The notes under the pieces were generated by a model, which ran no database searches, was not told where the DNA came from, and was given only the letters and a program-made list of their open reading frames with translations. A stretch of DNA of 64,000 bases, from contig NZ_WRPR01000010.1 of NCBI RefSeq assembly GCF_010367455.1, forward strand, positions 1 to 64,000. The letters run 5' to 3'. Shown here piece after piece: positions 1-64,000 of the stretch. The position numbers and the translations under genes were made by a program. The stretch is from Candidatus Laterigemmans baculatus. GTDB lineage: Bacteria; Planctomycetota; Planctomycetia; Pirellulales; Pirellulaceae. Numbering within the stretch: the stretch's first letter is position 1; every line of letters starts with the position of its first letter.

Positions 1-30
1 AGCGGCCGGCAACCGGCCCCCTCACCCTAG

Positions 31-91
31 CCCTCTCCCCCACGGCTTGGCTGCGGAACTTTCGTTCGCAGCCAAGCCGCGGGGGAGAGGG
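31..91. repeat. Long intergenic hairpin
   Basis: A near-perfect inverted repeat with arms of about 25 bases (31-55 and 67-91) around an 11-base loop. The arms begin CCCTCTCCCCC and end GGGGGAGAGGG. It lies beyond the DUF3467 gene and its terminator. The C-rich arms resemble family A elements later in the window (17516, 39067, 47017, 60424), but the inner sequence differs. It may be a terminator for a gene left of the window or a dispersed palindrome. Confidence 0.7.
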
Positions 92-129
92 GACCGGAAA
101 ACTGCACGACCTCTCCGGGAGCGCAAAGC

Positions 130-175
130 AAAACAAAAAGCCGCCTCGGCACTCGGCCGACGCGGCTTTTGTTTT
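130..175 (-). terminator. Rho-independent terminator of the DUF3467 gene
   Basis: The arms AAAACAAAAAGCCGC and GCGGCTTTTGTTTT pair with one bulged base. Read on the minus strand, the GC-rich stem is followed by a T-rich tail, 40 bases past the stop codon of the DUF3467 gene. The A/T-rich outer arms make it potentially active in both directions. Confidence 0.75.
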
Positions 176-212
176 GTTGCGGTCGTCGCGGCCGAAGCGG
201 CGACGAAGCGGT

Positions 213-629
213 TTACTGTTGCTGCTGTTGCTTGCCGCCCGGCTGGTTCTGCGGACGGACCCGCTTGTTGATGTCGGTCTCGAGCACGCCGAAGACCGCC
301 TCGTGGCGAGCCACCGACATCTGCAGCGCGGCCAGCAATCGCTTGGCGGTGTAGAAGTTCAGGATGATCCGCTGATTGACCTTGATCGGCTCCTTGGGAA
401 CTCCGATCGGCTGGGGGTTCAGCCCGAAATCGACGATCAATTCTTCGGGCGAGCCGGTCACGCGGCAGAAGTTGGCGTAGGTGGCGTGCGCCTGATCGTC
501 GTTCACCTGGACCTGAACCGGCTGCTGGCGGGTCTGCGCCGCTTCGGCCGGGGCGGGAGCCGCGGGAGTGGCGGCTTCGGGGGCAGCTGCTTCGGGTGCG
601 TCGCTCTTGGGGGTCTCGGTCTCAGCCAT
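213..629 (-). CDS. DUF3467 domain protein
   Basis: A 138-residue soluble protein. Residues 1-40 are an Ala/Pro/Glu-rich, low-complexity leader. Residues 45-120 match the DUF3467 family, recognised by the blocks YANFCRVTGSPEELIVDFG, a central run of prolines and basic residues, and AKRLLAALQMSVARHEAVFG. The C-terminus ends in a polyglutamine run. The function of the family is not established, and there is no signal peptide or membrane segment. The start is supported by an AGGAGAG ribosome binding site eight bases upstream. It has its own terminator and 560 bases of repeat-filled DNA upstream, so it appears monocistronic. Confidence 0.85.
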   Translation of the reverse strand: MAETETPKSDAPEAAAPEAATPAAPAPAEAAQTRQQPVQVQVNDDQAHATYANFCRVTGSPEELIVDFGLNPQPIGVPKEPIKVNQRIILNFYTAKRLLAALQMSVARHEAVFGVLETDINKRVRPQNQPGGKQQQQQ

Positions 630-888
630 TACCAGTCTCTCCTCTCGAGGGGGCGATCAAATCAGTAGGTTCTCCCGCTTCGGATCGTGACGCATCGCCG
701 GGCGGGATCGGGGCCGACGCACGTTCAAAACAATGAGCTTGATCGATGCCGTATGGTAACGGTCGTCTATCAAGGTGCAACATTAGGGGGTAAGGAAAGG
801 CACCCTGAATGAGTAGGTTTCTTTTCCAATCTTGGCAAATCCTTTCTGCATTCCGGTAATATTGCCCCGCAGCGGTCTGCTCAGCTCT

Positions 889-1095
889 CCCTTGAGCCGC
901 AGGCGCTAGCCTCGGGTGAGCCGTAGGCGCTAGCCTCGGGCCTTCGCACGCTCGGAATTTCCGCTGCAGCAACCGCGGCTAGCGCCGTCGGCTCAGGGTT
1001 TTCTGACAGCGCCTCGGGCCTTCGCACGCTCGGAATTTCCGCTGCAGCAACCGCGGCTAGCGCCGTCGGCTCAGGGTTTTCTGACAGCGCCTCGC
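889..1095. repeat. Family B palindromes with a 78-bp tandem duplication
   Basis: Within the gene-free stretch 630-1189, copies of a motif around GGCGCTAGCC occur in both orientations. A 78-base unit is repeated exactly twice (933-1010 and 1011-1088) and ends in TTTTCTGACAGC. The core GAGCCGACGGCGCTAGCC recurs near 18893, 45354, 52839 and 60548. The rest of 630-1189 is a more AT-rich stretch (about 730-870) with no gene that I can support. Confidence 0.8.
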
Positions 1096-1189
1096 CCAGT
1101 TGACTTAAAGCCTCGTTTGGTGACACCTTGCAAAACAGGGACAAATAGGAGACCCAGGAGACATGACGGAGATGCAACGGTTATAACGA

Positions 1190-3427
1190 CTACAGCTCGA
1201 ATGCAAACGTTTGAGTAATGATTCTCCACAGCCTCCAGCCGAGCGAGCGTGGTTCGGTGTGCACTTTGGCATTGCCTCGATAGCCGATCCGCAGCGGCAG
1301 TTCGTCAATATTCAGCGGCACGCGGCCTTGGTAGGAGATGCTTCGCGGTTTGGGTTGACCGGTGCTCGGATCGATCTCGGTCTGCAGCCCACCACCTGCT
1401 TGGCTGGCAAGCGATGCGGGAGCGGCATCCAACTCCGCTTCGGAGATTTCTTCCAAGATCCCTTCAAAGGTCTCGATCCGCGCGGCATCGAGTTTCAGTT
1501 CAACTTCCATGCCTTCGCGGACCAGTTGGATATCGCCCTGGTCGATCACCAGGGTGGCTTCCAGGTCATGGGGATCGCCAATCAAGCACAGCAAGTCATC
1601 TTCGCCGAGCAGAGCCCCCAGATTTTCTTCGTCCAGCGGCGAACCGGTCCAGTTCGGCAGCCGGTCCTCTTCACCGGGCTGGGGTTCTTTCCGCGGCGGG
1701 GGGAGGACCACGCCGTCTCGCTTGGCTCGGATCGTCAAGCGTTCGATCTCATCCTCGGCTTTGCTTCGCGAGTCGGCTAGCGAAACGATCAGCCGCTGCT
1801 GAGCCGGTTGCTGCCCCGTCGCGGCCTCGCGATCGTTGTGGAAGAGTCGCTCGAGCGTCCGCATCCGCTCGAACGCCAACCGCTCCTCGCCGCGCAACTC
1901 GGCCACGCGAATCTGCAGGTCGACGTTTTCCAAGCGAGCGAGCACATCACCCTCGCGGACAACCTGGCCCGGCTTCACGGTCTCCACGATCCGTCCTCGC
2001 GTCCCCGCATAAACGCGCGAAGCCTGTGCCGGGCGAACCTCGAACGCACAATCGATGTGGTGAGGCAGCGGCACGTAGCAGACGGCCAACACGACCGCGC
2101 CGACGAGTCCCAGCGTCATCGCCAAACGGCCCTTTTTCACCTTCTGCAACCTCCCAGGAGTGCGGACAAATTGAATCGTCTTCCAGATCGGCTGGCCGAT
2201 CAATCCAGCAAACCCTGCCAGTGCGATCGTGCGGCCCAGTACCGCCAATCCGTAGGGTTCCAAAACTTTGATCACGAACCAGCAGATCGAAAACACCACG
2301 ACCCAGCGGTAGATCACCGAAGCGACGGTATAGAGACCGAACATCAAACGGTTGCGACGCGGCAGGAACGGGTCGTCCTGCAACTCCATTCCCAAGCAAG
2401 TCTGCTGAAACCAACGCTTGAGAATTTCCGTGCTTTTCTGGCGGAGATTCGGAATCTCCAAAATGTCCATCAAGATGTAATAACCGTCGAACCTCAGCAG
2501 CGGGTTGCCGTTGACGACGATCGTGCTGACCGCATTCAAAAACATCATGTTCAAGCAGAGGTCATTCAGCAGCCCCGGCTCGCTAAACCACCACAAGAAG
2601 GTGGCGATCGAGGCCAGAATCATTTCCACATAAATCCCGCCGGCACCGATCCAGACGCGTTTCCACTTATTGGGAAGCATCCACGAGTCAGAGACGTTGC
2701 AATACAGGCAAGGCGTGAAGACGAGCAGCATGAATCCCAATTCGTGGCACTCGCCGCCAAACTTCTTACAACTCAGACCGTGGCCGAGCTCGTGCAGAAC
2801 TTTCACGAATGCCATCGTCGCCGCGAGATACAGCCAACGGTCGGCGGCAAAAAACTGCTGGAACGTGGGCAGCTTTTCGTAGAACGTGTCGAACTGCGTG
2901 GCGATCAGCAGCCCGGCGGAGAGGAATAGCAGAACGAAACCGATCAATGCCGGGATCGTGAACATCCACCCAAACCAGGGCAGCAAACGATTTAGAAATC
3001 GCTCGGGGTCCACGCCGCGAAATCGCAGCGCAAAAATGTTCGCCGCGCGCCCGAGCAACTCCTTCTGCTTTTTCTTGGCTCCACGTTTCTGCAGCGCTCG
3101 GCCTTGGCCGGGCGAATTGCTGATCACCAACCCGCTGCGGTGCAGCATGCCGATGAACTGCTGCAGGTCGCCGAAAGTGATTTTCTGGGGTGCGAAGCGG
3201 GCCTCAAAACCCTCCTTGATCTGATCGAGGCTGACGTGCCCGTCGAGCATTTGGAGGATGAAATACTCCTCCTCGTGGAACCGGTAGTACTGCAGCCCCA
3301 CCGGCTCCTTGACGATCCAGTACCCGGTTCCCTGGTACTGATGCCGGCTGCTCCGCAGGTCGGGGCGTTTTCGCACCGACAGCGACCGCGATGAGCTGCT
3401 GACCAGACTTTCGGCAAGTGAAGTCAT
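1190..3427 (-). CDS. PqqD-like / M50 metallopeptidase / HlyD-like fusion membrane protein
   Basis: 745 residues. Residues 40-105 look like a PqqD-type winged helix (EEYFILQMLDG, then DLQQFIGMLHRSGLV). Residues 150-450 hold several membrane segments with the M50 (site-2 protease) zinc motif HELGH at 212-216 and the second conserved motif NPLLRFDGYY with Asp314. Residues 470-745 are a HlyD-type lipoyl/barrel adaptor region (GRIVETVKPGQVVREGDVLARL). M50 enzymes cleave within or near membranes, HlyD domains belong to export adaptors, and PqqD domains bind precursor peptides in other systems. The combination suggests envelope peptide processing or export, but the substrate is unknown. It is the third gene of a minus-strand operon, 12 bases after the HlyD adaptor. 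Confidence 0.85.
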   Translation of the reverse strand: MTSLAESLVSSSSRSLSVRKRPDLRSSRHQYQGTGYWIVKEPVGLQYYRFHEEEYFILQMLDGHVSLDQIKEGFEARFAPQKITFGDLQQFIGMLHRSGLVISNSPGQGRALQKRGAKKKQKELLGRAANIFALRFRGVDPERFLNRLLPWFGWMFTIPALIGFVLLFLSAGLLIATQFDTFYEKLPTFQQFFAADRWLYLAATMAFVKVLHELGHGLSCKKFGGECHELGFMLLVFTPCLYCNVSDSWMLPNKWKRVWIGAGGIYVEMILASIATFLWWFSEPGLLNDLCLNMMFLNAVSTIVVNGNPLLRFDGYYILMDILEIPNLRQKSTEILKRWFQQTCLGMELQDDPFLPRRNRLMFGLYTVASVIYRWVVVFSICWFVIKVLEPYGLAVLGRTIALAGFAGLIGQPIWKTIQFVRTPGRLQKVKKGRLAMTLGLVGAVVLAVCYVPLPHHIDCAFEVRPAQASRVYAGTRGRIVETVKPGQVVREGDVLARLENVDLQIRVAELRGEERLAFERMRTLERLFHNDREAATGQQPAQQRLIVSLADSRSKAEDEIERLTIRAKRDGVVLPPPRKEPQPGEEDRLPNWTGSPLDEENLGALLGEDDLLCLIGDPHDLEATLVIDQGDIQLVREGMEVELKLDAARIETFEGILEEISEAELDAAPASLASQAGGGLQTEIDPSTGQPKPRSISYQGRVPLNIDELPLRIGYRGNAKVHTEPRSLGWRLWRIITQTFAFEL

Positions 3428-3439
3428 AGGGAGTCGGCC

Positions 3440-4729
3440 TTAGCGATTCGCGTTGCCAGCCGCGGCGGCTTGACCCACGTTGGGTTCAGGAATCCGGGAG
3501 TTGTCGATGCGGATCACCGGCACCATCCCCGGCTTGATCAACCAATCGTCGCCAACGCGTTTGTTCTCGAATTCGACCCACACGCGGCGGCGATTGCTGA
3601 TGTCGACGTCGTTGCCGACGAAGCCCACCACGCCATTGATCCGCTCGGTTCGGCCGCCGCCGAGATTGAACTCCACCACCGCCGGCATTCCCGGCGTGAC
3701 GAGCGAGTCGGGATCGACCGCCGAGACAGCTCCCTGAGCCCGCAGGCGGTCCATTTGCACCAGCTGGACGATCGGCGATCCCGGTTGCACCCACTCGCCG
3801 AGTTGGGCCACGCGGAGTTCGACAAAACCTCCGAACGGAGCCGTAATCTTGCGGCGGGCGACCTCCAGTTCGGCAAGCTCCCGCTCCGATTTCTTCGCCA
3901 TGTACTGAGCCTGGGCGATTCGCTCGTTCAGTTCGGCAAGCTCGATCCGCAGTTTTGCGCGATTCGCTTCGAGCGCCTTGGCGCGAGCTTCCCAGGTCGG
4001 CGTCGCTCCCTGACGGGCCAGATCGGCGTAGGCCACCGCTTCCTCGCGAGCCAGCTCCTCGCTCTGCTCAGCATCGCGACGATTGATCGTGTTCAGCGCG
4101 TTCAGCTCGGCTTCCTTCTCTTGCGCCATGGTCAGCAACAGCGTCAGCTGCGCCTTCTGGTCGTCGATCACCGCCAGCGTCTGCCCCGCCTCGACCAAAT
4201 CTCCCTCCTCGACTCCGATCGCCGTCAGCACCCCTTCGACCTGGGCCGGGACGCGGACGTTGTTGATCAGAATCACCATCGAGTTCTCCGTCTCGACATA
4301 GCCGGGCGACGACTCGGAGCCGGAGGCCGACGGAGCTCGAGCCGCCGAACGCTGAGTACCGTTTGGGCGAGCAGTGCCGTTCGAACGCGCAGTGCCATTC
4401 GGGCGCGGGGCCGCAGCCGGAGGAAGCGTGCCGGCCGCGGGGGGGACTCCGGGCGAAACCCGAGCGCCGGAAGCAGCCGGGTTGGAAGCAGCCGGGTTGG
4501 CAGCGGCGGCCGGAGGCAAACCGAAGGCGGGGAGCGGCGCGGCGGGCCGATCACCGCGAGCGGGACCATTGGCAGCAGGACCACTGGCAGCAGGCCCACT
4601 GGCATTAGGCGTACGGGACGATTGTCCGCGAGGCGCCGTATCCTGGCCCCCGGCGGTCAGAAGCCACGACGGTGCGGCGACCGCTGCGACGAGCAGAACA
4701 GTGAACAGTACCAGACGCGTGGATTTCAT
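3440..4729 (-). CDS. HlyD-family periplasmic adaptor protein
   Basis: About 429 residues from ATG at 4729. An in-frame TTG at 4741 is less likely because the ATG starts directly before a good signal peptide (MKSTRLVLFTVLLVAAVAAP). Residues 25-145 are a low-complexity linker of Ala/Pro/Asn repeats (GPAASGPAANGPA, SNGTARPNGT). From about 150 come a lipoyl-like half (VRVPAQVEGVLTAIGVEEGDLVEAGQTL), a coiled-coil hairpin (about 195-300) and the second barrel half (APFGGFVELRVAQLGEWV). This is the periplasmic adaptor layout of RND/MFP and type I systems. No transporter gene lies next to it. It is the middle gene of the operon with the GAF-HlyD and M50 genes. Confidence 0.85.
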   Translation of the reverse strand: MKSTRLVLFTVLLVAAVAAPSWLLTAGGQDTAPRGQSSRTPNASGPAASGPAANGPARGDRPAAPLPAFGLPPAAAANPAASNPAASGARVSPGVPPAAGTLPPAAAPRPNGTARSNGTARPNGTQRSAARAPSASGSESSPGYVETENSMVILINNVRVPAQVEGVLTAIGVEEGDLVEAGQTLAVIDDQKAQLTLLLTMAQEKEAELNALNTINRRDAEQSEELAREEAVAYADLARQGATPTWEARAKALEANRAKLRIELAELNERIAQAQYMAKKSERELAELEVARRKITAPFGGFVELRVAQLGEWVQPGSPIVQLVQMDRLRAQGAVSAVDPDSLVTPGMPAVVEFNLGGGRTERINGVVGFVGNDVDISNRRRVWVEFENKRVGDDWLIKPGMVPVIRIDNSRIPEPNVGQAAAAGNANR

Positions 4730-4795
4730 CTGTGAGCCCAAGGAGGTTGACTGAAGAAGAGAGGTCGATCGGCGGGAGAGAAGGAGGGGGGCGAC

Positions 4796-6856
4796 TCAGA
4801 AGAAGAATGTGCAGAGCCATTCGTAGACTTCGTGGCCGAGGACGAATCCGGCGGCTCGCTTGCCGACCCGGACGTCGGCGATCACTTTGGCTCCCGGCCG
4901 TGGCCGCAGCATGCTCATCGAAGCGTCATCCGGATAAGCCTTCATGCGAACGACTTCGCCCTCGTCGGCGTCGGTTTGTGTGCGCTGCTCGATGCTGGCG
5001 ATGTCGAGCCCCGCTTGCAGCGACTGATCCGGGTCGGTGGCGAGGATGAAGTCGACATCGAGCCCCTCATCGAGCCGCCCTTGGGCAGCCAATTCGGCGA
5101 TCCGGTGCTCCAGGTGAGCCATCCGTTTGTCGGGCATTGCCAGCTTGAGGTGCATCGGCTGGGTGAGATCGGCCAGCTCCAACATCACCTGTCCGGTCAC
5201 GATCGGCCGCGAGCGGAGCGTCTTTTCGAGATCCCAGGTCGTCACCATGCCGTCGATCGGCGCCCGGACGATCAGCTGGTCGGCCTGCATTTGCCGCAGG
5301 GCGATCGAATTTTCGAGCGTTTCGATCTGACCTTTCAGCTGCAGTTCTTCCCCTTGCAGCTTGACCGATTCACTCGGTTCGAGCCCCCGCGATGAGAGCT
5401 GGGCTTTAACGCTCAGCAGTTCCTCATCGGCGCGTGCGAGCTGTCCTTGCAGCTCCGAAATTTTGAGGTCGAGCTCGCGGTTCTGCAGCCGCAGCAGTTC
5501 CTGCCCGGCTTGGACCGTTTGTCCATGGTCGACCAGAACCTGGACGACTTCGCCATCGATCGGCGCGAAGATCTGGCGGCGGACATTCGGCTCGAGCGTA
5601 CCGTTGGCTTCCAGTTCCAACTCGAGGGGCACGAAGACCGCGGCCAAGACCAGGACCGCCAGCAGCGCGACGACGGCCAGCGTTTTCGGGAGCGTGCGGG
5701 CCCGGACGATCCAGCTCGCACGGCCCAAGGCTCGCCAGAGCGGCATCAGGAACAGGTTGTCGTAGCGGAGCGAGTTGGCGATCGCGCGGGTGCCGTGCTC
5801 GTAAACCAGATTCACCCGGTTGTGAAAAATCTCCGGCGGGAGCGTGCTCTCGATCTGCTCGACAATCAAGGCGCCGATCGTGTCTCCGCGGTGGGCTCCA
5901 TCGCGGTCGATCTCCCCAGCGGCACCGCCCGCTTCGGGTGCATCGCCGCGAACCGGCTCCCGCAACGGGAGCACGGCGATGTGGCGGCCGTACGATTGGT
6001 CGACGTATTCCTCGAGCGCTTCTTCAATCTGCGGCGGGAGATCCTCGGCCGTGCCGTCGTGCCAAAGCGGTTCGCCGGCAGCGACGACGCGGGTGGCCAA
6101 TTTGTTCAGCGCGGCGACGATGTTCGAGCGATTCTCGATCGTGTCCTGGCCACTGATCGCTTGGACCTTGCACTTCCGCCCCTTGAGAATCGCCACGCTG
6201 ACGCGGTCGCAACCGATCAGCCGTCGCCCCTCGTTGGCGACGATGTAGGCGGTTTCTTTCAGGTTGAGCGTTTCGTGCGACAGCCGGGCAAAGGTGTCGG
6301 CCTGCTGCCAGAGCAGCTGGCGGTCGGAGAAATGCGCCAGCCGCTCGTTCTTGAGCCACTCGCCGCCGAGCTCGGCCATCTGCTGCAAAAACCGCAGGTA
6401 GCCTTGCTGCGTCGCCGGGGCCGCGTCGGGGCGCTGAAAAACTTCGATCAGCCCCTCGATGTGCTTGTCGTGCTTGAGCGGAGCGAGGACCAGCAAGTAC
6501 CGCGTGGGGTTGCCTTCCGCTTCGCCGTCGGTCGTCCCGCTGTAGGGCGGAACCAACAGCGATTGCCCGGCACCGGCGACCCGCCGCATCAGCCGGTTGT
6601 GCCGTGCCGCGTCGTCGCTCTCCTCCTGCAGCAGCGGCTCGCTGATATTGATCTGGTACTGCAGCCGCAGCTGACGGTCTTCGTCAAACACCCAGACCGC
6701 ACCGCCGACGGCTGCCAGCGCCGTGATCACCCGCTGCAAGAACTGGGGATAGAACTCTTCGGCCGGCGCTCCGCCCTTGCTCAGCGCCGCGATCTCATTG
6801 ACCAGAGTCCGGATCTGCTGCTTTGTCTCTTCGACCGTTTGCTGATTGACTGTCAT
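4796..6856 (-). CDS. GAF-domain / HlyD-like membrane adaptor
   Basis: 686 residues. Two GAF-like domains fill residues 20-170 and 190-370. One transmembrane helix follows at about 388-410 (LAVVALLAVLVLAAVFVPLE), then a HlyD-type region at 415-686 with a lipoyl motif (GEVVQVLVDHGQTVQAGQELL), a short coiled coil and the second barrel half. The topology implies cytoplasmic GAF sensors joined through the membrane to a periplasmic adaptor. It is the first gene of the three-gene minus-strand operon and is divergent from the GAF/zinc-ribbon gene at 7611. GAF domains usually bind small ligands. The ligand is not evident here. Confidence 0.85.
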   Translation of the reverse strand: MTVNQQTVEETKQQIRTLVNEIAALSKGGAPAEEFYPQFLQRVITALAAVGGAVWVFDEDRQLRLQYQINISEPLLQEESDDAARHNRLMRRVAGAGQSLLVPPYSGTTDGEAEGNPTRYLLVLAPLKHDKHIEGLIEVFQRPDAAPATQQGYLRFLQQMAELGGEWLKNERLAHFSDRQLLWQQADTFARLSHETLNLKETAYIVANEGRRLIGCDRVSVAILKGRKCKVQAISGQDTIENRSNIVAALNKLATRVVAAGEPLWHDGTAEDLPPQIEEALEEYVDQSYGRHIAVLPLREPVRGDAPEAGGAAGEIDRDGAHRGDTIGALIVEQIESTLPPEIFHNRVNLVYEHGTRAIANSLRYDNLFLMPLWRALGRASWIVRARTLPKTLAVVALLAVLVLAAVFVPLELELEANGTLEPNVRRQIFAPIDGEVVQVLVDHGQTVQAGQELLRLQNRELDLKISELQGQLARADEELLSVKAQLSSRGLEPSESVKLQGEELQLKGQIETLENSIALRQMQADQLIVRAPIDGMVTTWDLEKTLRSRPIVTGQVMLELADLTQPMHLKLAMPDKRMAHLEHRIAELAAQGRLDEGLDVDFILATDPDQSLQAGLDIASIEQRTQTDADEGEVVRMKAYPDDASMSMLRPRPGAKVIADVRVGKRAAGFVLGHEVYEWLCTFFF

Positions 6857-7170
6857 CTACCGCTCGTTTCAGTCCGGACGAATGGGAATTCGCTTTTCGA
6901 TCGCGTCCACCGTAAGTCCCCTGGGCCACTCGCGCCGACTTTCGGACCACGCTTTCGTCTTTTTCTGCCGCGCCGACAGCCGACGCTGACGGTTGTTTCG
7001 AAATTGTCGCCAGCCCACCGAGAGCACCCCGTCCTGGGGAGCCAGAAACCGGTGCCATGGTGGGCCGGTCGCCCGCCTGCCGCAGGTGCCGGTTCGACGA
7101 AGGGAACGGCGTAATGGTTCCCGCGAAAATCGGCATTTTGCCGACATTCCCAGCCTTTCCGAGGGGGTTT

Positions 7171-7185
7171 TATACTTTTAGTATA
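7171..7185. promoter_or_regulatory. Perfect TATACT/AGTATA palindrome in a divergent intergenic region
   Basis: TATACTTTTAGTATA has perfect six-base arms and a three-base spacer. It is a conspicuous AT-rich island in GC-rich DNA, between the divergent GAF-HlyD operon (start 6856) and the GAF/zinc-ribbon gene (start 7611). Each arm reads as a plausible -10 hexamer on its own strand, so it could be a bidirectional promoter core or an operator. No -35 element was assigned. The rest of 6857-7610 holds no gene that I can support. Confidence 0.4.
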
Positions 7186-7372
7186 AGCCACAAGGAAACG
7201 CGAGCCGAAAAAGTGCCCGCTCCGGCCGGGCCCGATGGGCGGCCGCTACGAGAAGACGGGGAACTTCGTCGCCGCAGGGGAACTCGCCCCGCACCGCGGG
7301 CGTCAGAGCCCCAGTTCCCGCAGGCTCGGGCTCCCCGCAGGCTCGGGCTCCCTAACCGTTTTCGGGAACCGG

Positions 7373-7466
7373 GGGCTAGCGCCCGGCGGCTGATGAATAA
7401 TCCGGGCTAGCGTCCGGCGGCTGATGAATAATCCGGGCTAGCGCCCGGCGGCTGATGGATAATCCG
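7373..7466. repeat. Family C element, three 31-bp tandem units
   Basis: Three units of exactly 31 bases start at 7373, 7404 and 7435. Each contains GGGCTAGCG(C/T)CCGGCGGCTG followed by ATG(A/G)ATAATCC. Just upstream (about 7310-7352) a 16-base GCAGGCTCGGGCTCCC motif is also duplicated. This is the only family C copy here that lies between divergent promoters and not at a 3' end or inside an operon. Confidence 0.8.
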
Positions 7467-7610
7467 GATTCAGCATCCCGTAGGGGCTCAGCGCTCATTG
7501 CGGCAGGTCCCGCATCACCCGCGCGGAATTCCCCCGATCGTGGCAGTTGTGCGAACCGGGCGGGCAATCAGACTGAAGGGCGGCTCCCCCGCCCCAGGTG
7601 AAGGAAGAGG

Positions 7611-8579
7611 ATGAACCACGCCGCTTTGGTCGAAACGCTCCGCCCCCTCCCACGCGTCGGCCGGGTGCGGATCGCTGCGCAAATCGATCGCCTTCGGCGG
7701 ATCTGCGACGACACTCAGCCGCTCGAGACGTTCTTGGAAGAAGTGCTCGACGTGCTGCGTCGAGTGTTCGGGGCGGCTGCGGCGAGCGTCTGGTTTCGCA
7801 CTTCCGAAGCGAGCACTCTGCAGCCCGCTTCGCGAATTGGCTTCGACTCGCTAGCTTTTTCCGCCGCCGAGCTCGCCTCGCTCGACGAAGCGGTGCTCGC
7901 GCTCTGCGATGCCTCCGAGCCGCTGGCCGAATGCTTTGAAGAGCTTCCGGCGGCAATGCTGGTCGGCCCGATCCATGGCCCCCGCGACTCCACTAGGCCG
8001 AGCGAATCGCCAGAGATGAGCGAAACGGCCAGGACGAGCGAAACGCCCGGGGCGGTTGGGGCGTTTCAATTGGTGATCACCGATATCCAGCCCAGCTGGG
8101 GTGACGATTGGGACCAGCACTCGTCGATCTATCTGCCGGCGCTCCGCAGCGTGCTCGTGGCACTCCAACCGGAGATGCTGCGGCGGATGCGGGTTTCGCA
8201 CCTCTCGATCTCCGAAGCCCATCAGGGACTCGAGCGACTCGGCCAGCAGATCCACGGCATCCAGCGTTCGATTCGACTGGCGATCGAGCACCATCTGCAG
8301 CAGCACGCCGGAGCGACGTTCGGCTCGTTCGACGAGAACCTGCAGTTCCTCCGCAGCATCCACCAGCTGCTCGACGCGCACGGGCTCCGCGTCCGCTGCC
8401 CCGAATGTGGCCACCCCGCAATCCTTCGCTGTGCCCGCAACGCCTCGGTCCGCGCCGGCGTGTTCATGTTCGATCACTATCTGCCGAGCGGGCGGACGTT
8501 CCATGGCGGAGGAGCGGTGTTGCCGACGCTGCGGGTGGTGGCCAAACCGGAACGACGCAAGTCCACGCCGGGCGGCTGA
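7611..8579 (+). CDS. GAF-like protein with C-terminal zinc ribbon
   Basis: 322 residues, soluble. Residues 20-180 have a GAF-like pattern (LETFLEEVLDVLRRVFGAAA, ASVWFRTSE) interrupted by a Ser/Glu/Thr-rich linker. Residues 185-260 are helical. The C-terminus carries a Cys cluster, C263-x2-C266-x7-C274, in RCPECGHPAILRC, which resembles half of a zinc ribbon. AGGAAGAGG directly before ATG 7611 supports the start. It is divergent from the GAF-HlyD operon and may share its regulation. The family is not recognised with certainty, and no enzymatic motif is visible. Confidence 0.7.
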   Translation: MNHAALVETLRPLPRVGRVRIAAQIDRLRRICDDTQPLETFLEEVLDVLRRVFGAAAASVWFRTSEASTLQPASRIGFDSLAFSAAELASLDEAVLALCDASEPLAECFEELPAAMLVGPIHGPRDSTRPSESPEMSETARTSETPGAVGAFQLVITDIQPSWGDDWDQHSSIYLPALRSVLVALQPEMLRRMRVSHLSISEAHQGLERLGQQIHGIQRSIRLAIEHHLQQHAGATFGSFDENLQFLRSIHQLLDAHGLRVRCPECGHPAILRCARNASVRAGVFMFDHYLPSGRTFHGGGAVLPTLRVVAKPERRKSTPGG

Positions 8580-8714
8580 GCAGCCATGAAGATTCTGAGT
8601 GGGGACGTTTTCGCCTTCCCACGAGGGGCTAAACTGCATGCACGCGCGTCGCTCCGCCATTGTCACCAGCCCCGCCCCGCTAACGCTAACGCCAACGCCA
8701 ACGCCAGGAAATCC

Positions 8715-10421
8715 ATGCCCTGCTCCAAGTCGATCGCTCTCGCCTTACTATTTCTGACTGCCTCCGCGGTGTCGGCTCAAGACAAGGCCGCCCAAGACAA
8801 GGCCGCCCAAGACACGGCCGCCCAAGACACGGCCGCCCAAGACGCACCGGCGAAGGGCGAGGCGACCGCCGCGTCTTCGCAAACCGATATCGTTCGCTCG
8901 CTGCAAGAGCAGGCTGTTACCGCCGCCAAGGCCGACTGGGGCTACTGGGGTTTCGATCCGCAGCGATTCTCGACCTGGACGAACCACTCGAACCGACTGA
9001 TCCCGGTGTACACCTTCGGCGTCTCGCTGGATGCCGTGCGGGAAGACGAGAACCCGTATCACTCGGAAGAGTCGCTGCGAAAGCTGTACGGTCGCGTTCC
9101 CGAAGGCACGCTCAATTCCGACGCCAAGTACTTCGACCAGACGAACATCTACGACTTGCAGCAACAGGCGATTCGCGAGGGCAAGCGGCACGTCATCCTG
9201 ATCGTTTTCGACGGCATGGACTGGCAGACCACGCAGGCCGCTGCGATTCAGGCCACCGGACGCGTGGCCTACACCGAAGGAGCCGGCACCGGATTGTCGT
9301 TCCAGGATTATGAGGGAGTCTCCAAAGATTTCGGCTACTTCGTCACCTCTCCCCACCGCGGGAAGAATAAGGTTGACGTGGATGCCCAGTTGGTGCTCGA
9401 TCCCGACGCGGACTCGACCGGCGGTTACGACCCGCGGCTCGGCGGCGACGCGCCGTGGGCAACTCCCCCCAGCCGAGATTACTTGATCGGTCTCGATCGC
9501 ACCCAGCCGCATACGGTCACCGACTCGGCCAGCTCGGCCACCTCGATGACCTCCGGCATCAAAACCTATAACGCGGCGATCAACGTGGCCGCCGACGGAA
9601 CGCAAGTCGAACCAATCGCCCGCACCTTGCAGCGGGAACGAGGATTTGCGATTGGTCTGGTCAGCAGTGTGCCGAATAGCCACGCGACTCCGGCCAGCGG
9701 ATACGCGAACAACGTCAGCCGCAACGACTACCAGGACATTTCCCGCGACCAAATTGGTTTGCCGTCGGTGGCCCACCGTAGCAAGCCGCTGCCGGGAGCG
9801 GATGTCGTGCTCGGTGGTGGCTGGGGAGAAACGAAGGACAAAGATGCAGGACAGGGAACCAACTATGTTCCGGGCAACAAGTTCATCTCGATGGCCGATG
9901 TCCGCCGCGTGAGCCTGGAAGAGGGTGGGCCGTATGTGACCGTCGAGCGGACGGCCGGGCGCGACGGCAGTGAAGTGCTCGCCAAAGCAGCCGCCGAAGC
10001 GCGGGCTGGCAACCACCGGCTGTTGGGGATCTTTGGTGCCAGCGGAGGAAACCTCCCCTTCCAGACCGCTGATGGTTCGTACAACCCGACGTACGACGTC
10101 ACCGGCTCTGATACCTACAGCGAAGCGGACATCACCGAGAATCCGACGCTGGCCGAAATGACCCGCGCCGCACTTTCGGTGCTGGAGAAAGATCCAGAAG
10201 GTTTTTGGTTGCTGGTCGAAGCGGGCGACGTCGACTGGGCGAATCACGCCAACAACATCGACAATGCGATCGGTGCGGTGCACAGCGGTGCCGATGCCTT
10301 CACGGCGGTCACCGAATGGGTCGAAGCGAACGACGCTTGGGACTCGACCGCCGTGATCCTGACCGCCGACCACGGCCATTACTTCCACCTGACCCGCCCC
10401 GAAGCGCTGCTCGGCGAGTGA
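8715..10421 (+). CDS. Alkaline phosphatase (PhoA superfamily), exported
   Basis: 568 residues from ATG 8715, which follows AGGAA and opens a signal peptide (MPCSKSIALALLFLTASAVSAQ). An ATG at 8586 would bury this signal, so it was rejected. The mature N-terminus has five copies of an AAQD(K/T) pentapeptide encoded by a 15-base tandem repeat. Catalytic features of alkaline phosphatase are visible: the first metal Asp in LIVFDGMDWQ, the nucleophile Ser271 in VTDSASSATSMTSG, DVDWANHANN, and the C-terminal metal motif TADHGHY. It should hydrolyse phosphomonoesters in the periplasm. The stop codon lies inside a duplicated family C repeat. Confidence 0.9.
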   Translation: MPCSKSIALALLFLTASAVSAQDKAAQDKAAQDTAAQDTAAQDAPAKGEATAASSQTDIVRSLQEQAVTAAKADWGYWGFDPQRFSTWTNHSNRLIPVYTFGVSLDAVREDENPYHSEESLRKLYGRVPEGTLNSDAKYFDQTNIYDLQQQAIREGKRHVILIVFDGMDWQTTQAAAIQATGRVAYTEGAGTGLSFQDYEGVSKDFGYFVTSPHRGKNKVDVDAQLVLDPDADSTGGYDPRLGGDAPWATPPSRDYLIGLDRTQPHTVTDSASSATSMTSGIKTYNAAINVAADGTQVEPIARTLQRERGFAIGLVSSVPNSHATPASGYANNVSRNDYQDISRDQIGLPSVAHRSKPLPGADVVLGGGWGETKDKDAGQGTNYVPGNKFISMADVRRVSLEEGGPYVTVERTAGRDGSEVLAKAAAEARAGNHRLLGIFGASGGNLPFQTADGSYNPTYDVTGSDTYSEADITENPTLAEMTRAALSVLEKDPEGFWLLVEAGDVDWANHANNIDNAIGAVHSGADAFTAVTEWVEANDAWDSTAVILTADHGHYFHLTRPEALLGE

Positions 10422-10634
10422 CGCAAAAGAATCAGCCGCCACGCGCTAGCGTCCGGTTTTCCCGGCGCTTGCGGGAACCGTGGGCTAGCGCCCGGCGGCT
10501 GATGAGCAGTTCGGGCTCGCGCTCGGCGAGTGACGCAAAAGAATCAGCCGCCACGCGCTAGCGTCCGGTTTTCCCGGCGCTTGTGGAAACCGTGGGCTAG
10601 CGCCCGGCGGCTGATGAGCAGTTCGGGCTCGCGC
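10411..10634. repeat. Family C palindrome duplicated as two 112-bp units
   Basis: The units 10411-10522 and 10523-10634 differ at only a couple of positions. Each contains CAGCCGCCACGCGCTAGCG facing GGGCTAGCGCCCGGCGGCTG, so each can form a hairpin. The first unit begins within the last codons of the phosphatase gene, so its stop codon is included in the duplicated segment. The element fills the convergent junction with the DUF4142 gene and could stop transcription from both sides. Confidence 0.85.
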
Positions 10635-10666
10635 TCGGCGGCTGACAGAATGTTCGAGCGGCGTCC

Positions 10667-11410
10667 TTAGTTGTCCCGCTCTCCGGCTCGCTCTCGGTCT
10701 TCGAACGTGCGGGCCAGCGACTTCGCCATCTCGAGGTGCCCTTGGGTAGCCTCCATCCCCTGCTCGACGACCTGCTGGAATTCGGGCGTGCCCTTGCCTT
10801 GCATCGCCTGCAGCTTCGCCAACATCTCCGTGTGGGCGATGATCTGTTGGCCGAGATAGCCCATGTCGAAGTCCTGCCCTTCGTAGTTCGAGAGCATCTC
10901 CTTAGTCATCTCGAGATTCCGCTGGGCGGCATCGCGGATGATTGGCATCAAGGCGACCTGGGCGCCGGGCCCGTCCCCTCGCAGCGGGCGACCGGCGGCA
11001 GACTGCTGCCGCTCGGCACGAGCTTCTCGTTGACGCTCACCGGCCGCCTCGAGCCGCTGACGGTTGCGGTTGCCCGCGGCCATCTGCGGATTGAACGGTT
11101 CGAGCTTTTGTTGGTACTCGGTGTGCGCCCGCACCATCTTCTGCGCGAACTGGCGAACCTGCTCGTTGTTCGACTTTTGCGCAGCGAGCTGACCGAGTTC
11201 GATCTCCATGTGGTTGCCCAGCGCAATCAGTGTCGCCAACTGGCTAACTCCCCGATTCGCCGCGGCCTCTTCACGGCCTGCCCGGTTGGGCCGCTGCTCA
11301 TCGGCCTGAGCGCGGGCTTCAACCACCTCGTTCTGCTGGCTCCAAGCCAAGGAAGCGGGAGCCAGTGCCACCACACACGCCGCCGCCACATTAAACATCC
11401 GTCTCATCAT
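10667..11410 (-). CDS. DUF4142 exported protein
   Basis: 247 residues from ATG 11410, which is preceded by TAAGGGT at good spacing and followed by a signal peptide (MMRRMFNVAAACVVALAPASLAWS). The mature part is a helical bundle typical of DUF4142: LATLIALGNHMEIELGQLAAQ, VRQFAQKMVRAHTEYQQKL, and near the C-terminus HTEMLAKLQAMQGKGTPEF. A basic Arg/Gln/Glu-rich insert splits the two halves at about 115-145. DUF4142 proteins are periplasmic and distantly ferritin-like, and their biochemical role is not settled. It appears monocistronic and converges on the phosphatase gene. Confidence 0.85.
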   Translation of the reverse strand: MMRRMFNVAAACVVALAPASLAWSQQNEVVEARAQADEQRPNRAGREEAAANRGVSQLATLIALGNHMEIELGQLAAQKSNNEQVRQFAQKMVRAHTEYQQKLEPFNPQMAAGNRNRQRLEAAGERQREARAERQQSAAGRPLRGDGPGAQVALMPIIRDAAQRNLEMTKEMLSNYEGQDFDMGYLGQQIIAHTEMLAKLQAMQGKGTPEFQQVVEQGMEATQGHLEMAKSLARTFEDRERAGERDN

Positions 11411-11721
11411 TTGACCCTTAAAAAACAGACCGACCGGGGGAGGACCAACACCGACAATCGTGCTGGTCGATTGGCTCGCTGGCGAAGCAAACGGCATTCC
11501 CGCTCGAGGCGATCCGAGCCGGGGCGACAACCGCGAATCACAGGATTGGTGGGCACGGAAGGACACGAAAATGCACGGAAAGGAAAGCGACCGCGGATAG
11601 CACCAAGAACGCGGATAAAGAGAAAGTTCGAAAACGAACGATCCGTGTTATCTGCGCTAGCCGCGGTTCAACCTCCATCCCTGTTTTCGAAGCACCACTT
11701 TCAGATTTCACACCTGAAATC
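11411..11721. other. Intergenic stretch without a supported gene
   Basis: These 311 bases between two minus-strand genes contain a purine-rich, lower-GC passage (about 11545-11670) with imperfect internal repeats of GCACGGAAAGGA and GCGGATA. No coding frame there has planctomycete-like codon use. I see no terminator with a T run. Confidence 0.5.
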
Positions 11722-12657
11722 TCAGCTTTCCGCCGGCGGTCGGGTGCCGGTGCCCCCCGAGGTGCTGCCGCTGGAGCTTTGGTCTTCAGCGTTGGGTCCG
11801 GCAGCGTTCGGTCCGGCAGCGTTCGGTCCGGCAGCGGGTTTGCTGCCTGCAGTTCCCTCGCTCGCTTCGAGCACCTGCTTGAGTTTTTCCAGATCCTCGC
11901 AAACTTGTTGCTCCAGGCCGCTGCCGAGCCACGAGGCGACTGCTTCCCCGGCCTTGCCCGCCGGTGGGTTGTACTTCATCGAGACTCGCACGATCGTCGC
12001 CCCGTCCGGTCCGGAGGATTCGAAGTGAACGCTGCCGGCAGTTTGCACGTCACCGCCGGGAAGCGACCGCCAGGCGATCATCTCGCCGCTGCGTTCGTTA
12101 AAGATTTCCGCATCCCACTGGACCTGCACTCCGAGCGGTCCTTCGGCGACCCAGTGCGAGCGCCGCGAATCGATCGCGTCGACGCTTTTGAGGTGCCGCA
12201 TGAACTGGGGCAAATTTTCCACATCGCGCCAGAAGGCGAAGACTTGCTCCGGCGCGCGGCGGATCTTGATCTCTTCCTCGACCCGCACTCCCTGCTGTGC
12301 CGGCACACCGGCGTGCGGATGGTACTCGGCCGTGTCGATCCCCAGCATCTCGTAGCCGTAGCAATGCCCGGTGAGCCCGCGGTAGAGCAGACACGCTCCG
12401 GCCCCGGCGGCGACGTAGCCGGCCGTCTTGCCGCGGAGCAAGCCGAACACGGTCAGCAGGCCTCCGACAGCCGTCGAAGCCCACCGCTCGGAATTGCTGA
12501 TGTTTTGGGGCGGATTGAGGATTGCCGAGCGCCCGGGCAGGTGGCTGGACCAATCCTCCGCCCAGTGCGGCACCAGCGAGTGGCCACCGCCGTGCTGCGT
12601 CTCCTGCGGTTGGCCACCAGCGTGTAGAGCCGATGCGGATTCATTGGGGCTCGTCAT
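11722..12657 (-). CDS. YgaP-like transmembrane / SRPBCC domain protein
   Basis: 311 residues from ATG 12657 (AGGAG upstream). An upstream ATG at 12732 adds a basic tail without support. Residues 50-95 carry a DUF2892/YgaP-type membrane hairpin (NISNSERWASTAVGGLLTVF, AGYVAAGAGACLLYRGLTGH). Residues 120-265 form an SRPBCC (polyketide cyclase/START-like) domain (EEEIKIRRAPEQVFAFWRDV, VENLPQFMRHLKSVD). The C-terminus is disordered, with three AAGPN units encoded by a 15-base tandem repeat at about 11788-11836. SRPBCC folds bind hydrophobic ligands. Neither ligand nor pathway can be read here. Confidence 0.85.
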   Translation of the reverse strand: MTSPNESASALHAGGQPQETQHGGGHSLVPHWAEDWSSHLPGRSAILNPPQNISNSERWASTAVGGLLTVFGLLRGKTAGYVAAGAGACLLYRGLTGHCYGYEMLGIDTAEYHPHAGVPAQQGVRVEEEIKIRRAPEQVFAFWRDVENLPQFMRHLKSVDAIDSRRSHWVAEGPLGVQVQWDAEIFNERSGEMIAWRSLPGGDVQTAGSVHFESSGPDGATIVRVSMKYNPPAGKAGEAVASWLGSGLEQQVCEDLEKLKQVLEASEGTAGSKPAAGPNAAGPNAAGPNAEDQSSSGSTSGGTGTRPPAES

Positions 12658-12864
12658 CGTCTTCCGACTCCTGAAGGGGTTGGGCTTAGCTTTTTGCGTT
12701 CGCGACTGACGCTTCGTCCCCAGCTTTAGCAATTACCGCGCCGCGCGCTCCTGGCCCAGGCGTTCCCGGCCGCACGAGGAGATTTTTGCGTCGCTCCGTG
12801 AGGCACCACGCCAAATTAGTAGTTATCCTCTCTCGAGACCCCTCTCAGTTGCGGAGAACTCCCC

Positions 12865-15800
12865 ATGCGGCCTACCAGGCTCCCCACCCGGCTCGCTTCC
12901 CGAGCCCCTGTTCGCCCCCTCCTGATCCTCCTCGCCGGAAGCCTCCTCTTCCTTTCGAGCCGAGGAACCGCGAACGAACCCACCGCTGACGACGCATCTG
13001 CGGACAACGCCCCGACCGGCCTGCAAGCCGGTGCGTACGCCCAGAACATCGATCCCGAGACGCTTCCGGTCTGGGTCAACGGCGGCTTTGTCGGCACGAA
13101 AGCCGATCGCATCCACGACCCGCTGCACGCCCGCTCGCTGGTCCTCAGCGACGGCCGCCACACGGTGGCGATCTGCGTCGTCGATAGCTGCGTGCTGCCG
13201 ACCGAACTGATGGACGAGGCCAAGCGACTGGCGCACGAGAAAACGCAGATCCCGGTCGAGCACATCCTGATCTCGGCCACCCACACCCACTCGGCTCCCG
13301 CCTCCTATCCCGCCCACGGCACGCCCGTGCAGGAGGATTACGCGGCAGCCCTCCCGGCCAAGATCGCGCACGGCATCGCCACGGCGCACGAGCGATTGCA
13401 ACCGGCCCGCGTGGGCTTCACGTCCGCCACCGCCGAGCGCTATATCCACTGCCGTCGCTGGCTGATGAAACCGGGAACCGCGCGGACCGAACGGTTCACC
13501 GGGCGGAGCGAGAACAAAGCGGTCATGAATCCTGGGCACGAGAATCCCAACCAGATCCGGCCGACCGCCGAAGTCGATCCCGAGATCCCGATCCTCTCGG
13601 TTCAAACGGCCGACGGAAAACCGCTCGCCGTCCTGGCCAGCTTCAATACCCATTACGCCGGCTCACCGGCGCTCTCGGCGGATTATTTTGGCGTCGTCTG
13701 CCGCGAGCTGGCCCAAAAACTCCGCCCGGACGATCCCTCCGCCTTCGTCGGACTGATGGCCAACGGCACCAGCGGCGACGCCAACTGCATCGACTTCAGC
13801 AAACCGCGGGAGCCGTTCACGCACCACGATGTCGGCCACTACGTCGCGGGCCTGATTCTCGAGCGACTGCCGCAGGTCGAGTACACGGCGGCCGCTCCGA
13901 TCGACGCCGCCACGGCGACACTCACGGTCGACGCCCGCATGCCCTCGAGCGAAGAGCTGCAGGAGGCGAAACGCTACGTCAGCACCCGGCTCGGCGACCG
14001 CTTGCCGCAGAACGTCGAAGAGACCTACGCCCGCGACACGGTACTGCTGAGCGAGATGCCCACCACGCGGGAGCTTCCCTTGCAAGGAATCCGCATCGGC
14101 TCGCTGGCGATCGCCGCGAACCCCTGCGAGGCTTACAACGCGGTCGGCAAAGCGATCAAAGCCGCGAGCCCCTTCGCGATGACGATGAACATCGGACTGG
14201 CCAACGGCTTCAACGGCTACCTGCCCACCGCCGATCAGTTCTCCCTCGGTGGCTACACGACCTGGCGAGCCCGCACGAGCTGTCTGGAAGAAACGGCCGA
14301 TTCCAAAGTCGTCGAAACGCTGGCTGGGCTGCTCAAGCAACTTGATTCCACTGAGCCCGCCGCCGCTGATCAGGCAGACGCTGAATCCGACTCGGCAGCC
14401 AAACAAGCGCCGACCGCCAAACAACCGCCGACCGCTCCGCTCAGCCCCGAAGCGAGCCTCGAGTGGTTCGAGCTCCCCGACGGCCAGTCGATCGAGCTGG
14501 TCGCGGCCGAACCGCAGGCGATCGATCCAGTCGCCTTCGCGTTCGACGACCGCGGCGATCTGTGGGTCGTCGAGATGAGCGATTACCCGACCGGGCCGCC
14601 GAATCCTGGCGACCCGCCGCTCAGCCGGATTCGGATCCTCCGCGACGAAGACCTCGACGGCCGCTACGAGTCGGCGAAAACATTCGCCGACCGGCTGTCG
14701 TTCGCCAACGGGCTGCAGCTCTGGCAAGACGGAGCGATCGTCACGGCCACCGGTCGCCTGCTGTTCCTCCGCGATACCGATGGCGATGGCGTCGCGGACG
14801 AGCAAGAGCTGTGGTTCGATGGGCTCGCCGACCAAAACCCGCAGCTCCGCGCGAACCATCCCTCGCTCGCCCTCGACAACTGGCTGTACATCGCCAACGG
14901 GCTGCGAACCGCCGCGGCGATCGACCGCACGGGCCAAGCAGCAGGCACGGGCCAAGCAGCAGGTACGGGGCAAGCGGCAGACGAGAACAGCGATCGGCTA
15001 GATCTCAGCGGTCGCGACATGCGGATCGACCTGCGGCCCGCGTTGTTCGGGGGAAGCGCCAGTGGCGGCCAAAGCGCCCCTGGGGGCAAAACCGGCAGCG
15101 GGCTGCATGCCGAAGCGATCACCGGTCCTTCGCAGTTCGGGCTGACCTGGGACCGCCTCGGCCGACGCTACTTCTGCACCAACCGCAATCCGTGCATCGA
15201 AGTCGCCATCGAGCAGCGGGACGCGGCCTTGAGCCCGCTCTCGGGCATCGTGCCGCTGACCCGCGACGTGGTCCCCGCCGGCGAGGCCTCGCAGGTCCAT
15301 CCGCTGGTCCAGGCCTGGACGACTTCGAACCTCCACGCCGGCCAATTCACCGCCGCGTGCGGCGTGCTGGTGACGGCGACCGAGCGGATGCCGGCCGCAC
15401 CACTCGGCCATGCTTTCACCTGTGAGCCGACCGGGCACCTGATCCACCGCCGCACGGTCAAACGCGAGGCGGCTCGCACGCAGGTAGTCGACGAGCCGGT
15501 CGATCGCGAGTGGCTGGCCAGCTACGACAACTGGTTCCGGCCGGTGAATCTCAGCGAAGGCCCCGACGGTGCGATCTACATCGCCGACATGTACCGGGCC
15601 GTGATCGAACACCCCGACTTCGTTCCCACCGAGCTGAAAAACCGCCCCGACGCGAGGTACGGTGATGACCGCGGCCGGATCTATCGGGCTGGGATTCTCG
15701 ATGCAAAAGCCTCGGCCGAAATCTTCCGCTCGCTCCGCGAAAACCCCCTCCGGGACCGCGAGACGAGCGAGCTCGTCAGCCTGCTTGAACATCCGCACGA

Positions 15801-17478
15801 GTGGATGCGGGCGACCGCCGCTCGATTGTTGCTCGACCGCAAATCGCCGCAAGCCATCGCCGCTCTGGAGCAACTGGCCACGGGTTCCGATTCGCTCGAC
15901 GGACGCCTGCGAGCCGCCCACCTGCTGGCTTTCTGGAGCGCGCTCGATGCCAAAGTGGTTGAGAGCTTCCTGGCTGCGAGCGACGCGCGGCTCCGTTCGA
16001 CCGCCTGGCAACTCGTCCGCCAACAACCCGAACTGGCTGCCCCATTCGAAGAGGCAGCCGTCGCGGCACTCGCCTCCGAGGACTTGGACGAAGCACTGAA
16101 CGCCGGTTGGTATTTGGCCAGCACGCAAGCCGCGGACGCTCCGCAGTCGGACTCTCAACCACAGCAATCCACCGCCTCGCGGCTGGAAAAATCAGTCTGG
16201 CTCGGCGTGCGTCATGCCGACGATCCCTACGTGCTGATGGCAGCCACCGCGGCTTGCAACGACCAGCTCGACGCCTGGTACGAACAGTGGCTGAACCACC
16301 TGAGCGGCGCCGAAGCCGCGCCGTCAGCGACGCTCGGGGCGGCCACTTGGGACACGGCCGAACGGCTCGCGAAGCGACTGGCTCCCCAGCCGTCGGAAGC
16401 CAGCAGCCGGATTCGCGAAAACCTGATTCGCTTTGCCACCGGGGCGGCATCGGGCGAGGCGACCGAAGCGAGTCGCCAGCGGTTGTGGTTGTCGGTCGCG
16501 ATTGGCTGGGCCGACGGTGCCAAACGAGGCGAGCTGGCCGGCGCCGCGCCGCTGTGGGACTGGGTCTCGGCCCTCGCCGTGGAGACCGAGGCTCCCAAGG
16601 AAAACCGGCTGGCGGCTCTGCGGCTGCTCGGTCACGCTCCGCCGGAACTGGTCAAGACGCTCTTTCCGGAGCTGCCCGAAGAGCTCGAGGACAGCGTGCT
16701 CGCCGGAGCGGCCGTGACCGCTTGGTCGCGGCACACCGACGAGCGTCGGGCTCCGTGGCTGATCGATCGCTTCACGACGGCGACTCCGCGGGAACGGACC
16801 GCGATCTTCGACGCCATCATGGCCCGCTCCGATTCGCTCACCGCGCTCGTCGAGGCGCTCGAGGCGGGAGCGGTGAAGGTGCGTGACTTCGACGCCAGCC
16901 AAATCCAGCGGCTCGGGTCGTCGCGAAACGCCGAACTCAAACCGCGGATCACCAAGCTGCTGCAAGGTGCGGTCGACCCGAACCGCTCGGCGGTGCTGAA
17001 GAAGTACGCTGCGGCGCTGGACATCGAAGTCGACCCCCGACCAGGAGCCGCGCTGTTCGTCAAGCACTGTGCAGCCTGCCATCAGGTCGATGGCGTCGGG
17101 TTCCACGTCGGTCCCGATATCTCCGACTCGCGAACCCAGCAGCCGCTGCAGCTGTTGACGGCGATCCTCGATCCGAACCGAGCGATCGACAACCGCTACT
17201 TCCGCTACCTGGCGCTGACCGACGACGGCCGCGTGGTCGACGGAGTGCTGGCCGAGGAGACCGCCGACACGATCACGCTGATCCGGCAGAACGCCGAACG
17301 CGTGGTGATCGAGCGGGACGCGATCCTCGAACTGAAACCGGCGGGCGTGTCGCTGATGCCCGAAGGTCTCGAAGCCCAGATGACGCCCGAGGAGATGGCC
17401 CAGCTCGTCTCCTACATCAAGAACTGGCGCTACCTGAAGGACAACCCCGAAGGCATCGGCCTAAGCAGCGGGAAGTAG
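12865..17478 (+). CDS. Ceramidase-like / PVC membrane-bound dehydrogenase / cytochrome c fusion
   Basis: 1537 residues, with GGAGAA seven bases before ATG 12865. A signal peptide ends near residue 38. Residues 50-490 match the neutral/alkaline non-lysosomal ceramidase N-terminal family (ISATHTHSAPASYPAHG, ASFNTHYAG, LMANGTSGDANCID). After a linker, residues 525-900 match the PVC membrane-bound dehydrogenase propeller (FDDRGDLWVVEMSDYP, LRDTDGDGVADEQELWFDGL). Residues 950-1380 look like HEAT-type helical repeats. The C-terminus is the Pirellula/Verrucomicrobium-type heme domain with CAACH at 1402-1406. The whole suggests a periplasmic hydrolase-dehydrogenase that passes electrons to a c heme. 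An 18-base tandem repeat (14928-14980) encodes a QAAGTG linker inside the propeller. Confidence 0.88.
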   Translation: MRPTRLPTRLASRAPVRPLLILLAGSLLFLSSRGTANEPTADDASADNAPTGLQAGAYAQNIDPETLPVWVNGGFVGTKADRIHDPLHARSLVLSDGRHTVAICVVDSCVLPTELMDEAKRLAHEKTQIPVEHILISATHTHSAPASYPAHGTPVQEDYAAALPAKIAHGIATAHERLQPARVGFTSATAERYIHCRRWLMKPGTARTERFTGRSENKAVMNPGHENPNQIRPTAEVDPEIPILSVQTADGKPLAVLASFNTHYAGSPALSADYFGVVCRELAQKLRPDDPSAFVGLMANGTSGDANCIDFSKPREPFTHHDVGHYVAGLILERLPQVEYTAAAPIDAATATLTVDARMPSSEELQEAKRYVSTRLGDRLPQNVEETYARDTVLLSEMPTTRELPLQGIRIGSLAIAANPCEAYNAVGKAIKAASPFAMTMNIGLANGFNGYLPTADQFSLGGYTTWRARTSCLEETADSKVVETLAGLLKQLDSTEPAAADQADAESDSAAKQAPTAKQPPTAPLSPEASLEWFELPDGQSIELVAAEPQAIDPVAFAFDDRGDLWVVEMSDYPTGPPNPGDPPLSRIRILRDEDLDGRYESAKTFADRLSFANGLQLWQDGAIVTATGRLLFLRDTDGDGVADEQELWFDGLADQNPQLRANHPSLALDNWLYIANGLRTAAAIDRTGQAAGTGQAAGTGQAADENSDRLDLSGRDMRIDLRPALFGGSASGGQSAPGGKTGSGLHAEAITGPSQFGLTWDRLGRRYFCTNRNPCIEVAIEQRDAALSPLSGIVPLTRDVVPAGEASQVHPLVQAWTTSNLHAGQFTAACGVLVTATERMPAAPLGHAFTCEPTGHLIHRRTVKREAARTQVVDEPVDREWLASYDNWFRPVNLSEGPDGAIYIADMYRAVIEHPDFVPTELKNRPDARYGDDRGRIYRAGILDAKASAEIFRSLRENPLRDRETSELVSLLEHPHEWMRATAARLLLDRKSPQAIAALEQLATGSDSLDGRLRAAHLLAFWSALDAKVVESFLAASDARLRSTAWQLVRQQPELAAPFEEAAVAALASEDLDEALNAGWYLASTQAADAPQSDSQPQQSTASRLEKSVWLGVRHADDPYVLMAATAACNDQLDAWYEQWLNHLSGAEAAPSATLGAATWDTAERLAKRLAPQPSEASSRIRENLIRFATGAASGEATEASRQRLWLSVAIGWADGAKRGELAGAAPLWDWVSALAVETEAPKENRLAALRLLGHAPPELVKTLFPELPEELEDSVLAGAAVTAWSRHTDERRAPWLIDRFTTATPRERTAIFDAIMARSDSLTALVEALEAGAVKVRDFDASQIQRLGSSRNAELKPRITKLLQGAVDPNRSAVLKKYAAALDIEVDPRPGAALFVKHCAACHQVDGVGFHVGPDISDSRTQQPLQLLTAILDPNRAIDNRYFRYLALTDDGRVVDGVLAEETADTITLIRQNAERVVIERDAILELKPAGVSLMPEGLEAQMTPEEMAQLVSYIKNWRYLKDNPEGIGLSSGK

Positions 17479-17515
17479 TTGAGGATTGGTTCGAAGCGAG
17501 ATCGTCTCATCAACA

Positions 17516-17693
17516 TCACCCTCCCCCCGGGAGGGTCGAGCGTCAGCGAGGGGAGGGAGAGCAATCCCTAACGATAGCCCCAAGTGAAACTCACCGTTGC
17601 GGAAGCCCTCCCCGCTCGTTCCTCGCGACCCTCCCGGGGGGAGGGTGATGAAGCGCCGTGAGAACCGGACGCTAGCGCGTGGCGGCTGATAAC
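17516..17693. repeat. Family A paired palindrome plus family C half-element
   Basis: CACCCTCCCCCCGGGAGGG at the left and its complement at the right (to 17650) enclose about 95 bases with nested inverted repeats (GCGAGGGGAGGG against CCCTCCCCGCTCG). A family C half-element (GACGCTAGCGCGTGGCGGCTG) follows. The element separates two convergent genes and is likely to form strong hairpins in both transcripts. Other family A copies are at 39067, 47017 and 60424, with a degenerate half near 23343. Confidence 0.85.
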
Positions 17694-17712
17694 AATCGCC
17701 ACCTCCCTTCCC

Positions 17713-18825
17713 CTACTCCCGCTCTCGCCGCAGCTCGGTGCTGCTGATGTCGTTGCGGAACTCGCTCGGCGGGACGTCCTCGCAAAGTTCGCGGATCACC
17801 TCGGGCAGTTTGAGCTGGCGGGGATCGGCAAACCGCTGGCCCATCTGCCGACCGAACAGCAGAAACCGGCAACCGGCTTTGGCGATTTGCTGCAAGGCTG
17901 CGTCGCGACGCCCGGGATCGTTGTCGTAAAAGCGAGGATCGGCCAAGCGGATTGCGGTGTCGGCACCGATCACAAAAACCGCTCCCGGAAAGAGCGCCGC
18001 CTTGTGATCGAAGCGGGGACTGCGGGTCAGCACTAGCGGCAACCCTCGAGCGGTGAACTGCTGCGCGCGGTCGGCGATCGTCAGATAGTCGAGCGGCGGC
18101 TTGTCGGCATTGGCGATCGACAGCTCAAACGTCACCGGCATCCCCAGACGCGCGGCGGCGATCTCCGCCATTTGCAGATGCCCTTCGTGCAGCGGATTGA
18201 AGCTGCCCGGAAACACGACCTGCCTGCGGAGCACCGGAGGTACCTTCCAAGTCCGTTCGCCCTCCTCTCCGCCTTCGCTTCCCACCGCTACGATCCTTCC
18301 TTCCGATAGATCCATCCACGCTTGCGAAGCGGCGTGCTCCCGCGCGACCGTGGGAAACGACGGCAGCGAGAGCCCCTCGACCGAAATCTCCAGCTCGCGC
18401 AGTGCGGCTGCGACCAGCTCAGCGACCCACGTCTCCTCCGCACCCCGGTCCGACTCGGCACGCCCAAAATCGGCCGCGAGCGTCAGCGACCGCGCCCCAG
18501 CGTGGACCGCCACGAACGCGCGATCGCGGCCGCGGCGAACCCGATCGGTCGCCAGCGCCGCGGTGCAGCCGACACCGGCGACCGCTCCCGAATTTTCACC
18601 CTCGGTAAACCTCCGGCCTCGCTGGTACGCAGCGACCGCCAACCGCAGCGCCGTCGCCTCCGAGCACGCTCCCTCAACCGGGCCGCCGACGTATTCTGCC
18701 AGCGCCGCCGGATGGTAGGGAACGCTCGCCTCGAGGACCACCCGCGAAGCTCCACTGCGGGCCAGCAGGAGCGGAATCACCCGGCTCCCACCGCCGGTCA
18801 CCGCCAATACGACTTTGTAGGACAT
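17713..18825 (-). CDS. CinA-C-like / nucleotidyltransferase fusion
   Basis: 370 residues. Residues 5-165 resemble the CinA C-terminal (NMN amidohydrolase) fold: VTGGGSRVIPLLLARSGASR, VPYHPAALAEYVGGP and GVGCTAALATDR. The usual ESCTGG motif with the catalytic Ser is not present. Residues 205-370 are a cytidylyltransferase-like domain with the HxGH motif in GSFNPLHEGHLQMAE and the ISSTELRR tail typical of NadD-type adenylyltransferases. This points to pyridine nucleotide or related nucleotide metabolism in the cytoplasm, but the substrate is inference. ATG 18825 is the first start that preserves the domain. It converges with the ceramidase-like fusion gene. Confidence 0.8.
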   Translation of the reverse strand: MSYKVVLAVTGGGSRVIPLLLARSGASRVVLEASVPYHPAALAEYVGGPVEGACSEATALRLAVAAYQRGRRFTEGENSGAVAGVGCTAALATDRVRRGRDRAFVAVHAGARSLTLAADFGRAESDRGAEETWVAELVAAALRELEISVEGLSLPSFPTVAREHAASQAWMDLSEGRIVAVGSEGGEEGERTWKVPPVLRRQVVFPGSFNPLHEGHLQMAEIAAARLGMPVTFELSIANADKPPLDYLTIADRAQQFTARGLPLVLTRSPRFDHKAALFPGAVFVIGADTAIRLADPRFYDNDPGRRDAALQQIAKAGCRFLLFGRQMGQRFADPRQLKLPEVIRELCEDVPPSEFRNDISSTELRRERE

Positions 18826-18890
18826 GAACCAGAGCCTAATCCAAATTGTTTATTAGCCGCCGGGCGGTAGCTCCCGGGTTCATCTACTTT

Positions 18891-19023
18891 TGAGCCGACG
18901 GCGCTAGCCGCGGGTTCCGCCGCGCTGCCGAACGGATTGAACTCGTGGCTAAACCCCGCTGCAGCGTAACGTTTTCCCACGGCGCGGAGCGAATTAGGCC
19001 CGAGGCTAGCGCCTACGGCTCAA
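18891..19023. repeat. Family B inverted pair
   Basis: GAGCCGACGGCGCTAGCC near 18892 faces GAGGCTAGCGCCTACGGCTC near 19001-19021, enclosing about 90 bases. A degenerate family C-like stretch lies at 18855-18880. The element sits between the divergent CinA-like and ABC binding protein genes, so both promoters must lie in or around it. Confidence 0.75.
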
Positions 19024-19154
19024 CGGAGAAGTGAAAGGGCGGGTTCGGCTCCCGAAGAGCCGTTGGCTTGTTGCGGTTTTCCCCCCTAATTACAATTGCC
19101 GCGACTCTCACCGGTGCTCGCCTCCACCCCCTTCCGCCCCCGAAGGACGCGCTT

Positions 19155-20297
19155 ATGTGGATCTGCCGCTTCGCTTGGTTCACCGGTTCTCGACTCCTCG
19201 CTTCCCGCTTGCTCGCGGGACTCGGCCTGTTCCTCGCGCTGGCGATCACCGGTTGCTCGAGCCGCCAGGTGAGCGAGGGCGAGGGAGCGGCCGCCGAGAC
19301 CCGCCGGATCATCATCCTGACCAACGGCCCCGACCCCTACTGGGATACCTGCGAAGCGGGTGCGAAAGCGGCGGCCGAAGAGTTGGGGCTGGCCGAGCAA
19401 GGTTTCGTGGTCGACTTCCAGCGTGGGGATTTCACCGACAAAAAACAGATCGACATGCTCAAGCAGTATGTCATCGCCTCGGACGTAGCGGCTGTGGGGA
19501 TCTCGGTCTTCAATCCCGAAAGTCGCAATCTGGCGACCGAGCTGCGGAACTTGCAGCAGAAGGGAGTCCAGGTGATCACGCTCGACAGCGACCTAAACCG
19601 CGAGAAATTCCGCGACGCGCGATTCGCCTACCTCGGCACCGACAACATCATCGGCGGCCGTGAGCTGGGCCGGGCTGCCAAGGCGCTCAGCCCCGATGGT
19701 GCCGACTTCGCCTTCTTCGTCGGCGACCTCGGGCAAGCCAATGCCGTCGAGCGGATGAGCGGTTTCCTCCAGGGCGTCGGAGAAGACTCGGGCTTCAACG
19801 AACTCGCCAGACTCAGCGACGGCGGCGATCGTCCCAAGGCACGCAAGAACGTCGAAGACCTGCTCAACCAGCATCCCGAGTGCGACATGTTGGTCGGGAT
19901 CTGGGCCTACAACACGCCGCAGATCATGAACGTCGTCGAGGATCGTGGGATTCGCGACAAAACCAAAGTCGTCTGCTTCGACGCAGCCCAGGACAGCATC
20001 CGCGGGATGGCGCAGGGGAGCGTGGACGTGATGGTCGTCCAGAATCCCTATCAAATGGGCGGTGAGAGCGTGAAGTTGATGCACGCGCTGGTCACCGACG
20101 ACCAATCGACCGTCGACGCAATGTTCCCGAGCTACGCCCAAGAAGGCGAAGCCGATATTTATCGCACCGAGCTGCGAGTCGTGGCCCCCGACGAGGGTTC
20201 GCCGCTGACGGAAGAATTGTTCGAGGAGTCGACCGTCTTCTTCACGAATTCCCAGTTCCAAGCATGGCTCAAAGAGCGCGGCTTGATCAGCTCGTGA
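19155..20297 (+). CDS. Ribose-type ABC transporter substrate-binding lipoprotein
   Basis: 380 residues from ATG 19155 (GAAGGA nine bases upstream). The lipobox ITGC gives a predicted lipidated Cys34. The mature part matches periplasmic sugar-binding proteins of the RbsB type: IIILTNGPDPYWDTCEAGAKA at the start, VAAVGISVFNPES, GVQVITLDSDL, then CDMLVGIWAYNTPQIMNVVE and VVCFDAAQDSIRGMAQGSVD. It delivers a small solute, probably a sugar or related compound, to the permease encoded next. No catabolic gene adjoins it, so the ligand cannot be named. A family C palindrome separates it from the permease. Confidence 0.88.
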   Translation: MWICRFAWFTGSRLLASRLLAGLGLFLALAITGCSSRQVSEGEGAAAETRRIIILTNGPDPYWDTCEAGAKAAAEELGLAEQGFVVDFQRGDFTDKKQIDMLKQYVIASDVAAVGISVFNPESRNLATELRNLQQKGVQVITLDSDLNREKFRDARFAYLGTDNIIGGRELGRAAKALSPDGADFAFFVGDLGQANAVERMSGFLQGVGEDSGFNELARLSDGGDRPKARKNVEDLLNQHPECDMLVGIWAYNTPQIMNVVEDRGIRDKTKVVCFDAAQDSIRGMAQGSVDVMVVQNPYQMGGESVKLMHALVTDDQSTVDAMFPSYAQEGEADIYRTELRVVAPDEGSPLTEELFEESTVFFTNSQFQAWLKERGLISS

Positions 20298-20330
20298 GCC
20301 ATAGTCGCTCCGTCGTTCGTTAGTCGCCCC

Positions 20331-20402
20331 ATCAGCCGCCGGGCGCTAGCCCCCGGTTCCCAAAAACGCGGCGAGAACCGGACGCTAGCGCGTGGCGGCT
20401 GA
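20331..20402. repeat. Family C palindrome inside the ABC operon
   Basis: CATCAGCCGCCGGGCGCTAG faces GACGCTAGCGCGTGGCGGCTG, and together they form a long stem. It lies between the binding protein stop and the permease start. It may stabilise the binding protein message or cause partial termination, so that the binding protein is made in excess over the membrane parts. Its right end contains an in-frame GTG that I did not accept as the permease start. Confidence 0.75.
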
Positions 20403-20442
20403 TGTATCCGCCCCTCCGCTCCCAGCACCCACCGCACCGCCC

Positions 20443-21693
20443 GTGTCCGAATTCCTCCGCAAGTTCCGCAACGAAGTCGGGTTGCTCGGAGCGATTCTGT
20501 TGGTGTTGTCGGTCACGGCGATTTTCAGCGATGCCTACCACGATGCGTTTACGCTCCGGTTGACCGCCCGAGCGATTGCCCGCGACGCGGCCCTGGTCGG
20601 AATCTTCGCCCTCGGCGCCGCGGTGGTCATCATCTCCGGCGGCATCGATCTCTCGAGCGGCTCGGTGATCGCCCTCAGCGGAACGTTGTTCTTCGGCTTC
20701 ATCGTGCTGCTGGCCCCGGACGATCTGTCGACGCGGTGGCCGAGCGACTCGGCGCGGCACTTTCCCGACACGGCGAATCTAGCCTTCTGGATACCGGCGG
20801 CGGCATTCGTGCTGACGATGTTCGCCGCCTTTCTCGTCGGCAGCTTTCACGCCTGGCTGATCACCGTCCTGCGTTTGCCCCCGTTCGTCGCCACGCTAGC
20901 GTCGCTGGTGGGGCTCCGATCGCTGGCCCGCTTGCTGGTCCAAGACATCACCGACGTTCGCTTCGGCCAGCGGCAATCGACGATCACGATCGCCGACGAG
21001 ACGCTGACCTCGATCAGCCAGCACAACTGGTGGGTGCCGTGCCTGGTGTGGTTGGTGGTCGGCGTGGGGCTCTGGATTTTGCTCAGCCGCACGGTGCTCG
21101 GACGACACATCTACGCGATGGGAGGCAACGAAGAGGCGGCGCGGCTGAGCGGCATCCGAACCGACCGCCTCAAGTGGCTGGCCTATTGCATCAGCAGCAT
21201 GACCGCCGGATTGGCCGGGATCTTGTACGCCTGCTACATCGGCACGACGAGTCCCTCGACCGACGGAATGGGTTATGAGCTGAACGCGATCGCCGCGGCG
21301 GTGGTGGGCGGATGCAGCCTGACCGGTGGCGTGGGCACGGTCGGCGGAGTCGTGTTGGGAACGATCTTCCTGCGGTCGGTCATCGACTCGGTCGCCAAGC
21401 TGTTCAAGAGCCAGCCCGATCTGTTCGAAGGCCTGGTCGTCGGAATGCTGGTCGTGTTCGCCGTCGCGTTTAATGAACTCCGCGGGGCGGGGACGAAGAA
21501 GGCGTTCTTCCCCGGACTGCTCGGCTGGGTCAGCGTCGTGGTGGTCAGCGGGCTGCTGGGGATTATCGCCGCCGTGACGATCAGCGAAGACAAACTCCGC
21601 ACCGGCTTGATGGTCGGCGGTGCGGCGCTTGTGATGCTGACGCTCAAAGCCGTGCTCGAACGCGTCCAGGCCCGGCGCGCAGCGGTGAGGTGA
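20443..21693 (+). CDS. Ribose-type ABC transporter permease
   Basis: About 416 residues from GTG 20443 (MSEFLRKFRNEVGLLGAILL). A GTG at 20392 is also in frame, but it lies inside the family C repeat, so the later start is preferred. Neither has a clear ribosome binding site. Eight to ten hydrophobic segments are visible, and the BPD_transp_2 signatures are clear: GIFALGAAVVIISGGIDLS near the N-terminus, HIYAMGGNEEAARLSGI, and GSLTGGVGT-like GCSLTGGVGTVGGVVLGTIF. It forms the membrane channel for the importer. It overlaps the ATPase gene by four bases (GTGA). Confidence 0.87.
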   Translation: MSEFLRKFRNEVGLLGAILLVLSVTAIFSDAYHDAFTLRLTARAIARDAALVGIFALGAAVVIISGGIDLSSGSVIALSGTLFFGFIVLLAPDDLSTRWPSDSARHFPDTANLAFWIPAAAFVLTMFAAFLVGSFHAWLITVLRLPPFVATLASLVGLRSLARLLVQDITDVRFGQRQSTITIADETLTSISQHNWWVPCLVWLVVGVGLWILLSRTVLGRHIYAMGGNEEAARLSGIRTDRLKWLAYCISSMTAGLAGILYACYIGTTSPSTDGMGYELNAIAAAVVGGCSLTGGVGTVGGVVLGTIFLRSVIDSVAKLFKSQPDLFEGLVVGMLVVFAVAFNELRGAGTKKAFFPGLLGWVSVVVVSGLLGIIAAVTISEDKLRTGLMVGGAALVMLTLKAVLERVQARRAAVR

Positions 21694-23291
21694 CGATCCC
21701 CGTGGCAGCCCCGTCCCCCGAGCCGACTTCCGCTTCGTTGCCGCCCGCTTCGATGCTGCCCCCTTCGATATTGCCTGCCGATTCGCGGCCGGTGATCGCT
21801 TTCCACGGCGTGACGAAAAAATTCCCCGGCGTCGTCGCCCTCTCCGGTGTCACGTTCGACGTCCGCCAGGGCGAGTTCTATTCGATCTGTGGTGAGAACG
21901 GCGCGGGCAAAAGCACGCTGATGAAAATCCTCTCCGGCGTGATCACCGATTACGACGGCAGCCTCACGGTCCGCGGCGAGGAGGTTCGCTTTCGTGGGAC
22001 GCGGGACGCGGAAGCGGCTGGGATCAGCATCATTCACCAAGAGCTGAATCTGGTTGAACAGCTTTCCGCGGCTGCCAATATTTTTCTCGGTCGCGAGTTG
22101 CGAGGCCGGTTGGGGTTTCGCGACGACGCGGCGATGCAGCGAGAGGCAGCCCACTGGTTCGCCCAGCTCGAGTGCGACGTGGATCCCCGCTGCCCAGTCC
22201 ACCGGCTGCGGGTCGGCGATCAACAGCTGGTCGAGATCGCCAAGGCGCTTTCGCTGCGGTCGGACATCCTGATCATGGACGAGCCGACCAGTGCGCTGAC
22301 CGAGTCGGAAGTGGCCCGCTTGTTCCGCGTGATCGATCGGCTTCGCACCGCGGGAGTCACGATCCTCTACATCTCGCACAAGATGGACGAGGTTTTTCGC
22401 CTGTCCGATCGCATTCTCGTACTCCGCGATGGGCAGGTGGTGAATGTCGAGCGCCGCGAGGAAACCACGCCGAGTCGGGTGACGCACCAGATGGTCGGCC
22501 GCGAGATCGAGACGGTCGCTCGTGAGGTGGATTCGCACCCGCCCGGCGCCCCCGTGCTGGAGGTCCGCAACCTTTCGCTTCGCCGACGCGGTCACGCCCG
22601 TCGCTGGCGATTGGAGCAAGTCTCCTTCACGCTCCGGCGGGGCGAGATCCTGGGGATTGCCGGGCTGATGGGAGCCGGTCGGACCGAGTTGCTCGAATGC
22701 CTGTTCGGAGCCAGCGAGGAACCGCCCGCAGGAGAAATCTGGCTCGACGGTCGCCGCGTTCACTTTGCCCATCCCTCCGAGGCGAAGCAGGCCGGGATCG
22801 CGCTGGTGACCGAGGACCGCAAGCGGCTCGGTCTGTTCGCGCACATGAGCGTCAAGGAGAACATGACCCTCTGCCACTTGCCCCAAGCGATGCCGCTGGG
22901 CTTCATCCAGGGTCGCAAGGAGCAAGCGCTGGCGGCTGAGCTGACGACGCAGTTAGGAGTGAAGACGGCGAGCACGGCGGCGCCGATCACCAGCCTCAGT
23001 GGCGGCAACCAGCAAAAGTGCATCATCGGCCGCTGGTTGCTGACCAGTCCCCAGGTCCTGCTGCTCGACGATCCGACGCGGGGGATCGACGTGGGAGCCA
23101 AAGCCGAGCTGTATCGGTTGATCGACGATCTCTGCCGCGATGGGCTGGCAATCCTGCTGACCTCCAGCGAACTCCCCGAGCTGCTCACCGTCTGCGACCG
23201 GATCCTCGTGCTCAGCGAAGGCCGCCTGACCGCCGAGTTCTCCCGCGCGGAAGCCACCGAGGAAAGGATCCTCGAAGCAGCGATGCGGTAG
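21690..23291 (+). CDS. Ribose-type ABC transporter double ATPase
   Basis: 533 residues from GTG 21690, overlapping the permease stop. Two tandem nucleotide-binding domains follow the RbsA/MglA plan. The first (30-280) has Walker A GENGAGKST, a variant signature RVGDQQLVEIAKAL and Walker B ILIMDEPTSAL. The second (285-530) has a degenerate P-loop GLMGAGRTE, the signature SLSGGNQQK and Walker B VLLLDDPTRGID. A degenerate second P-loop is normal for this family. It energises import through the permease. The first 30 residues are a Pro/Ser-rich extension. The gap to the MoxR gene (23292-23452) contains a degenerate family A half near 23343-23370. Confidence 0.9.
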   Translation: MTIPVAAPSPEPTSASLPPASMLPPSILPADSRPVIAFHGVTKKFPGVVALSGVTFDVRQGEFYSICGENGAGKSTLMKILSGVITDYDGSLTVRGEEVRFRGTRDAEAAGISIIHQELNLVEQLSAAANIFLGRELRGRLGFRDDAAMQREAAHWFAQLECDVDPRCPVHRLRVGDQQLVEIAKALSLRSDILIMDEPTSALTESEVARLFRVIDRLRTAGVTILYISHKMDEVFRLSDRILVLRDGQVVNVERREETTPSRVTHQMVGREIETVAREVDSHPPGAPVLEVRNLSLRRRGHARRWRLEQVSFTLRRGEILGIAGLMGAGRTELLECLFGASEEPPAGEIWLDGRRVHFAHPSEAKQAGIALVTEDRKRLGLFAHMSVKENMTLCHLPQAMPLGFIQGRKEQALAAELTTQLGVKTASTAAPITSLSGGNQQKCIIGRWLLTSPQVLLLDDPTRGIDVGAKAELYRLIDDLCRDGLAILLTSSELPELLTVCDRILVLSEGRLTAEFSRAEATEERILEAAMR

Positions 23292-23452
23292 CCGACGCTG
23301 GAAAGCAAGTCTCTCTTGCGAACGATTTTGCTTCGTCCATCCACCACCCTCCCGCATCCGGAAGGGTGACGTAGCGGGGACTGTCGTGAGATGTAGTGGC
23401 CAAGAATAATAGACCGGCGACGCGTCTTGCCCCTCCCCAAGGATTCTTCTGC

Positions 23453-24478
23453 ATGTCCCACTCGGTGGTCACCGATCCGCAGCCCCGCCTGAGCGATGAC
23501 GACGTGCAAGCGATCGGTCGTCTGCGTGAGGTGTATGCCCAGCTTCGCCGCGAAATCGCCCGCGTGATCGTCGGCCAGCAGACGGTGGTCGAACAACTGG
23601 CGATCTGCCTGTTCGCGCGGCGGCACGCGTTGCTGATGGGCGTGCCGGGACTGGCCAAGACGCTGCTGGTCAGCAAGTTGGCCGAGACGATGTCGTTGAA
23701 ATTCAGCCGCATTCAGTTCACTCCCGACCTGATGCCGATGGACATCACCGGCACGGATATTCTGCAGGACCAGGGAGACGGACGGCGCGCCTTTCAGTTC
23801 ATCCACGGGCCCGTGTTCGCCAACATCGTGCTCGCCGACGAGATCAATCGGGCTCCACCGAAAACCCAAGCCGCTCTCCTCGAGGCGATGCAGGAACAGC
23901 GGGTGACGATCGTCGGCAAAACGTTCGAGTTGCCGCCGCCGTTCATGGTCCTGGCGACGCAGAACCCGGTCGAACAGGAAGGGACCTACCCGCTCCCCGA
24001 AGCGCAGCTCGATCGATTCATGTCGCTGATCGAACTCGGTTACCCTTCGGAGCATGAGGAGATCGAGATCGCGCGGTCGACAACCGGCGGCGCGCTGCCC
24101 GAGCTGACGCATCTGCTGACCGCCGAACAGATCCTCGGTTACCAGGCACTCGTCCGGCGCGTTCCGGTTCCCGACCACATCTATACCTACGCGGCCCGCC
24201 TGGTCCGCAAGACGCGTCCCGAAGGAGACTCGGCGCCGGCTTGGCTCAAACCGCTCGTCTCCTGGGGCGCCGGTCCGCGGGCGGTGCAGAACTTGATTCT
24301 CGGAGCGAAAGCCCGCGCGGCGCTGCTCGGTTCGTACATGGTCCGGTTGGAGGATGTCCAACACGTTTCCGAACCGGTGCTGACGCATCGTCTGATCACC
24401 ACCTTTGCCGCCCAAGCCGAAGGGATCACCGCGAAGGATATCGTCCGGCGCTTGGTCTCGGAATCGAAAGACACGTAA
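23453..24478 (+). CDS. MoxR-family AAA+ ATPase
   Basis: 341 residues from ATG 23453 (AAGGA nine bases upstream). Walker A GVPGLAKT lies at 63-70. Walker B (IVLADEINRAPPKTQAALLE), sensor 1 (MVLATQNPVEQEGTYPLPEA) and a C-terminal lid are in the expected places. MoxR ATPases act as chaperones with VWA-domain partners, for example in metal insertion or envelope stress responses. Here the partners follow directly: a DUF58 protein, a BatA-like protein and a second VWA-like protein. It is the first gene of a nine-gene operon that runs to 38982. Confidence 0.92.
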   Translation: MSHSVVTDPQPRLSDDDVQAIGRLREVYAQLRREIARVIVGQQTVVEQLAICLFARRHALLMGVPGLAKTLLVSKLAETMSLKFSRIQFTPDLMPMDITGTDILQDQGDGRRAFQFIHGPVFANIVLADEINRAPPKTQAALLEAMQEQRVTIVGKTFELPPPFMVLATQNPVEQEGTYPLPEAQLDRFMSLIELGYPSEHEEIEIARSTTGGALPELTHLLTAEQILGYQALVRRVPVPDHIYTYAARLVRKTRPEGDSAPAWLKPLVSWGAGPRAVQNLILGAKARAALLGSYMVRLEDVQHVSEPVLTHRLITTFAAQAEGITAKDIVRRLVSESKDT

Positions 24479-24489
24479 CCCAAATGATT

Positions 24490-24543
24490 TATCAGCCGCA
24501 ACGCGCTAGCGTCCGGTTTCTGCGGAGCTTGCAAGAACCAGAC
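24490..24543. repeat. Family C half-palindrome inside the MoxR operon
   Basis: TCAGCCGCAACGCGCTAGCG followed by a weakly matching right arm occupies most of the 81 bases between the MoxR and DUF58 genes. It is the only sizeable gap in an operon whose other genes overlap or nearly touch, so it may have been inserted later. Confidence 0.7.
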
Positions 24544-24559
24544 GGCGAAGAGACTGACG

Positions 24560-25471
24560 ATGTTTAAACACGGGCGTCCCCGGGAGTTCCTCGATCCGAC
24601 AGTAATCGCACGCCTGGCCGGTTTGCCGCTCTTTGCCCGCCGGCCGATGCAGGGGAACGTCTCGGGGAAACATACCAGTCCCAATCGCGGGGCCAGCGTC
24701 GAATTCGCCGAGTATCGCAAGTACGTTCCGGGCGACGATCTGCGGCGGCTCGATTGGCGGGCCTATGGTCGCAGCGATCGGTTCTATGTCAAGGAATTCG
24801 AAGCCGACACGAATCTCCGCTGTTGCTTAGTACTGGATACCAGCGGATCGATGGGCTTTGGCTCCACCGGTCTCACAAAACTGGACTACGCTCGGCGGAT
24901 CGTGGCAGCGCTCAGCTATTTGGCGATCCAGCAGGGAGACGCCGTCGGCTTGTCGTGCGTCGCCGGGGGAATCGTCACCAATCTCCCACCCCGCCGAAAT
25001 CCCTCCCACCTGATGAGCCTCTTCGATACGCTCGAACAGACTCGAGCCGCTGGGGAAACGCAACTCGTCTCGGTGCTGCATGAATTGGCCGAGACGATTC
25101 GCCAGGCCGCGCTGGTGATCGTGATCTCCGACTTCTTCGTTGATCCCCAGCTTCTGCGAGCCTCGTTCGAGCATCTGCGGTTTCGCAAACACGACGTGTC
25201 CTTGTTTCAGTTGCTCGATCCGCTCGAGTTAGAATTTACGATCCAGCGTCCAACCCGCTTTCTTGACATGGAAGGGGGCTCGGCCATCTTCGCGGAGCCG
25301 AATCAGATCGCGGAGCGGTATCAGAAAGCCTTGCATGATTATCTCGACCGTCTGAAACAAGTCACCGTGGAAACCGGAGTCGATTACCACCGGATCCGTA
25401 TCGACGAATCTTATGAGCAAGTCCTGATGCGTTTTCTGGTCGGACGCTCGCGCGGCAAGGGCGTGCGATGA
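24560..25471 (+). CDS. DUF58 / VWA-like protein
   Basis: 303 residues, soluble, without signal peptide. The DUF58 block FAEYRKYVPGDDLRRLDWRA is near residue 55, followed by a VWA-type MIDAS in LVLDTSGSMGFGS at about 93-105 and ALVIVISDFFVDPQLLR. DUF58 proteins are standard partners of MoxR ATPases, and an intact DxSxS suggests metal-dependent ligand binding. It overlaps the following gene by four bases (ATGA), which implies translational coupling. The ribosome binding site is weak and lies just after the family C insert. Confidence 0.9.
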   Translation: MFKHGRPREFLDPTVIARLAGLPLFARRPMQGNVSGKHTSPNRGASVEFAEYRKYVPGDDLRRLDWRAYGRSDRFYVKEFEADTNLRCCLVLDTSGSMGFGSTGLTKLDYARRIVAALSYLAIQQGDAVGLSCVAGGIVTNLPPRRNPSHLMSLFDTLEQTRAAGETQLVSVLHELAETIRQAALVIVISDFFVDPQLLRASFEHLRFRKHDVSLFQLLDPLELEFTIQRPTRFLDMEGGSAIFAEPNQIAERYQKALHDYLDRLKQVTVETGVDYHRIRIDESYEQVLMRFLVGRSRGKGVR

Positions 25472-27501
25472 TTTTCTTACAGCCGTTGCTGCTGGCCGCG
25501 CTGCCGCTGCTCGCCCTGCCGATCATTATTCATTTGATCAACCAGCGGCGTTATCAGACGCTCCCCTGGGGAGCAATGATGTTTTTGCTGGCAGCCAATC
25601 GCATGTCGCGAGGATACGCCCGCCTTCGCCAGTGGCTGATTTTGCTGTTCCGCGCGGTCGTGATTGCTGCCCTGATCTTCGCGATCAGCCGTCCGCTAGC
25701 GAGCGGGTGGGTCGGAAGCGCGGTCGGTGGCGTCGCCGACACGACGATCGTGCTGCTCGACCGCTCCCCGTCGATGCAGCAACGCAGCGGCGGGTCGAAC
25801 CTTTCAAAGCTGGAGACCGGGACCGCCCAGCTGGCCCGCTCCCTCGCGGCCCTCGGAACCCCGCGATATGTATTGATCGAAAGTGCGACCAATGCGGCTC
25901 GCGAACTGGAGTCGATCGATTCGCTACCTACGCTGTCTCAAGCCGGACCGACCGAAGCGGCAGCGGATGTGCCGGCGATGCTCCTCACGGCACTCGATTA
26001 CATCCGCGCCAACAAAGTCGGCCGGACCGATCTCTGGATCTGTTCGGATTTGCGAGAGAATGATTGGAACCCGAATGATGCCCGCTGGCAGTCGCTCCGC
26101 GAAGCATTCGCCGCACTCGGTCCGCGGGTCCGTTTTCACCTCCTGGCATATCCCGCCCAGCCCGGGGACGGCCGAGCCGCAAAACACTCTCCCACGAACC
26201 ACAGCATCCGGGTGACCGGTGTCCGCCGCCAGTCCGCACAATCCGGAGCCGAGCTCCGCGTTTCCTTGCAAGTGATGCGGACGGCAGCGGCAGAGTCTCA
26301 GCAGCCACTTCCGATCGAGTTCGAGATCGAAGGGGCCCGTTCGGTGCTGAGCGTCGAATGGGAAGGTCCAGTGTTTGAACTGGAAGAGCATTCGATTCCG
26401 CTCCCAGCGAACCTAACGCGGGGGCATGGCCGCGTCTCCATTCCGGCCGATGCCAACCCCGCGGACAACGACTTCTACTTCGTGTTCGACGCTCCACCAC
26501 CGCGACACACGGTGATCGTCTCGGACGACCCAGCCGCGGCCGAGCCGCTGGAGCTCGCTGCACGGATCGCTCCGGCGGCCGACGTCACCAGCACCGCCGA
26601 ACGGATCGACCGCACGCGATTGGCAACGATCGCTTGGGAACGCGTGGCGCTGCTGCTCTGGCACGGCCCGCTACCCCGTGCCGAGCAAGCTGAACTGGTC
26701 GAATCGTTTGTCGCCAGCGGCGGACAGGTGATCTTTTTTCCTCCCCTCGTCGCGGGTCCGGAGACGGCGTTCGGCGTCCGCTGGCAAGATTGGCACGAGT
26801 CGCCCGAGCCGCTCTCGGTTCGCTCGTGGCGGGGCGATGGCGACTTGCTCCGCAACACGCTCAGCGGCCAATCGCTGAGCGTCGGCCAGCTCGAGATCCG
26901 CGGATACAGCAGCCTCGAAGGGGAGGCGACCGAGTTGGCGACCCTGGAGAACAGCGCGCCGCTGCTGGTCCGCGCCGCCACGCCCCGCGGAGGTGCGTAC
27001 TTCTGGACGACCACGCCTCACGAAAAACATTCGACGCTGGCCCGCGACGGCGTGGTGCTGTACGTCACGCTGCAGCGCGCCGCGGCAGCCGGAGCCGAAG
27101 CACTCTCGAGCGTCGCGGAGCGAACCGCGGGTCCGCTCGCGACGCCGACAGGACCCGACGCGACACTCCCACCAGCAGAAGCGTGGGCGCAGCTCGCCGG
27201 CCCCGCCGACGCCCTTTCCTCCGAGTATCCCGTTCGCGCAGGAGTCTACGCCCACGACGATCGGTTGTGGGCGGTCAACCGAGCGAGCAGCGAAGACCGC
27301 GGCGGAGTGCTCAGCGACGAGCGGCTGGCGACTCTGTTTGGTGGACTCCCGCTGCAACGCGTCGATGACCGGGCGGGCAATCTGCAGTCGCTCGTGCAAG
27401 AGGTGTGGCGAGTCTTTCTCATGGGCATGATGGCAGCGATGGTCATCGAAGCGGCCCTCTGCCTTCCCTCCCGGTCGCAGAGTGGAGGGAGCGCGGCATG
27501 A
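25468..27501 (+). CDS. BatA-like membrane VWA protein
   Basis: 677 residues. The N-terminus matches the aerotolerance regulator (BatA) domain: MIFLQPLLLAALPLLALPII and HLINQRRYQTLPWGAMMFL, with a second membrane helix near 50-75. A VWA-like domain follows with DRSPS as its DxSxS motif (about 92-96). The middle has a beta-rich region and a GATase-like fold (GQVIFFPPLVAGPETAFG). A last helix lies at about 645-665. The large central part probably faces the periplasm, anchored at both ends. It overlaps the next gene by ATGA. Confidence 0.87.
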   Translation: MIFLQPLLLAALPLLALPIIIHLINQRRYQTLPWGAMMFLLAANRMSRGYARLRQWLILLFRAVVIAALIFAISRPLASGWVGSAVGGVADTTIVLLDRSPSMQQRSGGSNLSKLETGTAQLARSLAALGTPRYVLIESATNAARELESIDSLPTLSQAGPTEAAADVPAMLLTALDYIRANKVGRTDLWICSDLRENDWNPNDARWQSLREAFAALGPRVRFHLLAYPAQPGDGRAAKHSPTNHSIRVTGVRRQSAQSGAELRVSLQVMRTAAAESQQPLPIEFEIEGARSVLSVEWEGPVFELEEHSIPLPANLTRGHGRVSIPADANPADNDFYFVFDAPPPRHTVIVSDDPAAAEPLELAARIAPAADVTSTAERIDRTRLATIAWERVALLLWHGPLPRAEQAELVESFVASGGQVIFFPPLVAGPETAFGVRWQDWHESPEPLSVRSWRGDGDLLRNTLSGQSLSVGQLEIRGYSSLEGEATELATLENSAPLLVRAATPRGGAYFWTTTPHEKHSTLARDGVVLYVTLQRAAAAGAEALSSVAERTAGPLATPTGPDATLPPAEAWAQLAGPADALSSEYPVRAGVYAHDDRLWAVNRASSEDRGGVLSDERLATLFGGLPLQRVDDRAGNLQSLVQEVWRVFLMGMMAAMVIEAALCLPSRSQSGGSAA

Positions 27502-29726
27502 ATCTCTCCCGTTCGCTGCAGTGGGCCTGGACGCCCTGGACGCTGCTGTTCTCCGTGCTCGCCTTGGCGATCGCCGCTGTGCTTTCCTGGCTCGCCTGGA
27601 AGCGGAGCGGATATCGCCGTTCGATCCTGGGGCTCGAGCTCGTCCGGCTCGCGCTGCTGGCCACCGCAGCCCTCTTGCTCAACGGGCCGGAATGGATCGA
27701 GGAGTATCGCCCGGCGAGCAAGCCGACGGTCGTCGTCTTATGGGACGATTCGCCGAGCATGGAGACGCGGGATGTGGTCGCAGAAACCTCTGGCGGCGCG
27801 TCGGGCGCTGGCGGTGGCTCTGGCACGGCGGCGGGCCCGCCCCTGTCGCGCCGCGAAGCTCTCGCGCCGCTGACCGATTCCGCGGCGTGGCAAACGCTCG
27901 ACGAAGACGCAGACGTCGTCGTGCAGCGGATCGCCGCGAGTGGGCAAGGGACTGACCTGTCAGAGCCGCTCTCAAAGGTCGCCGAGGCTCATGAAAACTT
28001 GATCGGCGTCGTGCTCGCCTCCGATGGCGATTGGAACGCAGGAGCGCCGCCGGTCGGTGCCGCGAGCCGACTGCGGGCGCGTGGCGTCCCCGTATTCGCG
28101 ATCCCGGTCGGCAGCACGACGCGTCTGCCCGATCTGGAACTGGTCAGTTTCGACGTCCCCACGTTTGCTGTGCAGGGCAAAAGCGTTCGCATTCCCTTCA
28201 CCATCGACAGCTCGCTACCCCGCGATTACGCCACGACCGTGACGCTCCGCAGTCCAGGTGGCAAGGCAGTGGAGAAGCAAATTCGGATCGCTGCAATGGG
28301 GCGGACGAGCGAGGCGATCGTTTGGGAACCGGGAGAACTGGGCGAGGCGACGTTGACGCTCGAAGTTCCCAGTCATGCCGAAGAGATCCTCAGCGACAAC
28401 AACCGAGTCACCGCTCCGATCTCGGTACGCGAAGAAAAGCTGCGAGTTCTGATCGTCGAATCGTACCCGCGGTGGGAGTATCGCTACCTGAGAAATGCAC
28501 TCTCGCGAGATCCCGGTGTGGAGGTTTCGTGCTTGCTCTTTCACCCGGGGCTGAGCCGGGTCGGCGGCGGCAGCATCGACTACATCCAGCGCTTCCCCGA
28601 AGGGAAAGACGAGCTGGCCGAGTACGACGTGGTGTTCCTCGGCGACGTGGGGATCGATGACGAGCAGTTGACCGTCGAACAGTGCTCACTCGTCAAAGGT
28701 TTGGTCGAGCATCAAGCGAGCGGCTTGGTCTTTCTGCCCGGCTGGCAAGGCCGCCAGTTCAGCTTGCTGGAAACCGAGCTGCAGGATTTGTATCCGGTGG
28801 TCTTGGACGAGACGCAGCCCGGCGGCTGGGGCTCGCGAACCCCTCAGCAATTCGAGCTGACCGAGTCGGGGCGGCGGAGCCTGCTGACGAAATTGGCCGA
28901 CACTCACGACGAGAATGTCGCGGTCTGGGAATCGCTTCCCGGCTTTCAGTGGTACGCCCCGGTCCGTCGAGCCAAGGCGGGGACCGAGGTGTTGAGCGTG
29001 CATCGGGAGGTGAGCAACCAGTACGGGCGGCTGCCGTTGCTGGTCACGCGAAAGTTCGGTGCCGGCAAGGTGTTGTTCATGGGGACCGATGGAGCGTGGC
29101 GGTGGCGGAAAGGCGTGGAAGACCTCTACCACTACCGTTTCTGGGGTCAGGTCGTTCGGTGGATGGCCTACCAGCGCAACATGGCGGCCGGCGAATCGAT
29201 GCGGTTGTACTATTCGCCCGAACAGCCGCAGGTTCGGCAGACGATCACGTTCAACGCCAACGTGATGGACTCGAGCGGCGAACCGCTCGCCGCAGGAGAC
29301 GTCACGGCCCGCGTGGTCGCTCCCTCGGGTGCGGCGGAGACGATCCGGTTTCACCATACGGGCGAAGCCTGGGGAGCTTTTGCGGGACGCTACACCGCCG
29401 AGGAACCGGGCAACCACGCCGTGACGCTGCATTGCCAGCAGACCCAAGCCTCGCTCGAAGCCACCCTGTTCGTCCAAGGGGCACCGCTCGAGCAGGTCGG
29501 CAAACCGGCGCGGCCCGAGGTTTTGGAAGAAATCACTCGCGTGACTCGCGGCAAAGTCGTCGCACTCGATAAAGTGGAGGAGGTCGCTCGCTCGCTGGCC
29601 GCTTTGCCCGCTCCACCGGCGTCGGTCCGCCGCGTCCAGCTGTGGAGTCATCCGGCGGTGGCCGGCGTGATCATCGCGCTGCTGGGATTGTTCTGGGTCG
29701 GACGCAAAATCGTGGGACTGGTTTAA
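27498..29726 (+). CDS. Membrane VWA / glutamine-amidotransferase-like protein
   Basis: 742 residues from ATG 27498, preceded by GGAGGGAG and overlapping the previous stop. Two N-terminal helices (about 15-60) are followed by a VWA-like motif DDSPS near 85 and a Gly/Ala-rich insert. Residues 310-440 resemble the class I amidotransferase-like fold often fused in planctomycete VWA proteins (LRVLIVESYPRWEYRYLRNA, YDVVFLGDVGID, GLVFLPGWQGRQFSL). The catalytic Cys-His-Glu set is not obvious, so it may be a binding domain only. A helix ends the protein. It works with the BatA-like neighbour in the MoxR system by inference. Confidence 0.83.
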   Translation: MNLSRSLQWAWTPWTLLFSVLALAIAAVLSWLAWKRSGYRRSILGLELVRLALLATAALLLNGPEWIEEYRPASKPTVVVLWDDSPSMETRDVVAETSGGASGAGGGSGTAAGPPLSRREALAPLTDSAAWQTLDEDADVVVQRIAASGQGTDLSEPLSKVAEAHENLIGVVLASDGDWNAGAPPVGAASRLRARGVPVFAIPVGSTTRLPDLELVSFDVPTFAVQGKSVRIPFTIDSSLPRDYATTVTLRSPGGKAVEKQIRIAAMGRTSEAIVWEPGELGEATLTLEVPSHAEEILSDNNRVTAPISVREEKLRVLIVESYPRWEYRYLRNALSRDPGVEVSCLLFHPGLSRVGGGSIDYIQRFPEGKDELAEYDVVFLGDVGIDDEQLTVEQCSLVKGLVEHQASGLVFLPGWQGRQFSLLETELQDLYPVVLDETQPGGWGSRTPQQFELTESGRRSLLTKLADTHDENVAVWESLPGFQWYAPVRRAKAGTEVLSVHREVSNQYGRLPLLVTRKFGAGKVLFMGTDGAWRWRKGVEDLYHYRFWGQVVRWMAYQRNMAAGESMRLYYSPEQPQVRQTITFNANVMDSSGEPLAAGDVTARVVAPSGAAETIRFHHTGEAWGAFAGRYTAEEPGNHAVTLHCQQTQASLEATLFVQGAPLEQVGKPARPEVLEEITRVTRGKVVALDKVEEVARSLAALPAPPASVRRVQLWSHPAVAGVIIALLGLFWVGRKIVGLV

Positions 29727-29729
29727 AGC

Positions 29730-32700
29730 ATGGACAGGCACCCGGGCGACGGGCTCGACCCACTGCGGGTCCCCGACTCACTGCAGCGACAACTGTTCGC
29801 TTACCGCCGCCGCGTTCGCTTCACCAAGATGGCCGAAGCGATTGCGATCGCAGCGGCCGCATGGCTCGGCGGGTTTCTCGCCGTGTACGGGATCGACCGA
29901 CTGCTCGACACGCCGGCCGTCATCCGTGGGGGCGTTCTGCTCGCCTCGCTCGCGGCGACCGCAATCATCCCTTGGTTTCTTCACCGCTGGGTGTGGCGTC
30001 AAAGCGATCTCGAACAACTGGCTCGGCTCCTCCGCCGTCAGCTGCCTCGCGTGGGCGAACCCTTGCTCGGCGTGATCGAATTGACGCGCAACTCCGCCGA
30101 GCAGTCCCGCTCGCTCGCTCTCTGCCAAGCGGCGATGCGGCAGGTGGCCAGCGATGCCAAAGGGCAAGACTTCCTCCAGGCAGTACCGACATCGCGGCAC
30201 CGCTTGTGGAGCGGAGTGGCAGCATCCGCGGTCCTGGTCGTCGCGCTGCTCGGAGTGCTCTATCCAGCCGCGGCAGCCATCGCCGCGGTCCGCTTTGCCG
30301 CCCCCTGGAGCAAAACCCCTCGCTACACATTTACCGCGATCGATCCGCTTCCCCAGCCGTGGGTCGTGCCGCATGGCGAACCGACTACGCTTCGAATCGC
30401 ACTCCAGAAATCCTCACCGTGGCAACCGCGGCAGGGAGAGTTGGTGGTCGATTCCCAACCGCCGATCACCGCCGAGCTCGAGAGGGGCCAGTACCGTTTT
30501 GCAGTTCCGCCTCAAATCGATTCCCAGTGGCTGACGGTCCGCATCGGCGACCTTTCGCAGCGAGTCCGCCTCGAGCCGATGCTGCGTCCTTCGCTCGAGC
30601 AGATCGTGGCCGAAGTCACGCTCCCAGAATATCTTGACCGCAGCGAAAAGGTGCGGCAGGACGTCCGCGGCGGAGCTCTCCGCGTGGTCAAAGGGAGCGG
30701 CATCGAAGTGACCGCCACCGCCAACCGCCCGCTCGCCGCGGCCACCGTTCAGTCGGAAGAAACCCCGCCCGTCGCGATCCCTGTGCGTCAGCCGAACAAG
30801 CTGGCAAGCGGGCTGACTCGCTTCTCCCGATCCGGCAAGATGCGGCTGGACTGGCGCGACCACTGGGGGTTGGCCGCCAGCGAACCATTCGCGCTCGCCG
30901 TGACGGCTTTTGACGACGAAGCTCCGACGCTGATCTGCGAGGATCTGCCGCGGCAGGCAGTCGTCCTGCAATCCGAACTGCTGACGTTCAACGTCATCGC
31001 CAACGACGACTTTGGCATCCGCCGCGTCGGGCTCGCCTGGCGTCCGCTCCGTGAAGCCGAACCGTCGGCAGGGAACGATTCGCAGTCCCCTGATTCGCAG
31101 CCCACTGGCGGGGAACGAGTCTTGGCCGCGGGCGACAGCGACCGCGAAATACTCGAAGCGGCCGGGACGTTTTCGGCGGACTCGCTGGGGATCGAGCCAC
31201 AGCCGATCGAATTGTTCGTCTGGGCCGAAGATTATTTGCCCGAGCGTCCCCGCACGTTCTCGCCTCCCCACGTGCTGTACGTCCTGACGCCCGACGAGCA
31301 CGCGATCTGGATCAGCGAACAGCTCGCCAAATGGCATCGCCAAGCGCTCGAGGTCCGCGACCGCGAGTTGCAGTTGTACGAGGTCAACAAAGAGCTGCGT
31401 CAGCTCTCAGCGGCTGAACTCGACCAGCCCGAAACGCGGCAGCGGATCGACCGGCAAGCGACGGCCGAGCGGTCGAACGGGCGGCGGCTGGCGGACCTGA
31501 GCGACGTGGGCGAATCGCTACTCCGCTCCGCCGCGCGGAATCCGGAGCTCGGCGTCGGCCACCTCGATCGCTGGGCCGAAACGCTGCAGGTCCTCGAGGA
31601 CGTCTCCGCCAACCGCATGCCGTCGGTGGCGGACCTGCTCAGCCGAGCCGCCCAAAGCGCAACCGTGCAAAGCGCAACCGTGCAAAACCGAACCGCTCAA
31701 AACCCAACCACGCAAAGCCCCACGGCGGGCAACTCCCGCGCGAACCCGTCGGCTGCGGCCGCGCCGGCGGCGGAACAAGCGGCCGAGGAGAAACCCGAGC
31801 CGCCGGCCGCGGCTCCGCGCGTGGTCGATGCCGAGTCGTCGCAACGCGGCCCCCACGAAGCGCTTCCTGCGGACCAGGCGAGTCTCGCGGACGAGCCGGA
31901 AGCGGCCGAGGAAAAACCTTCACCGCAGCCACTTCGGCTGCCGGGCACGACCGTCGCGGGATCGGGAACGTCGCGAGCCGCAGCCCCGCCGCCCGATGAG
32001 AGTTCCGATGAGAGTCCCGCTGAGAGTCCCGCTGAGAGTCCCGCTGAGAGTCCCGCTGAGAGTCCCGCTGAGAGTCCCGCTGAAGAGACGCTCGCCGAGG
32101 CGGTCAGCGAACAGGAGGAACTGCTCGCCGAGTTCAATCGGATCGCCGAAGAGCTGAACACGGTCCTGGCCAATCTCGAAGGGAGCACTCTGGTCAAACG
32201 GCTCAAGGCCGCCTCGCGAGCTCAAGACCGAATCGCCGGCCAGATCAGCGACCGCATCGGCTCCGCTTTCGGCCGCCCCGACTATCGGATCGACGAGGCG
32301 GTCCAAGACGAGCTGACGGAATTGGCGTCCGCAGAAGAGGCCAGCAGCCGCGAGCTGTCGATCATCATGGACGACCTGGCCGCCTACTTTCAGCGACGAC
32401 GTTTTGCCCGCTTCCAATCGGTGCTCGACGAGATGCGGGAGGCGGATGTCGTGGGGGGACTGCGGCAGCTGGTTGAAGAGATTCCCGACGACCAGGGCCT
32501 GTCGCTCGCGCAGTGTGAATATTGGTCCGACACCCTCGACCGCTGGGCGGATGACCTGGTCGATCCCGCTTGCGATGGGTCGTGCCCGGGGAGCAAGTCA
32601 CAAGAGAGTCTGCCTCCATCGGTCGTGCTGGAAGTGATGCAGATCCTCGAAGCCGAGATGAACCTCCGCGAAGAAACGCGCGTGGCCGAGCAAGCCGAGT

Positions 32701-33194
32701 CGGCTCAACAGCCCGCCGAGCACGAGGCCGAAGCCCGCCGTCTGGCCGCTTCGCAAACCGGGCTGGCCGAGCGGACCGGGGCGGTGAATGGGCAGATCAA
32801 AGAGCTGCCGGAGAGTGGAAAGCATTTTGCCGCCGAACTTGCGTTACTCTCCGAAGTCGAAATGGTGATGCGCGAGTCGGCCTCGATCCTACGGCGTCCG
32901 GAAACCGGAGCCCCGGCGATCGCAGCGGAGACCGAAGTGATCGAATTGCTGCTGCAGTCCAAGCGAATCAATCCGAAGTCGGGAGGCGGAGGTGGCTCGG
33001 CCCCCGGCGGCGGCGGAACGGGAACAACAGTCGACTCCGCCCTCGCCTTGGTCGGCGCGGGGATCAACGCCAAGGAGGTCCGAGAGTCGCGTGAAGTGCC
33101 GCAGATGACCGGCGAAACAGGCAGCAGCTTTCCCGAAGAGTTCCGTCACGGACTGGACGAATACTTCAACCGCCTCGAACACCGAGTCCCATGA
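29730..33194 (+). CDS. Large DUF4175-like membrane coiled-coil protein
   Basis: 1154 residues, three bases after the preceding gene. Two or three N-terminal membrane helices (about 40-95 and 165-195) are followed by beta-rich regions (200-500), then long helical coiled-coil regions. The middle (about 640-790) is a disordered segment with two minisatellites: 15-base units (31653-31727) and seven 12-base units (31995-32081) encoding a run of ESPA. The layout resembles DUF4175-type proteins that accompany MoxR/VWA genes, but I do not recognise a catalytic motif. A periplasmic scaffold is a reasonable inference. It overlaps the next gene by ATGA. Confidence 0.75.
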   Translation: MDRHPGDGLDPLRVPDSLQRQLFAYRRRVRFTKMAEAIAIAAAAWLGGFLAVYGIDRLLDTPAVIRGGVLLASLAATAIIPWFLHRWVWRQSDLEQLARLLRRQLPRVGEPLLGVIELTRNSAEQSRSLALCQAAMRQVASDAKGQDFLQAVPTSRHRLWSGVAASAVLVVALLGVLYPAAAAIAAVRFAAPWSKTPRYTFTAIDPLPQPWVVPHGEPTTLRIALQKSSPWQPRQGELVVDSQPPITAELERGQYRFAVPPQIDSQWLTVRIGDLSQRVRLEPMLRPSLEQIVAEVTLPEYLDRSEKVRQDVRGGALRVVKGSGIEVTATANRPLAAATVQSEETPPVAIPVRQPNKLASGLTRFSRSGKMRLDWRDHWGLAASEPFALAVTAFDDEAPTLICEDLPRQAVVLQSELLTFNVIANDDFGIRRVGLAWRPLREAEPSAGNDSQSPDSQPTGGERVLAAGDSDREILEAAGTFSADSLGIEPQPIELFVWAEDYLPERPRTFSPPHVLYVLTPDEHAIWISEQLAKWHRQALEVRDRELQLYEVNKELRQLSAAELDQPETRQRIDRQATAERSNGRRLADLSDVGESLLRSAARNPELGVGHLDRWAETLQVLEDVSANRMPSVADLLSRAAQSATVQSATVQNRTAQNPTTQSPTAGNSRANPSAAAAPAAEQAAEEKPEPPAAAPRVVDAESSQRGPHEALPADQASLADEPEAAEEKPSPQPLRLPGTTVAGSGTSRAAAPPPDESSDESPAESPAESPAESPAESPAESPAEETLAEAVSEQEELLAEFNRIAEELNTVLANLEGSTLVKRLKAASRAQDRIAGQISDRIGSAFGRPDYRIDEAVQDELTELASAEEASSRELSIIMDDLAAYFQRRRFARFQSVLDEMREADVVGGLRQLVEEIPDDQGLSLAQCEYWSDTLDRWADDLVDPACDGSCPGSKSQESLPPSVVLEVMQILEAEMNLREETRVAEQAESAQQPAEHEAEARRLAASQTGLAERTGAVNGQIKELPESGKHFAAELALLSEVEMVMRESASILRRPETGAPAIAAETEVIELLLQSKRINPKSGGGGGSAPGGGGTGTTVDSALALVGAGINAKEVRESREVPQMTGETGSSFPEEFRHGLDEYFNRLEHRVP

Positions 33195-34015
33195 CCGCAG
33201 CTCTCTCATCTGCCGAGCCCTTTCTGCGGGCCCTTCCGCGCCGCCTCTTCGGCTTCGCGCCATGCATCGGACTGGCGGCCTGCCTCGTGCTGTCCTCACC
33301 GCGGGTCGCCGATGCGCAGTTCGACGACAATGATCCGATCTTCTCGGTGAAACCACCTGCCGCTGCGCCCGAGGAGGATCCAGGACCGGCGGTCGACATT
33401 CGCGGCGATGTGCGTCCGCTACTGGCAGTCGAACTTGGCTTGATTCGGCGAGTCTGCCAACCGACTCCCGCGCAGAAAAAACAGATCGCCGCGGCGGCGG
33501 ACGAATGCCTCGACGCCCTCAACATGATCGCCGTGCTCAATCAAGGAGAGCAGGGGGGCGGATCCGAGATCGTCGCCGTCACCAGAAACGGTGTCCAGCT
33601 GACGGAACTGCCGCTCACACGGATCGAGCGAGAAATGGCCAAGGCTCTCCGCCCGATCCTCTCGCCCGAGCAGCATGCGGCTTACGTCGATGAAACCATC
33701 AAGCGAGCCGAATCGCGGCGACAGAGTGTGGTCTCCGTCGCAGTCCTGCTGATCGACCAGCAACTGATCCTGACCGACGAGCAGCGAGAAAGAATCACCG
33801 CGCGGCTACTCGACGAATGGCAAGAGGCAGCGGCGGTCCCGATTGAAATGTACATCTCCAACCCGCAGCACTTCCCCGACTTGCCCGGAAGCGTGATGCG
33901 TTCGGAGCTGGACCCCGAGCAAATGGTCGTTTGGGTATCGCTCAAAAAAACGCGATTTCCGTTCTATGTCGGACGCGCTGCGATGAATCCCTGGGAGGAG
34001 GAACTTCTTCCATGA
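33191..34015 (+). CDS. Exported helical protein with LTxxQ-like motif
   Basis: 274 residues with an N-terminal signal peptide ending near ADAQ (about 43). The mature protein is mostly helical. It contains LTDEQRERITARLLDEW at about 197-213 and LSPEQHAAYVDE, which resemble the LTxxQ motif of Spy/CpxP-type periplasmic proteins. The overall similarity is too weak for a family assignment. It may act as a periplasmic sensor or chaperone for the MoxR/VWA system. Overlaps of four bases on both sides place it firmly in the operon. Confidence 0.75.
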   Translation: MTAALSSAEPFLRALPRRLFGFAPCIGLAACLVLSSPRVADAQFDDNDPIFSVKPPAAAPEEDPGPAVDIRGDVRPLLAVELGLIRRVCQPTPAQKKQIAAAADECLDALNMIAVLNQGEQGGGSEIVAVTRNGVQLTELPLTRIEREMAKALRPILSPEQHAAYVDETIKRAESRRQSVVSVAVLLIDQQLILTDEQRERITARLLDEWQEAAAVPIEMYISNPQHFPDLPGSVMRSELDPEQMVVWVSLKKTRFPFYVGRAAMNPWEEELLP

Positions 34016-34791
34016 ATCGATCACGAACTCAGCTTGCATGCGGCGTCGTTCTGGCATTGAGCGTTTTCGCGCCATCCTCCGCCGCCGCTCAGAATGCGAT
34101 CTCGCCGGCACAGTTCGAGTCGATGATTTTCCAACAATATGGCTCGGCCTCCCTGGTGCGAGAACGGTGGCAATTTTCGCTTAACCGGCAGATCCGCCGG
34201 ATCCACCAGTCGATTCCACTGAGCGACGCCCAGCAGCAAGAATTGCGTCTGGCTGGCCAGGGCGATATTCAACGCTTCTTCAATCGTGTCGTCGCCGCCC
34301 AACATAAGTTTCAAGCACTCTCAGCCGACGAAGCGGATTTCAACGGGGCCTACAAAATTGCGGAGCCCCTGCAACGGGAGTTGGTCGCGGGACCGTTTGG
34401 CAATCAGTCGCTATTCGCCAAAGTCTTGGAAACCACGCTCGACGAATCCCAACGGAAGGTTCACGACGAGATCAAGGCTCTTCGCCGATATCAGCAGAAA
34501 GAGTTCTACGCGCGGATTTACCTTGCCAATCTGGAATCGAATTTACCGATCACCGACAAGCAGCGGGAATTGCTGGTGGAACTACTCGCCTCGCGTCTTG
34601 AAGATATGCCGCAGGGAAACCAGCTTCGCTTCGCATGGGTTGCCTATCACTTGAGTAGCATTTCCACAGAAAAGCTGGCGGAAATTTTTGACGCCGAGCA
34701 GATGGCTGCCCTGCAAAGAATCAAAGCGCTGCAAACGGACGCGGAGCAATTCCTGCGGCAACAAGGAGTGCTCGACGATGGGGCGGAATAG
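34012..34791 (+). CDS. Exported helical protein, second LTxxQ-like gene
   Basis: 259 residues from ATG 34012, with a strong GGGAGGAGGAA site upstream. A signal peptide ends at SSAAAQ (about 26). The rest is helical, with IPLSDAQQQELRLAGQGDI and LPITDKQRELLVELLAS, similar in spacing and style to the preceding gene. The two may be distant paralogues produced by duplication. No enzymatic motif is visible. Base composition is slightly less GC-rich than in neighbouring genes. Confidence 0.75.
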   Translation: MNRSRTQLACGVVLALSVFAPSSAAAQNAISPAQFESMIFQQYGSASLVRERWQFSLNRQIRRIHQSIPLSDAQQQELRLAGQGDIQRFFNRVVAAQHKFQALSADEADFNGAYKIAEPLQRELVAGPFGNQSLFAKVLETTLDESQRKVHDEIKALRRYQQKEFYARIYLANLESNLPITDKQRELLVELLASRLEDMPQGNQLRFAWVAYHLSSISTEKLAEIFDAEQMAALQRIKALQTDAEQFLRQQGVLDDGAE

Positions 34792-35863
34792 CAAGTCGCA
34801 TTGGCGCACGTTAGCCCTGCGACTCCTGATCATCTTCGGCATCCTGGGCGTCACAATTCCCCCGGCCTGCGGTCAGCTTCCGGGGGAACAATTTGGCGAA
34901 GTGGTGCCTCGCGATATCCGCGAGATGTACGCCTTGGGCCTCCGGTACCTGGCGACCACGCAGCAGGAATCGGGAGATTGGCAGAACCAGTCCTACGGCG
35001 GCCCTGGAGTGACAGGGATGGCCGTGATGGCTTTTTTGGCTTCCGGCGAAGACCCCAACTTCGGCCTCCACAGCCACCATGTGCGCGGCGGACTGCGAAG
35101 CATCATCCGCAGTCAAGACGCCGAGACCGGAATCATCGGCGACAGCATGTACCACCACGGCTTCGCGATGCTCGCCCTGGCCGAAGCCTATGGAGCGGTG
35201 GATGACCGGAACCTCTGGTCCGGCGAGAATGCGGCGACAGGGAACGGGTCGCTGCGGAGCATCGGCGAATCGCTCGAGTTGGCCGTCCGCGGAGCGCTCA
35301 CTTCGCAGAAGAAAAATCCCCACGGTGCGTGGCGTTACTCGCCCGACGCCTCCGATGCGGATACCTCGGTCAGCGGTGCGGTTCTGGTCGGACTGCTCGG
35401 CGCTCGCAACGCGGGAATCGAGGTCCCCGACGAAGCGATCGATCGGGCCATCGCGTACTACCGAAACATGACCAGCCCTTCCGGCCAGGTCGCCTACACC
35501 GGTGGCATCGCGGGAGGCGTCGACGAATCACCGGCTCGCATCTCCATCGCGAGTTTGGTGTATGCCATCGCCAAGCGGCGGGATTTGGATGAGTACCAGA
35601 CGACGCTCGCCCAACTCACCGAACGGCTCGAGCAACCTGCCGGCACCTGGATTCAATACGCCCGCTACTACCAAGCTCAAGCTCTCTTTCAAGGAGATCC
35701 CACGGCCTGGGAGAAGTGGAATCAACAGCTCGCCCGCGAACTCAAAGAGGCCCAGCAGGAAGACGGGCACTTTACTGGTGAGTTCGGACCGGCGGTCGAT
35801 ACTTCGCTCTCGCTGCTCGCCCTTGCGCTGAACTACCGCTTCTTGCCAATCTACGAGCGATGA
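34778..35863 (+). CDS. Exported prenyltransferase/squalene-cyclase-like repeat protein
   Basis: 361 residues from ATG 34778 (AAGGAG nine bases upstream), overlapping the previous gene by 14 bases. A signal or anchor helix covers 12-33. The body is an alpha/alpha toroid-type repeat protein with QW-like motifs: QQESGDWQNQSYGGPGVTGM, AWRYSPDASDADTSVSGAVL and QEDGHFTGEFGPAVDTSLSL. The catalytic DxDD of true squalene-hopene cyclases is not evident. Such exported toroid proteins are common in planctomycete MoxR/VWA operons, and a binding role is more likely than terpene cyclisation. Confidence 0.82.
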   Translation: MGRNSKSHWRTLALRLLIIFGILGVTIPPACGQLPGEQFGEVVPRDIREMYALGLRYLATTQQESGDWQNQSYGGPGVTGMAVMAFLASGEDPNFGLHSHHVRGGLRSIIRSQDAETGIIGDSMYHHGFAMLALAEAYGAVDDRNLWSGENAATGNGSLRSIGESLELAVRGALTSQKKNPHGAWRYSPDASDADTSVSGAVLVGLLGARNAGIEVPDEAIDRAIAYYRNMTSPSGQVAYTGGIAGGVDESPARISIASLVYAIAKRRDLDEYQTTLAQLTERLEQPAGTWIQYARYYQAQALFQGDPTAWEKWNQQLARELKEAQQEDGHFTGEFGPAVDTSLSLLALALNYRFLPIYER

Positions 35864-38800
35864 TGCGAATCTCGATTCTCTTCGGAGCACTCTTCACGGC
35901 TGCCGTCGTCGCGGCACCGGTGCGTGCAGAAGGACCGGGCGCCGATGGGCCGCGAACCGACGTGGCGGAAGTCCTGAAACTCCACCGCGGTGACTTTGCC
36001 GCTGGCCGACTGGTCGACCATCCCCGCGGCGACGAACTGGCTTGGCAGCACCCCGCCTTCGACGGCAAATTCATCTTCCCCTTTCGGACCGTCACCAGTG
36101 CGACGTTTGCCGCTCCTGACAAAACCGCCAGCACCGGGGCGAGCCGCACCGGGGCGAGCCGTCACTGGGCTGGGGGAGATTTTTGCGCCGAGTTGACCAA
36201 TGGGGATCGCTGGTATGGATCGGTCGCCGGCATCGACTCCGAGAGCCTGACGATCCGCTCTCGCGAACAGGGCACGCTGGCGATCGAACGCGAGCGACTG
36301 CGGCGACTGTTCCGCTGGGATGACGGACGGGCGATTGCTTATAGCGGCCCGGGTGCCCTCTCCGACTGGCAGCAGTCGGTGGGCGAGGGGCAACCCACCG
36401 AGGAGCAACCCATCGACGAGCAAAACGGCTGGCGCGACCAAGGCAGCGCGCTTCGCACCGACCGTGAGCTGGCGTCGATCTACGCCGACATTGGGCTTCC
36501 CCCGCAAGCCGAAATTCAGCTGGCTGTTTCGTGGACCGGCTCTCCGAACTTCGTCGTCGCCATTGGCGTCGACGACACCCCGGCATCGCTCCAGCACGCC
36601 CTGCGGCTGGAGGTCTGGAATCAAACGGTGGTCTTGGTCCGAGAAGCGGAGCAGACGGCGGACGTCGTAGCACTGGGCACGCTCGCGGAATTCGACGATC
36701 AGTTGAATCTCACGCTCACACTGGATCAGACGTCCGGCCGCACCGTCGTGCACGCCGCCTCGGGAAGGAAGCTGGGCGAGTTGCAATTGCGGGTGAACGC
36801 TCAGCCGGCGCTGCCGGGGATTCGATTTCAAAACATCTCCGGAAACATTCAACTCGATTCGCTGCAGGTGATCCGCGGTCCGTCGGGACCAGGCAGCACG
36901 CAGAGCGCGGAGCTGGCGAACCCCCGGTCCGATCGCGCGGACGCCGTGCGTTTTCAGCTTCGCGGTGGCGGCGCGGTCCGTGGCCGCTGGCTCCGCGCCG
37001 AAGCCGCGAGGTGGATCGTGGCTGACGAAGATCAGGAGCGGGTGATCGATCCGGCAGCCGTCGTGGCGATCGCTTTCCCAAACCCTGAGGCTTCCACTCG
37101 TGGCGCTACTACTCGCAACGCGTCGCAGGGGGGCCAACCCGACGACCGCCGTGGGCGACTGCGGGTGGTGACTTACAGCGGAATCCATGCGACCGGTAGC
37201 CTGCAGAAAGTCGAAGCCGGTGCGTTGTATCTCGAACCCGATGGAGTCGGTGGCGCGGTGCCACTCCGCGTGGCCGACCTGCGCCTGCTCGACACCGCCG
37301 CGGCCAGCACCGCCGCGTCTACCACCGGGCAGGCTACCACCGAGCGGGCTGGCACCGAGCGGGCCGGCACCGTCGATTCATCGGCTTCGCTTTGGACTCA
37401 GCCACGCGAGAACCGATCGTCTTCCGATCAATCGAGCGAGCGAAGCGATCCTGAATCCGCCGCCGACGAGGCTTCGCAAGCGAGCGGACGGATCGGACGG
37501 TTGGAATTGGTCGAGACGCGACTGCACGGCCGCTTGGTCGACGCCGAGGCGACCGAGGCAACGAGTGGGCTGCGATTCCAGCCGCTCGACTCGCTCAATT
37601 CGGCAGCGTTTCGTCCGCACGCTTCGGGACGGCTGGTCTACCGCGACCATCACTCCGAATCGCGGAGGTCCCGATCCCGTCCAGCTCCCGTCCCCCGGGC
37701 CCCCGCACCCGGCATGCCCGCACCCGGCATGCCCGCCGCGGGCGTGCCCGCCGCAGGAGTGGCCAATCCGGATCTGCTGGGGGCATTCGCCGGAGTCCTC
37801 GGCGGCTCGGAGTCCGGTCCGCCCCCACAACTGAGCGGGCCGCGTCTGCATCTCCGCTCCGGTGACGTCCTGCCGTGCGAGCTCAAGGAGATCGGCACCG
37901 CTGGCGTCGTCTTTGAATCGTCGGTCGTTGGAGCCACGGAGCTCCCGCACGAGTCGATCCGAGCGATCGCTTTAACCCCAGCCGACTTGGCAAATCTTGA
38001 CGCGACGAAGCGGGAGCGGTTGTTGACCGTCCCACGGATGCGAAAAGCGACGCCTCCCTCGCACTTGATCATCTCCACCGACGGAGACTTCCTGCGGGGT
38101 CGGGTGCTCAGTCTCGATGCTCAAACGCTGCGGGTCGAGAATCGGTTGGAGACGATCGACATCCCTCGCCACGTCGTCTCCCAAATTCTCTGGTTCCACC
38201 CCGACGAGCTCGCCGATCCCGCAGCAAAGCCACAAACCGCAGCCCCCTCCGACTCGCCGCAGAACCTGCCGGCTCAGCAGGGGCTACGGGTTCAAGCGCT
38301 GCACCGCAGCGGCATGCGGCTGAGCTGCGAACCGCGGCAGGTCGGTGGTGGCGAGTTGATCGGCGAAAACCCGCAGCTCGGCCTCTGCCTGCTTCGCATC
38401 GCGGAGATCGATCAGCTTCGGATCGGAGACGCGATCGAAGCATCGCTCACCGACTCGCCCTATCACCCGTGGCGGTTGGTGCACGCCCCGGAACCCAAAG
38501 ATCCGCAGGCCGCCGATTCGCTAGCGATGGGAGCCGGCGGTGTCGACTCACCGCTCGTTGGCACGGCGGCCCCCGAGTTCGACCTGGAATTGCTCTCCGG
38601 GGGAACTTTCCGGCTGAGCGAGCAGCGAGGCAAGGTGGTCGTGCTCGATTTCTGGGCGACCTGGTGCGGCCCCTGCGTCGAGTCGATGCCTGAGGTCGAA
38701 GCAGCGGTCGCGGCCTTTGCCGATCGGGGCGTGATCTTGGTCGCGGTCAATCTGCAGGAGGGGGCCGAGCAGATTCGCGGTGCCCTGGAGCGTCTGCAGC

Positions 38801-38982
38801 GGAGTCCCCCCGTGGCGCTCGACAGCGACGGGCTGGTCGCTTCGCTGTACCACGCCGTCGCGATTCCGCAAACCGTCGTGATCGACCGCGAAGGGCGCGT
38901 CATGCGGCTGTTCATCGGCGGCGGGCCGAAGCTCGGCGAGCACCTGCGAACGGCGCTCGAAGAAGCGACCGAAGAACCCTGA
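35860..38982 (+). CDS. Exported multi-module beta protein with C-terminal TlpA-type thioredoxin domain
   Basis: 1040 residues with a signal peptide (MMRISILFGALFTAAVVAAP). Residues 205-345 look like a concanavalin-type jelly roll. Around and after it, a module of about 45 residues recurs, with a pattern of hydrophobic-x-SGD-hydrophobic-xG-hydrophobic: about 108, 363, 431, 546, 661, 734 and 807. The last 145 residues are a TlpA/ResA-type thioredoxin domain with FWATWCGPC (Cys936, Cys939) and the cis-Pro region AIPQTVVIDREG. It is the last gene of the MoxR/VWA operon, joined to the previous gene by ATGA. A periplasmic disulfide reductase or oxidase is expected. Several linkers are short tandem repeats (PAPGM, GASRT). 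Confidence 0.85.
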   Translation: MMRISILFGALFTAAVVAAPVRAEGPGADGPRTDVAEVLKLHRGDFAAGRLVDHPRGDELAWQHPAFDGKFIFPFRTVTSATFAAPDKTASTGASRTGASRHWAGGDFCAELTNGDRWYGSVAGIDSESLTIRSREQGTLAIERERLRRLFRWDDGRAIAYSGPGALSDWQQSVGEGQPTEEQPIDEQNGWRDQGSALRTDRELASIYADIGLPPQAEIQLAVSWTGSPNFVVAIGVDDTPASLQHALRLEVWNQTVVLVREAEQTADVVALGTLAEFDDQLNLTLTLDQTSGRTVVHAASGRKLGELQLRVNAQPALPGIRFQNISGNIQLDSLQVIRGPSGPGSTQSAELANPRSDRADAVRFQLRGGGAVRGRWLRAEAARWIVADEDQERVIDPAAVVAIAFPNPEASTRGATTRNASQGGQPDDRRGRLRVVTYSGIHATGSLQKVEAGALYLEPDGVGGAVPLRVADLRLLDTAAASTAASTTGQATTERAGTERAGTVDSSASLWTQPRENRSSSDQSSERSDPESAADEASQASGRIGRLELVETRLHGRLVDAEATEATSGLRFQPLDSLNSAAFRPHASGRLVYRDHHSESRRSRSRPAPVPRAPAPGMPAPGMPAAGVPAAGVANPDLLGAFAGVLGGSESGPPPQLSGPRLHLRSGDVLPCELKEIGTAGVVFESSVVGATELPHESIRAIALTPADLANLDATKRERLLTVPRMRKATPPSHLIISTDGDFLRGRVLSLDAQTLRVENRLETIDIPRHVVSQILWFHPDELADPAAKPQTAAPSDSPQNLPAQQGLRVQALHRSGMRLSCEPRQVGGGELIGENPQLGLCLLRIAEIDQLRIGDAIEASLTDSPYHPWRLVHAPEPKDPQAADSLAMGAGGVDSPLVGTAAPEFDLELLSGGTFRLSEQRGKVVVLDFWATWCGPCVESMPEVEAAVAAFADRGVILVAVNLQEGAEQIRGALERLQRSPPVALDSDGLVASLYHAVAIPQTVVIDREGRVMRLFIGGGPKLGEHLRTALEEATEEP

Positions 38983-38996
38983 GGGGCGAGTGCGTT

Positions 38997-39201
38997 CATC
39001 AGCCGCAACGCGCTAGCGTCCGGTTTTCACGGCGCTTTCGGGTACTGTGGTTTAGCGCCCAAATCCATCACCCTCCCCCCGGGAGGGTCGGGCTCTTAGG
39101 CCCGGGGAGGGCCGGCTAATCTCTCCTCGCCCAGGGCTCTACGTCACGCGTCGCCCTCCCCGCTCGTCCCTCGCGACCCTCCCGCAAGCGGGAGGGTGAT
39201 G
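38997..39201. repeat. Family C half-element followed by family A paired palindrome
   Basis: A family C copy (38997-39058) and a family A copy (39067-39201) lie back to back between the convergent TlpA-fusion and isomerase genes. Family A again has CACCCTCCCCCCGGGAGGG on the left. Its right arm carries a CCCGCAAGCGGGAGGG variant. Together they should terminate both converging transcripts. Confidence 0.85.
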
Positions 39202-39239
39202 AGATGCGTTGGCAAAACCACCAACCCCGACGCCTTCAC

Positions 39240-39995
39240 TTACAGCAACGAATCGAGCAGCCGTCGCAGCTTTCGCAGCTCGACGCGGTGGTCGACTCCT
39301 TCCATCGGCGTGATGTGCACGCTCAGCGCCCGATCAAACTTCTCCCGTTCGAGCTGGGCGATCAGCTTGCCGTAGTCGACTTCCCCCTGACCGACGCTGA
39401 CTTGGAAGACGTCCTTTTTGGAATCCCGCAGGTGGACGTGGTAGACGTACTTGAGGATTCGGTCGAGGCTCTTGCCTTGCGCCGGTCCGACCATGTAGAC
39501 GCTCGGGTCGAGCGTGATCCCCAGCCCGTGCACGTTGTCGCAGAGGACCATCAGCGTGTCGGGATCCTCGCTGAGCCGGCCCAACTGGCTGCGGACCCCG
39601 ACGCGGATCCCTTCGCTCTCGGCGATGTCGACCAGCTTCTGCAGGTGCTCGACCTCTTCGTTGAACGGCGTTCCCAGTTCGGCCGAGGGAACCGTCAACG
39701 TGACGACCTTGGAGGCTTTGGCGAAGCGGCAAATCTCTTTGAAGTCCGCGTAGTGCTGCTCTCCGCTGGAGGCGAGCTCGATGCTGTACGAGGAGATATC
39801 GAGGCGATGGCTGAAGCGGATCCGATGCATCGCCGCGTCGGGATCGGCCAGCAATTCGCTCGGCTTGTAATGACCACCTTCCTCGTGCAGGTCGATTTCG
39901 ATCATCGTAAATTCGAGATCCGCCAACAGATCGATTGCCCCTTCGAGCGGCAGATCGGGCAAGCAAGCGGTCGACGCAGCAACGTACACGTCCAT
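39240..39995 (-). CDS. Sugar phosphate isomerase/epimerase-like TIM barrel protein
   Basis: 251 residues from ATG 39995 (MDVYVAASTACLPDLPLEGA). The fold pattern matches AP endonuclease 2/xylose isomerase-like barrels: FTMIEIDLHEEG, a central VVTLTVPSAELG, IRVGVRSQLGRL, LGITLDPSVYMVGP and YVYHVHLRDSKKD. These proteins isomerise or epimerise sugars using a divalent metal in the cytoplasm. The substrate cannot be read. The GGAGGA site almost touches the ATG, an unusually short spacing, so the start carries some doubt. It is divergent from the sugar kinase at 40242, which makes a shared sugar pathway plausible. Confidence 0.83.
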   Translation of the reverse strand: MDVYVAASTACLPDLPLEGAIDLLADLEFTMIEIDLHEEGGHYKPSELLADPDAAMHRIRFSHRLDISSYSIELASSGEQHYADFKEICRFAKASKVVTLTVPSAELGTPFNEEVEHLQKLVDIAESEGIRVGVRSQLGRLSEDPDTLMVLCDNVHGLGITLDPSVYMVGPAQGKSLDRILKYVYHVHLRDSKKDVFQVSVGQGEVDYGKLIAQLEREKFDRALSVHITPMEGVDHRVELRKLRRLLDSLL

Positions 39996-40241
39996 TCCTC
40001 CGTGACAGGTGGGGTCATTCAGGCGAGTCGCGTAGCTTAGCGATCCGGGGCCGGGAAGTGAACGGCAGTCGCCGGCCGAAGCGGAGCGAGTCGCAGGGGC
40101 GTTTTGCCGCCGATCTTCCCACGCTGCCCGTCCTTTCCCCCCGCCGCGTTTTAAAGCATCATTGCAGGGTCTCCGGCGTGGGCCGACGTGGAAGCAGATA
40201 GACACCTCCAACTCCCAGCAACAAAAAGGTTTTGAAGAGTC

Positions 40242-41327
40242 ATGGCGGAGTTAAACATCCCCAGCAGCGACGCGTGCGAACTCGATTTCCTCTCGCTCGG
40301 CGCGCTCGTCCATCGGCTCGACCCGGGCGTCATTCCCTTCCGGCGGGCGACCTCCTTCGATGTCCACGTCTCGGGAGGCGAGTACAACGTCGCAGCGAAC
40401 CTGGCCAGCTGCTTCGACCAGCGGACGGGGATCGCGACCGCGATGGTCAACAACGGGATCGGCGAGCTCGTCCAGAGCCGGGTCCGCGAAATGGGGGTCC
40501 GCCCGTTCTACAAGCACTTTGAACACGATGGGGTCCGCGGCCCGAACATCGCCACCGTCTACAGCGACCGCGGCCAGGGAGTTCGCCCGCCGATCGTGTT
40601 CTACAACCGGGCCAACGAAGCGGGCGGGATGCTCAAGCCGGGCGATTTCGACTGGAAGCAGATCTTCTCGGCCGGCGTGCGGTGGTTCCACTCGGGAGGG
40701 ATTTTCGCCGCCCTCTCAGAAACGACGGCCGACGTCGTCGTCGAAGCGATGCAGGCCGCCAAGGCGAGCGGGGCGGTCACCTCGTTCGACCTCAACTACC
40801 GGGCGAAGCTGTGGGATACGATCGGCGGCCTGAAGCGGGGCCAGGAAATGATCGGGCGGATCGCCAAGCACGTCGACTGCATGATCGGCAACGAAGAGGA
40901 CCTGCAGAAAGGGCTCGGCGTCCAAGGCCAAGATGTCGAAAGCCGCTCGAAGCTCGATCCCGAAGCGTTCTTTGGCATGATCGAGCAGGCGGTGGAAAAG
41001 TTCCCCAACATCAAGCTCGTCGCCACGACGCTCCGCGAAGTCCACTCGACCAACCGCCACAGCTGGGCGGCGGTCCTGTGGTACAACGGCCAGCGGTACG
41101 TCAGCCCCACGATCGAGCTCGACGTGATCGATCGCATCGGTGGCGGCGACGGCTTCTGCTCGGGGCTGATCTACAGCCTGCTCGATGGCCGCGCTCCCGA
41201 GCAAGCCCTCCGCCTCGGCTGGGCCCACGGCGCGCTGCTGACGACCTTCCCGGGCGACGTCAGCATGGCTCGGCTCCCCGAAGTCGAAGCCCTCGCCGCC
41301 GGCGGCTCCGCCCGAGTCCAGCGGTAA
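40242..41327 (+). CDS. PfkB-family sugar kinase, probably 2-keto-3-deoxygluconate kinase
   Basis: 361 residues. N-terminal substrate-binding block (SLGALVHRLDPGVIPFRRAT, SGGEYNVAANLASCF), middle FDLNYRAKLWD and the C-terminal PfkB signature DRIGGGDGF with catalytic Asp303. The FDLNYR and EVHSTNRHSW blocks are typical of KDG kinases, which phosphorylate 2-dehydro-3-deoxy-gluconate with ATP. This assignment is likely but not certain, because related fructokinases share the fold. It is divergent from the TIM-barrel isomerase gene. The region 39996-40241 between them is the only room for both promoters. Confidence 0.85.
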   Translation: MAELNIPSSDACELDFLSLGALVHRLDPGVIPFRRATSFDVHVSGGEYNVAANLASCFDQRTGIATAMVNNGIGELVQSRVREMGVRPFYKHFEHDGVRGPNIATVYSDRGQGVRPPIVFYNRANEAGGMLKPGDFDWKQIFSAGVRWFHSGGIFAALSETTADVVVEAMQAAKASGAVTSFDLNYRAKLWDTIGGLKRGQEMIGRIAKHVDCMIGNEEDLQKGLGVQGQDVESRSKLDPEAFFGMIEQAVEKFPNIKLVATTLREVHSTNRHSWAAVLWYNGQRYVSPTIELDVIDRIGGGDGFCSGLIYSLLDGRAPEQALRLGWAHGALLTTFPGDVSMARLPEVEALAAGGSARVQR

Positions 41328-41333
41328 AGAACT

Positions 41334-41505
41334 CGTTTAACGGCAAGCCGAAGGCGACTGCTTTTCTCGATTCTTGAATCGTTTAACGGCAAGCCGAAGG
41401 CGACTGCTTTTCTCAATTCTTGAATCGTTTAACGGCAAGCCGAAGGCGACTGCTTTTTCTGCATCCGATTGATGCCCCGTTGCCTTCAGCACGCCGTTGA
41501 ACGAT
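41334..41505. repeat. Family D (REP-like) array upstream of the RAYT gene
   Basis: Three direct copies of a 27-base core containing GTTTAACGGCAAGCCGAAGG (starts 41334, 41380, 41426, period exactly 46) are followed at 41477-41505 by a diverged copy in the opposite orientation. Each core contains GCCGAAGGC, a small hairpin. Together with the copy at 42315 they bracket the transposase-like gene. Confidence 0.88.
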
Positions 41506-41610
41506 TTCGAGGGCGGTTCGACTGAAGTATCATCCCCTGCCGCTTCCCACGAGGCTACAAAGGGAGGAAGAACGACACTTCGGCTCCAAGTCGCACCAGG
41601 AACGCCCGGG

Positions 41611-42243
41611 ATGGTCCACGCATACCATGTGATCCTTCCCGTCTACGGATACTGGCTTCCCAACGATCCGCGTGGAGGCTGGTCGGAGGTGATCCGAAAA
41701 TGGGAGTTAATCCATTTCGGCAACGCCAGCAAAACCCTCGAACGGCGTTTCCTGGAGGAACTTACGCCTCAAGAGTTGCGCGAACGTCAGGCTGCGAAAA
41801 AGCGACTTAAGTACCCAGCGGTCAGACTAACGGGCACACAGGCCGCTGCAATCGGTGGCGGGTTTGCCGAGAAAACCAGAAAAGGCAACTACACAATTTG
41901 GGCGTGTTCAATCCTCCCGGAGCACACTCATTTGGTGATCGCTCGCCGCACCTTCAAGGTCGAGCAGATGGTCAACCTTCTAAAAGGATCAGCTACGCGG
42001 CGACTGATCGACAGGTCGCTTCATCCACTCGCAGCGCATGCCAAAGAGGGCGAACGGCCCCCCAGGATGTGGGCTTCTCACGAGTGGAAAGTTTTCCTCG
42101 ACTCAGAGGAAGCAATCGAAAATGCGATTCACTACGTACAAGAGAACCCTGTCAAGGAAGGCAAGCGCGAACAACATTGGTCGTTTGTGACCCCGTTTAG
42201 CGGGCTGCCGATCGGAAGCTGGGTTACCTACCACACCAATTGA
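41611..42243 (+). CDS. REP-associated tyrosine transposase (RAYT, Y1/HUH family)
   Basis: 210 residues from ATG 41611 (AGGAA upstream). A longer frame from TTG 41497 would start inside a repeat. Hallmarks of the Y1 transposase domain are visible: HVILPVYGYWLPNDPRGGW at the start, the HUH metal motif as LPEHTHLVIAR (HTH) and the catalytic Tyr in AIHYVQENPVKEG. RAYTs are single-copy relatives of IS200/IS605 transposases that nick REP hairpins and are thought to spread them. The gene lies between inverted family D repeats, its probable substrate. Its lower GC and looser codon use differ from its neighbours. It appears intact. Confidence 0.88.
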   Translation: MVHAYHVILPVYGYWLPNDPRGGWSEVIRKWELIHFGNASKTLERRFLEELTPQELRERQAAKKRLKYPAVRLTGTQAAAIGGGFAEKTRKGNYTIWACSILPEHTHLVIARRTFKVEQMVNLLKGSATRRLIDRSLHPLAAHAKEGERPPRMWASHEWKVFLDSEEAIENAIHYVQENPVKEGKREQHWSFVTPFSGLPIGSWVTYHTN

Positions 42244-42314
42244 AGCGTCTGTCACGACTATTTAGTGGCACTGAACCGCTGACTGTTCACGCTTCGTTAG
42301 GCCGGATTGAAACA

Positions 42315-42341
42315 CAGTCGCCTTCGGCTTGCCGTTAAACG
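42315..42341. repeat. Family D (REP-like) element, inverted copy downstream of the RAYT gene
   Basis: One full copy of the 27-base family D core in the orientation opposite to the three copies upstream of the RAYT gene. It lies between the convergent RAYT and lepA genes, nine bases from the lepA stop. Confidence 0.9.
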
Positions 42342-42350
42342 ATCTGACCC

Positions 42351-44144
42351 TTAGCCTTCATCACCGTTGCTGAGCACGGCCATGAAGGCTTTTTGGCTGA
42401 TCTCGACGTTGCCGACCGCCTTCATCCGCTTCTTGCCTTCTTTCTGCTTCTGCAGCAGCTTGCGCTTTCGCGTGATGTCGCCGCCGTAGCATTTCGCGGT
42501 CACGTTTTTCCGCATCGCCGGGACCGTTTCGCGTGCAATCACGCGGGAGCCGATCGCCGCCTGCACGGCGACTTCGAACATGTGCCGCGAGATCTCCTGC
42601 TTCAGCCGCTTGGCGACCGCTCGCCCGCGGCGGTCGGCGTCGCGGCGATCGCAGACGACGCTCAGCGCATCGACCCGGTTCCCGTTGACCAGGATATCCA
42701 GCCGCACCAAATCGGCCGGCTCGTAACCGACCATCTCGTAGTCGAGGGTCCCGTAGCCGCGAGTCGCACTCTTGATCTTGTCGTGCAGGTCGTAGATGAC
42801 TTCCGCCAAGGGAATATCATAGGTCAGCATCGCGCGGAGCGGACCCAAATACTCCTGGCTCTTCTGAATCCCGCGGCGCTCCTGGCAGAGCTTCATCACC
42901 GCCCCGATAAACTCGGTCGGAACGACGATGTTGCACCGCACGATCGGCTGCCGGAACTCTTCGATGTCGCCCGGGTCGGGAACGTCCTGAGGCTTGTGGA
43001 TCATCCGCGTCTCACCGCGCTTGTCCAAAATCTCATAAGTCACGTTCGGAGCGGTCTGCACCAGGTCGATGTCGGCTTCTTGCTCGAGCCGCTGCTGGAC
43101 GATCTCCATGTGCAGCAGACCGAGGAACCCGCAGCGGAATCCGAAGCCCAGGGCGTCGCTCGTCTCGGGCTCGAACTCGAAGCTCGGATCGTTGATGCTA
43201 AGCCGGCTGAGCGCGTCGCGGAGCTCGGAAAAATCCTGTCCGTCGCTGGGGAACAACCCGCAGTAGACCATTCGCTTGGGCCGCATGTAGCCCGGCAGCG
43301 GCTCGGCCGCCTTGTCACCCGGAACGCTGACCGTATCGCCAATGTGAACGTCCGAGAGCGACTTGATGTTGCAGATCAGATAACCGACTTGGCCGGCGGT
43401 GAGCTGTTCGCAAGGGACGCGCTGCGGAGCGAACTGGCCGAGCTCGACCACTTCATGCTGGCTGCCACTCCGCAAGAAGCGAATTTTCTGACCGCGGCGG
43501 ACGGTCCCCTGCATCAGCCGCACGTAGGTGATCGCGCCGCGGAAGTCGTCGTAATTGGAATCGAATACCATTGCCTGGAGCGGCGCGTTGGGGTCGCCGC
43601 CGGGGGGCGGGACTTTGCGAACGATCGTCCTCAGCAGCTCGTCGATCCCGATTCCCGCTTTGGCACTGACGCGGACCACGTCTTCCGGGTCGACGCCGAG
43701 CGATTGCTCCATCTCGTCAGTGACTTCATCGGGCCGGGCGTAGGTCAGGTCGATCTTGTTGATCACCGGGACGATCGTCAGGTCGTGTTCCATCGCGCTG
43801 AAGGCGTTGGCCACCGTCTGCGCCTCGACCCCCTGGAACGCGTCGACCAGCAGCAGCGCTCCCTCACAACAGGCGAGCGACCGCGACACTTCGTACTGAA
43901 AATCGACGTGGCCGGGAGTGTCGATCAGATTCAGCTCGTACGTCTCGCCGTCCAGCTTGTAGTGCATTGCGACCGCGCGAGCCTTGATCGTGATCCCCCG
44001 CTGTCGCTCGAGCGCGAGATCATCGAGCACCTGCTCCTTCATCTGTCGTTTGGTGATCGTCCCGGTGTGCTCAAGCAACCGGTCGGCCAACGTACTCTTG
44101 CCGTGGTCGATGTGGGCGATGATGCAGAAATTGCGGATCTGCAT
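42351..44144 (-). CDS. lepA: Elongation factor 4 (LepA GTPase)
   Basis: 597 residues, the usual length of LepA. GTPase motifs are all present: G1 AHIDHGKST (10-18), G2 region ERQRGITIKA, G3 DTPGH, G4 NKID and G5 SAKAG. Domains II and III, the EF-G V-like domain and the LepA-specific C-terminal domain follow (RGYGTLDYEMVGYEPADLVR, AKCYGGDITRKRKLLQKQKE). LepA acts on ribosomes and affects initiation and back-translocation. The start is unambiguous. It follows the ROK kinase gene on the minus strand with a 75-base gap. Confidence 0.97.
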   Translation of the reverse strand: MQIRNFCIIAHIDHGKSTLADRLLEHTGTITKRQMKEQVLDDLALERQRGITIKARAVAMHYKLDGETYELNLIDTPGHVDFQYEVSRSLACCEGALLLVDAFQGVEAQTVANAFSAMEHDLTIVPVINKIDLTYARPDEVTDEMEQSLGVDPEDVVRVSAKAGIGIDELLRTIVRKVPPPGGDPNAPLQAMVFDSNYDDFRGAITYVRLMQGTVRRGQKIRFLRSGSQHEVVELGQFAPQRVPCEQLTAGQVGYLICNIKSLSDVHIGDTVSVPGDKAAEPLPGYMRPKRMVYCGLFPSDGQDFSELRDALSRLSINDPSFEFEPETSDALGFGFRCGFLGLLHMEIVQQRLEQEADIDLVQTAPNVTYEILDKRGETRMIHKPQDVPDPGDIEEFRQPIVRCNIVVPTEFIGAVMKLCQERRGIQKSQEYLGPLRAMLTYDIPLAEVIYDLHDKIKSATRGYGTLDYEMVGYEPADLVRLDILVNGNRVDALSVVCDRRDADRRGRAVAKRLKQEISRHMFEVAVQAAIGSRVIARETVPAMRKNVTAKCYGGDITRKRKLLQKQKEGKKRMKAVGNVEISQKAFMAVLSNGDEG

Positions 44145-44219
44145 AAATTTCCAGAAGGTTTTGAGTGGTTGTGGGTGGTTGGGGAGCAGCGTTGGAAGAG
44201 TGAACGGGCTCGGCTGGCG

Positions 44220-45275
44220 TTACTCGCCTCCAGCAGCCTCATGCCGCGCGTAACCGGCGGCTCCGAGATATCCGGCGTCACTGCCGAGCGTGGCGAAGTC
44301 GATCGTCGTTCCGGCGTACACATTTTCAAAGGTGCGGCGGTGGAATTCTTCGCGGATCCCGTTGAGGAATCTTATCCCGACCGGGCAGTCGGGGCCTCCG
44401 AAGTCCATCGCACCGCCGAGCACGACCAGCCCTGGATCGATCGTGTGGACGAACGTCGTGATTCCGATCCCCAGCCACCGCGCGGTCTCGTCGATGATTT
44501 CCAGCGCCAGCTCATCGCCGTGCTCGGCCGCCTCGTAGACCTTGCGGGCCGTCAGTTCGGTGTCGCTGCCGCCGAGCAGCCCTCCTAACCGGCTCGCCGC
44601 AGCCAACGGGCCGCCCGCCCGCAGCCGATCCCGAGTCCGCTCCACCACCCCGCTGGCCGAGGCGTACGCTTCGAGCTGACCGCGACCGCCTCCCCAGACG
44701 CAGAGCCGAGCGTCGTCGGCCGAATCGACCAAAATGTGGCCGCACTCGCTGCCAAAACTGTTCACGCCATTGACCAGATGGCCGTCGACGATGATTCCCC
44801 CGCCGACGCCCGTCCCGAGCGTCAGCAAAATCATCGACCGGTGTTCGCGTCCGGCTCCCAGCCAAAATTCTCCATAAGCAGCGGCGTTGGCGTCGTTGAC
44901 GAACGAAACCGGCAACCCGGTCGCCTGAGCAACCGCGTCACGGATCGGAAAATGCCACCAGTTCGGCAAGTTGGGGGGCTCGACCAGCATCCCGCTCGGC
45001 AAATCCATGCTGCCGGGAGTTCCCAAACCGATCCGCACGATCTGCTCGCTGACCTCCGAGCCAAGCTCGCTTTGAAGCTCTTTCAATTTCTCGGCGATCC
45101 GGTCGACGGCAGCCTGCGGGCCCCGATTTTCCTCCGTGGAAATGCGAGCATAGGCGAGCGGCTGGCCATTATCATCGACCAAACCGAGCTTGATGTTCGT
45201 CCCCCCGACGTCGATCCCCCAGAAAAAGGGCGGCTGGGCGGTGCGGGAATCGATCAGGTGGGGCGATTCAGACAT
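44220..45275 (-). CDS. ROK-family sugar kinase (glucokinase-like) with altered zinc motif
   Basis: 351 residues. The ATP-binding site GIDVGGTNIKLGLVDDNG and the catalytic region FVNDANAAAYGEFWLGAG are canonical, followed by LTLGTGVGGGIIVDG and FGSECGHI. The zinc-binding CxCGxxGCxE motif of ROK proteins is changed: it reads CVWGGGRGQLE, so Cys192 remains while the second and third Cys are Trp194 and Gln200. Zinc binding may be weakened or use other ligands. The enzyme most likely phosphorylates glucose or a related hexose. An insert (RAGGPLAAASRLGGLLGGS) follows the motif. Confidence 0.87.
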   Translation of the reverse strand: MSESPHLIDSRTAQPPFFWGIDVGGTNIKLGLVDDNGQPLAYARISTEENRGPQAAVDRIAEKLKELQSELGSEVSEQIVRIGLGTPGSMDLPSGMLVEPPNLPNWWHFPIRDAVAQATGLPVSFVNDANAAAYGEFWLGAGREHRSMILLTLGTGVGGGIIVDGHLVNGVNSFGSECGHILVDSADDARLCVWGGGRGQLEAYASASGVVERTRDRLRAGGPLAAASRLGGLLGGSDTELTARKVYEAAEHGDELALEIIDETARWLGIGITTFVHTIDPGLVVLGGAMDFGGPDCPVGIRFLNGIREEFHRRTFENVYAGTTIDFATLGSDAGYLGAAGYARHEAAGGE

Positions 45276-45340
45276 TTTCGGCTACTATTTCCCTAAATCC
45301 CCGTGGTACGTCACGCTTTCCAGCCTGACATGCATGCTCC

Positions 45341-45512
45341 GTCAGAAAACTCTGAGCCGACGGCGCTAGCCGCGGGTGCTGCAGCGTTGATCCCGGGTCT
45401 GCGAGGCCCGAGGCTTCTGCGAGGCCCCAGGCTTCTGCGAGGCCCGAGGCTTCTGCGAGGCCCGAGGCTAGCGCCTACGGCTCAAAAGAGTGAAATCGCC
45501 GGGTTTTCTGAC
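45341..45512. repeat. Family B element bounded by short inverted repeats (MITE-like)
   Basis: GTCAGAAAAC at 45341-45350 and its complement GTTTTCTGAC at 45503-45512 bound a 172-base element. Inside are the family B arms GAGCCGACGGCGCTAGCC and GGCTAGCGCCTACGGCTC and an 18-base tandem repeat (GAGGCCCGAGGCTTCTGC, about four units, 45399-45470). No target-site duplication is visible. It lies between divergent genes in the 338-base gap 45276-45613, which holds no other supported gene. Confidence 0.75.
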
Positions 45513-45613
45513 AGAGCCTAACGTACGTCAGGTGGCGAGTATAAAAATGCAGGGGCAAAGCCACAACGAGCGTCATCCTCGCCCGCAACCGCACACCGAG
45601 CCTCACCCCGCCC

Positions 45614-47047
45614 ATGCGCATTGCCTACCTGACCGCGGGAGCCGCAGGGATGTACTGCGGCAGCTGCATGCACGACAACGCGTTGGCCCGAGCGTTGATC
45701 GCTCGGGGGGCCGATTGTCTGCTCCTGCCGGTCTACACGCCGATCCGCACCGACGAGCGGGACGTCAGCGCCGACCGCGTCTTCTTCGGTGGAATCAACG
45801 TCTTTCTTCAGCAGAAGGCGCCATGGCTCGGCCGTCTCCCCGGTCCCCTGCAGCGATTCCTCGACGCGCCGTGGCTGCTGCGGCTCGCAACCCGCCGGGC
45901 CGCCGCCACCAGTCCCGCGATGCTCGGCGAGCTGACCGTCTCGATGCTCCGCGGGAGCGAAGGGCACCAGGCGGGCGAGGTCCAGCGATTGGTGCGTTGG
46001 CTGACCGACGAGTTTCGCCCCGACGCGATCGTGCTGAGCAATCTGCTGATCGCCGGTTGCGTGCCGGCGATCCGTCGCGCGATGGACGTGCCGATCGTCT
46101 CCTGGCTGCAAGGCGACGATATCTTTATCGAGTATTTGACCGAGCCGCACAAAACGCAGGCCCTCGAGCTGCTTGCCGAGGTGGCTGCGGCGACCGACGC
46201 CTGCCTGACCAACAGCCGCTTCTACGCTCAAAAGATGCAGGGGTTGCTGAAACTTAGCGACGACCGCATGCGTCTCGTTCCACTGGCGATCGATGTCGCC
46301 CCCTTTGCCGCCGCCCCCTCTGCGGTCGCCCCCTCTGCGGTCGCCCCCTCTGCCGTCGCCGCGCCGAGTCCGCTCCCCACGATCGCGCACGAGGGAAGCG
46401 AGTTCCCGGCGGGGAGTCGGCAGGTGGAGGAGTCGGACCCGGCGTTTCGGATCGGCTACCTGGCCCGGCTGGCTCCGGAAAAGGGTTTTCACCACTTGGT
46501 CGAGGCGTTTATCGAATTCGCCAAACGGCCGGGGGGGCAACGTGCCGAGCTGCACTACGCGGGCTGGTTGGGGAATCAGCATCGAGCCTATTTCCGAGCG
46601 GCGCAGCACCGGCTTGACGCAGCGGGCCTCGGCGACCGCCATCACTACCACGGCAGCCCGTCGCTGGAAGAGAAGCTCAGCTTCCTGCGGCACAACCACG
46701 TGCTCTGCGTGCCGACCGTCTATGAGGAGCCGAAGGGCCTGTTCGTGCTCGAAGCGCTCGCCGCGGGCGTGCCCGTGATCCAGCCGAACCACGGAGCCTT
46801 TCCCGAATTGTTGGCGTCGACCGGGGGCGGATTGCTGGTGCCCCCGGGCGATTTGCTGGCCCTGGCCGACGCGTTCGAATCGCTCTCGGCGGACCGCCCC
46901 CATTGCACCGCGCTCGGCCGAACCGGCTGCCAAAACGTCCACCGCAACCACACGATCGAAGCCCAGGCCGAGCGAGTCGAAAGGATTCTCCAAAGCCTCC
47001 GCTCGCCACGCGCGCTTCACCCTCCCCCCGGGAGGGTCGGGCTCTAA
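45614..47047 (+). CDS. GT4-type glycosyltransferase
   Basis: 477 residues, GT-B fold. The N-terminal acceptor domain begins MRIAYLTAGAAGMYCGSCMH and includes VSWLQGDDIFIEYL. The C-terminal nucleotide-sugar domain begins RIGYLARLAPEKGFHHLVEA and has the retaining-type donor motif EPKGLFVLEALAAGVPVIQP, then FPELLASTGGGLLVPPGD. It transfers a sugar from a nucleotide donor to an unknown acceptor. A 15-base tandem repeat (about 46311-46360) encodes a SAVAP linker between the two domains. The last ten codons and the stop are supplied by a family A repeat, so the original C-terminus was probably replaced or extended. Confidence 0.88.
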   Translation: MRIAYLTAGAAGMYCGSCMHDNALARALIARGADCLLLPVYTPIRTDERDVSADRVFFGGINVFLQQKAPWLGRLPGPLQRFLDAPWLLRLATRRAAATSPAMLGELTVSMLRGSEGHQAGEVQRLVRWLTDEFRPDAIVLSNLLIAGCVPAIRRAMDVPIVSWLQGDDIFIEYLTEPHKTQALELLAEVAAATDACLTNSRFYAQKMQGLLKLSDDRMRLVPLAIDVAPFAAAPSAVAPSAVAPSAVAAPSPLPTIAHEGSEFPAGSRQVEESDPAFRIGYLARLAPEKGFHHLVEAFIEFAKRPGGQRAELHYAGWLGNQHRAYFRAAQHRLDAAGLGDRHHYHGSPSLEEKLSFLRHNHVLCVPTVYEEPKGLFVLEALAAGVPVIQPNHGAFPELLASTGGGLLVPPGDLLALADAFESLSADRPHCTALGRTGCQNVHRNHTIEAQAERVERILQSLRSPRALHPPPGRVGL

Positions 47048-47140
47048 GGCCCGGGGAGGGCCGGCCAAACCGATGCGTCAGCGTTGCGAAGTCGGGTGCC
47101 CTCCCCGCTCGTCCCTCGCGACCCTCCCGGGGGGAGGGTG
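47017..47140. repeat. Family A paired palindrome overlapping a gene end
   Basis: The left arm CACCCTCCCCCCGGGAGGG lies inside the glycosyltransferase frame and encodes HPPPGRVGL before the TAA. The right arm ends at 47140. The internal nested repeat (GGCCCGGGGAGGGCCGGC and CCCTCCCCGCTCG) matches the copy at 39067. The element separates two genes on the same strand. Confidence 0.88.
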
Positions 47141-47271
47141 ACGTTCATGTTTTGCGATCAAGCTCCGCGTGCACCGCCGGCCGTTCCTAAACGGCTAAAG
47201 CGGTGCGAGCTCCTCGGTCGATCCTTCTGCGTAAGGGACTGCCAGCTGCTACTACCGGAAGAATCGACGCT

Positions 47272-48702
47272 ATGCCGCAATCCATCGATCGCCGCCACTT
47301 TCTCGTGCTCAGCTCTGCCCTCTCGGTCGCCGCCGCTGCGGGGCGCGTCGTCGGAGCCGAGCCAGCGGGCAGCGCCGGCAGCGCCGGCGAGGCCGTCCAA
47401 CTCATCCCAGCGGCCGACCAAGACCTGTTCCGCGTGCGGATGCAGATGAGCGTCAAAGGGAACGTCGACATTCCCAAGAACCCGCTGGCTTCCAAAGAGC
47501 GAGACCGGCAGCTGCCGCTCGTGGCCAACTCGACGATCGATTTCGAGGAGCGGTGGGTCCGCGGCGAGAGCGAGTTGATGGCCGGGGCGCAGCGGTACTA
47601 CTACGAAGCGACCAGCGAATCGAAAGTCGAAGACCGCACTCAGACGCGTGAACTTCGCGACAAAGCCCGCCGGGTGGTCGCCCACGTCGACGCCGGGCTG
47701 CCGGTGCTCTACGGCGAAGAGGATTACCTCACGCACGACGAGCTGGAGCTGCTGAGAACGCCGGTCTGCTCGCTGGCGATCGATGCGATCCTGCCCGCCA
47801 AAGCGGTCGCTCCCGGTGCGAGCTGGAGCCCCGACACGGCGGGCCTAGCTCGCTTGTTCAACTTGGCCGGAATTCAGAAGTCGACCGTCACTGGCGAGGT
47901 CGTCTCGATCGACGCCAAGCAGGCCAAGCTGCAATTCCAAGGGCGGATCGACGGCTCGATCGACGGCGTTCCGACGGTCATTGAACTGGCAGCCAAAGCC
48001 GTCTTCGACCGCGACGCCGGAGCGGTGACCTGGTTCGCCCTGGCACTTCGCGAGCAGCGAGAGATTGGCAAAGCCGAACCCGGCTTCCAAGTCGCCGCTC
48101 AGGTGAAGCTGATCCGCCAACCGCTGGAGGAGGCGAACGCCGTCCGCACCGACGACTCGCTCGACTTCTCCGCTCCGCCTCCAGAGGAGCGGATGATGGT
48201 CCACCTCGACAGCTCGATCGGCCGCTTCACCGTCTTCCTCGATCGCAGCTGGCGGATGATCTCCGACGCCAAGGGGCTGACGACGCTGCGGATGATCAAA
48301 ACCGACAAAGTCATCGCCCAGTGCGACATTCGCCCGTTGGTCGCGATGAAGCCGGGCGAGCAGTTGACGCTCGAAGCCTTTCAGGCCGATATCCGCCGCT
48401 CGCTCAGCTCCCGCTTCGGGTCGTTCCTGGAAGCGGAAGAAGGCGTCAACAGCGGCGGGCTGCGGACGATGCGGGTCGCCGTCCAGGGAGAAGTCGAGCA
48501 GGTCCCGGTGCAGTGGGTGTTCCTGCACTTCAGCGACGATTCCGGCCGTCGCGTCGCCGCCACCTTCACGCTCGAAGCGACGCAGGTCGAAGCCTTCGCC
48601 GGCGCCGACGCCCAGTTCGCCAATACCTTCCGGTTCCAAGCCGCCGCGGAAGAACCCGCCGAACAACAAGCCGCCAAAGCCAGCAGTGCGGACCGGAAGT
48701 AG
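47272..48702 (+). CDS. Tat-exported protein of unknown function
   Basis: 476 residues from ATG 47272 (GGAAGA upstream). The N-terminus is a twin-arginine signal (IDRRHFLVLSSALSVAAAAG). The mature protein begins near VVGAEPAG and has beta-rich stretches (LIPAADQDLFRVRMQMSVKG, TIDFEERWVRGESELM), an internal pair of similar halves around KSTVTGEVVSIDAKQAKLQF, and a disordered tail. I do not recognise the family. A Tat signal usually means folding or cofactor loading before export, but no cofactor motif is seen. Confidence 0.78.
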   Translation: MPQSIDRRHFLVLSSALSVAAAAGRVVGAEPAGSAGSAGEAVQLIPAADQDLFRVRMQMSVKGNVDIPKNPLASKERDRQLPLVANSTIDFEERWVRGESELMAGAQRYYYEATSESKVEDRTQTRELRDKARRVVAHVDAGLPVLYGEEDYLTHDELELLRTPVCSLAIDAILPAKAVAPGASWSPDTAGLARLFNLAGIQKSTVTGEVVSIDAKQAKLQFQGRIDGSIDGVPTVIELAAKAVFDRDAGAVTWFALALREQREIGKAEPGFQVAAQVKLIRQPLEEANAVRTDDSLDFSAPPPEERMMVHLDSSIGRFTVFLDRSWRMISDAKGLTTLRMIKTDKVIAQCDIRPLVAMKPGEQLTLEAFQADIRRSLSSRFGSFLEAEEGVNSGGLRTMRVAVQGEVEQVPVQWVFLHFSDDSGRRVAATFTLEATQVEAFAGADAQFANTFRFQAAAEEPAEQQAAKASSADRK

Positions 48703-48714
48703 GGGCTGTCTCTT

Positions 48715-48796
48715 CGTTTAACGGCAAGCCGAAGGCGACTGCTTTTCTTCGCTCAACCGCAATCAAACACCGTCGCCTTCGGCTTGCCGTTAAACG
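48715..48796. repeat. Family D pair, inverted (BIME-like), at a convergent junction
   Basis: A direct copy (48715-48741) and an inverted copy (48771-48796) of the family D core flank 29 bases. They can pair into a stem of about 26 base pairs. It lies 12 bases past one gene and 22 before the stop of the opposing gene, the position expected of a bidirectional terminator. Confidence 0.9.
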
Positions 48797-48818
48797 AAAC
48801 CTGAAACCTGCTGCCTCC

Positions 48819-49565
48819 CTAAGCCAACCTCGGCAGCGCCGGGAACGCGAGCGTGAACTTCGTCCCTCGGCCGACTTCGGTCTGCACCGTGATCCGGCCG
48901 CCGTGGGCTTCGATGATCTTGCGAGCGGTCGGCAACCCGAGCCCCGTGCCGGCCGTCTTGGTGCTGTAGAAGGGCTCGAACATGTGCATCGCCGTGTTGT
49001 CGTCCATCCCCTCGCCGGTATCGATCAGATCGAGCGCGACCCCGCCGCGGGTGGCATGCGTGCGGACGACCAACTGGCCGCCATCGTCCATCGCTTCGAT
49101 TGCGTTCTTGACCAGGTTCATCAGGGCCGCTTGCAGCGCGTCGCTTCCCATCAAAATCCGCGGCAGATCGGGATCGAGGTAGCGGACGATCTCCACGCCT
49201 GCCTGATCGGCTTGAGCCTGGCAAGCTCGCAGCACGCGTTCGATCTGCTCGTTGAGGCTTCCCGGCGTGAGGTTCATCTCCCGCAGCCGGGCGAACCGCA
49301 GGAAGTCGGCCAGCATCCGCTCCATCCGCTCGCACTGCTGCCGCACGATATCGACCTTGTCGAGCGCGCGGCGGCGGATCGGCGATTCGCTCTCCTGCAA
49401 ATCCTCGTCGAGCAAGTCGATGTTCATGTGAATCACCGACAGCGGATTCTTGATCTCGTGAGCCAACGAGCCGGCCAACTCGGCCAGCTCCTCGTACTGC
49501 TGCCGCACGGGATCGGCTGCCGCTTCGTCGTTGCCAGAGCCGTAAGAGGCGGTATCCATACTCAC
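48819..49565 (-). CDS. Cytosolic sensor histidine kinase without input domain
   Basis: 248 residues from GTG 49565, which overlaps the pepF stop (GTGA). ATG 49559 is the alternative. The H box SLAHEIKNPLSVIHMN places the phosphorylated His at 36. N box (LVKNAIEAMDDGG), G1 (DTGEGMDDN), F (FEPFYSTK) and G2 (GTGLGLPTARKII) boxes are all present. The boxes resemble NtrB/AtoS-type kinases. There is no membrane helix and no recognisable sensor domain beyond a 25-residue lead, and no response regulator nearby. It is translationally coupled to the peptidase gene pepF, which is uncommon. Confidence 0.9.
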   Translation of the reverse strand: MSMDTASYGSGNDEAAADPVRQQYEELAELAGSLAHEIKNPLSVIHMNIDLLDEDLQESESPIRRRALDKVDIVRQQCERMERMLADFLRFARLREMNLTPGSLNEQIERVLRACQAQADQAGVEIVRYLDPDLPRILMGSDALQAALMNLVKNAIEAMDDGGQLVVRTHATRGGVALDLIDTGEGMDDNTAMHMFEPFYSTKTAGTGLGLPTARKIIEAHGGRITVQTEVGRGTKFTLAFPALPRLA

Positions 49566-51364
49566 AACAGCTCGTCGAGTTCAGCGGTCAACTCTTTGAA
49601 CCGGGCAAGGGTGACCGCGACCGGTTCGGGCTCCGTCATGTCGACTCCCGCGTCGCGAAGCAGATCGAGCGGATCTTTGCTGCAGCCGCCAGACAGGAAC
49701 CGCTTGTAGTCGGCTAGCGCCTCAGGACCTCCGCCGAGCACTCGCCGCGAGAGGGCGACCGCCGCGCTCAGTCCGGTCGCGTATTTGTAGACGTAAAACG
49801 CGCGGTAGAAGTGCGGAATCCGGAAGCACTCCAATTCCAGCGCTTCGTCCACGACGAACTCGGGGCCAAAATACGCGTCGAGCAATTCGCGGTAGGCCGC
49901 TCGCAGCGAACCGACCGTCAGCGGCTCGCCCGCCTCGGCCATCTCGTGCGTCTTCCGCTCGAACTCGGCAAACATCGTCTGCCGCACCACGGTCCCGCGG
50001 ATGCTGTCCAGCTCCTGGTTGATCAGGTACGCCCGCTGGCGGTCGTCGCTGGCGGTCTTGAGCAGGTGTTCGGTCAGCAGCTGCTCGTTGAACGTGCTGG
50101 CCACTTCGGCCACGAAGATCGTGTAGTCGTAATACTGGTAGGGCTGATTCCGAGCCGAATACCAGCTGTGCATCGAGTGTCCCGCTTCGTGGGCCAGCGT
50201 GAACACATCGTTCAGCACTTCTTCCTTGAAGTTCATCAGGATGTACGGCGCCCCATCGAACGTTCCGCAGGAGAATGCCCCGCTCTGCTTCCCCCGGTTC
50301 GGATAGCGATCGCACCACCGCCCCCGCAGCCCCTCTTCGAGCACGCCGAGGTATTCCGAGCCGAGCGGCTCAAGCGCGGTCAGAATCGTCTCGACCGCTT
50401 GATCCCAAGAATGACGCTTCTGGATGTCCGAGAGGATCGGCACGTAGGTGTCGTAGTGGTGCAGCTCCGACAGCCCCATCTTGCGGCGGCGGACGTCGAA
50501 GTAGTGGTGCACCGCGGGAAGCGAGTCGCGAACCGCCGAGATCAGATTGTCGTAGACCGAGGTCGGCACGTTGTCGGGAAAGAGCGCCGCTTCGAGGCTG
50601 CTTTCGTAGTTGCGGACCTTCGCGTAATAGACGTCGCGGTGGATGCTGCCGGCGAGCGTCGCGGCCAACGTGTTTTCGTGCCCCTTGAACTGATCGTAAT
50701 ACTGCTCGAACGCCGCCCGCCGTGTTCCCCGGTCGGGATGGATCAGCAGTTGACCGAAGGTCGCGTTGCTGAGCTCGATCGTGTTGCCATCGGGATCAGT
50801 GATCGTCCCGAATTTGAGATCCGCGTCGGTCAGCTGACGGAAGGCGGTCGAGGCGGCGGCAGCCATCTCGCCCTGCATCGCCAGCAGCCGCTCCTCGCGA
50901 TCGCTCAGCGTGTGGGGACGGAACCGCAGCATCCGCTCTAGCCCCAACCGGAACGGGGCGACGGGCTCGGCGGCCAGCAGCGCGTCCATCTGCTCGACCG
51001 GGATCGCCAACAGCTCCGGCCGCATGTAGCTCGACGCCTGAGCGGCGCGGACCGCGAGATTGCGGAACCGGCTCTGCATCCCCTGGTAGGCGTTGTTCGT
51101 CTGGTCCTCGGTCGTCTTCAGGAACGCGTACGTTCCCAACCGCTCGGCGGCGCGATCGAAGTCGCTGTCGAACTGGAGCGCCTCGGCCAACGTCTCAGCC
51201 GATTCGCCCAGCCGCCCGCGATACTGCTCAAACCCCTCGACCCGCCCCTTCAAGTCCGCGAACGCGGCTTCCCAAGCCTCGTCGCTCGGAAACAAGCTGG
51301 CGAGGTCCCACGTATCCGGGGCGGGAACCTGCGAACGCGACGGGAGCATGGCTGCGGTAGACAC
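49562..51364 (-). CDS. pepF: Oligoendopeptidase F (M3 family zinc peptidase)
   Basis: 600 residues from GTG 51364, preceded by GGAGGAG. An in-frame ATG 15 bases inside lacks a site. The M3 zinc motif HEAGH is at 392-396 in TLAHEAGHSMHSW, with the downstream Glu in VAEVASTFNEQLL. The PepF landmarks (TWDLASLFPSDEAWEAAF, NGKYKSGAFS-like GKQSGAFSCGTFDGAPYIL and FYVYKYATGLSAAVALS) are present. It is cytoplasmic and should cleave short peptides of about 7-17 residues. It overlaps the histidine kinase gene by four bases. Confidence 0.95.
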   Translation of the reverse strand: MSTAAMLPSRSQVPAPDTWDLASLFPSDEAWEAAFADLKGRVEGFEQYRGRLGESAETLAEALQFDSDFDRAAERLGTYAFLKTTEDQTNNAYQGMQSRFRNLAVRAAQASSYMRPELLAIPVEQMDALLAAEPVAPFRLGLERMLRFRPHTLSDREERLLAMQGEMAAAASTAFRQLTDADLKFGTITDPDGNTIELSNATFGQLLIHPDRGTRRAAFEQYYDQFKGHENTLAATLAGSIHRDVYYAKVRNYESSLEAALFPDNVPTSVYDNLISAVRDSLPAVHHYFDVRRRKMGLSELHHYDTYVPILSDIQKRHSWDQAVETILTALEPLGSEYLGVLEEGLRGRWCDRYPNRGKQSGAFSCGTFDGAPYILMNFKEEVLNDVFTLAHEAGHSMHSWYSARNQPYQYYDYTIFVAEVASTFNEQLLTEHLLKTASDDRQRAYLINQELDSIRGTVVRQTMFAEFERKTHEMAEAGEPLTVGSLRAAYRELLDAYFGPEFVVDEALELECFRIPHFYRAFYVYKYATGLSAAVALSRRVLGGGPEALADYKRFLSGGCSKDPLDLLRDAGVDMTEPEPVAVTLARFKELTAELDELL

Positions 51365-51467
51365 GGGGCGAAGACTCCTCCATGGACAGGGGCAAGAACC
51401 CAGGAGAGTCTAACAAATCCGCCCCCCGCTACGTCAGACACCGTACCTCAGGCTTTCCAGGATGACT

Positions 51468-51540
51468 CATAGTCGCCTTTCGCTCCGCGAAAGTAGCGTC
51501 TCCCCCACCGGGATCTTTCGCGGAGCGAAAGGCGACTATG
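51468..51540. repeat. Family E inverted pair
   Basis: CATAGTCGCCTTTCGCTCCG on the left faces its complement on the right, giving a stem of about 25 base pairs. It lies downstream of the desaturase gene and upstream of the pepF start (intergenic 51365-51583). Other family E copies are at 52943 and 56322. Confidence 0.9.
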
Positions 51541-51583
51541 GGGCGTCCGAGGAGGTCTGGGCTGGAAAGCTGACGTACGGGCC

Positions 51584-52582
51584 CTACTTCGGCCGCACCA
51601 CGTCTTTGGCCAAGCCGATTCGCTCCATCGCCACAATCACCCACCACGACATGTCGAATTCGTACCAGCGGTGTCCGTGGCGAGCCGCCCGCGGGCTGGC
51701 GTGGTGGTTGTTGTGCCAGCCTTCGCCGTGGGCGAGCAGGGCAACCAACCAGTTGTTGCGGCTCTCGTCCCGCGTCTCGTAGTTGCGATAGCCGAAGACG
51801 TGCGAGAGCGAGTTGACGGCCCAAGTGCCGTGCAGGACGAAGACCGTGCGGACCACCACGCCCCAGATGAACCAACTGGCTGCCATCCGCACCGCCTCGC
51901 CGCTGCTGCCCCCCATGACCCAGCCCCACAAGCCGCCGAGCGCCGTGATCACCAGACCATGGACCAAGTAGATCCCCAACCAGCGATAACGCCGCTCGAG
52001 GTTCAGATAGAACGGGTCGCGGAGCAGGTCGCGGACATACCGCTCGAAATAATGCACATGGTCGTGGTCACGGTTGCGGACGAGCACCCAGCCGACGTGG
52101 GCCCAGAGGAAATTTGCCAGCGGCGAATGCGGATCGGGCTGGTGGTCGCTGTGCTGGTGGTGCATGCGGTGGATCGCCACCCAGCGAGCCGGGCTGTCCT
52201 GCAGATTGCACATCCCGAACACCGCGAACGTATGCTCGAGCCACTTCGGACAGGTGAAGCCGCGGTGGGTCAACAAGCGGTGGTAGCCGATCGTGATCCC
52301 CAGCATTCCGAACGTCAGGTGCCCGAGCACCGCGACGACCACGCCCGACCAACTGAACAACCAGGGAACGACGGCCAACACCGCCAGAGCGTGCAGAATC
52401 GCCAGCGGAATCAGGTACGACCAGTAGATTCGCAGCGGCACGGCGGCTTCGGGAAGCGGAATCCGCTGAGGGTCCAAGCCGCAAGTCGCCCCCTTGCCAG
52501 CCACTTCCAAGCAGCCTTCATCGGGAACGACCTTCTCAGGAGCCACCGGCAAGGTGGAGGAGAGACGGATGGGCGGTTGCAT
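51584..52582 (-). CDS. Acyl-CoA/fatty acid desaturase (delta-9 type)
   Basis: About 332 residues from ATG 52582. The open frame continues to a TTG at 52717 with no conserved sequence, so the start is uncertain. The three histidine boxes of membrane desaturases are complete: HRLLTH (HxxxxH), HRMHH (HxxHH) and HNNHH (HxxHH) in EGWHNNHHASPRAARHG. Four membrane helices are visible in two pairs. It inserts a double bond into acyl chains using a di-iron site and an electron donor that is not encoded here. It probably adjusts membrane fluidity. Confidence 0.9.
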   Translation of the reverse strand: MQPPIRLSSTLPVAPEKVVPDEGCLEVAGKGATCGLDPQRIPLPEAAVPLRIYWSYLIPLAILHALAVLAVVPWLFSWSGVVVAVLGHLTFGMLGITIGYHRLLTHRGFTCPKWLEHTFAVFGMCNLQDSPARWVAIHRMHHQHSDHQPDPHSPLANFLWAHVGWVLVRNRDHDHVHYFERYVRDLLRDPFYLNLERRYRWLGIYLVHGLVITALGGLWGWVMGGSSGEAVRMAASWFIWGVVVRTVFVLHGTWAVNSLSHVFGYRNYETRDESRNNWLVALLAHGEGWHNNHHASPRAARHGHRWYEFDMSWWVIVAMERIGLAKDVVRPK

Positions 52583-52838
52583 CTCGGCCGTCGCTTCGTC
52601 GGACACTCGCACTTCCTGGCTCAGAGGCTGGCGACCGACCCGAGAAAGATCCTGCACTCGCAGAACCACGGCACGGTCACTGTCGACCCGCTCAACCGCA
52701 GACAATCCCGTCGACAAAACGCGGCGAGCAGGCAGTTCGCGGAAGAAGGCAAATTTAAACCCTCAACCACCCCCGCGTCGACCCAAAATCCCCCGGAAGT
52801 CGCGTCGGCACCACCGGCGTTACAGGCTCGCATAGCCC

Positions 52839-52865
52839 CTGAGCCGCAGGGCGCTAGCCGCGGGT
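52839..52865. repeat. Family B single half-element
   Basis: GAGCCGCAGGGCGCTAGCCG is a single family B arm without a partner. It lies in the 386-base stretch 52718-53104 that also holds the family E array. No gene is supported there. Confidence 0.6.
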
Positions 52866-52942
52866 CTATTCCGGTTTGCTGTCCGAGAAAGCGTTGCACC
52901 GCAGCGGAGCTCAGCCACAAGCGAGAAACATTGGATCACGCG

Positions 52943-53102
52943 CATAGTCGCCTTTCGCTCCGCGCCATAGTCGCCTTTCGCTCCGCGCCATAGTCGCCTT
53001 TCGCTCCGCGCCATAGTCGCCTTTCGCTCCGCGCCATAGTCGCCTTTCGCTCCGCGAAAGTAGCGTTTCTGCACTACTTTCGCGGAGCGAAAGGCGACTA
53101 TG
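52943..53102. repeat. Family E tandem array (five direct, one inverted)
   Basis: Five direct units of exactly 23 bases start at 52943, 52966, 52989, 53012 and 53035, each CATAGTCGCCTTTCGCTCCG plus CGC. A linker with AAAGTAGCG and one inverted copy ending at 53102 follow. There are no unique spacers, so this is not a CRISPR array. It ends three bases from the recG stop codon. Confidence 0.92.
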
Positions 53103-53104
53103 GT

Positions 53105-55297
53105 TCACGCAACGTCGCCCAATTGCAGGACTTGTCCGTAGCGGCGGATGACTTGGCTGCGGAGTTTTTCGAAACCGGCCGCTTCGAGCTGGGGATCTTC
53201 GTCGATCAGCCGCTGGGCCAGCTCGCGAGCAGCGACCAGCTCGTCCGCGTCTCGCAACGGGTCGGCGATCCGCAGCGGCGGCAGGCCGCTCTGGCGAACC
53301 CCCATCAAGTCGCCGGGGCCCCGCAAGCGGAAGTCAGCTTCGGCTAACTCGAAACCATCGTCGGTCTCAGCCAACACCTGCAGCCGCTCGTTCTCCTCCG
53401 GCGATCCCGGGCCGCCAGTAAAAATCCCTACGTGCCCGGTGTGCCGACCGCGGCTGACGCGGCCTCGCAGCTGATGGAGCTGGGCCAGCCCAAACCGCTC
53501 GGCTCCCAGGATCGTCATCACCGTTGCGTTGGGCACGTCGATCCCGACTTCGATGACGGTCGTCGCCACCAGCACCTGCAACCGCCCTTCGGCAAACCGC
53601 TTCATCGTCTCCGCTTTGTCAGCCGGCGACATCCGCCCGTGCAGCAGCCCGATCCGGTACTTCGCCAGCGGACCACTCGCGAGCTCCCGGTAAATCGACT
53701 CGGCAGCCGCCAAGTCCTCACTCCCGCCACCGCTTTCGAGCCCCAGTTCGCCTTCTGGTCCGCTGTCCTCCAGCGGGTCGTCTCCATCGTCCCCATCCGC
53801 AGCCGCCTCCGCCGAGCGTTTGCCGCCGGCTGAGACGAGTGGAGTGACGACAAACGCTTGCCGCCCCTCGTCCAACCGTTCGGCGACGAACTGCCACCAG
53901 CGGTCCCGCCAACCATCGTGAGCGAGGTACGTTTTGACGACGCCTCGCCCGGGCGGCTTTTCCCGCAGCGTGCTCAGCTCCAGGTCGCCGAACATCGTCA
54001 TCGCGACGGTCCGGGGAATCGGCGTCGCTGAGAGCACCAGGTAGTGCGGATCGAGGCCACCGCTGCGAAGCCGTGCCCGCTGGGCGACACCGAATTTGTG
54101 CTGCTCGTCGATCACCACCAAGCCGAGCCGCGGCAAAGCGATCTCGCCGTACAGCAAGGCGTGGGTCCCGACCAGCAAGTCGATCTCGCCCGCCGCGGCG
54201 GCCCGCAGCGTCTCCCGCCGCTCGGCCGCCGAGAGTGAGCCGCTGAACAGCCCCACGCGAACGCGACTCTTGGCCAGCGCGGCGGCGAACGTCCGCTGAT
54301 GCTGCCGAGCCAGCACGTCGGTCGGAGCCATCAAGACTGCCTGATGTTTATGGGCCGCAGCCAGCAACATCGCGTACTGGGCCACGACCGTTTTGCCGCT
54401 CCCCACGTCCCCTTGGATCAACCGGTTCATGGGAAACTGGCGGGACATGTCGCGCCCCACCTCTTCGATCGCTCGCTGCTGGTCGCCGGTCAACTGGAAG
54501 GGAAACCGGCGGGCGATTCGAGCATTGATCTCGGGGCTGGGGGGCAGCGCCGGGCTGTGCAAATCGGTCGTCAACCGGCGACGCCGCATCGCCAGCGCCA
54601 GCTGCAGCACCAGCAGCTCCTGGAAGATCAGCCGTCGCCGCGCCGCTTCCAACTTCTCGGCGTTTTCCGGACGGTGGATGTTCAACAGCGCCTCGGCGAT
54701 TCCCACCAGCCCCAGCGAGTCGCGGATCTCCTCGGGGAGCACTTCCGGGACGCTCCCCGACAGGGTCTCGGCCACCGAAGCCATGATCCGCCGCATCGCC
54801 GGCTGCTTGAGCCCTTCGGTCAGCGGATAGACCGGCAGCACATCACCGCCGGGAAGCGTCTCCTTTTCGTCGAGCGGCACGACGCGAGGGTGCACGAACT
54901 CGAACCGCAAGCCGTTCAGCCGCGGAGTACCCGAGACGAGCACGCGGTCGCCGCGGTGGAGGTTCTCGGTGCGGAATGGCTGGTTGAAAAACATCAGCCG
55001 TACCGCCCCCGTGTCGTCTTCGACTAGCACGCCGGCGATCGACTTTCCCGAGTAGGTGACCCGCTGGTCGACCTCGGCGATCGTCCCCACGATCGATGCC
55101 GGTTGCTCTTCGGCCAGCTCGGCAATCGGTTTGAGTTCCGCACGATGCTGGTAATCCCGCGGAAAAGCAAACAACGCGTCCCCCGCGTTGCGGATCCCCA
55201 GCCGGGCCAACAGCTCAGCCCGCTGCGGCCCGACCCCACGAAGATACTGGGCGGGCGTGGCGAGGGTGACGGCAGGAGCGTCGGTTGTGCGATCCAT
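53105..55297 (-). CDS. recG: ATP-dependent DNA helicase RecG
   Basis: 730 residues. The wedge/OB domain (RDYQHRAELKPI, GTIAEVDQRVTYSGKSIAG) is followed by superfamily 2 helicase motifs: Walker A GDVGSGKT at 296-303, DEQH at 397-400, SATPIPRT, then the second helicase half (LLHGRMSPADKAETMKRF, TTVIEVGIDVPNATVM, QLHQLRGRVSRG) and the TRG-type C-terminus. RecG remodels stalled forks and branched DNA. An acidic, Gly-rich insert of about 38 residues (489-527) lies between the two helicase lobes and is not found in E. coli RecG. Confidence 0.96.
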   Translation of the reverse strand: MDRTTDAPAVTLATPAQYLRGVGPQRAELLARLGIRNAGDALFAFPRDYQHRAELKPIAELAEEQPASIVGTIAEVDQRVTYSGKSIAGVLVEDDTGAVRLMFFNQPFRTENLHRGDRVLVSGTPRLNGLRFEFVHPRVVPLDEKETLPGGDVLPVYPLTEGLKQPAMRRIMASVAETLSGSVPEVLPEEIRDSLGLVGIAEALLNIHRPENAEKLEAARRRLIFQELLVLQLALAMRRRRLTTDLHSPALPPSPEINARIARRFPFQLTGDQQRAIEEVGRDMSRQFPMNRLIQGDVGSGKTVVAQYAMLLAAAHKHQAVLMAPTDVLARQHQRTFAAALAKSRVRVGLFSGSLSAAERRETLRAAAAGEIDLLVGTHALLYGEIALPRLGLVVIDEQHKFGVAQRARLRSGGLDPHYLVLSATPIPRTVAMTMFGDLELSTLREKPPGRGVVKTYLAHDGWRDRWWQFVAERLDEGRQAFVVTPLVSAGGKRSAEAAADGDDGDDPLEDSGPEGELGLESGGGSEDLAAAESIYRELASGPLAKYRIGLLHGRMSPADKAETMKRFAEGRLQVLVATTVIEVGIDVPNATVMTILGAERFGLAQLHQLRGRVSRGRHTGHVGIFTGGPGSPEENERLQVLAETDDGFELAEADFRLRGPGDLMGVRQSGLPPLRIADPLRDADELVAARELAQRLIDEDPQLEAAGFEKLRSQVIRRYGQVLQLGDVA

Positions 55298-55392
55298 CGA
55301 ATCTTTAATCTAATCCAAAGCGGTCTTGCTCCGCGCCCCGGCGTCTCTCTAGTATCCCAACCGCGGAACACTCACCAGACAAGGATGTCGGC

Positions 55393-56313
55393 GTGCGCGT
55401 CGTACGAAATCTCGACGAACCGATGCTCGCCTCCTCTGCGGGAGGTCGGACCTGGCGGTTGACCGCTGCGCTCTCAATTCAACCGCTCGCGGGCCTCGCC
55501 GTATCACTGCTATTTTTAGCCGCTTTGGCCGGCTGCACCCACCGCGCTTATCCGCTCGGCCCCGGCTATCCCGCCGGCAACCCCTGGGGGCCGGCTGCCC
55601 CGCCGAACGTCTCCCCGCTCGAAGCCCAAGTCACCGAACTGCAGCGCCGCGTTCAATTATTGGACGAAGACAATCGCCAACTGCAGACCCAGCTGGCCCA
55701 ATCCGAACAGCAGTCGCTCGTCTATCGCGACGAAGTCAACTTGATGCGGCAGCAGCTCGCCGACACGGCCGAACGGCTCGAGCAGGCTCGGATCGCCGCC
55801 GACCAAAGCCAACAGCACTTCAAAGGGCTGCAGGCCTCCACCCAGTTCCGTGGCGGAGCGACGCTCGAAGCGAACACCAATCTGCGGCAGATCGCCGAAG
55901 CGATGCGGGCCAGCGGACTGCCGGTCGTCTACGAAGGAGACGCCGCTCGCGTGCTCGTTCCGACCGACCAACTGTTTCAACCCGGAACCGCCCAACTGCT
56001 GCCGCAAGCCTCCGGTCTGCTGACTCCGATCGCCACCCAGATCGTTCGCTTGGCGCCTCGCCAGCGGATCGGTGTCGAAGGCTTTACCGACGACGCTCCG
56101 CTCTACGGCGGCCAATTTTCGAGCCCCCATCAGCTGACCTCCGCCCAGGCGCTGAGCGTGTTCGAGCTGCTTGCCGAACGCGGCGGCATCGCTCGCGAGC
56201 AAATGACGACCACCGGGCATGGTGCCAGCAGCCCACGCCAGCCGAACCAAACCGCCGCCGGCCGCTCGGCCAATCGCCGCATCGAAATCGTGATCTACCC
56301 GAGCACGATGTAG
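55393..56313 (+). CDS. OmpA-family outer-membrane lipoprotein with coiled coil
   Basis: 306 residues from GTG 55393 (AAGGAT upstream). ATG 55423 is a plausible alternative. The lipobox LAGC gives a lipidated Cys48 (Cys38 from the later start). Residues 75-150 form a coiled coil (LEAQVTELQRRVQLLDEDNR). Residues 165-306 are an OmpA C-like peptidoglycan-binding domain (TDQLFQPGTAQLLPQASGLL, RIGVEGFTDDAPLYG, TTTGHGASSPRQPNQTAAGR, SANRRIEIVI). It probably tethers the outer membrane to whatever peptidoglycan the cell has. It is divergent from recG. Confidence 0.88.
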   Translation: MRVVRNLDEPMLASSAGGRTWRLTAALSIQPLAGLAVSLLFLAALAGCTHRAYPLGPGYPAGNPWGPAAPPNVSPLEAQVTELQRRVQLLDEDNRQLQTQLAQSEQQSLVYRDEVNLMRQQLADTAERLEQARIAADQSQQHFKGLQASTQFRGGATLEANTNLRQIAEAMRASGLPVVYEGDAARVLVPTDQLFQPGTAQLLPQASGLLTPIATQIVRLAPRQRIGVEGFTDDAPLYGGQFSSPHQLTSAQALSVFELLAERGGIAREQMTTTGHGASSPRQPNQTAAGRSANRRIEIVIYPSTM

Positions 56314-56321
56314 CTTCCTTT

Positions 56322-56467
56322 CATAGTCGCCTTTCGCTCCGCGCATAGTCGCCTTTCGCTCCGCGCATAGTCGCCTTTCGCTCCGCGAAAGTAGCGTTTC
56401 TGCGATACTTTCGCGGAGCGAAAGGCGAGACTATTTGCGCTACTTTCGCGGAGCGAAAGGCGACTAT
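56322..56467. repeat. Family E array (three direct, two inverted) at a convergent junction
   Basis: Three direct copies (period 22) are followed by two inverted copies that carry the AAAGTAGCG linker. The array fills the gap between the OmpA-like gene and the tex gene, which converge, and could fold into several alternative hairpins. Confidence 0.9.
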
Positions 56468-56471
56468 GGGC

Positions 56472-58658
56472 TCACACCTGCTTGCGCGACAGGGCGATGC
56501 GGCGGCGTGGGATGTCGACTTCCAGCACTTTCACGCGGAACACGTCGCCGACCGCAACCACCTCGCTGGGATCTTGGATGTAGCGATCGGCCAGCTCCGA
56601 GATGTGGACGAGCCCGTCCTGGTGCACGCCCACATCCACGAACGCTCCAAACCGCGTCACGTTGGTGACCACACCCTCGAGGATCATTCCCGTCTGCAGA
56701 TCGCCGATCTCGCTGACCCCTTCGGTGAAGCTGGCCACTTTGAATTCGCGGCGGGGGTCGCGTCCCGGCTTGGCCAACTCCGCCAGGATGTCACGAATCG
56801 TCGGCAGGCCGGCCGAGTCATCGACGAAATCGGACGGATTGAGTTTGCTGGCCGCCGAGGCGTTGCCGATCAGCTGAGCCGCGGGAATTCCCAAGCTCTT
56901 GGCCATCCGCTCGACGATGTGATAGCTCTCGGGGTGAACCGCCGAGTTGTCGAGCGGCTGGATGCCATCGGCGACCCGCAGGAACCCGGCCGCTTGGCGA
57001 AACGCTTTCTGGCCGAACTTGGGAACTTTCAGAATCTGCTTGCGACTCCCAAAACGGCCTTCGCTGTCACGAAACGCCACCACCCGCTCGGCTAATTTCG
57101 GACCGATCCCAGCCACCTGAGCGAGCAGCGGGGCGCTGGCCATGTTCAGATCCACCCCCACGGCGTTGACGCACGACTGGACTTCACGTTCGAGCGACTT
57201 GCGGAGCCGCGTCTGGTTCACGTCGTGCTGATACTGGCCGACGCCGATCGACTTGGGATCGAGCTTGACCAGTTCCGCGAGCGGATCCTGCAAGCGGTGG
57301 GCGATGCTGATCGCTCCCCGCACCGTCACGTCCAGATCGGGATACTCGGCGACCGCCAACTCGCTCGCCGAGTAGATCGAGGCCCCCGACTCGCTGACAA
57401 TCGCTTTCGTAACTTCCAGTGCGTGTTCACGGACCAGCGCGGTCACGAACGCATCGGTCTCGCGCGAGGCGGTGCCGTTGCCGATCGCGATCATCCGCAC
57501 GTGGTATCGCTGGATCAGCTCGATCAGCGTCTTGCCGGCTCCGGCAGCGTCGCTGCGAGGAGGCGTCGGATAGATCGTCGTATGGGCGAGGACCTTTCCC
57601 GTCCCGTCGACCACCGCGACTTTGCAGCCGGTGCGAAAGCCGGGGTCGATCCCCATCGTCACGTTCGGACCGGCCGGAGGAGCCAGCAACAACTCCCTGA
57701 GATTTTTCGCGAACACACCGATCGCTTCTTCCTCGGCCGCTTCGGACAGCTCGTCGAGCACCGCTGAGCTAGCCCCTGGCAGCAGCAAGCGATTGAAACA
57801 ATCCTCGACCGTGCTCCGCATCTCCGCGGCGAACTCGAACTGCGGGTTCGAAAGCAACCGTCCCTGCAACTGCCGCAGCGTGCTCTCGTCAACGGCAAAG
57901 CTGACGTTGAGAATTCCTTCGGCCTCGCCACGTTTCATCGCCAGCAAGCGGTGCGAAGCGACGCGGGCGGCTCGTTCGCTGTGGTCGAAATACATCGCGA
58001 ACTTGCTCGACGGGTCGTTCTTGCCCCGCTTGACTCGCGAGACGATCTGGCCGCGGCGGACTTGCTCGACCATCCAACTCCGCGTCGCCGGCTCGCTGGC
58101 CCACGTCTCGGCCACGATGTCACAGGCTCCGGCCAGCGCGGCCGCTTCGTCCGGGACCTCCTTTTCGGGATCGACGAACCGCCGCAGCACTTCCTGCTTG
58201 GACTGCCCGAACTGCTTGGACTCTCGGAGCGGCCGCTGGGCGAGCAGGAGATCGGCCAGCGGCTGCAGCCCTCGCTCCCGGGCGGCAGTCGCCCGCGAAC
58301 GCCGCTTGGGCTTGAACGGCAGGTACAGATCCTCCAACTCGGCTCGGACCGAACACTGTTGAATCTGTCGTCGCAGCTCCGGCGTGAGCTGGCCAGCCGC
58401 CTCAATCGTGCTCAGGATCGTCGCCTTGCGATCGGCCAGCTCGCGAGCCTTCGCCAACTGGTCTTCGATCACGCGGAGGGCGATCTCATCGAGCCCGCGT
58501 GTCGCTTCCTTGCGATAGCGAGCGATGAAGGGCAGGGTGTTGCCCTCATCGAGCAACTCGATCGTCGCCAGCACCTGGGCCACGTCGACCTGCAGCCCGC
58601 CAGCGATCTCCGCCGCAGTGGCCTGCAAGTCAAAGCATGCGAATCCGTTCTTATCCAC
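56472..58658 (-). CDS. tex: Tex-family RNA-binding transcription accessory protein
   Basis: 728 residues from GTG 58658. No ATG is available in frame before the conserved start (ATAAEIAGGLQVDVAQVLAT). Domains in order are the Tex N-terminal helical region, a YqgF/RNase H-like domain (VTMGIDPGFRTGCKVAVVDG), helix-hairpin-helix motifs (AGIGPKLAERVVAFRDSEG) and an S1 domain at the C-terminus (GVVTNVTRFGAFVDVGVHQD, GLVHISELADRYI). Tex binds RNA and associates with RNA polymerase. The start overlaps the end of sugE by eight bases, so the two are probably translated from one message. Confidence 0.95.
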   Translation of the reverse strand: MDKNGFACFDLQATAAEIAGGLQVDVAQVLATIELLDEGNTLPFIARYRKEATRGLDEIALRVIEDQLAKARELADRKATILSTIEAAGQLTPELRRQIQQCSVRAELEDLYLPFKPKRRSRATAARERGLQPLADLLLAQRPLRESKQFGQSKQEVLRRFVDPEKEVPDEAAALAGACDIVAETWASEPATRSWMVEQVRRGQIVSRVKRGKNDPSSKFAMYFDHSERAARVASHRLLAMKRGEAEGILNVSFAVDESTLRQLQGRLLSNPQFEFAAEMRSTVEDCFNRLLLPGASSAVLDELSEAAEEEAIGVFAKNLRELLLAPPAGPNVTMGIDPGFRTGCKVAVVDGTGKVLAHTTIYPTPPRSDAAGAGKTLIELIQRYHVRMIAIGNGTASRETDAFVTALVREHALEVTKAIVSESGASIYSASELAVAEYPDLDVTVRGAISIAHRLQDPLAELVKLDPKSIGVGQYQHDVNQTRLRKSLEREVQSCVNAVGVDLNMASAPLLAQVAGIGPKLAERVVAFRDSEGRFGSRKQILKVPKFGQKAFRQAAGFLRVADGIQPLDNSAVHPESYHIVERMAKSLGIPAAQLIGNASAASKLNPSDFVDDSAGLPTIRDILAELAKPGRDPRREFKVASFTEGVSEIGDLQTGMILEGVVTNVTRFGAFVDVGVHQDGLVHISELADRYIQDPSEVVAVGDVFRVKVLEVDIPRRRIALSRKQV

Positions 58659-58968
58659 TCGCTACCTTTAATCCAATAATCCCGATCAGGATCAATGCGA
58701 TGCAGGCGATGCGGGCAGCCGATGCCGATTCGCCGAAGATCAACATCCCCGCGATTGCGGTCCCCGCCGCACCGATTCCCGTCCAGACGGCATAACCCGT
58801 CCCCACGGGGATCTCACGGAGGCCGCGGGCCAGAAAGACAAAACTGGCGATCATCCCCAGGACGGTCAGCACGCTCGGCCAAAATCGCGTGAACCCTTCG
58901 CTGCTCTTCAGCCCCAGGGCCCACGCGATCTCAAGCAACCCAGCGATCAACACATACAGCCACGCCAT
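58651..58968 (-). CDS. sugE: SMR-family guanidinium exporter SugE/Gdx
   Basis: 105 residues from ATG 58968 with GGAG seven bases upstream, the standard length of SugE. A longer frame from 59013 adds nothing conserved. Four membrane helices, Glu13 in GLLEIAWALGLK and the motif GTGYAVWTGIGAAGTAIAG match the Gdx (SugE) subgroup better than EmrE-type multidrug exporters. It works as an antiparallel dimer exchanging protons for guanidinium. No guanidine riboswitch was recognised upstream. The tex gene starts inside its last codons. Confidence 0.9.
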   Translation of the reverse strand: MAWLYVLIAGLLEIAWALGLKSSEGFTRFWPSVLTVLGMIASFVFLARGLREIPVGTGYAVWTGIGAAGTAIAGMLIFGESASAARIACIALILIGIIGLKVASG

Positions 58969-59020
58969 CCACAACTCCACCGCCCCAATCAGCGAGAGGC
59001 GTCGCACTGGCAAAAAGAAT

Positions 59021-59310
59021 CGTTTAACGGCAAGCCGAAGACGGAATCCGGTGTCCGGTGTCCGGTGTCCGGTGTCCGGTGTCCGGTGTCCGGTGTCCGG
59101 TGTCCGGTGTCCGGAATCCGGAATCCGGAATCCGGTGTCCGGGGTCCGGGGTCCGGGGTCCGGAGAATCTGAAATTTCAAATCCTGCTCTCCCGGCTCCC
59201 GGCTCCCGGCTCCCGGCTCCCGGCTCCCGGCTCCCGGCTCCCGGCTACCGGCTACCGGCTACCGGCTCCCGGCTCCCGGCTACCGGCTCCCTGCTCCCGG
59301 CTCCCGGCTA
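59021..59310. repeat. Family D fragment followed by two heptamer arrays
   Basis: A single truncated family D core (59021-59041) runs into a heptanucleotide array (about 59046-59167). It has roughly 16 units of the type (GTG/GAA/GGG)TCCG, with variants grouped in blocks. After a short unique stretch a second heptamer array (about 59185-59310) has units of GGCTCCC and GGCTACC. Its last unit contains the stop codon of the oxidoreductase gene. The arrays lie upstream of sugE-tex. Confidence 0.9.
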
Positions 59311-60348
59311 CTCCAACACTCCTTCGAGCGCCTTATCGGCTTCGGCTTCAGCTTTCTTCATCACTTCGGCGATCGAGACCGGAGCGCCGCCTTGACGCTT
59401 GCTCTCGTCAGCCGCTTCCATGAACGCGCAGATTTCGATCGTCTCGCGGGGGTCGATCGGGATTTCTCCAGTCTGGAAGAACTTGGCGATTTCGACCACC
59501 AGCGGTCGGTACCCGGCGTAGCTGCCGATCTGGCCGATCTTCTCGCTGCCGAACGCGGTTCCGCCGTATCCCTTGGCTCCGCCGCGGATCCCGCGGAACG
59601 TGCCGATCCGGCCTTCGTCCCACAGCCCGACGACGACGTCCATATCGTCGCTCGTCGTCCGGCTGACGCTTTGCACGCCAGTGCCCATGCAGGTGAACAG
59701 CGTTTCGACCCCGTGGATCCCGTACCAGAACAGGTCGCCATGGGTCTCTTCGAGCGAGGCGGGGCTGTAGGCGTCACACCCCATCACGCGTCCCAAGCTT
59801 CCGCTGCGAATCGCCTGCGCTCCGTCGGTGTAACGCAGCGACGAAGCGGAGAACATCGGGACCTTGTAGTGCTCGGCCGCCCGCACGATCGCGATCGCAT
59901 CGGAGAGCGACGCGGCGATCGGCTTGTCGATGAACACCGGCTTGCCCGCTTTGAACACCGGCAGCGCTTGCTCCAGGTGACGGCGTCCGTCGTTGGTCTC
60001 GAGCAGCACGCAGTCGACCCGCTCGAGCAACTCGTCGATCGAGTCGACGATCTCGACGCCCAGCTTCTGAATGTCTTCGGTGTACTTGGGAATCCGCTCG
60101 ACGCTCGAGGGGATGTCGAGGCTGCCTTGCGGATACGCAGCCACGACGCGGCAGTTCCGCATCTCGTCGGATGCCGGCTCTTTATTGAACTCGCGGGTGA
60201 ACGCGATCGCATGCGAAGTGTCGAGCCCGATGATGCCGACGCGGAGCGGTTTGTCGTCTTGAGCCGACGCTTGCTCGGAGAACAACGCTTGACTCAAGCC
60301 GAACGCCAGTAGGGCGGCCGTCAGAAAACGCAAGGGAAACCGTCGCAT
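59308..60348 (-). CDS. Exported Gfo/Idh/MocA-family oxidoreductase
   Basis: 346 residues from ATG 60348 (GAGGAA eight bases upstream). A Sec-type signal peptide covers 1-28 (FLTAALLAFGLSQALFSEQASA). The Rossmann N-terminus (LRVGIIGLDTSHAIAFTREF) departs from the classical GxGxxG, with GLDTSH replacing it. The EKP-type catalytic motif appears as DKP in KPVFIDKPIAAS. The C-terminal domain contains YGIHGVETLFTCMGTGVQSV. Members oxidise sugars or related compounds with NAD(P). Export of a nucleotide-dependent enzyme is unusual but common among planctomycete members. The substrate is unknown. Confidence 0.85.
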   Translation of the reverse strand: MRRFPLRFLTAALLAFGLSQALFSEQASAQDDKPLRVGIIGLDTSHAIAFTREFNKEPASDEMRNCRVVAAYPQGSLDIPSSVERIPKYTEDIQKLGVEIVDSIDELLERVDCVLLETNDGRRHLEQALPVFKAGKPVFIDKPIAASLSDAIAIVRAAEHYKVPMFSASSLRYTDGAQAIRSGSLGRVMGCDAYSPASLEETHGDLFWYGIHGVETLFTCMGTGVQSVSRTTSDDMDVVVGLWDEGRIGTFRGIRGGAKGYGGTAFGSEKIGQIGSYAGYRPLVVEIAKFFQTGEIPIDPRETIEICAFMEAADESKRQGGAPVSIAEVMKKAEAEADKALEGVLE

Positions 60349-60423
60349 GCTGCTGATTCCTCGTGGAGATATATAAGAGTTGTGTTGCAGTATTGATTTG
60401 GCCGCCCGAGTGACGGCCGTTGT

Positions 60424-60575
60424 CATCACCCTCCCCCCGCGAGGGTCGGGCTTTCAGGCCCGGGGAGGGCTCCGCACTCAGCGTCTACTGCGGACTTCCC
60501 TCCCCGCTCGTTCCTCGCGACCCTCCCGGGGGGAGGGTGAAGACCTTTTTGAGCCGTAGGCGCTAGCCTCGGGCC
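60424..60575. repeat. Family A paired palindrome and family B half-element
   Basis: A complete family A copy (60424-60540) is followed by a family B half (60548-60575, GAGCCGTAGGCGCTAGCCTC). They fill most of the gap between two minus-strand oxidoreductase genes (60349-60613), so they lie in the 3' region of the upstream gene at 60614-61918. Confidence 0.85.
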
Positions 60576-60613
60576 TCGGGGCGCGGGGCTTCGCGCCACC
60601 CTGCCAGGACCGC

Positions 60614-61918
60614 TTAGACCTTCGGTTCCCAGCCCTTCTCGTACTCGCGACCCCAATGGGCTTGGGCTTCGGAGTTATTGAGGATGTGCCCGTTGCTCGG
60701 GTCGATGTCGACGACGCCCCCGGTGCGGTAGGCGATGTTCCCCAAGTGGCACAGCAAGGTGCTGCGGTGAGCTTCCTCGATGTCGGCGTTCGGCAGCTTG
60801 CCGGTCCGAATCGAATTGAAGAAGTCGGCCAAGTGGTCGGTGTCGCCACCGCGATCGCTGTGGGTCTCGCCGACCTGCTTGCCCTGCATGTCGTACATCG
60901 TGTAATCGGCGTTGCGGATCACGATCGAGCCGTCGGTGCCGTGGAAGCTGATCCCGAACCGCGAATCGTGCGGCCCGAGCGGCGACCAGCTGAGTCCTTC
61001 CCAGGTGATCGTTTTCTGTTCCGGGAAGTCGTAGGTGACCATCATCGTGTCGGGGGTCTGCTGATCGTCGTCGTGACGATACTTGCCCCCACCGGCGGTG
61101 ACCCGCTCGGGGAACGTCACACCCATGCCCCAGCGAGCGACGTCCAGGGCGTGGATGCCGTTGTTGCCCATTTCGCCGTTGCCCCAGTGCCAATGCCAGT
61201 GCCAGTTGTAGTGGACCAGGTTGTCACGGAAGGCGGTACGCGGGGCGGGACCTTGCCACAGATCCCAGTCGAGCCACTCGGGGGCGGCGACTTCCTGCCC
61301 GAAGCCGATCGACGGGCGGCGGTTGTTGTACCAGGTGCGGGAGTAGAGGACGCGGCCGATCTCGCCGTCCTGAATCTTCTTGACCGCTTCCTGGATCGCC
61401 GGCCAGCTGCGGCGCTGCGAACCCATCTGCACGATCCGCTTGTTCTTGCGGGCCGCGGCGACGGCCAATTCACCTTCTTCCGGCGTCTGGCTGCACGGCT
61501 TCTCGACGTACACGTGCTTGCCCGCGGCACAACCGAGAATCGTCGCCGGGGCGTGCCAGTGGTTGGGGGCGGCGACGACCAGCGCGTCGACGGCCTGATC
61601 GTCCAAAATGCGGCGGAAATCGCCGGTCAGCTGCGGCTTGCGGCCCTGCGATTTTTCCACCATCGCTCCCGCGGCCTCGACCGCGCGGGAATCGACATCG
61701 CAGACATAGGCAATCTCGACGTTCGGGGCAGCCAAAAAGCCCTTCGTCAACGCCTTGCCGCGCGAGTTGACGCCCATCATCCCCACCACGATCTTCTCGC
61801 CGGGACTGTCTTTGGCCGCGGCCTGCTGAGGGGCCGCTTGGGCGCGACCAGCAGCCAGGGCGGCCGCTGCTGCGACGCCACTTTGCAAGAACAGTCGCCG
61901 GTCTCGATCGATGGACAT
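60614..61918 (-). CDS. Tat-exported Gfo/Idh/MocA-family oxidoreductase
   Basis: 434 residues from ATG 61918 (AGAGG upstream). A Tat signal is visible at the start (DRDRRLFLQSGVAAAAALAA). The NAD-binding fold has GMMGVNSRGKALTKGFL, and the catalytic motif is EKP in HVYVEKPCSQTPEEGELAVA. The block LVHYNWHWHWHWGNGEMGNN is typical of the large planctomycete group of these proteins, as is the C-terminal DRGGDTDHLADFFNSIRTGK. It likely carries tightly bound NAD(P) across the membrane, which fits Tat export. The substrate is not known. It is 265 bases upstream of the other oxidoreductase gene. Confidence 0.9.
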   Translation of the reverse strand: MSIDRDRRLFLQSGVAAAAALAAGRAQAAPQQAAAKDSPGEKIVVGMMGVNSRGKALTKGFLAAPNVEIAYVCDVDSRAVEAAGAMVEKSQGRKPQLTGDFRRILDDQAVDALVVAAPNHWHAPATILGCAAGKHVYVEKPCSQTPEEGELAVAAARKNKRIVQMGSQRRSWPAIQEAVKKIQDGEIGRVLYSRTWYNNRRPSIGFGQEVAAPEWLDWDLWQGPAPRTAFRDNLVHYNWHWHWHWGNGEMGNNGIHALDVARWGMGVTFPERVTAGGGKYRHDDDQQTPDTMMVTYDFPEQKTITWEGLSWSPLGPHDSRFGISFHGTDGSIVIRNADYTMYDMQGKQVGETHSDRGGDTDHLADFFNSIRTGKLPNADIEEAHRSTLLCHLGNIAYRTGGVVDIDPSNGHILNNSEAQAHWGREYEKGWEPKV

Positions 61919-62073
61919 AGAGGCCTCTTTGAGTCTTATGGGGAGAAAAAGAAGAAGGCAGCGGAGAGCACCCGCCACACAACCGCCCTAGTTTACCGAA
62001 TTCACGCAGCTAACGCACTCCGAATCTGGTCCGCCGCTGCACGAGCGAGCGGCGGGCGACCGCGTCGCGCTGC

Positions 62074-62238
62074 CTATGCCCCCAGGATCCGGCCGATCTC
62101 CGCCACGTCAACCCGCCAGCTGGGAGCCTCCTGGATCATAGTCGAGGGGTGCAGCCTGACTCGCGAAAACGTTTCACCAAAACGTTCCCGTCCGGCTCGC
62201 GGCGCGACTAGAATGGACAGCCGTCCAATCCCGCTCAA
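62074..62238 (-). CDS. Candidate small ORF or gene remnant
   Basis: An open frame of 54 codons (TTG start, TAG stop) in the 413-base gap 61919-62331. The product reads in part RERFGETFSRVRLHPSTMIQ and ends APSWRVDVAEIGRILGA. The second half has GC-rich third positions and a protein-like composition. There is no ribosome binding site or recognised family, and the frame has an internal ATG that would give 21 residues. It may be a decayed 3' end of a larger gene. Nothing else is supported in this gap. Confidence 0.2.
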   Translation of the reverse strand: MSGIGRLSILVAPRAGRERFGETFSRVRLHPSTMIQEAPSWRVDVAEIGRILGA

Positions 62239-62331
62239 TCACTCCGGCCGGTCAATTCCACCCATTCGGATCAATGGCCAAGCCGGTTCGTTTGGCAGTA
62301 CACACTCCCACCGCTAACTCCCGTCATACTT

Positions 62332-63756
62332 ATGGATCGACGAGAATTCTTAGAAGCCACTTCCGCGGCTCTCGGTGCCGGGGCGCTCGCCGCTGCGGGC
62401 ACCGGGGCACTGAGCCTCGGAATCGAGCAACCTCTGGCCGCGGCCAGCGAAGCCTCCTCGGCCGGCAACCTGCACTTGGCCCCGTTTCGCTTTGACGTGA
62501 CGCCGCCGCTGGGCCACTCGTGCTGTGGCGGCTGGATCAAGCCGGTCGAAGCGGTCGACGATCCGCTCGAAGCGATCGGTTTTGTGCTGCTCGGAGCTGG
62601 CAAGCCGATCGTGCTCTGCGTGGTCGATTGGACGGGGCTGCTCAACGAAGCCCACCTCAAGTGGCGTGAGACGTTGGCCGCCGCGGCCGGCACGACGGTC
62701 GATCGGGTGACGGTCCACTGCGTCCACCAGCACAATGCGCCGTTCGCCTGCCTCGAGGCCGAGCGGATCGTGCTCGCTCAGGGTGACCTGCCGCACATCG
62801 TCGAACTCGATTTCTACAACCGCTGCCTCGACGCCGGCCACGCGGCGGTCACCGAAGCGCTCCGCCATGCCCAACCGGTGACCCACATCGCCCACGGCGA
62901 AGCCAAAGTCGACAAAGTCGCCGGCAACCGCCGCATCCTCGGTCCCGATGGCAAGGTCGTCTCCCAACGGGGCAGCGCTTCGCGAAATCCAGAGCACCAA
63001 AAGCTCCCCGAAGGCCTGATCGACCCGATGCTCAAGACGGTCGCCTTCTACAACGGCTCCGAAAAGATCGCCGCCTGCCATTACTACGCCTGCCACCCGA
63101 TGAGCTACTACGGCGACGGCCGAGTCAGCGCGGACTTCTGCGGCTTGGCTCGCCGGCAGCGCCAGGAAGAGGAGCCCCAGTGCACCCACCTGTACTTCAA
63201 CGGCTGCGGCGGCAACATCGGAGCGGGCAAGTACAACGACGGCTCCAAGGAAATGCGGCCAGTCCTGACGCAGCGGATCTATGACGGGATCGTCGGCTCC
63301 GAAGCGACGCTCCGCCCCGAACCGATCGCCAATCTCCGCTGGGTCACGCACGACATCCTGCCGCCGCCCCATCCGCGGTTCGACGAGGCGGAGATCATGA
63401 AGCAGATCGAGGATTCGTCGCAGTCGGTCGTCAATCGCAATCGCCCGAGCTACACCGTCGCCTACATCCGGCGCTACCGCGAGCAGCTTCCGATCACCCT
63501 CGCCGCCCTGCATATCAACGACACCTCGATGCTCCACCTGCCGAGCGAGAGCTTCGTCGAGTACCAGCTCGGAGCCCAGCAAGCCTCGCCGGAGCGGTTC
63601 GTCGCCTGTGCGGCCTACGGCGATGGCGGCCCCTGGTACATCCCGACCGCCGAAGCCTATCCCCAGGGAGGCTACGCAGCTTCGGTCGCCTGGTGCGATC
63701 CCCAGATCGACCAGATCCTGACCGACGGCATCCGCCAACTCCTCGCTCAGACTTAG
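62332..63756 (+). CDS. Tat-exported ceramidase-like protein
   Basis: 474 residues. A Tat signal (MDRREFLEATSAALGAGALA) is followed by a domain related to the neutral/alkaline ceramidase N-terminal family: FRFDVTPPLGHSCCGGW, HCVHQHNAPF in place of the usual THTHSGP block, CHYYACHPMSYYG and LYFNGCGGNIGAGKYNDG. It is shorter than true ceramidases and lacks their C-terminal domain. It probably hydrolyses an amide or related bond outside the cytoplasm, and the substrate is unknown. It is the second ceramidase-like gene in the window, after the fusion at 12865. Confidence 0.82.
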   Translation: MDRREFLEATSAALGAGALAAAGTGALSLGIEQPLAAASEASSAGNLHLAPFRFDVTPPLGHSCCGGWIKPVEAVDDPLEAIGFVLLGAGKPIVLCVVDWTGLLNEAHLKWRETLAAAAGTTVDRVTVHCVHQHNAPFACLEAERIVLAQGDLPHIVELDFYNRCLDAGHAAVTEALRHAQPVTHIAHGEAKVDKVAGNRRILGPDGKVVSQRGSASRNPEHQKLPEGLIDPMLKTVAFYNGSEKIAACHYYACHPMSYYGDGRVSADFCGLARRQRQEEEPQCTHLYFNGCGGNIGAGKYNDGSKEMRPVLTQRIYDGIVGSEATLRPEPIANLRWVTHDILPPPHPRFDEAEIMKQIEDSSQSVVNRNRPSYTVAYIRRYREQLPITLAALHINDTSMLHLPSESFVEYQLGAQQASPERFVACAAYGDGGPWYIPTAEAYPQGGYAASVAWCDPQIDQILTDGIRQLLAQT

Positions 63757-63779
63757 CAAAAGCGGAAAGTCGGGCAGAA

Positions 63780-63925
63780 TCTTCTCGTACTCGTACTCGA
63801 AACCACGCCGCTGCGGACGCGGAATCGAGTACGAGTACGAGTGCCGCTTCGCTGAGTACGAGTACGAGTACGACCGAAGCACCCTCTCGCCTCTCGCCTC
63901 TCGCCTCTCGCCTCCACCTCTTGAA
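63780..63925. repeat. Hexamer inverted repeats and a heptamer array
   Basis: Runs of CTCGTA (63782-63800) face runs of GAGTAC (about 63825-63872) and can pair. A short array of the heptamer CTCTCGC (about 63884-63915) follows. Together they fill the gap before the truncated gene at the window edge. Confidence 0.8.
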
Positions 63926-63933
63926 CGATCAGC

Positions 63934-64000
63934 ATGCGACACGATCACACGGCCGCCCGCCGTTCCTTCCTCCGCTGGTCATGGCTCCTCGTCGGTTGGC
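63934..64000 (+). CDS. Truncated Tat-signal gene at the window edge
   Basis: ATG 63934 opens a frame that runs off the right end. The 22 visible residues (MRHDHTAARRSFLRWSWLLV and two more) have a twin-arginine motif RRSFLRW followed by a hydrophobic stretch, so the product is probably exported by Tat. The family cannot be told. Confidence 0.6.
   Translation, partial: MRHDHTAARRSFLRWSWLLVGW

Follow-up and report, generated by a model that had tools for sequence, protein, structure and literature searches.

INTRODUCTION

RAYTs, REPs, REPINs and REPtrons are already known, and the closest described counterpart of the locus reported here is the E. coli REPtron (TnpA_REP/YafM with its REP/BIME elements; group 2, subclass 2.2; PDB 4ER8). 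In that system the GTAG tag is read by residues Q95, E100, H101 and R104 (PMC6006769), the C-terminal tail residues G160 and E161 touch the last two GTAG bases, and the REPs need a two-base bulge (PMC8266576). The published guides are GT[AG]G and, in the partly planctomycetal class 3 with its Y----Q motif, CnGA (PMC6006769). The systems tested so far all carry GTAG, and attempts to move the cleavage site by altering the guide were unsuccessful in two of three (PMC8266576). In Pseudomonas fluorescens, inverted REP doublets with a RAYT nearby, the REPINs, are the spreading unit (Bertels and Rainey 2011, PMC3116915). A further article describes the GTAG- and CGTC-tagged REP superfamilies, REPtrons and TIRtrons, the palindromes carrying a tag whether or not they come with a tyrosine transposase, and notes that R. 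baltica abounds in both tyrosine transposases and repeats (Di Nocera et al. 2013, PMC3733652). The family described below bears on the way in which RAYTs recognise their own REPs and on the evolution of this pairing.

AN INTACT RAYT GENE BETWEEN REP CORES

Within the window (the whole stretch of DNA analysed here, 64,000 nucleotides), an intact open reading frame at 41611..42243 on the forward strand encodes a TnpA_REP-like Y1/HUH transposase of 210 amino acids, hereafter RAYT, whose start an alignment of 25 homologues places at the ATG at 41611 rather than at the upstream TTG at 41497. The protein has the core order of Y1/HUH enzymes, two metal-binding histidines followed by the catalytic tyrosine: the HUH motif reads PEHTHLV (H105, H107), Y175 lies in YVQENP, which carries the Y-x-x-x-N-P signature, and W154 and a C-terminal tail, SWVTYH, are also recognisable. 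H105, Y175 and N179 do not vary among 26 homologues, of which at least 90% share H107. The middle residue of the HUH motif is not hydrophobic, being Thr here and in many homologues and Val in others, which is a variant of the motif and not the loss of a catalytic residue. An AlphaFold (AF2) model with a pLDDT of 78.7 resembles ISDra2 TnpA, IS608 TnpA and the RAYT-REP complex 4er8 in structure comparison. The open reading frame, motifs and fold thus bear out the earlier note on this DNA, which had proposed an intact Y1/HUH transposase with HTH and Tyr motifs between REPs.

RAYT scores 21 bits against PF01797 (IS200-like), below the curated cut-off of 23, and 48.5 bits (E 8e-13) against NF047646 (REP-associated tyrosine transposase), below a curated cut-off of 80 that is an annotation threshold rather than a biological definition and is passed by only 1 of 14 control genomes. 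Because both scores fall under their cut-offs, RAYT is a divergent member of the family. The YxxxNP motif and the REP neighbourhood place it in class 2 (TnpA_REP) of the TnpA_Y1 classification, in which none of subclasses 2.1-2.8 nor class 3 has the HTH motif or a GTTTARC guide (Quentin et al. 2018, PMC6006769). Like the E. coli REPtron, the locus combines a single-copy Y1/HUH gene with inverted REP borders, a matching structure and a C-terminal tail near the tag; unlike it, RAYT is about 40 residues longer at the N terminus (WLPNDPRGSWS), and the HuH motif is often HTH. Residues 151-197 of the RAYT profile align to residues 91-139 of the 4er8 chain, with W154 corresponding to W94. In this register, the E. 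coli (YafM) residues Q95, E100, H101 and R104 would fall on A155, K160, V161 and D164.

The gene is present once in the genome, as a check proposed in the earlier note confirmed, and in one or two copies in most relatives, and is therefore not multi-copy in the manner of an IS. Omega is mostly 0.04-0.2 in close homologue pairs (only the closer pairs were used, dS being saturated in many pairs), so that the RAYT family is under purifying selection. The neighbours of RAYT in the window are a PfkB-family sugar kinase gene and lepA; this neighbourhood is absent near all homologues bar one weak lepA-like match (L141), and the position of RAYT is therefore not conserved. A search for plasmid carriage gave no match.

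The REP core is a 26-mer, GTTTAACGGCAAGCCGAAGGCGACTG, and the arm just inside it is one of two types, CTTTT or TGTTT. Left of RAYT lie three exact forward-strand copies with CTTTT arms, at 41335..41360, 41381..41406 and 41427..41452, the last being the closest intact copy upstream of the gene; each belongs to one unit of a 46-bp tandem array of 2.7 copies (41333..41457, forward strand). They are followed by a decayed inverted core at 41477..41502 on the reverse strand, in which 20 of 26 bases match (6 mismatches). To the right, an exact reverse-strand core with a TGTTT arm at 42315..42340 forms the border of the REP-RAYT-REP unit. The three direct cores with their 46-bp spacing, the degenerate inverted core and the single inverted core on the right had all been described before; the sites hold, with several coordinates off by one. 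Of the distant copies that had been reported, two are sound and make up a REPIN doublet with a 28-nt spacer, its left half exact with a CTTTT arm (48716..48741, forward strand) and its right half carrying one mismatch and a TGTTT arm (48770..48795, reverse strand). The third, listed at 59021, proved to be a truncated core (59022..59040, forward strand), exact for 16-19 bases and then giving way to a 7-bp tandem array. Directly past this truncated REP stand two adjacent 7-bp arrays, TCCGGTG x16.7 at 59047-59163 and CTCCCGG x17.3 at 59189-59309. No RNA family in Rfam matched the window.

A GENOME-WIDE POPULATION OF REPINS

A count across the 5.76-Mb draft genome, which the earlier note had also proposed, gave 138+129 = 267 copies of the core with as many as 3 mismatches allowed, whereas a control pattern gave 0, and dinucleotide shuffles of the window lead one to expect 0 copies; a chance repeat is thereby rejected, and the family is not confined to the neighbourhood of RAYT. 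Genome-wide figures here are pattern counts, and the finer description comes from about 556 kb (the window and stretches around REP sites, picked because they bear REPs). The 95 copies in this sample make up 57 groups, of which 36 are inverted doublets (+-) and 20 are lone copies; the remaining one is the triplet at RAYT. The doublet spacer is 11-13 nt in 34 of the 36, and only 8 of the 95 copy midpoints lie inside open reading frames (about 92% intergenic), although these cover 87.5% of the sample. The core family therefore consists mostly of REPINs, that is, inverted REP doublets with a short spacer and a mostly extragenic location, as in P. fluorescens; the tag and the arm sequence are unlike those described there, and the asymmetric arms match the two RAYT borders (PMC3116915). 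Conservation stops abruptly at TC immediately outside the tag.

By nearest-neighbour DNA energies, a doublet folds into a 28-bp hairpin of -38 kcal/mol (z -12.6). A lone REP as a stable hairpin is not supported for this genome, whose isolated REP has -2.9 kcal/mol (z 0.53), and the modal REPs of relatives average a z of only -0.8. Many contigs of the draft (G000) end within a GTTTAAC doublet; GTTTAAC REPINs therefore set a limit to assembly from short reads, and RAYT genes can be missed in draft genomes for this reason.

The Y1/HUH fold, the flanking hairpins and the structural match to ISDra2 and IS608 TnpA would also fit an ordinary IS200/IS605 insertion sequence accompanied by its decayed ends. 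We consider this extremely improbable, given one gene copy against about 270 gene-less REPs, a RAYT-type YVxENP signature instead of Y..NQ, borders made of inverted REPs with no same-strand LE/RE pair, and a score against NF047646 far above that against NF033573.

RAYT SITS IN AN EXPANDED REPIN

All 36 doublets pair one CTTTT-arm REP with one TGTTT-arm REP, and RAYT has CTTTT arms on its left and a TGTTT arm on its right. Since the border arms of RAYT are thus the two halves of a doublet, the REP-RAYT-REP unit is an expanded REPIN or, equivalently, a REPIN is an internally deleted REP-RAYT-REP, and the asymmetry of the arms speaks for an origin of REPINs from such units by internal deletion. 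The high copy number of the repeat, the single copy of RAYT and the arm identity beyond the core show that the earlier reading of the locus as a REPtron was right, but its equation with the enterobacterial and pseudomonad arrangement holds only in part, the tag being GTTTARC and not GTAG and the GTAG-reading residues being, probably, mostly replaced. Judging from sequence, we are confident that RAYT lies within its own REPIN and that the REPIN population has most likely been spread by it, in the past or at present. Weighing against this are the REP-rich genomes of the family in which no homologue was detected (15 of 30, see below) and the weak folding of isolated REPs.

Under this reading, the substrate of RAYT would be single-stranded DNA such as that at the replication fork, in which the enzyme would recognise the GTTTAAC tag together with the mismatched hairpin next to it, made up of an outer stem, an internal loop of 2 nt, an inner stem of 3 bp and commonly a GNA triloop. 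Base pairing to the final bases of the tag would set the site of attack by Y175, the C-terminal tail possibly aiding the reading of the penultimate tag base, and strand transfer would then copy or move REPINs into intergenic sites.

A different account, which we regard as possible but distinctly less probable, is that RAYT has been domesticated as a host protein that binds REPINs without moving them any longer, with a role in replication, in the nucleoid or at mRNA ends, the doublets being relics kept as transcript 3'-end hairpins. Its single copy and the purifying selection across the family fit such a role, as does the position of the sampled doublets close to gene ends, where convergent sites outnumber divergent ones (13 vs 6); the 28-bp hairpin would also form in RNA, and one article argues for long-term persistence of REPINs with their host (PMC8049555). 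However, 64 of the 95 sampled copies are exact, which points to recent or ongoing spread or to conversion, and homologues retain the catalytic His and Tyr.

CO-OCCURRENCE OF RAYT AND REPS IN RELATED GENOMES

A homologue of RAYT was found in 28 of 199 genomes of the same family, and 30 of the 199 are REP-rich, with at least 10 copies of GTTTAACNNNNNGCCGNAGGC, a pattern that does not capture every hairpin variant: the RAYTs of G071 and G198, for example, have GTTTAAC hairpins of a different sequence at their flanks. Fifteen genomes are both REP-rich and in possession of the homologue, an association with an odds ratio of 12 and a P of 1.5e-7, where the P values assume independent genomes and related genomes are not independent; for close homologues only, the odds ratio with REP richness is 23. 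The co-occurrence that the earlier note had proposed to look for is thus present. That note had also named repeats in relatives lacking any RAYT gene as evidence against its reading, and in 15 of the 30 REP-rich genomes no full homologue was found even by profile search, so that such relatives formally exist, for this RAYT subtype only; most of the 15 hold some distant Y1 transposase. The planctomycete origin that had been guessed from the sequence is borne out as well, inasmuch as RAYTs of same-family assemblies equal those in records of Rhodopirellula baltica BR-MGV and Neorhodopirellula pilleata, with the caveat that a MAG record may carry a mistaken organism label.

The absence of RAYT from 15 REP-rich genomes could reflect loss after the spread of the repeats or gaps in the assemblies. 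We weigh the absences in this way because the association is strong and because the gene is present in each of the five REP-rich assemblies that have fewer than 140 contigs. Overall, contig numbers do not differ significantly between REP-rich genomes with and without RAYT (P 0.43), and fragmentation as the sole cause is thus only suggestive and was set aside.

That half of the REP-rich genomes of the family have no detectable homologue could also be taken to mean that RAYT merely landed among, or captured, repeats spread by another enzyme, the association at the locus being coincidental. This is very improbable in view of three observations: hairpins with the same tag stand on both borders of homologous RAYTs across Planctomycetota, the arms at the borders of RAYT are the same as those of the two doublet halves in the genome, and the three other Y1 loci of the genome (C9, C83 and C139) have neither the core nor GTTTAAC nearby, one of them having a different REP family of its own.

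A GTTTARC TAG AND A CONSERVED HAIRPIN PLAN

For 88 distinct homologues, nearly all planctomycetal, we surveyed every 7-mer up to 300 bp away from the gene, expressing enrichment as the fold difference between sequence near the gene and flanks beyond 1.5 kb. The most widespread 7-mer was GTTTAAC in the closer clade (clade A), at 39 of 46 loci and 83.7-fold over the distant flank, and GTTTAGC in the rest, at 26 of 42 loci and 35.7-fold; GTTTARC lies within 450 bp of the gene at 73 of the 88 loci. The sequence 3' of the tag is highly variable, and what is kept is a plan: an outer stem, a 2-nt mismatch, which is like the two-base bulge of E. coli REPs (PMC8266576), a 3-bp inner stem and, in many cases, a GNA loop. 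Covariation is seen in the inner stem, which comes in 8 types: 49 of 72 modal units pair at all three positions in a fixed register, against 19.5 fully paired units (maximum 30) when the 3' halves were dealt out.

A 5' tag, a mismatched stem, a short loop and genome-wide doublets are likewise features of the E. coli REPtron, where the tag is GTAG. No GT[AG]G was found at the hairpin foot here, the tag being GTTTAAC in clade A and GTTTAGC in the other lineage, and we therefore do not class the system as a canonical GTAG REPtron. The GTTTARC tag differs from the published guides and, judged by tag, belongs to neither the GTAG nor the CGTC superfamily of Di Nocera et al. (PMC3733652). A literature search of partial coverage found no report of GTTTAAC repeats or of a GTTTARC tag, and priority is unproven.

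THE C-TERMINAL TAIL TRACKS ONE TAG LETTER

The tag letter is clear at 70 loci, where 39 of 42 GTTTAAC enzymes have Y207 vs 1 of 28 GTTTAGC enzymes, and 36 of 42 have W204 vs 2 of 28, raw counts that are mostly explained by shared ancestry. On the tail-less tree the tag letter changes 2 times, where 22.1 changes would be expected if it were shuffled, and the link between tail and tag has only these two clear switches behind it: one is a deep lineage without the tail, the other a single locus (L096) with a degenerate tail, VFITYNS. A further locus (L080) has a partly decayed tail, AKIFYH, and mixed tags, 7 with A and 4 with G. We hypothesize from these comparisons that the tail helps to read the penultimate tag base; its tracking of that base agrees with the contacts of the E. 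coli TnpA_REP tail on the last two guide bases (PMC8266576).

The chances seem to us about even that Planctomycetota hold a separate RAYT-REP superfamily with a GTTTA(A/G)C guide and a tail that reads the penultimate guide base. Equally balanced, within that reading, is the proposal that, on two or more occasions, the tag switched from A to G together with loss or decay of the tail. If true, the natural variation in this group would reveal the way in which RAYTs select their REPs. The family, found across the phylum, supplies 70 enzyme-repeat pairs of assigned tag and varied hairpins, and a natural one-base switch of the tag tracks a segment of the protein.

A SECOND RAYT-REP PAIR AND OTHER REPEATS

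Besides RAYT, a second gene of this kind lies on contig C139 of the genome (locus L065), a RAYT-like gene with the motifs MPNHVH, WQQEPFDHLVRS and YIRDN and the canonical WQ...DH..R. It is bordered by eight copies of a different REP family of about 330 copies, CATAGTCGCCTTTCGCTCCGCG (165+166 genome-wide, control 0), without GTTTAAC, and together the gene and this family are a second RAYT-REP pair. Two RAYT-like genes thus stand in one genome with a separate repeat family around each, which provides a within-genome control for the pairing. Spread of the core by the two IS200-like Y1 genes (C9 and C83) is rejected, there being neither core nor GTTTAAC near them, and they carry neither REP family.

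Within the window, the CATAGTCGCCTTTCGCTCCGCG family occurs at 51468-51540, 52939-53102 and 56322-56468 in tandem runs and inverted groups, the stretches 52939-53056 and 56322-56387 being 22-23-bp tandem arrays of these REPs placed head to tail. GTTTAAC REPs are likewise arranged head to tail at two other loci (L067 and L084), and tandem growth of REPs seems to be a general tendency in these genomes. Upstream of the C139 protein, REP units lie inside a long open frame that would give SRLSLRESS-like repeats, and the REPs at this locus may be translated. A third high-copy repeat, GGCTAGCGCCCGGCGGCTGAT, occurs in the window at 7373-7467, 10409-10656 and 20331, with 188+128 copies genome-wide and 0 for the control.
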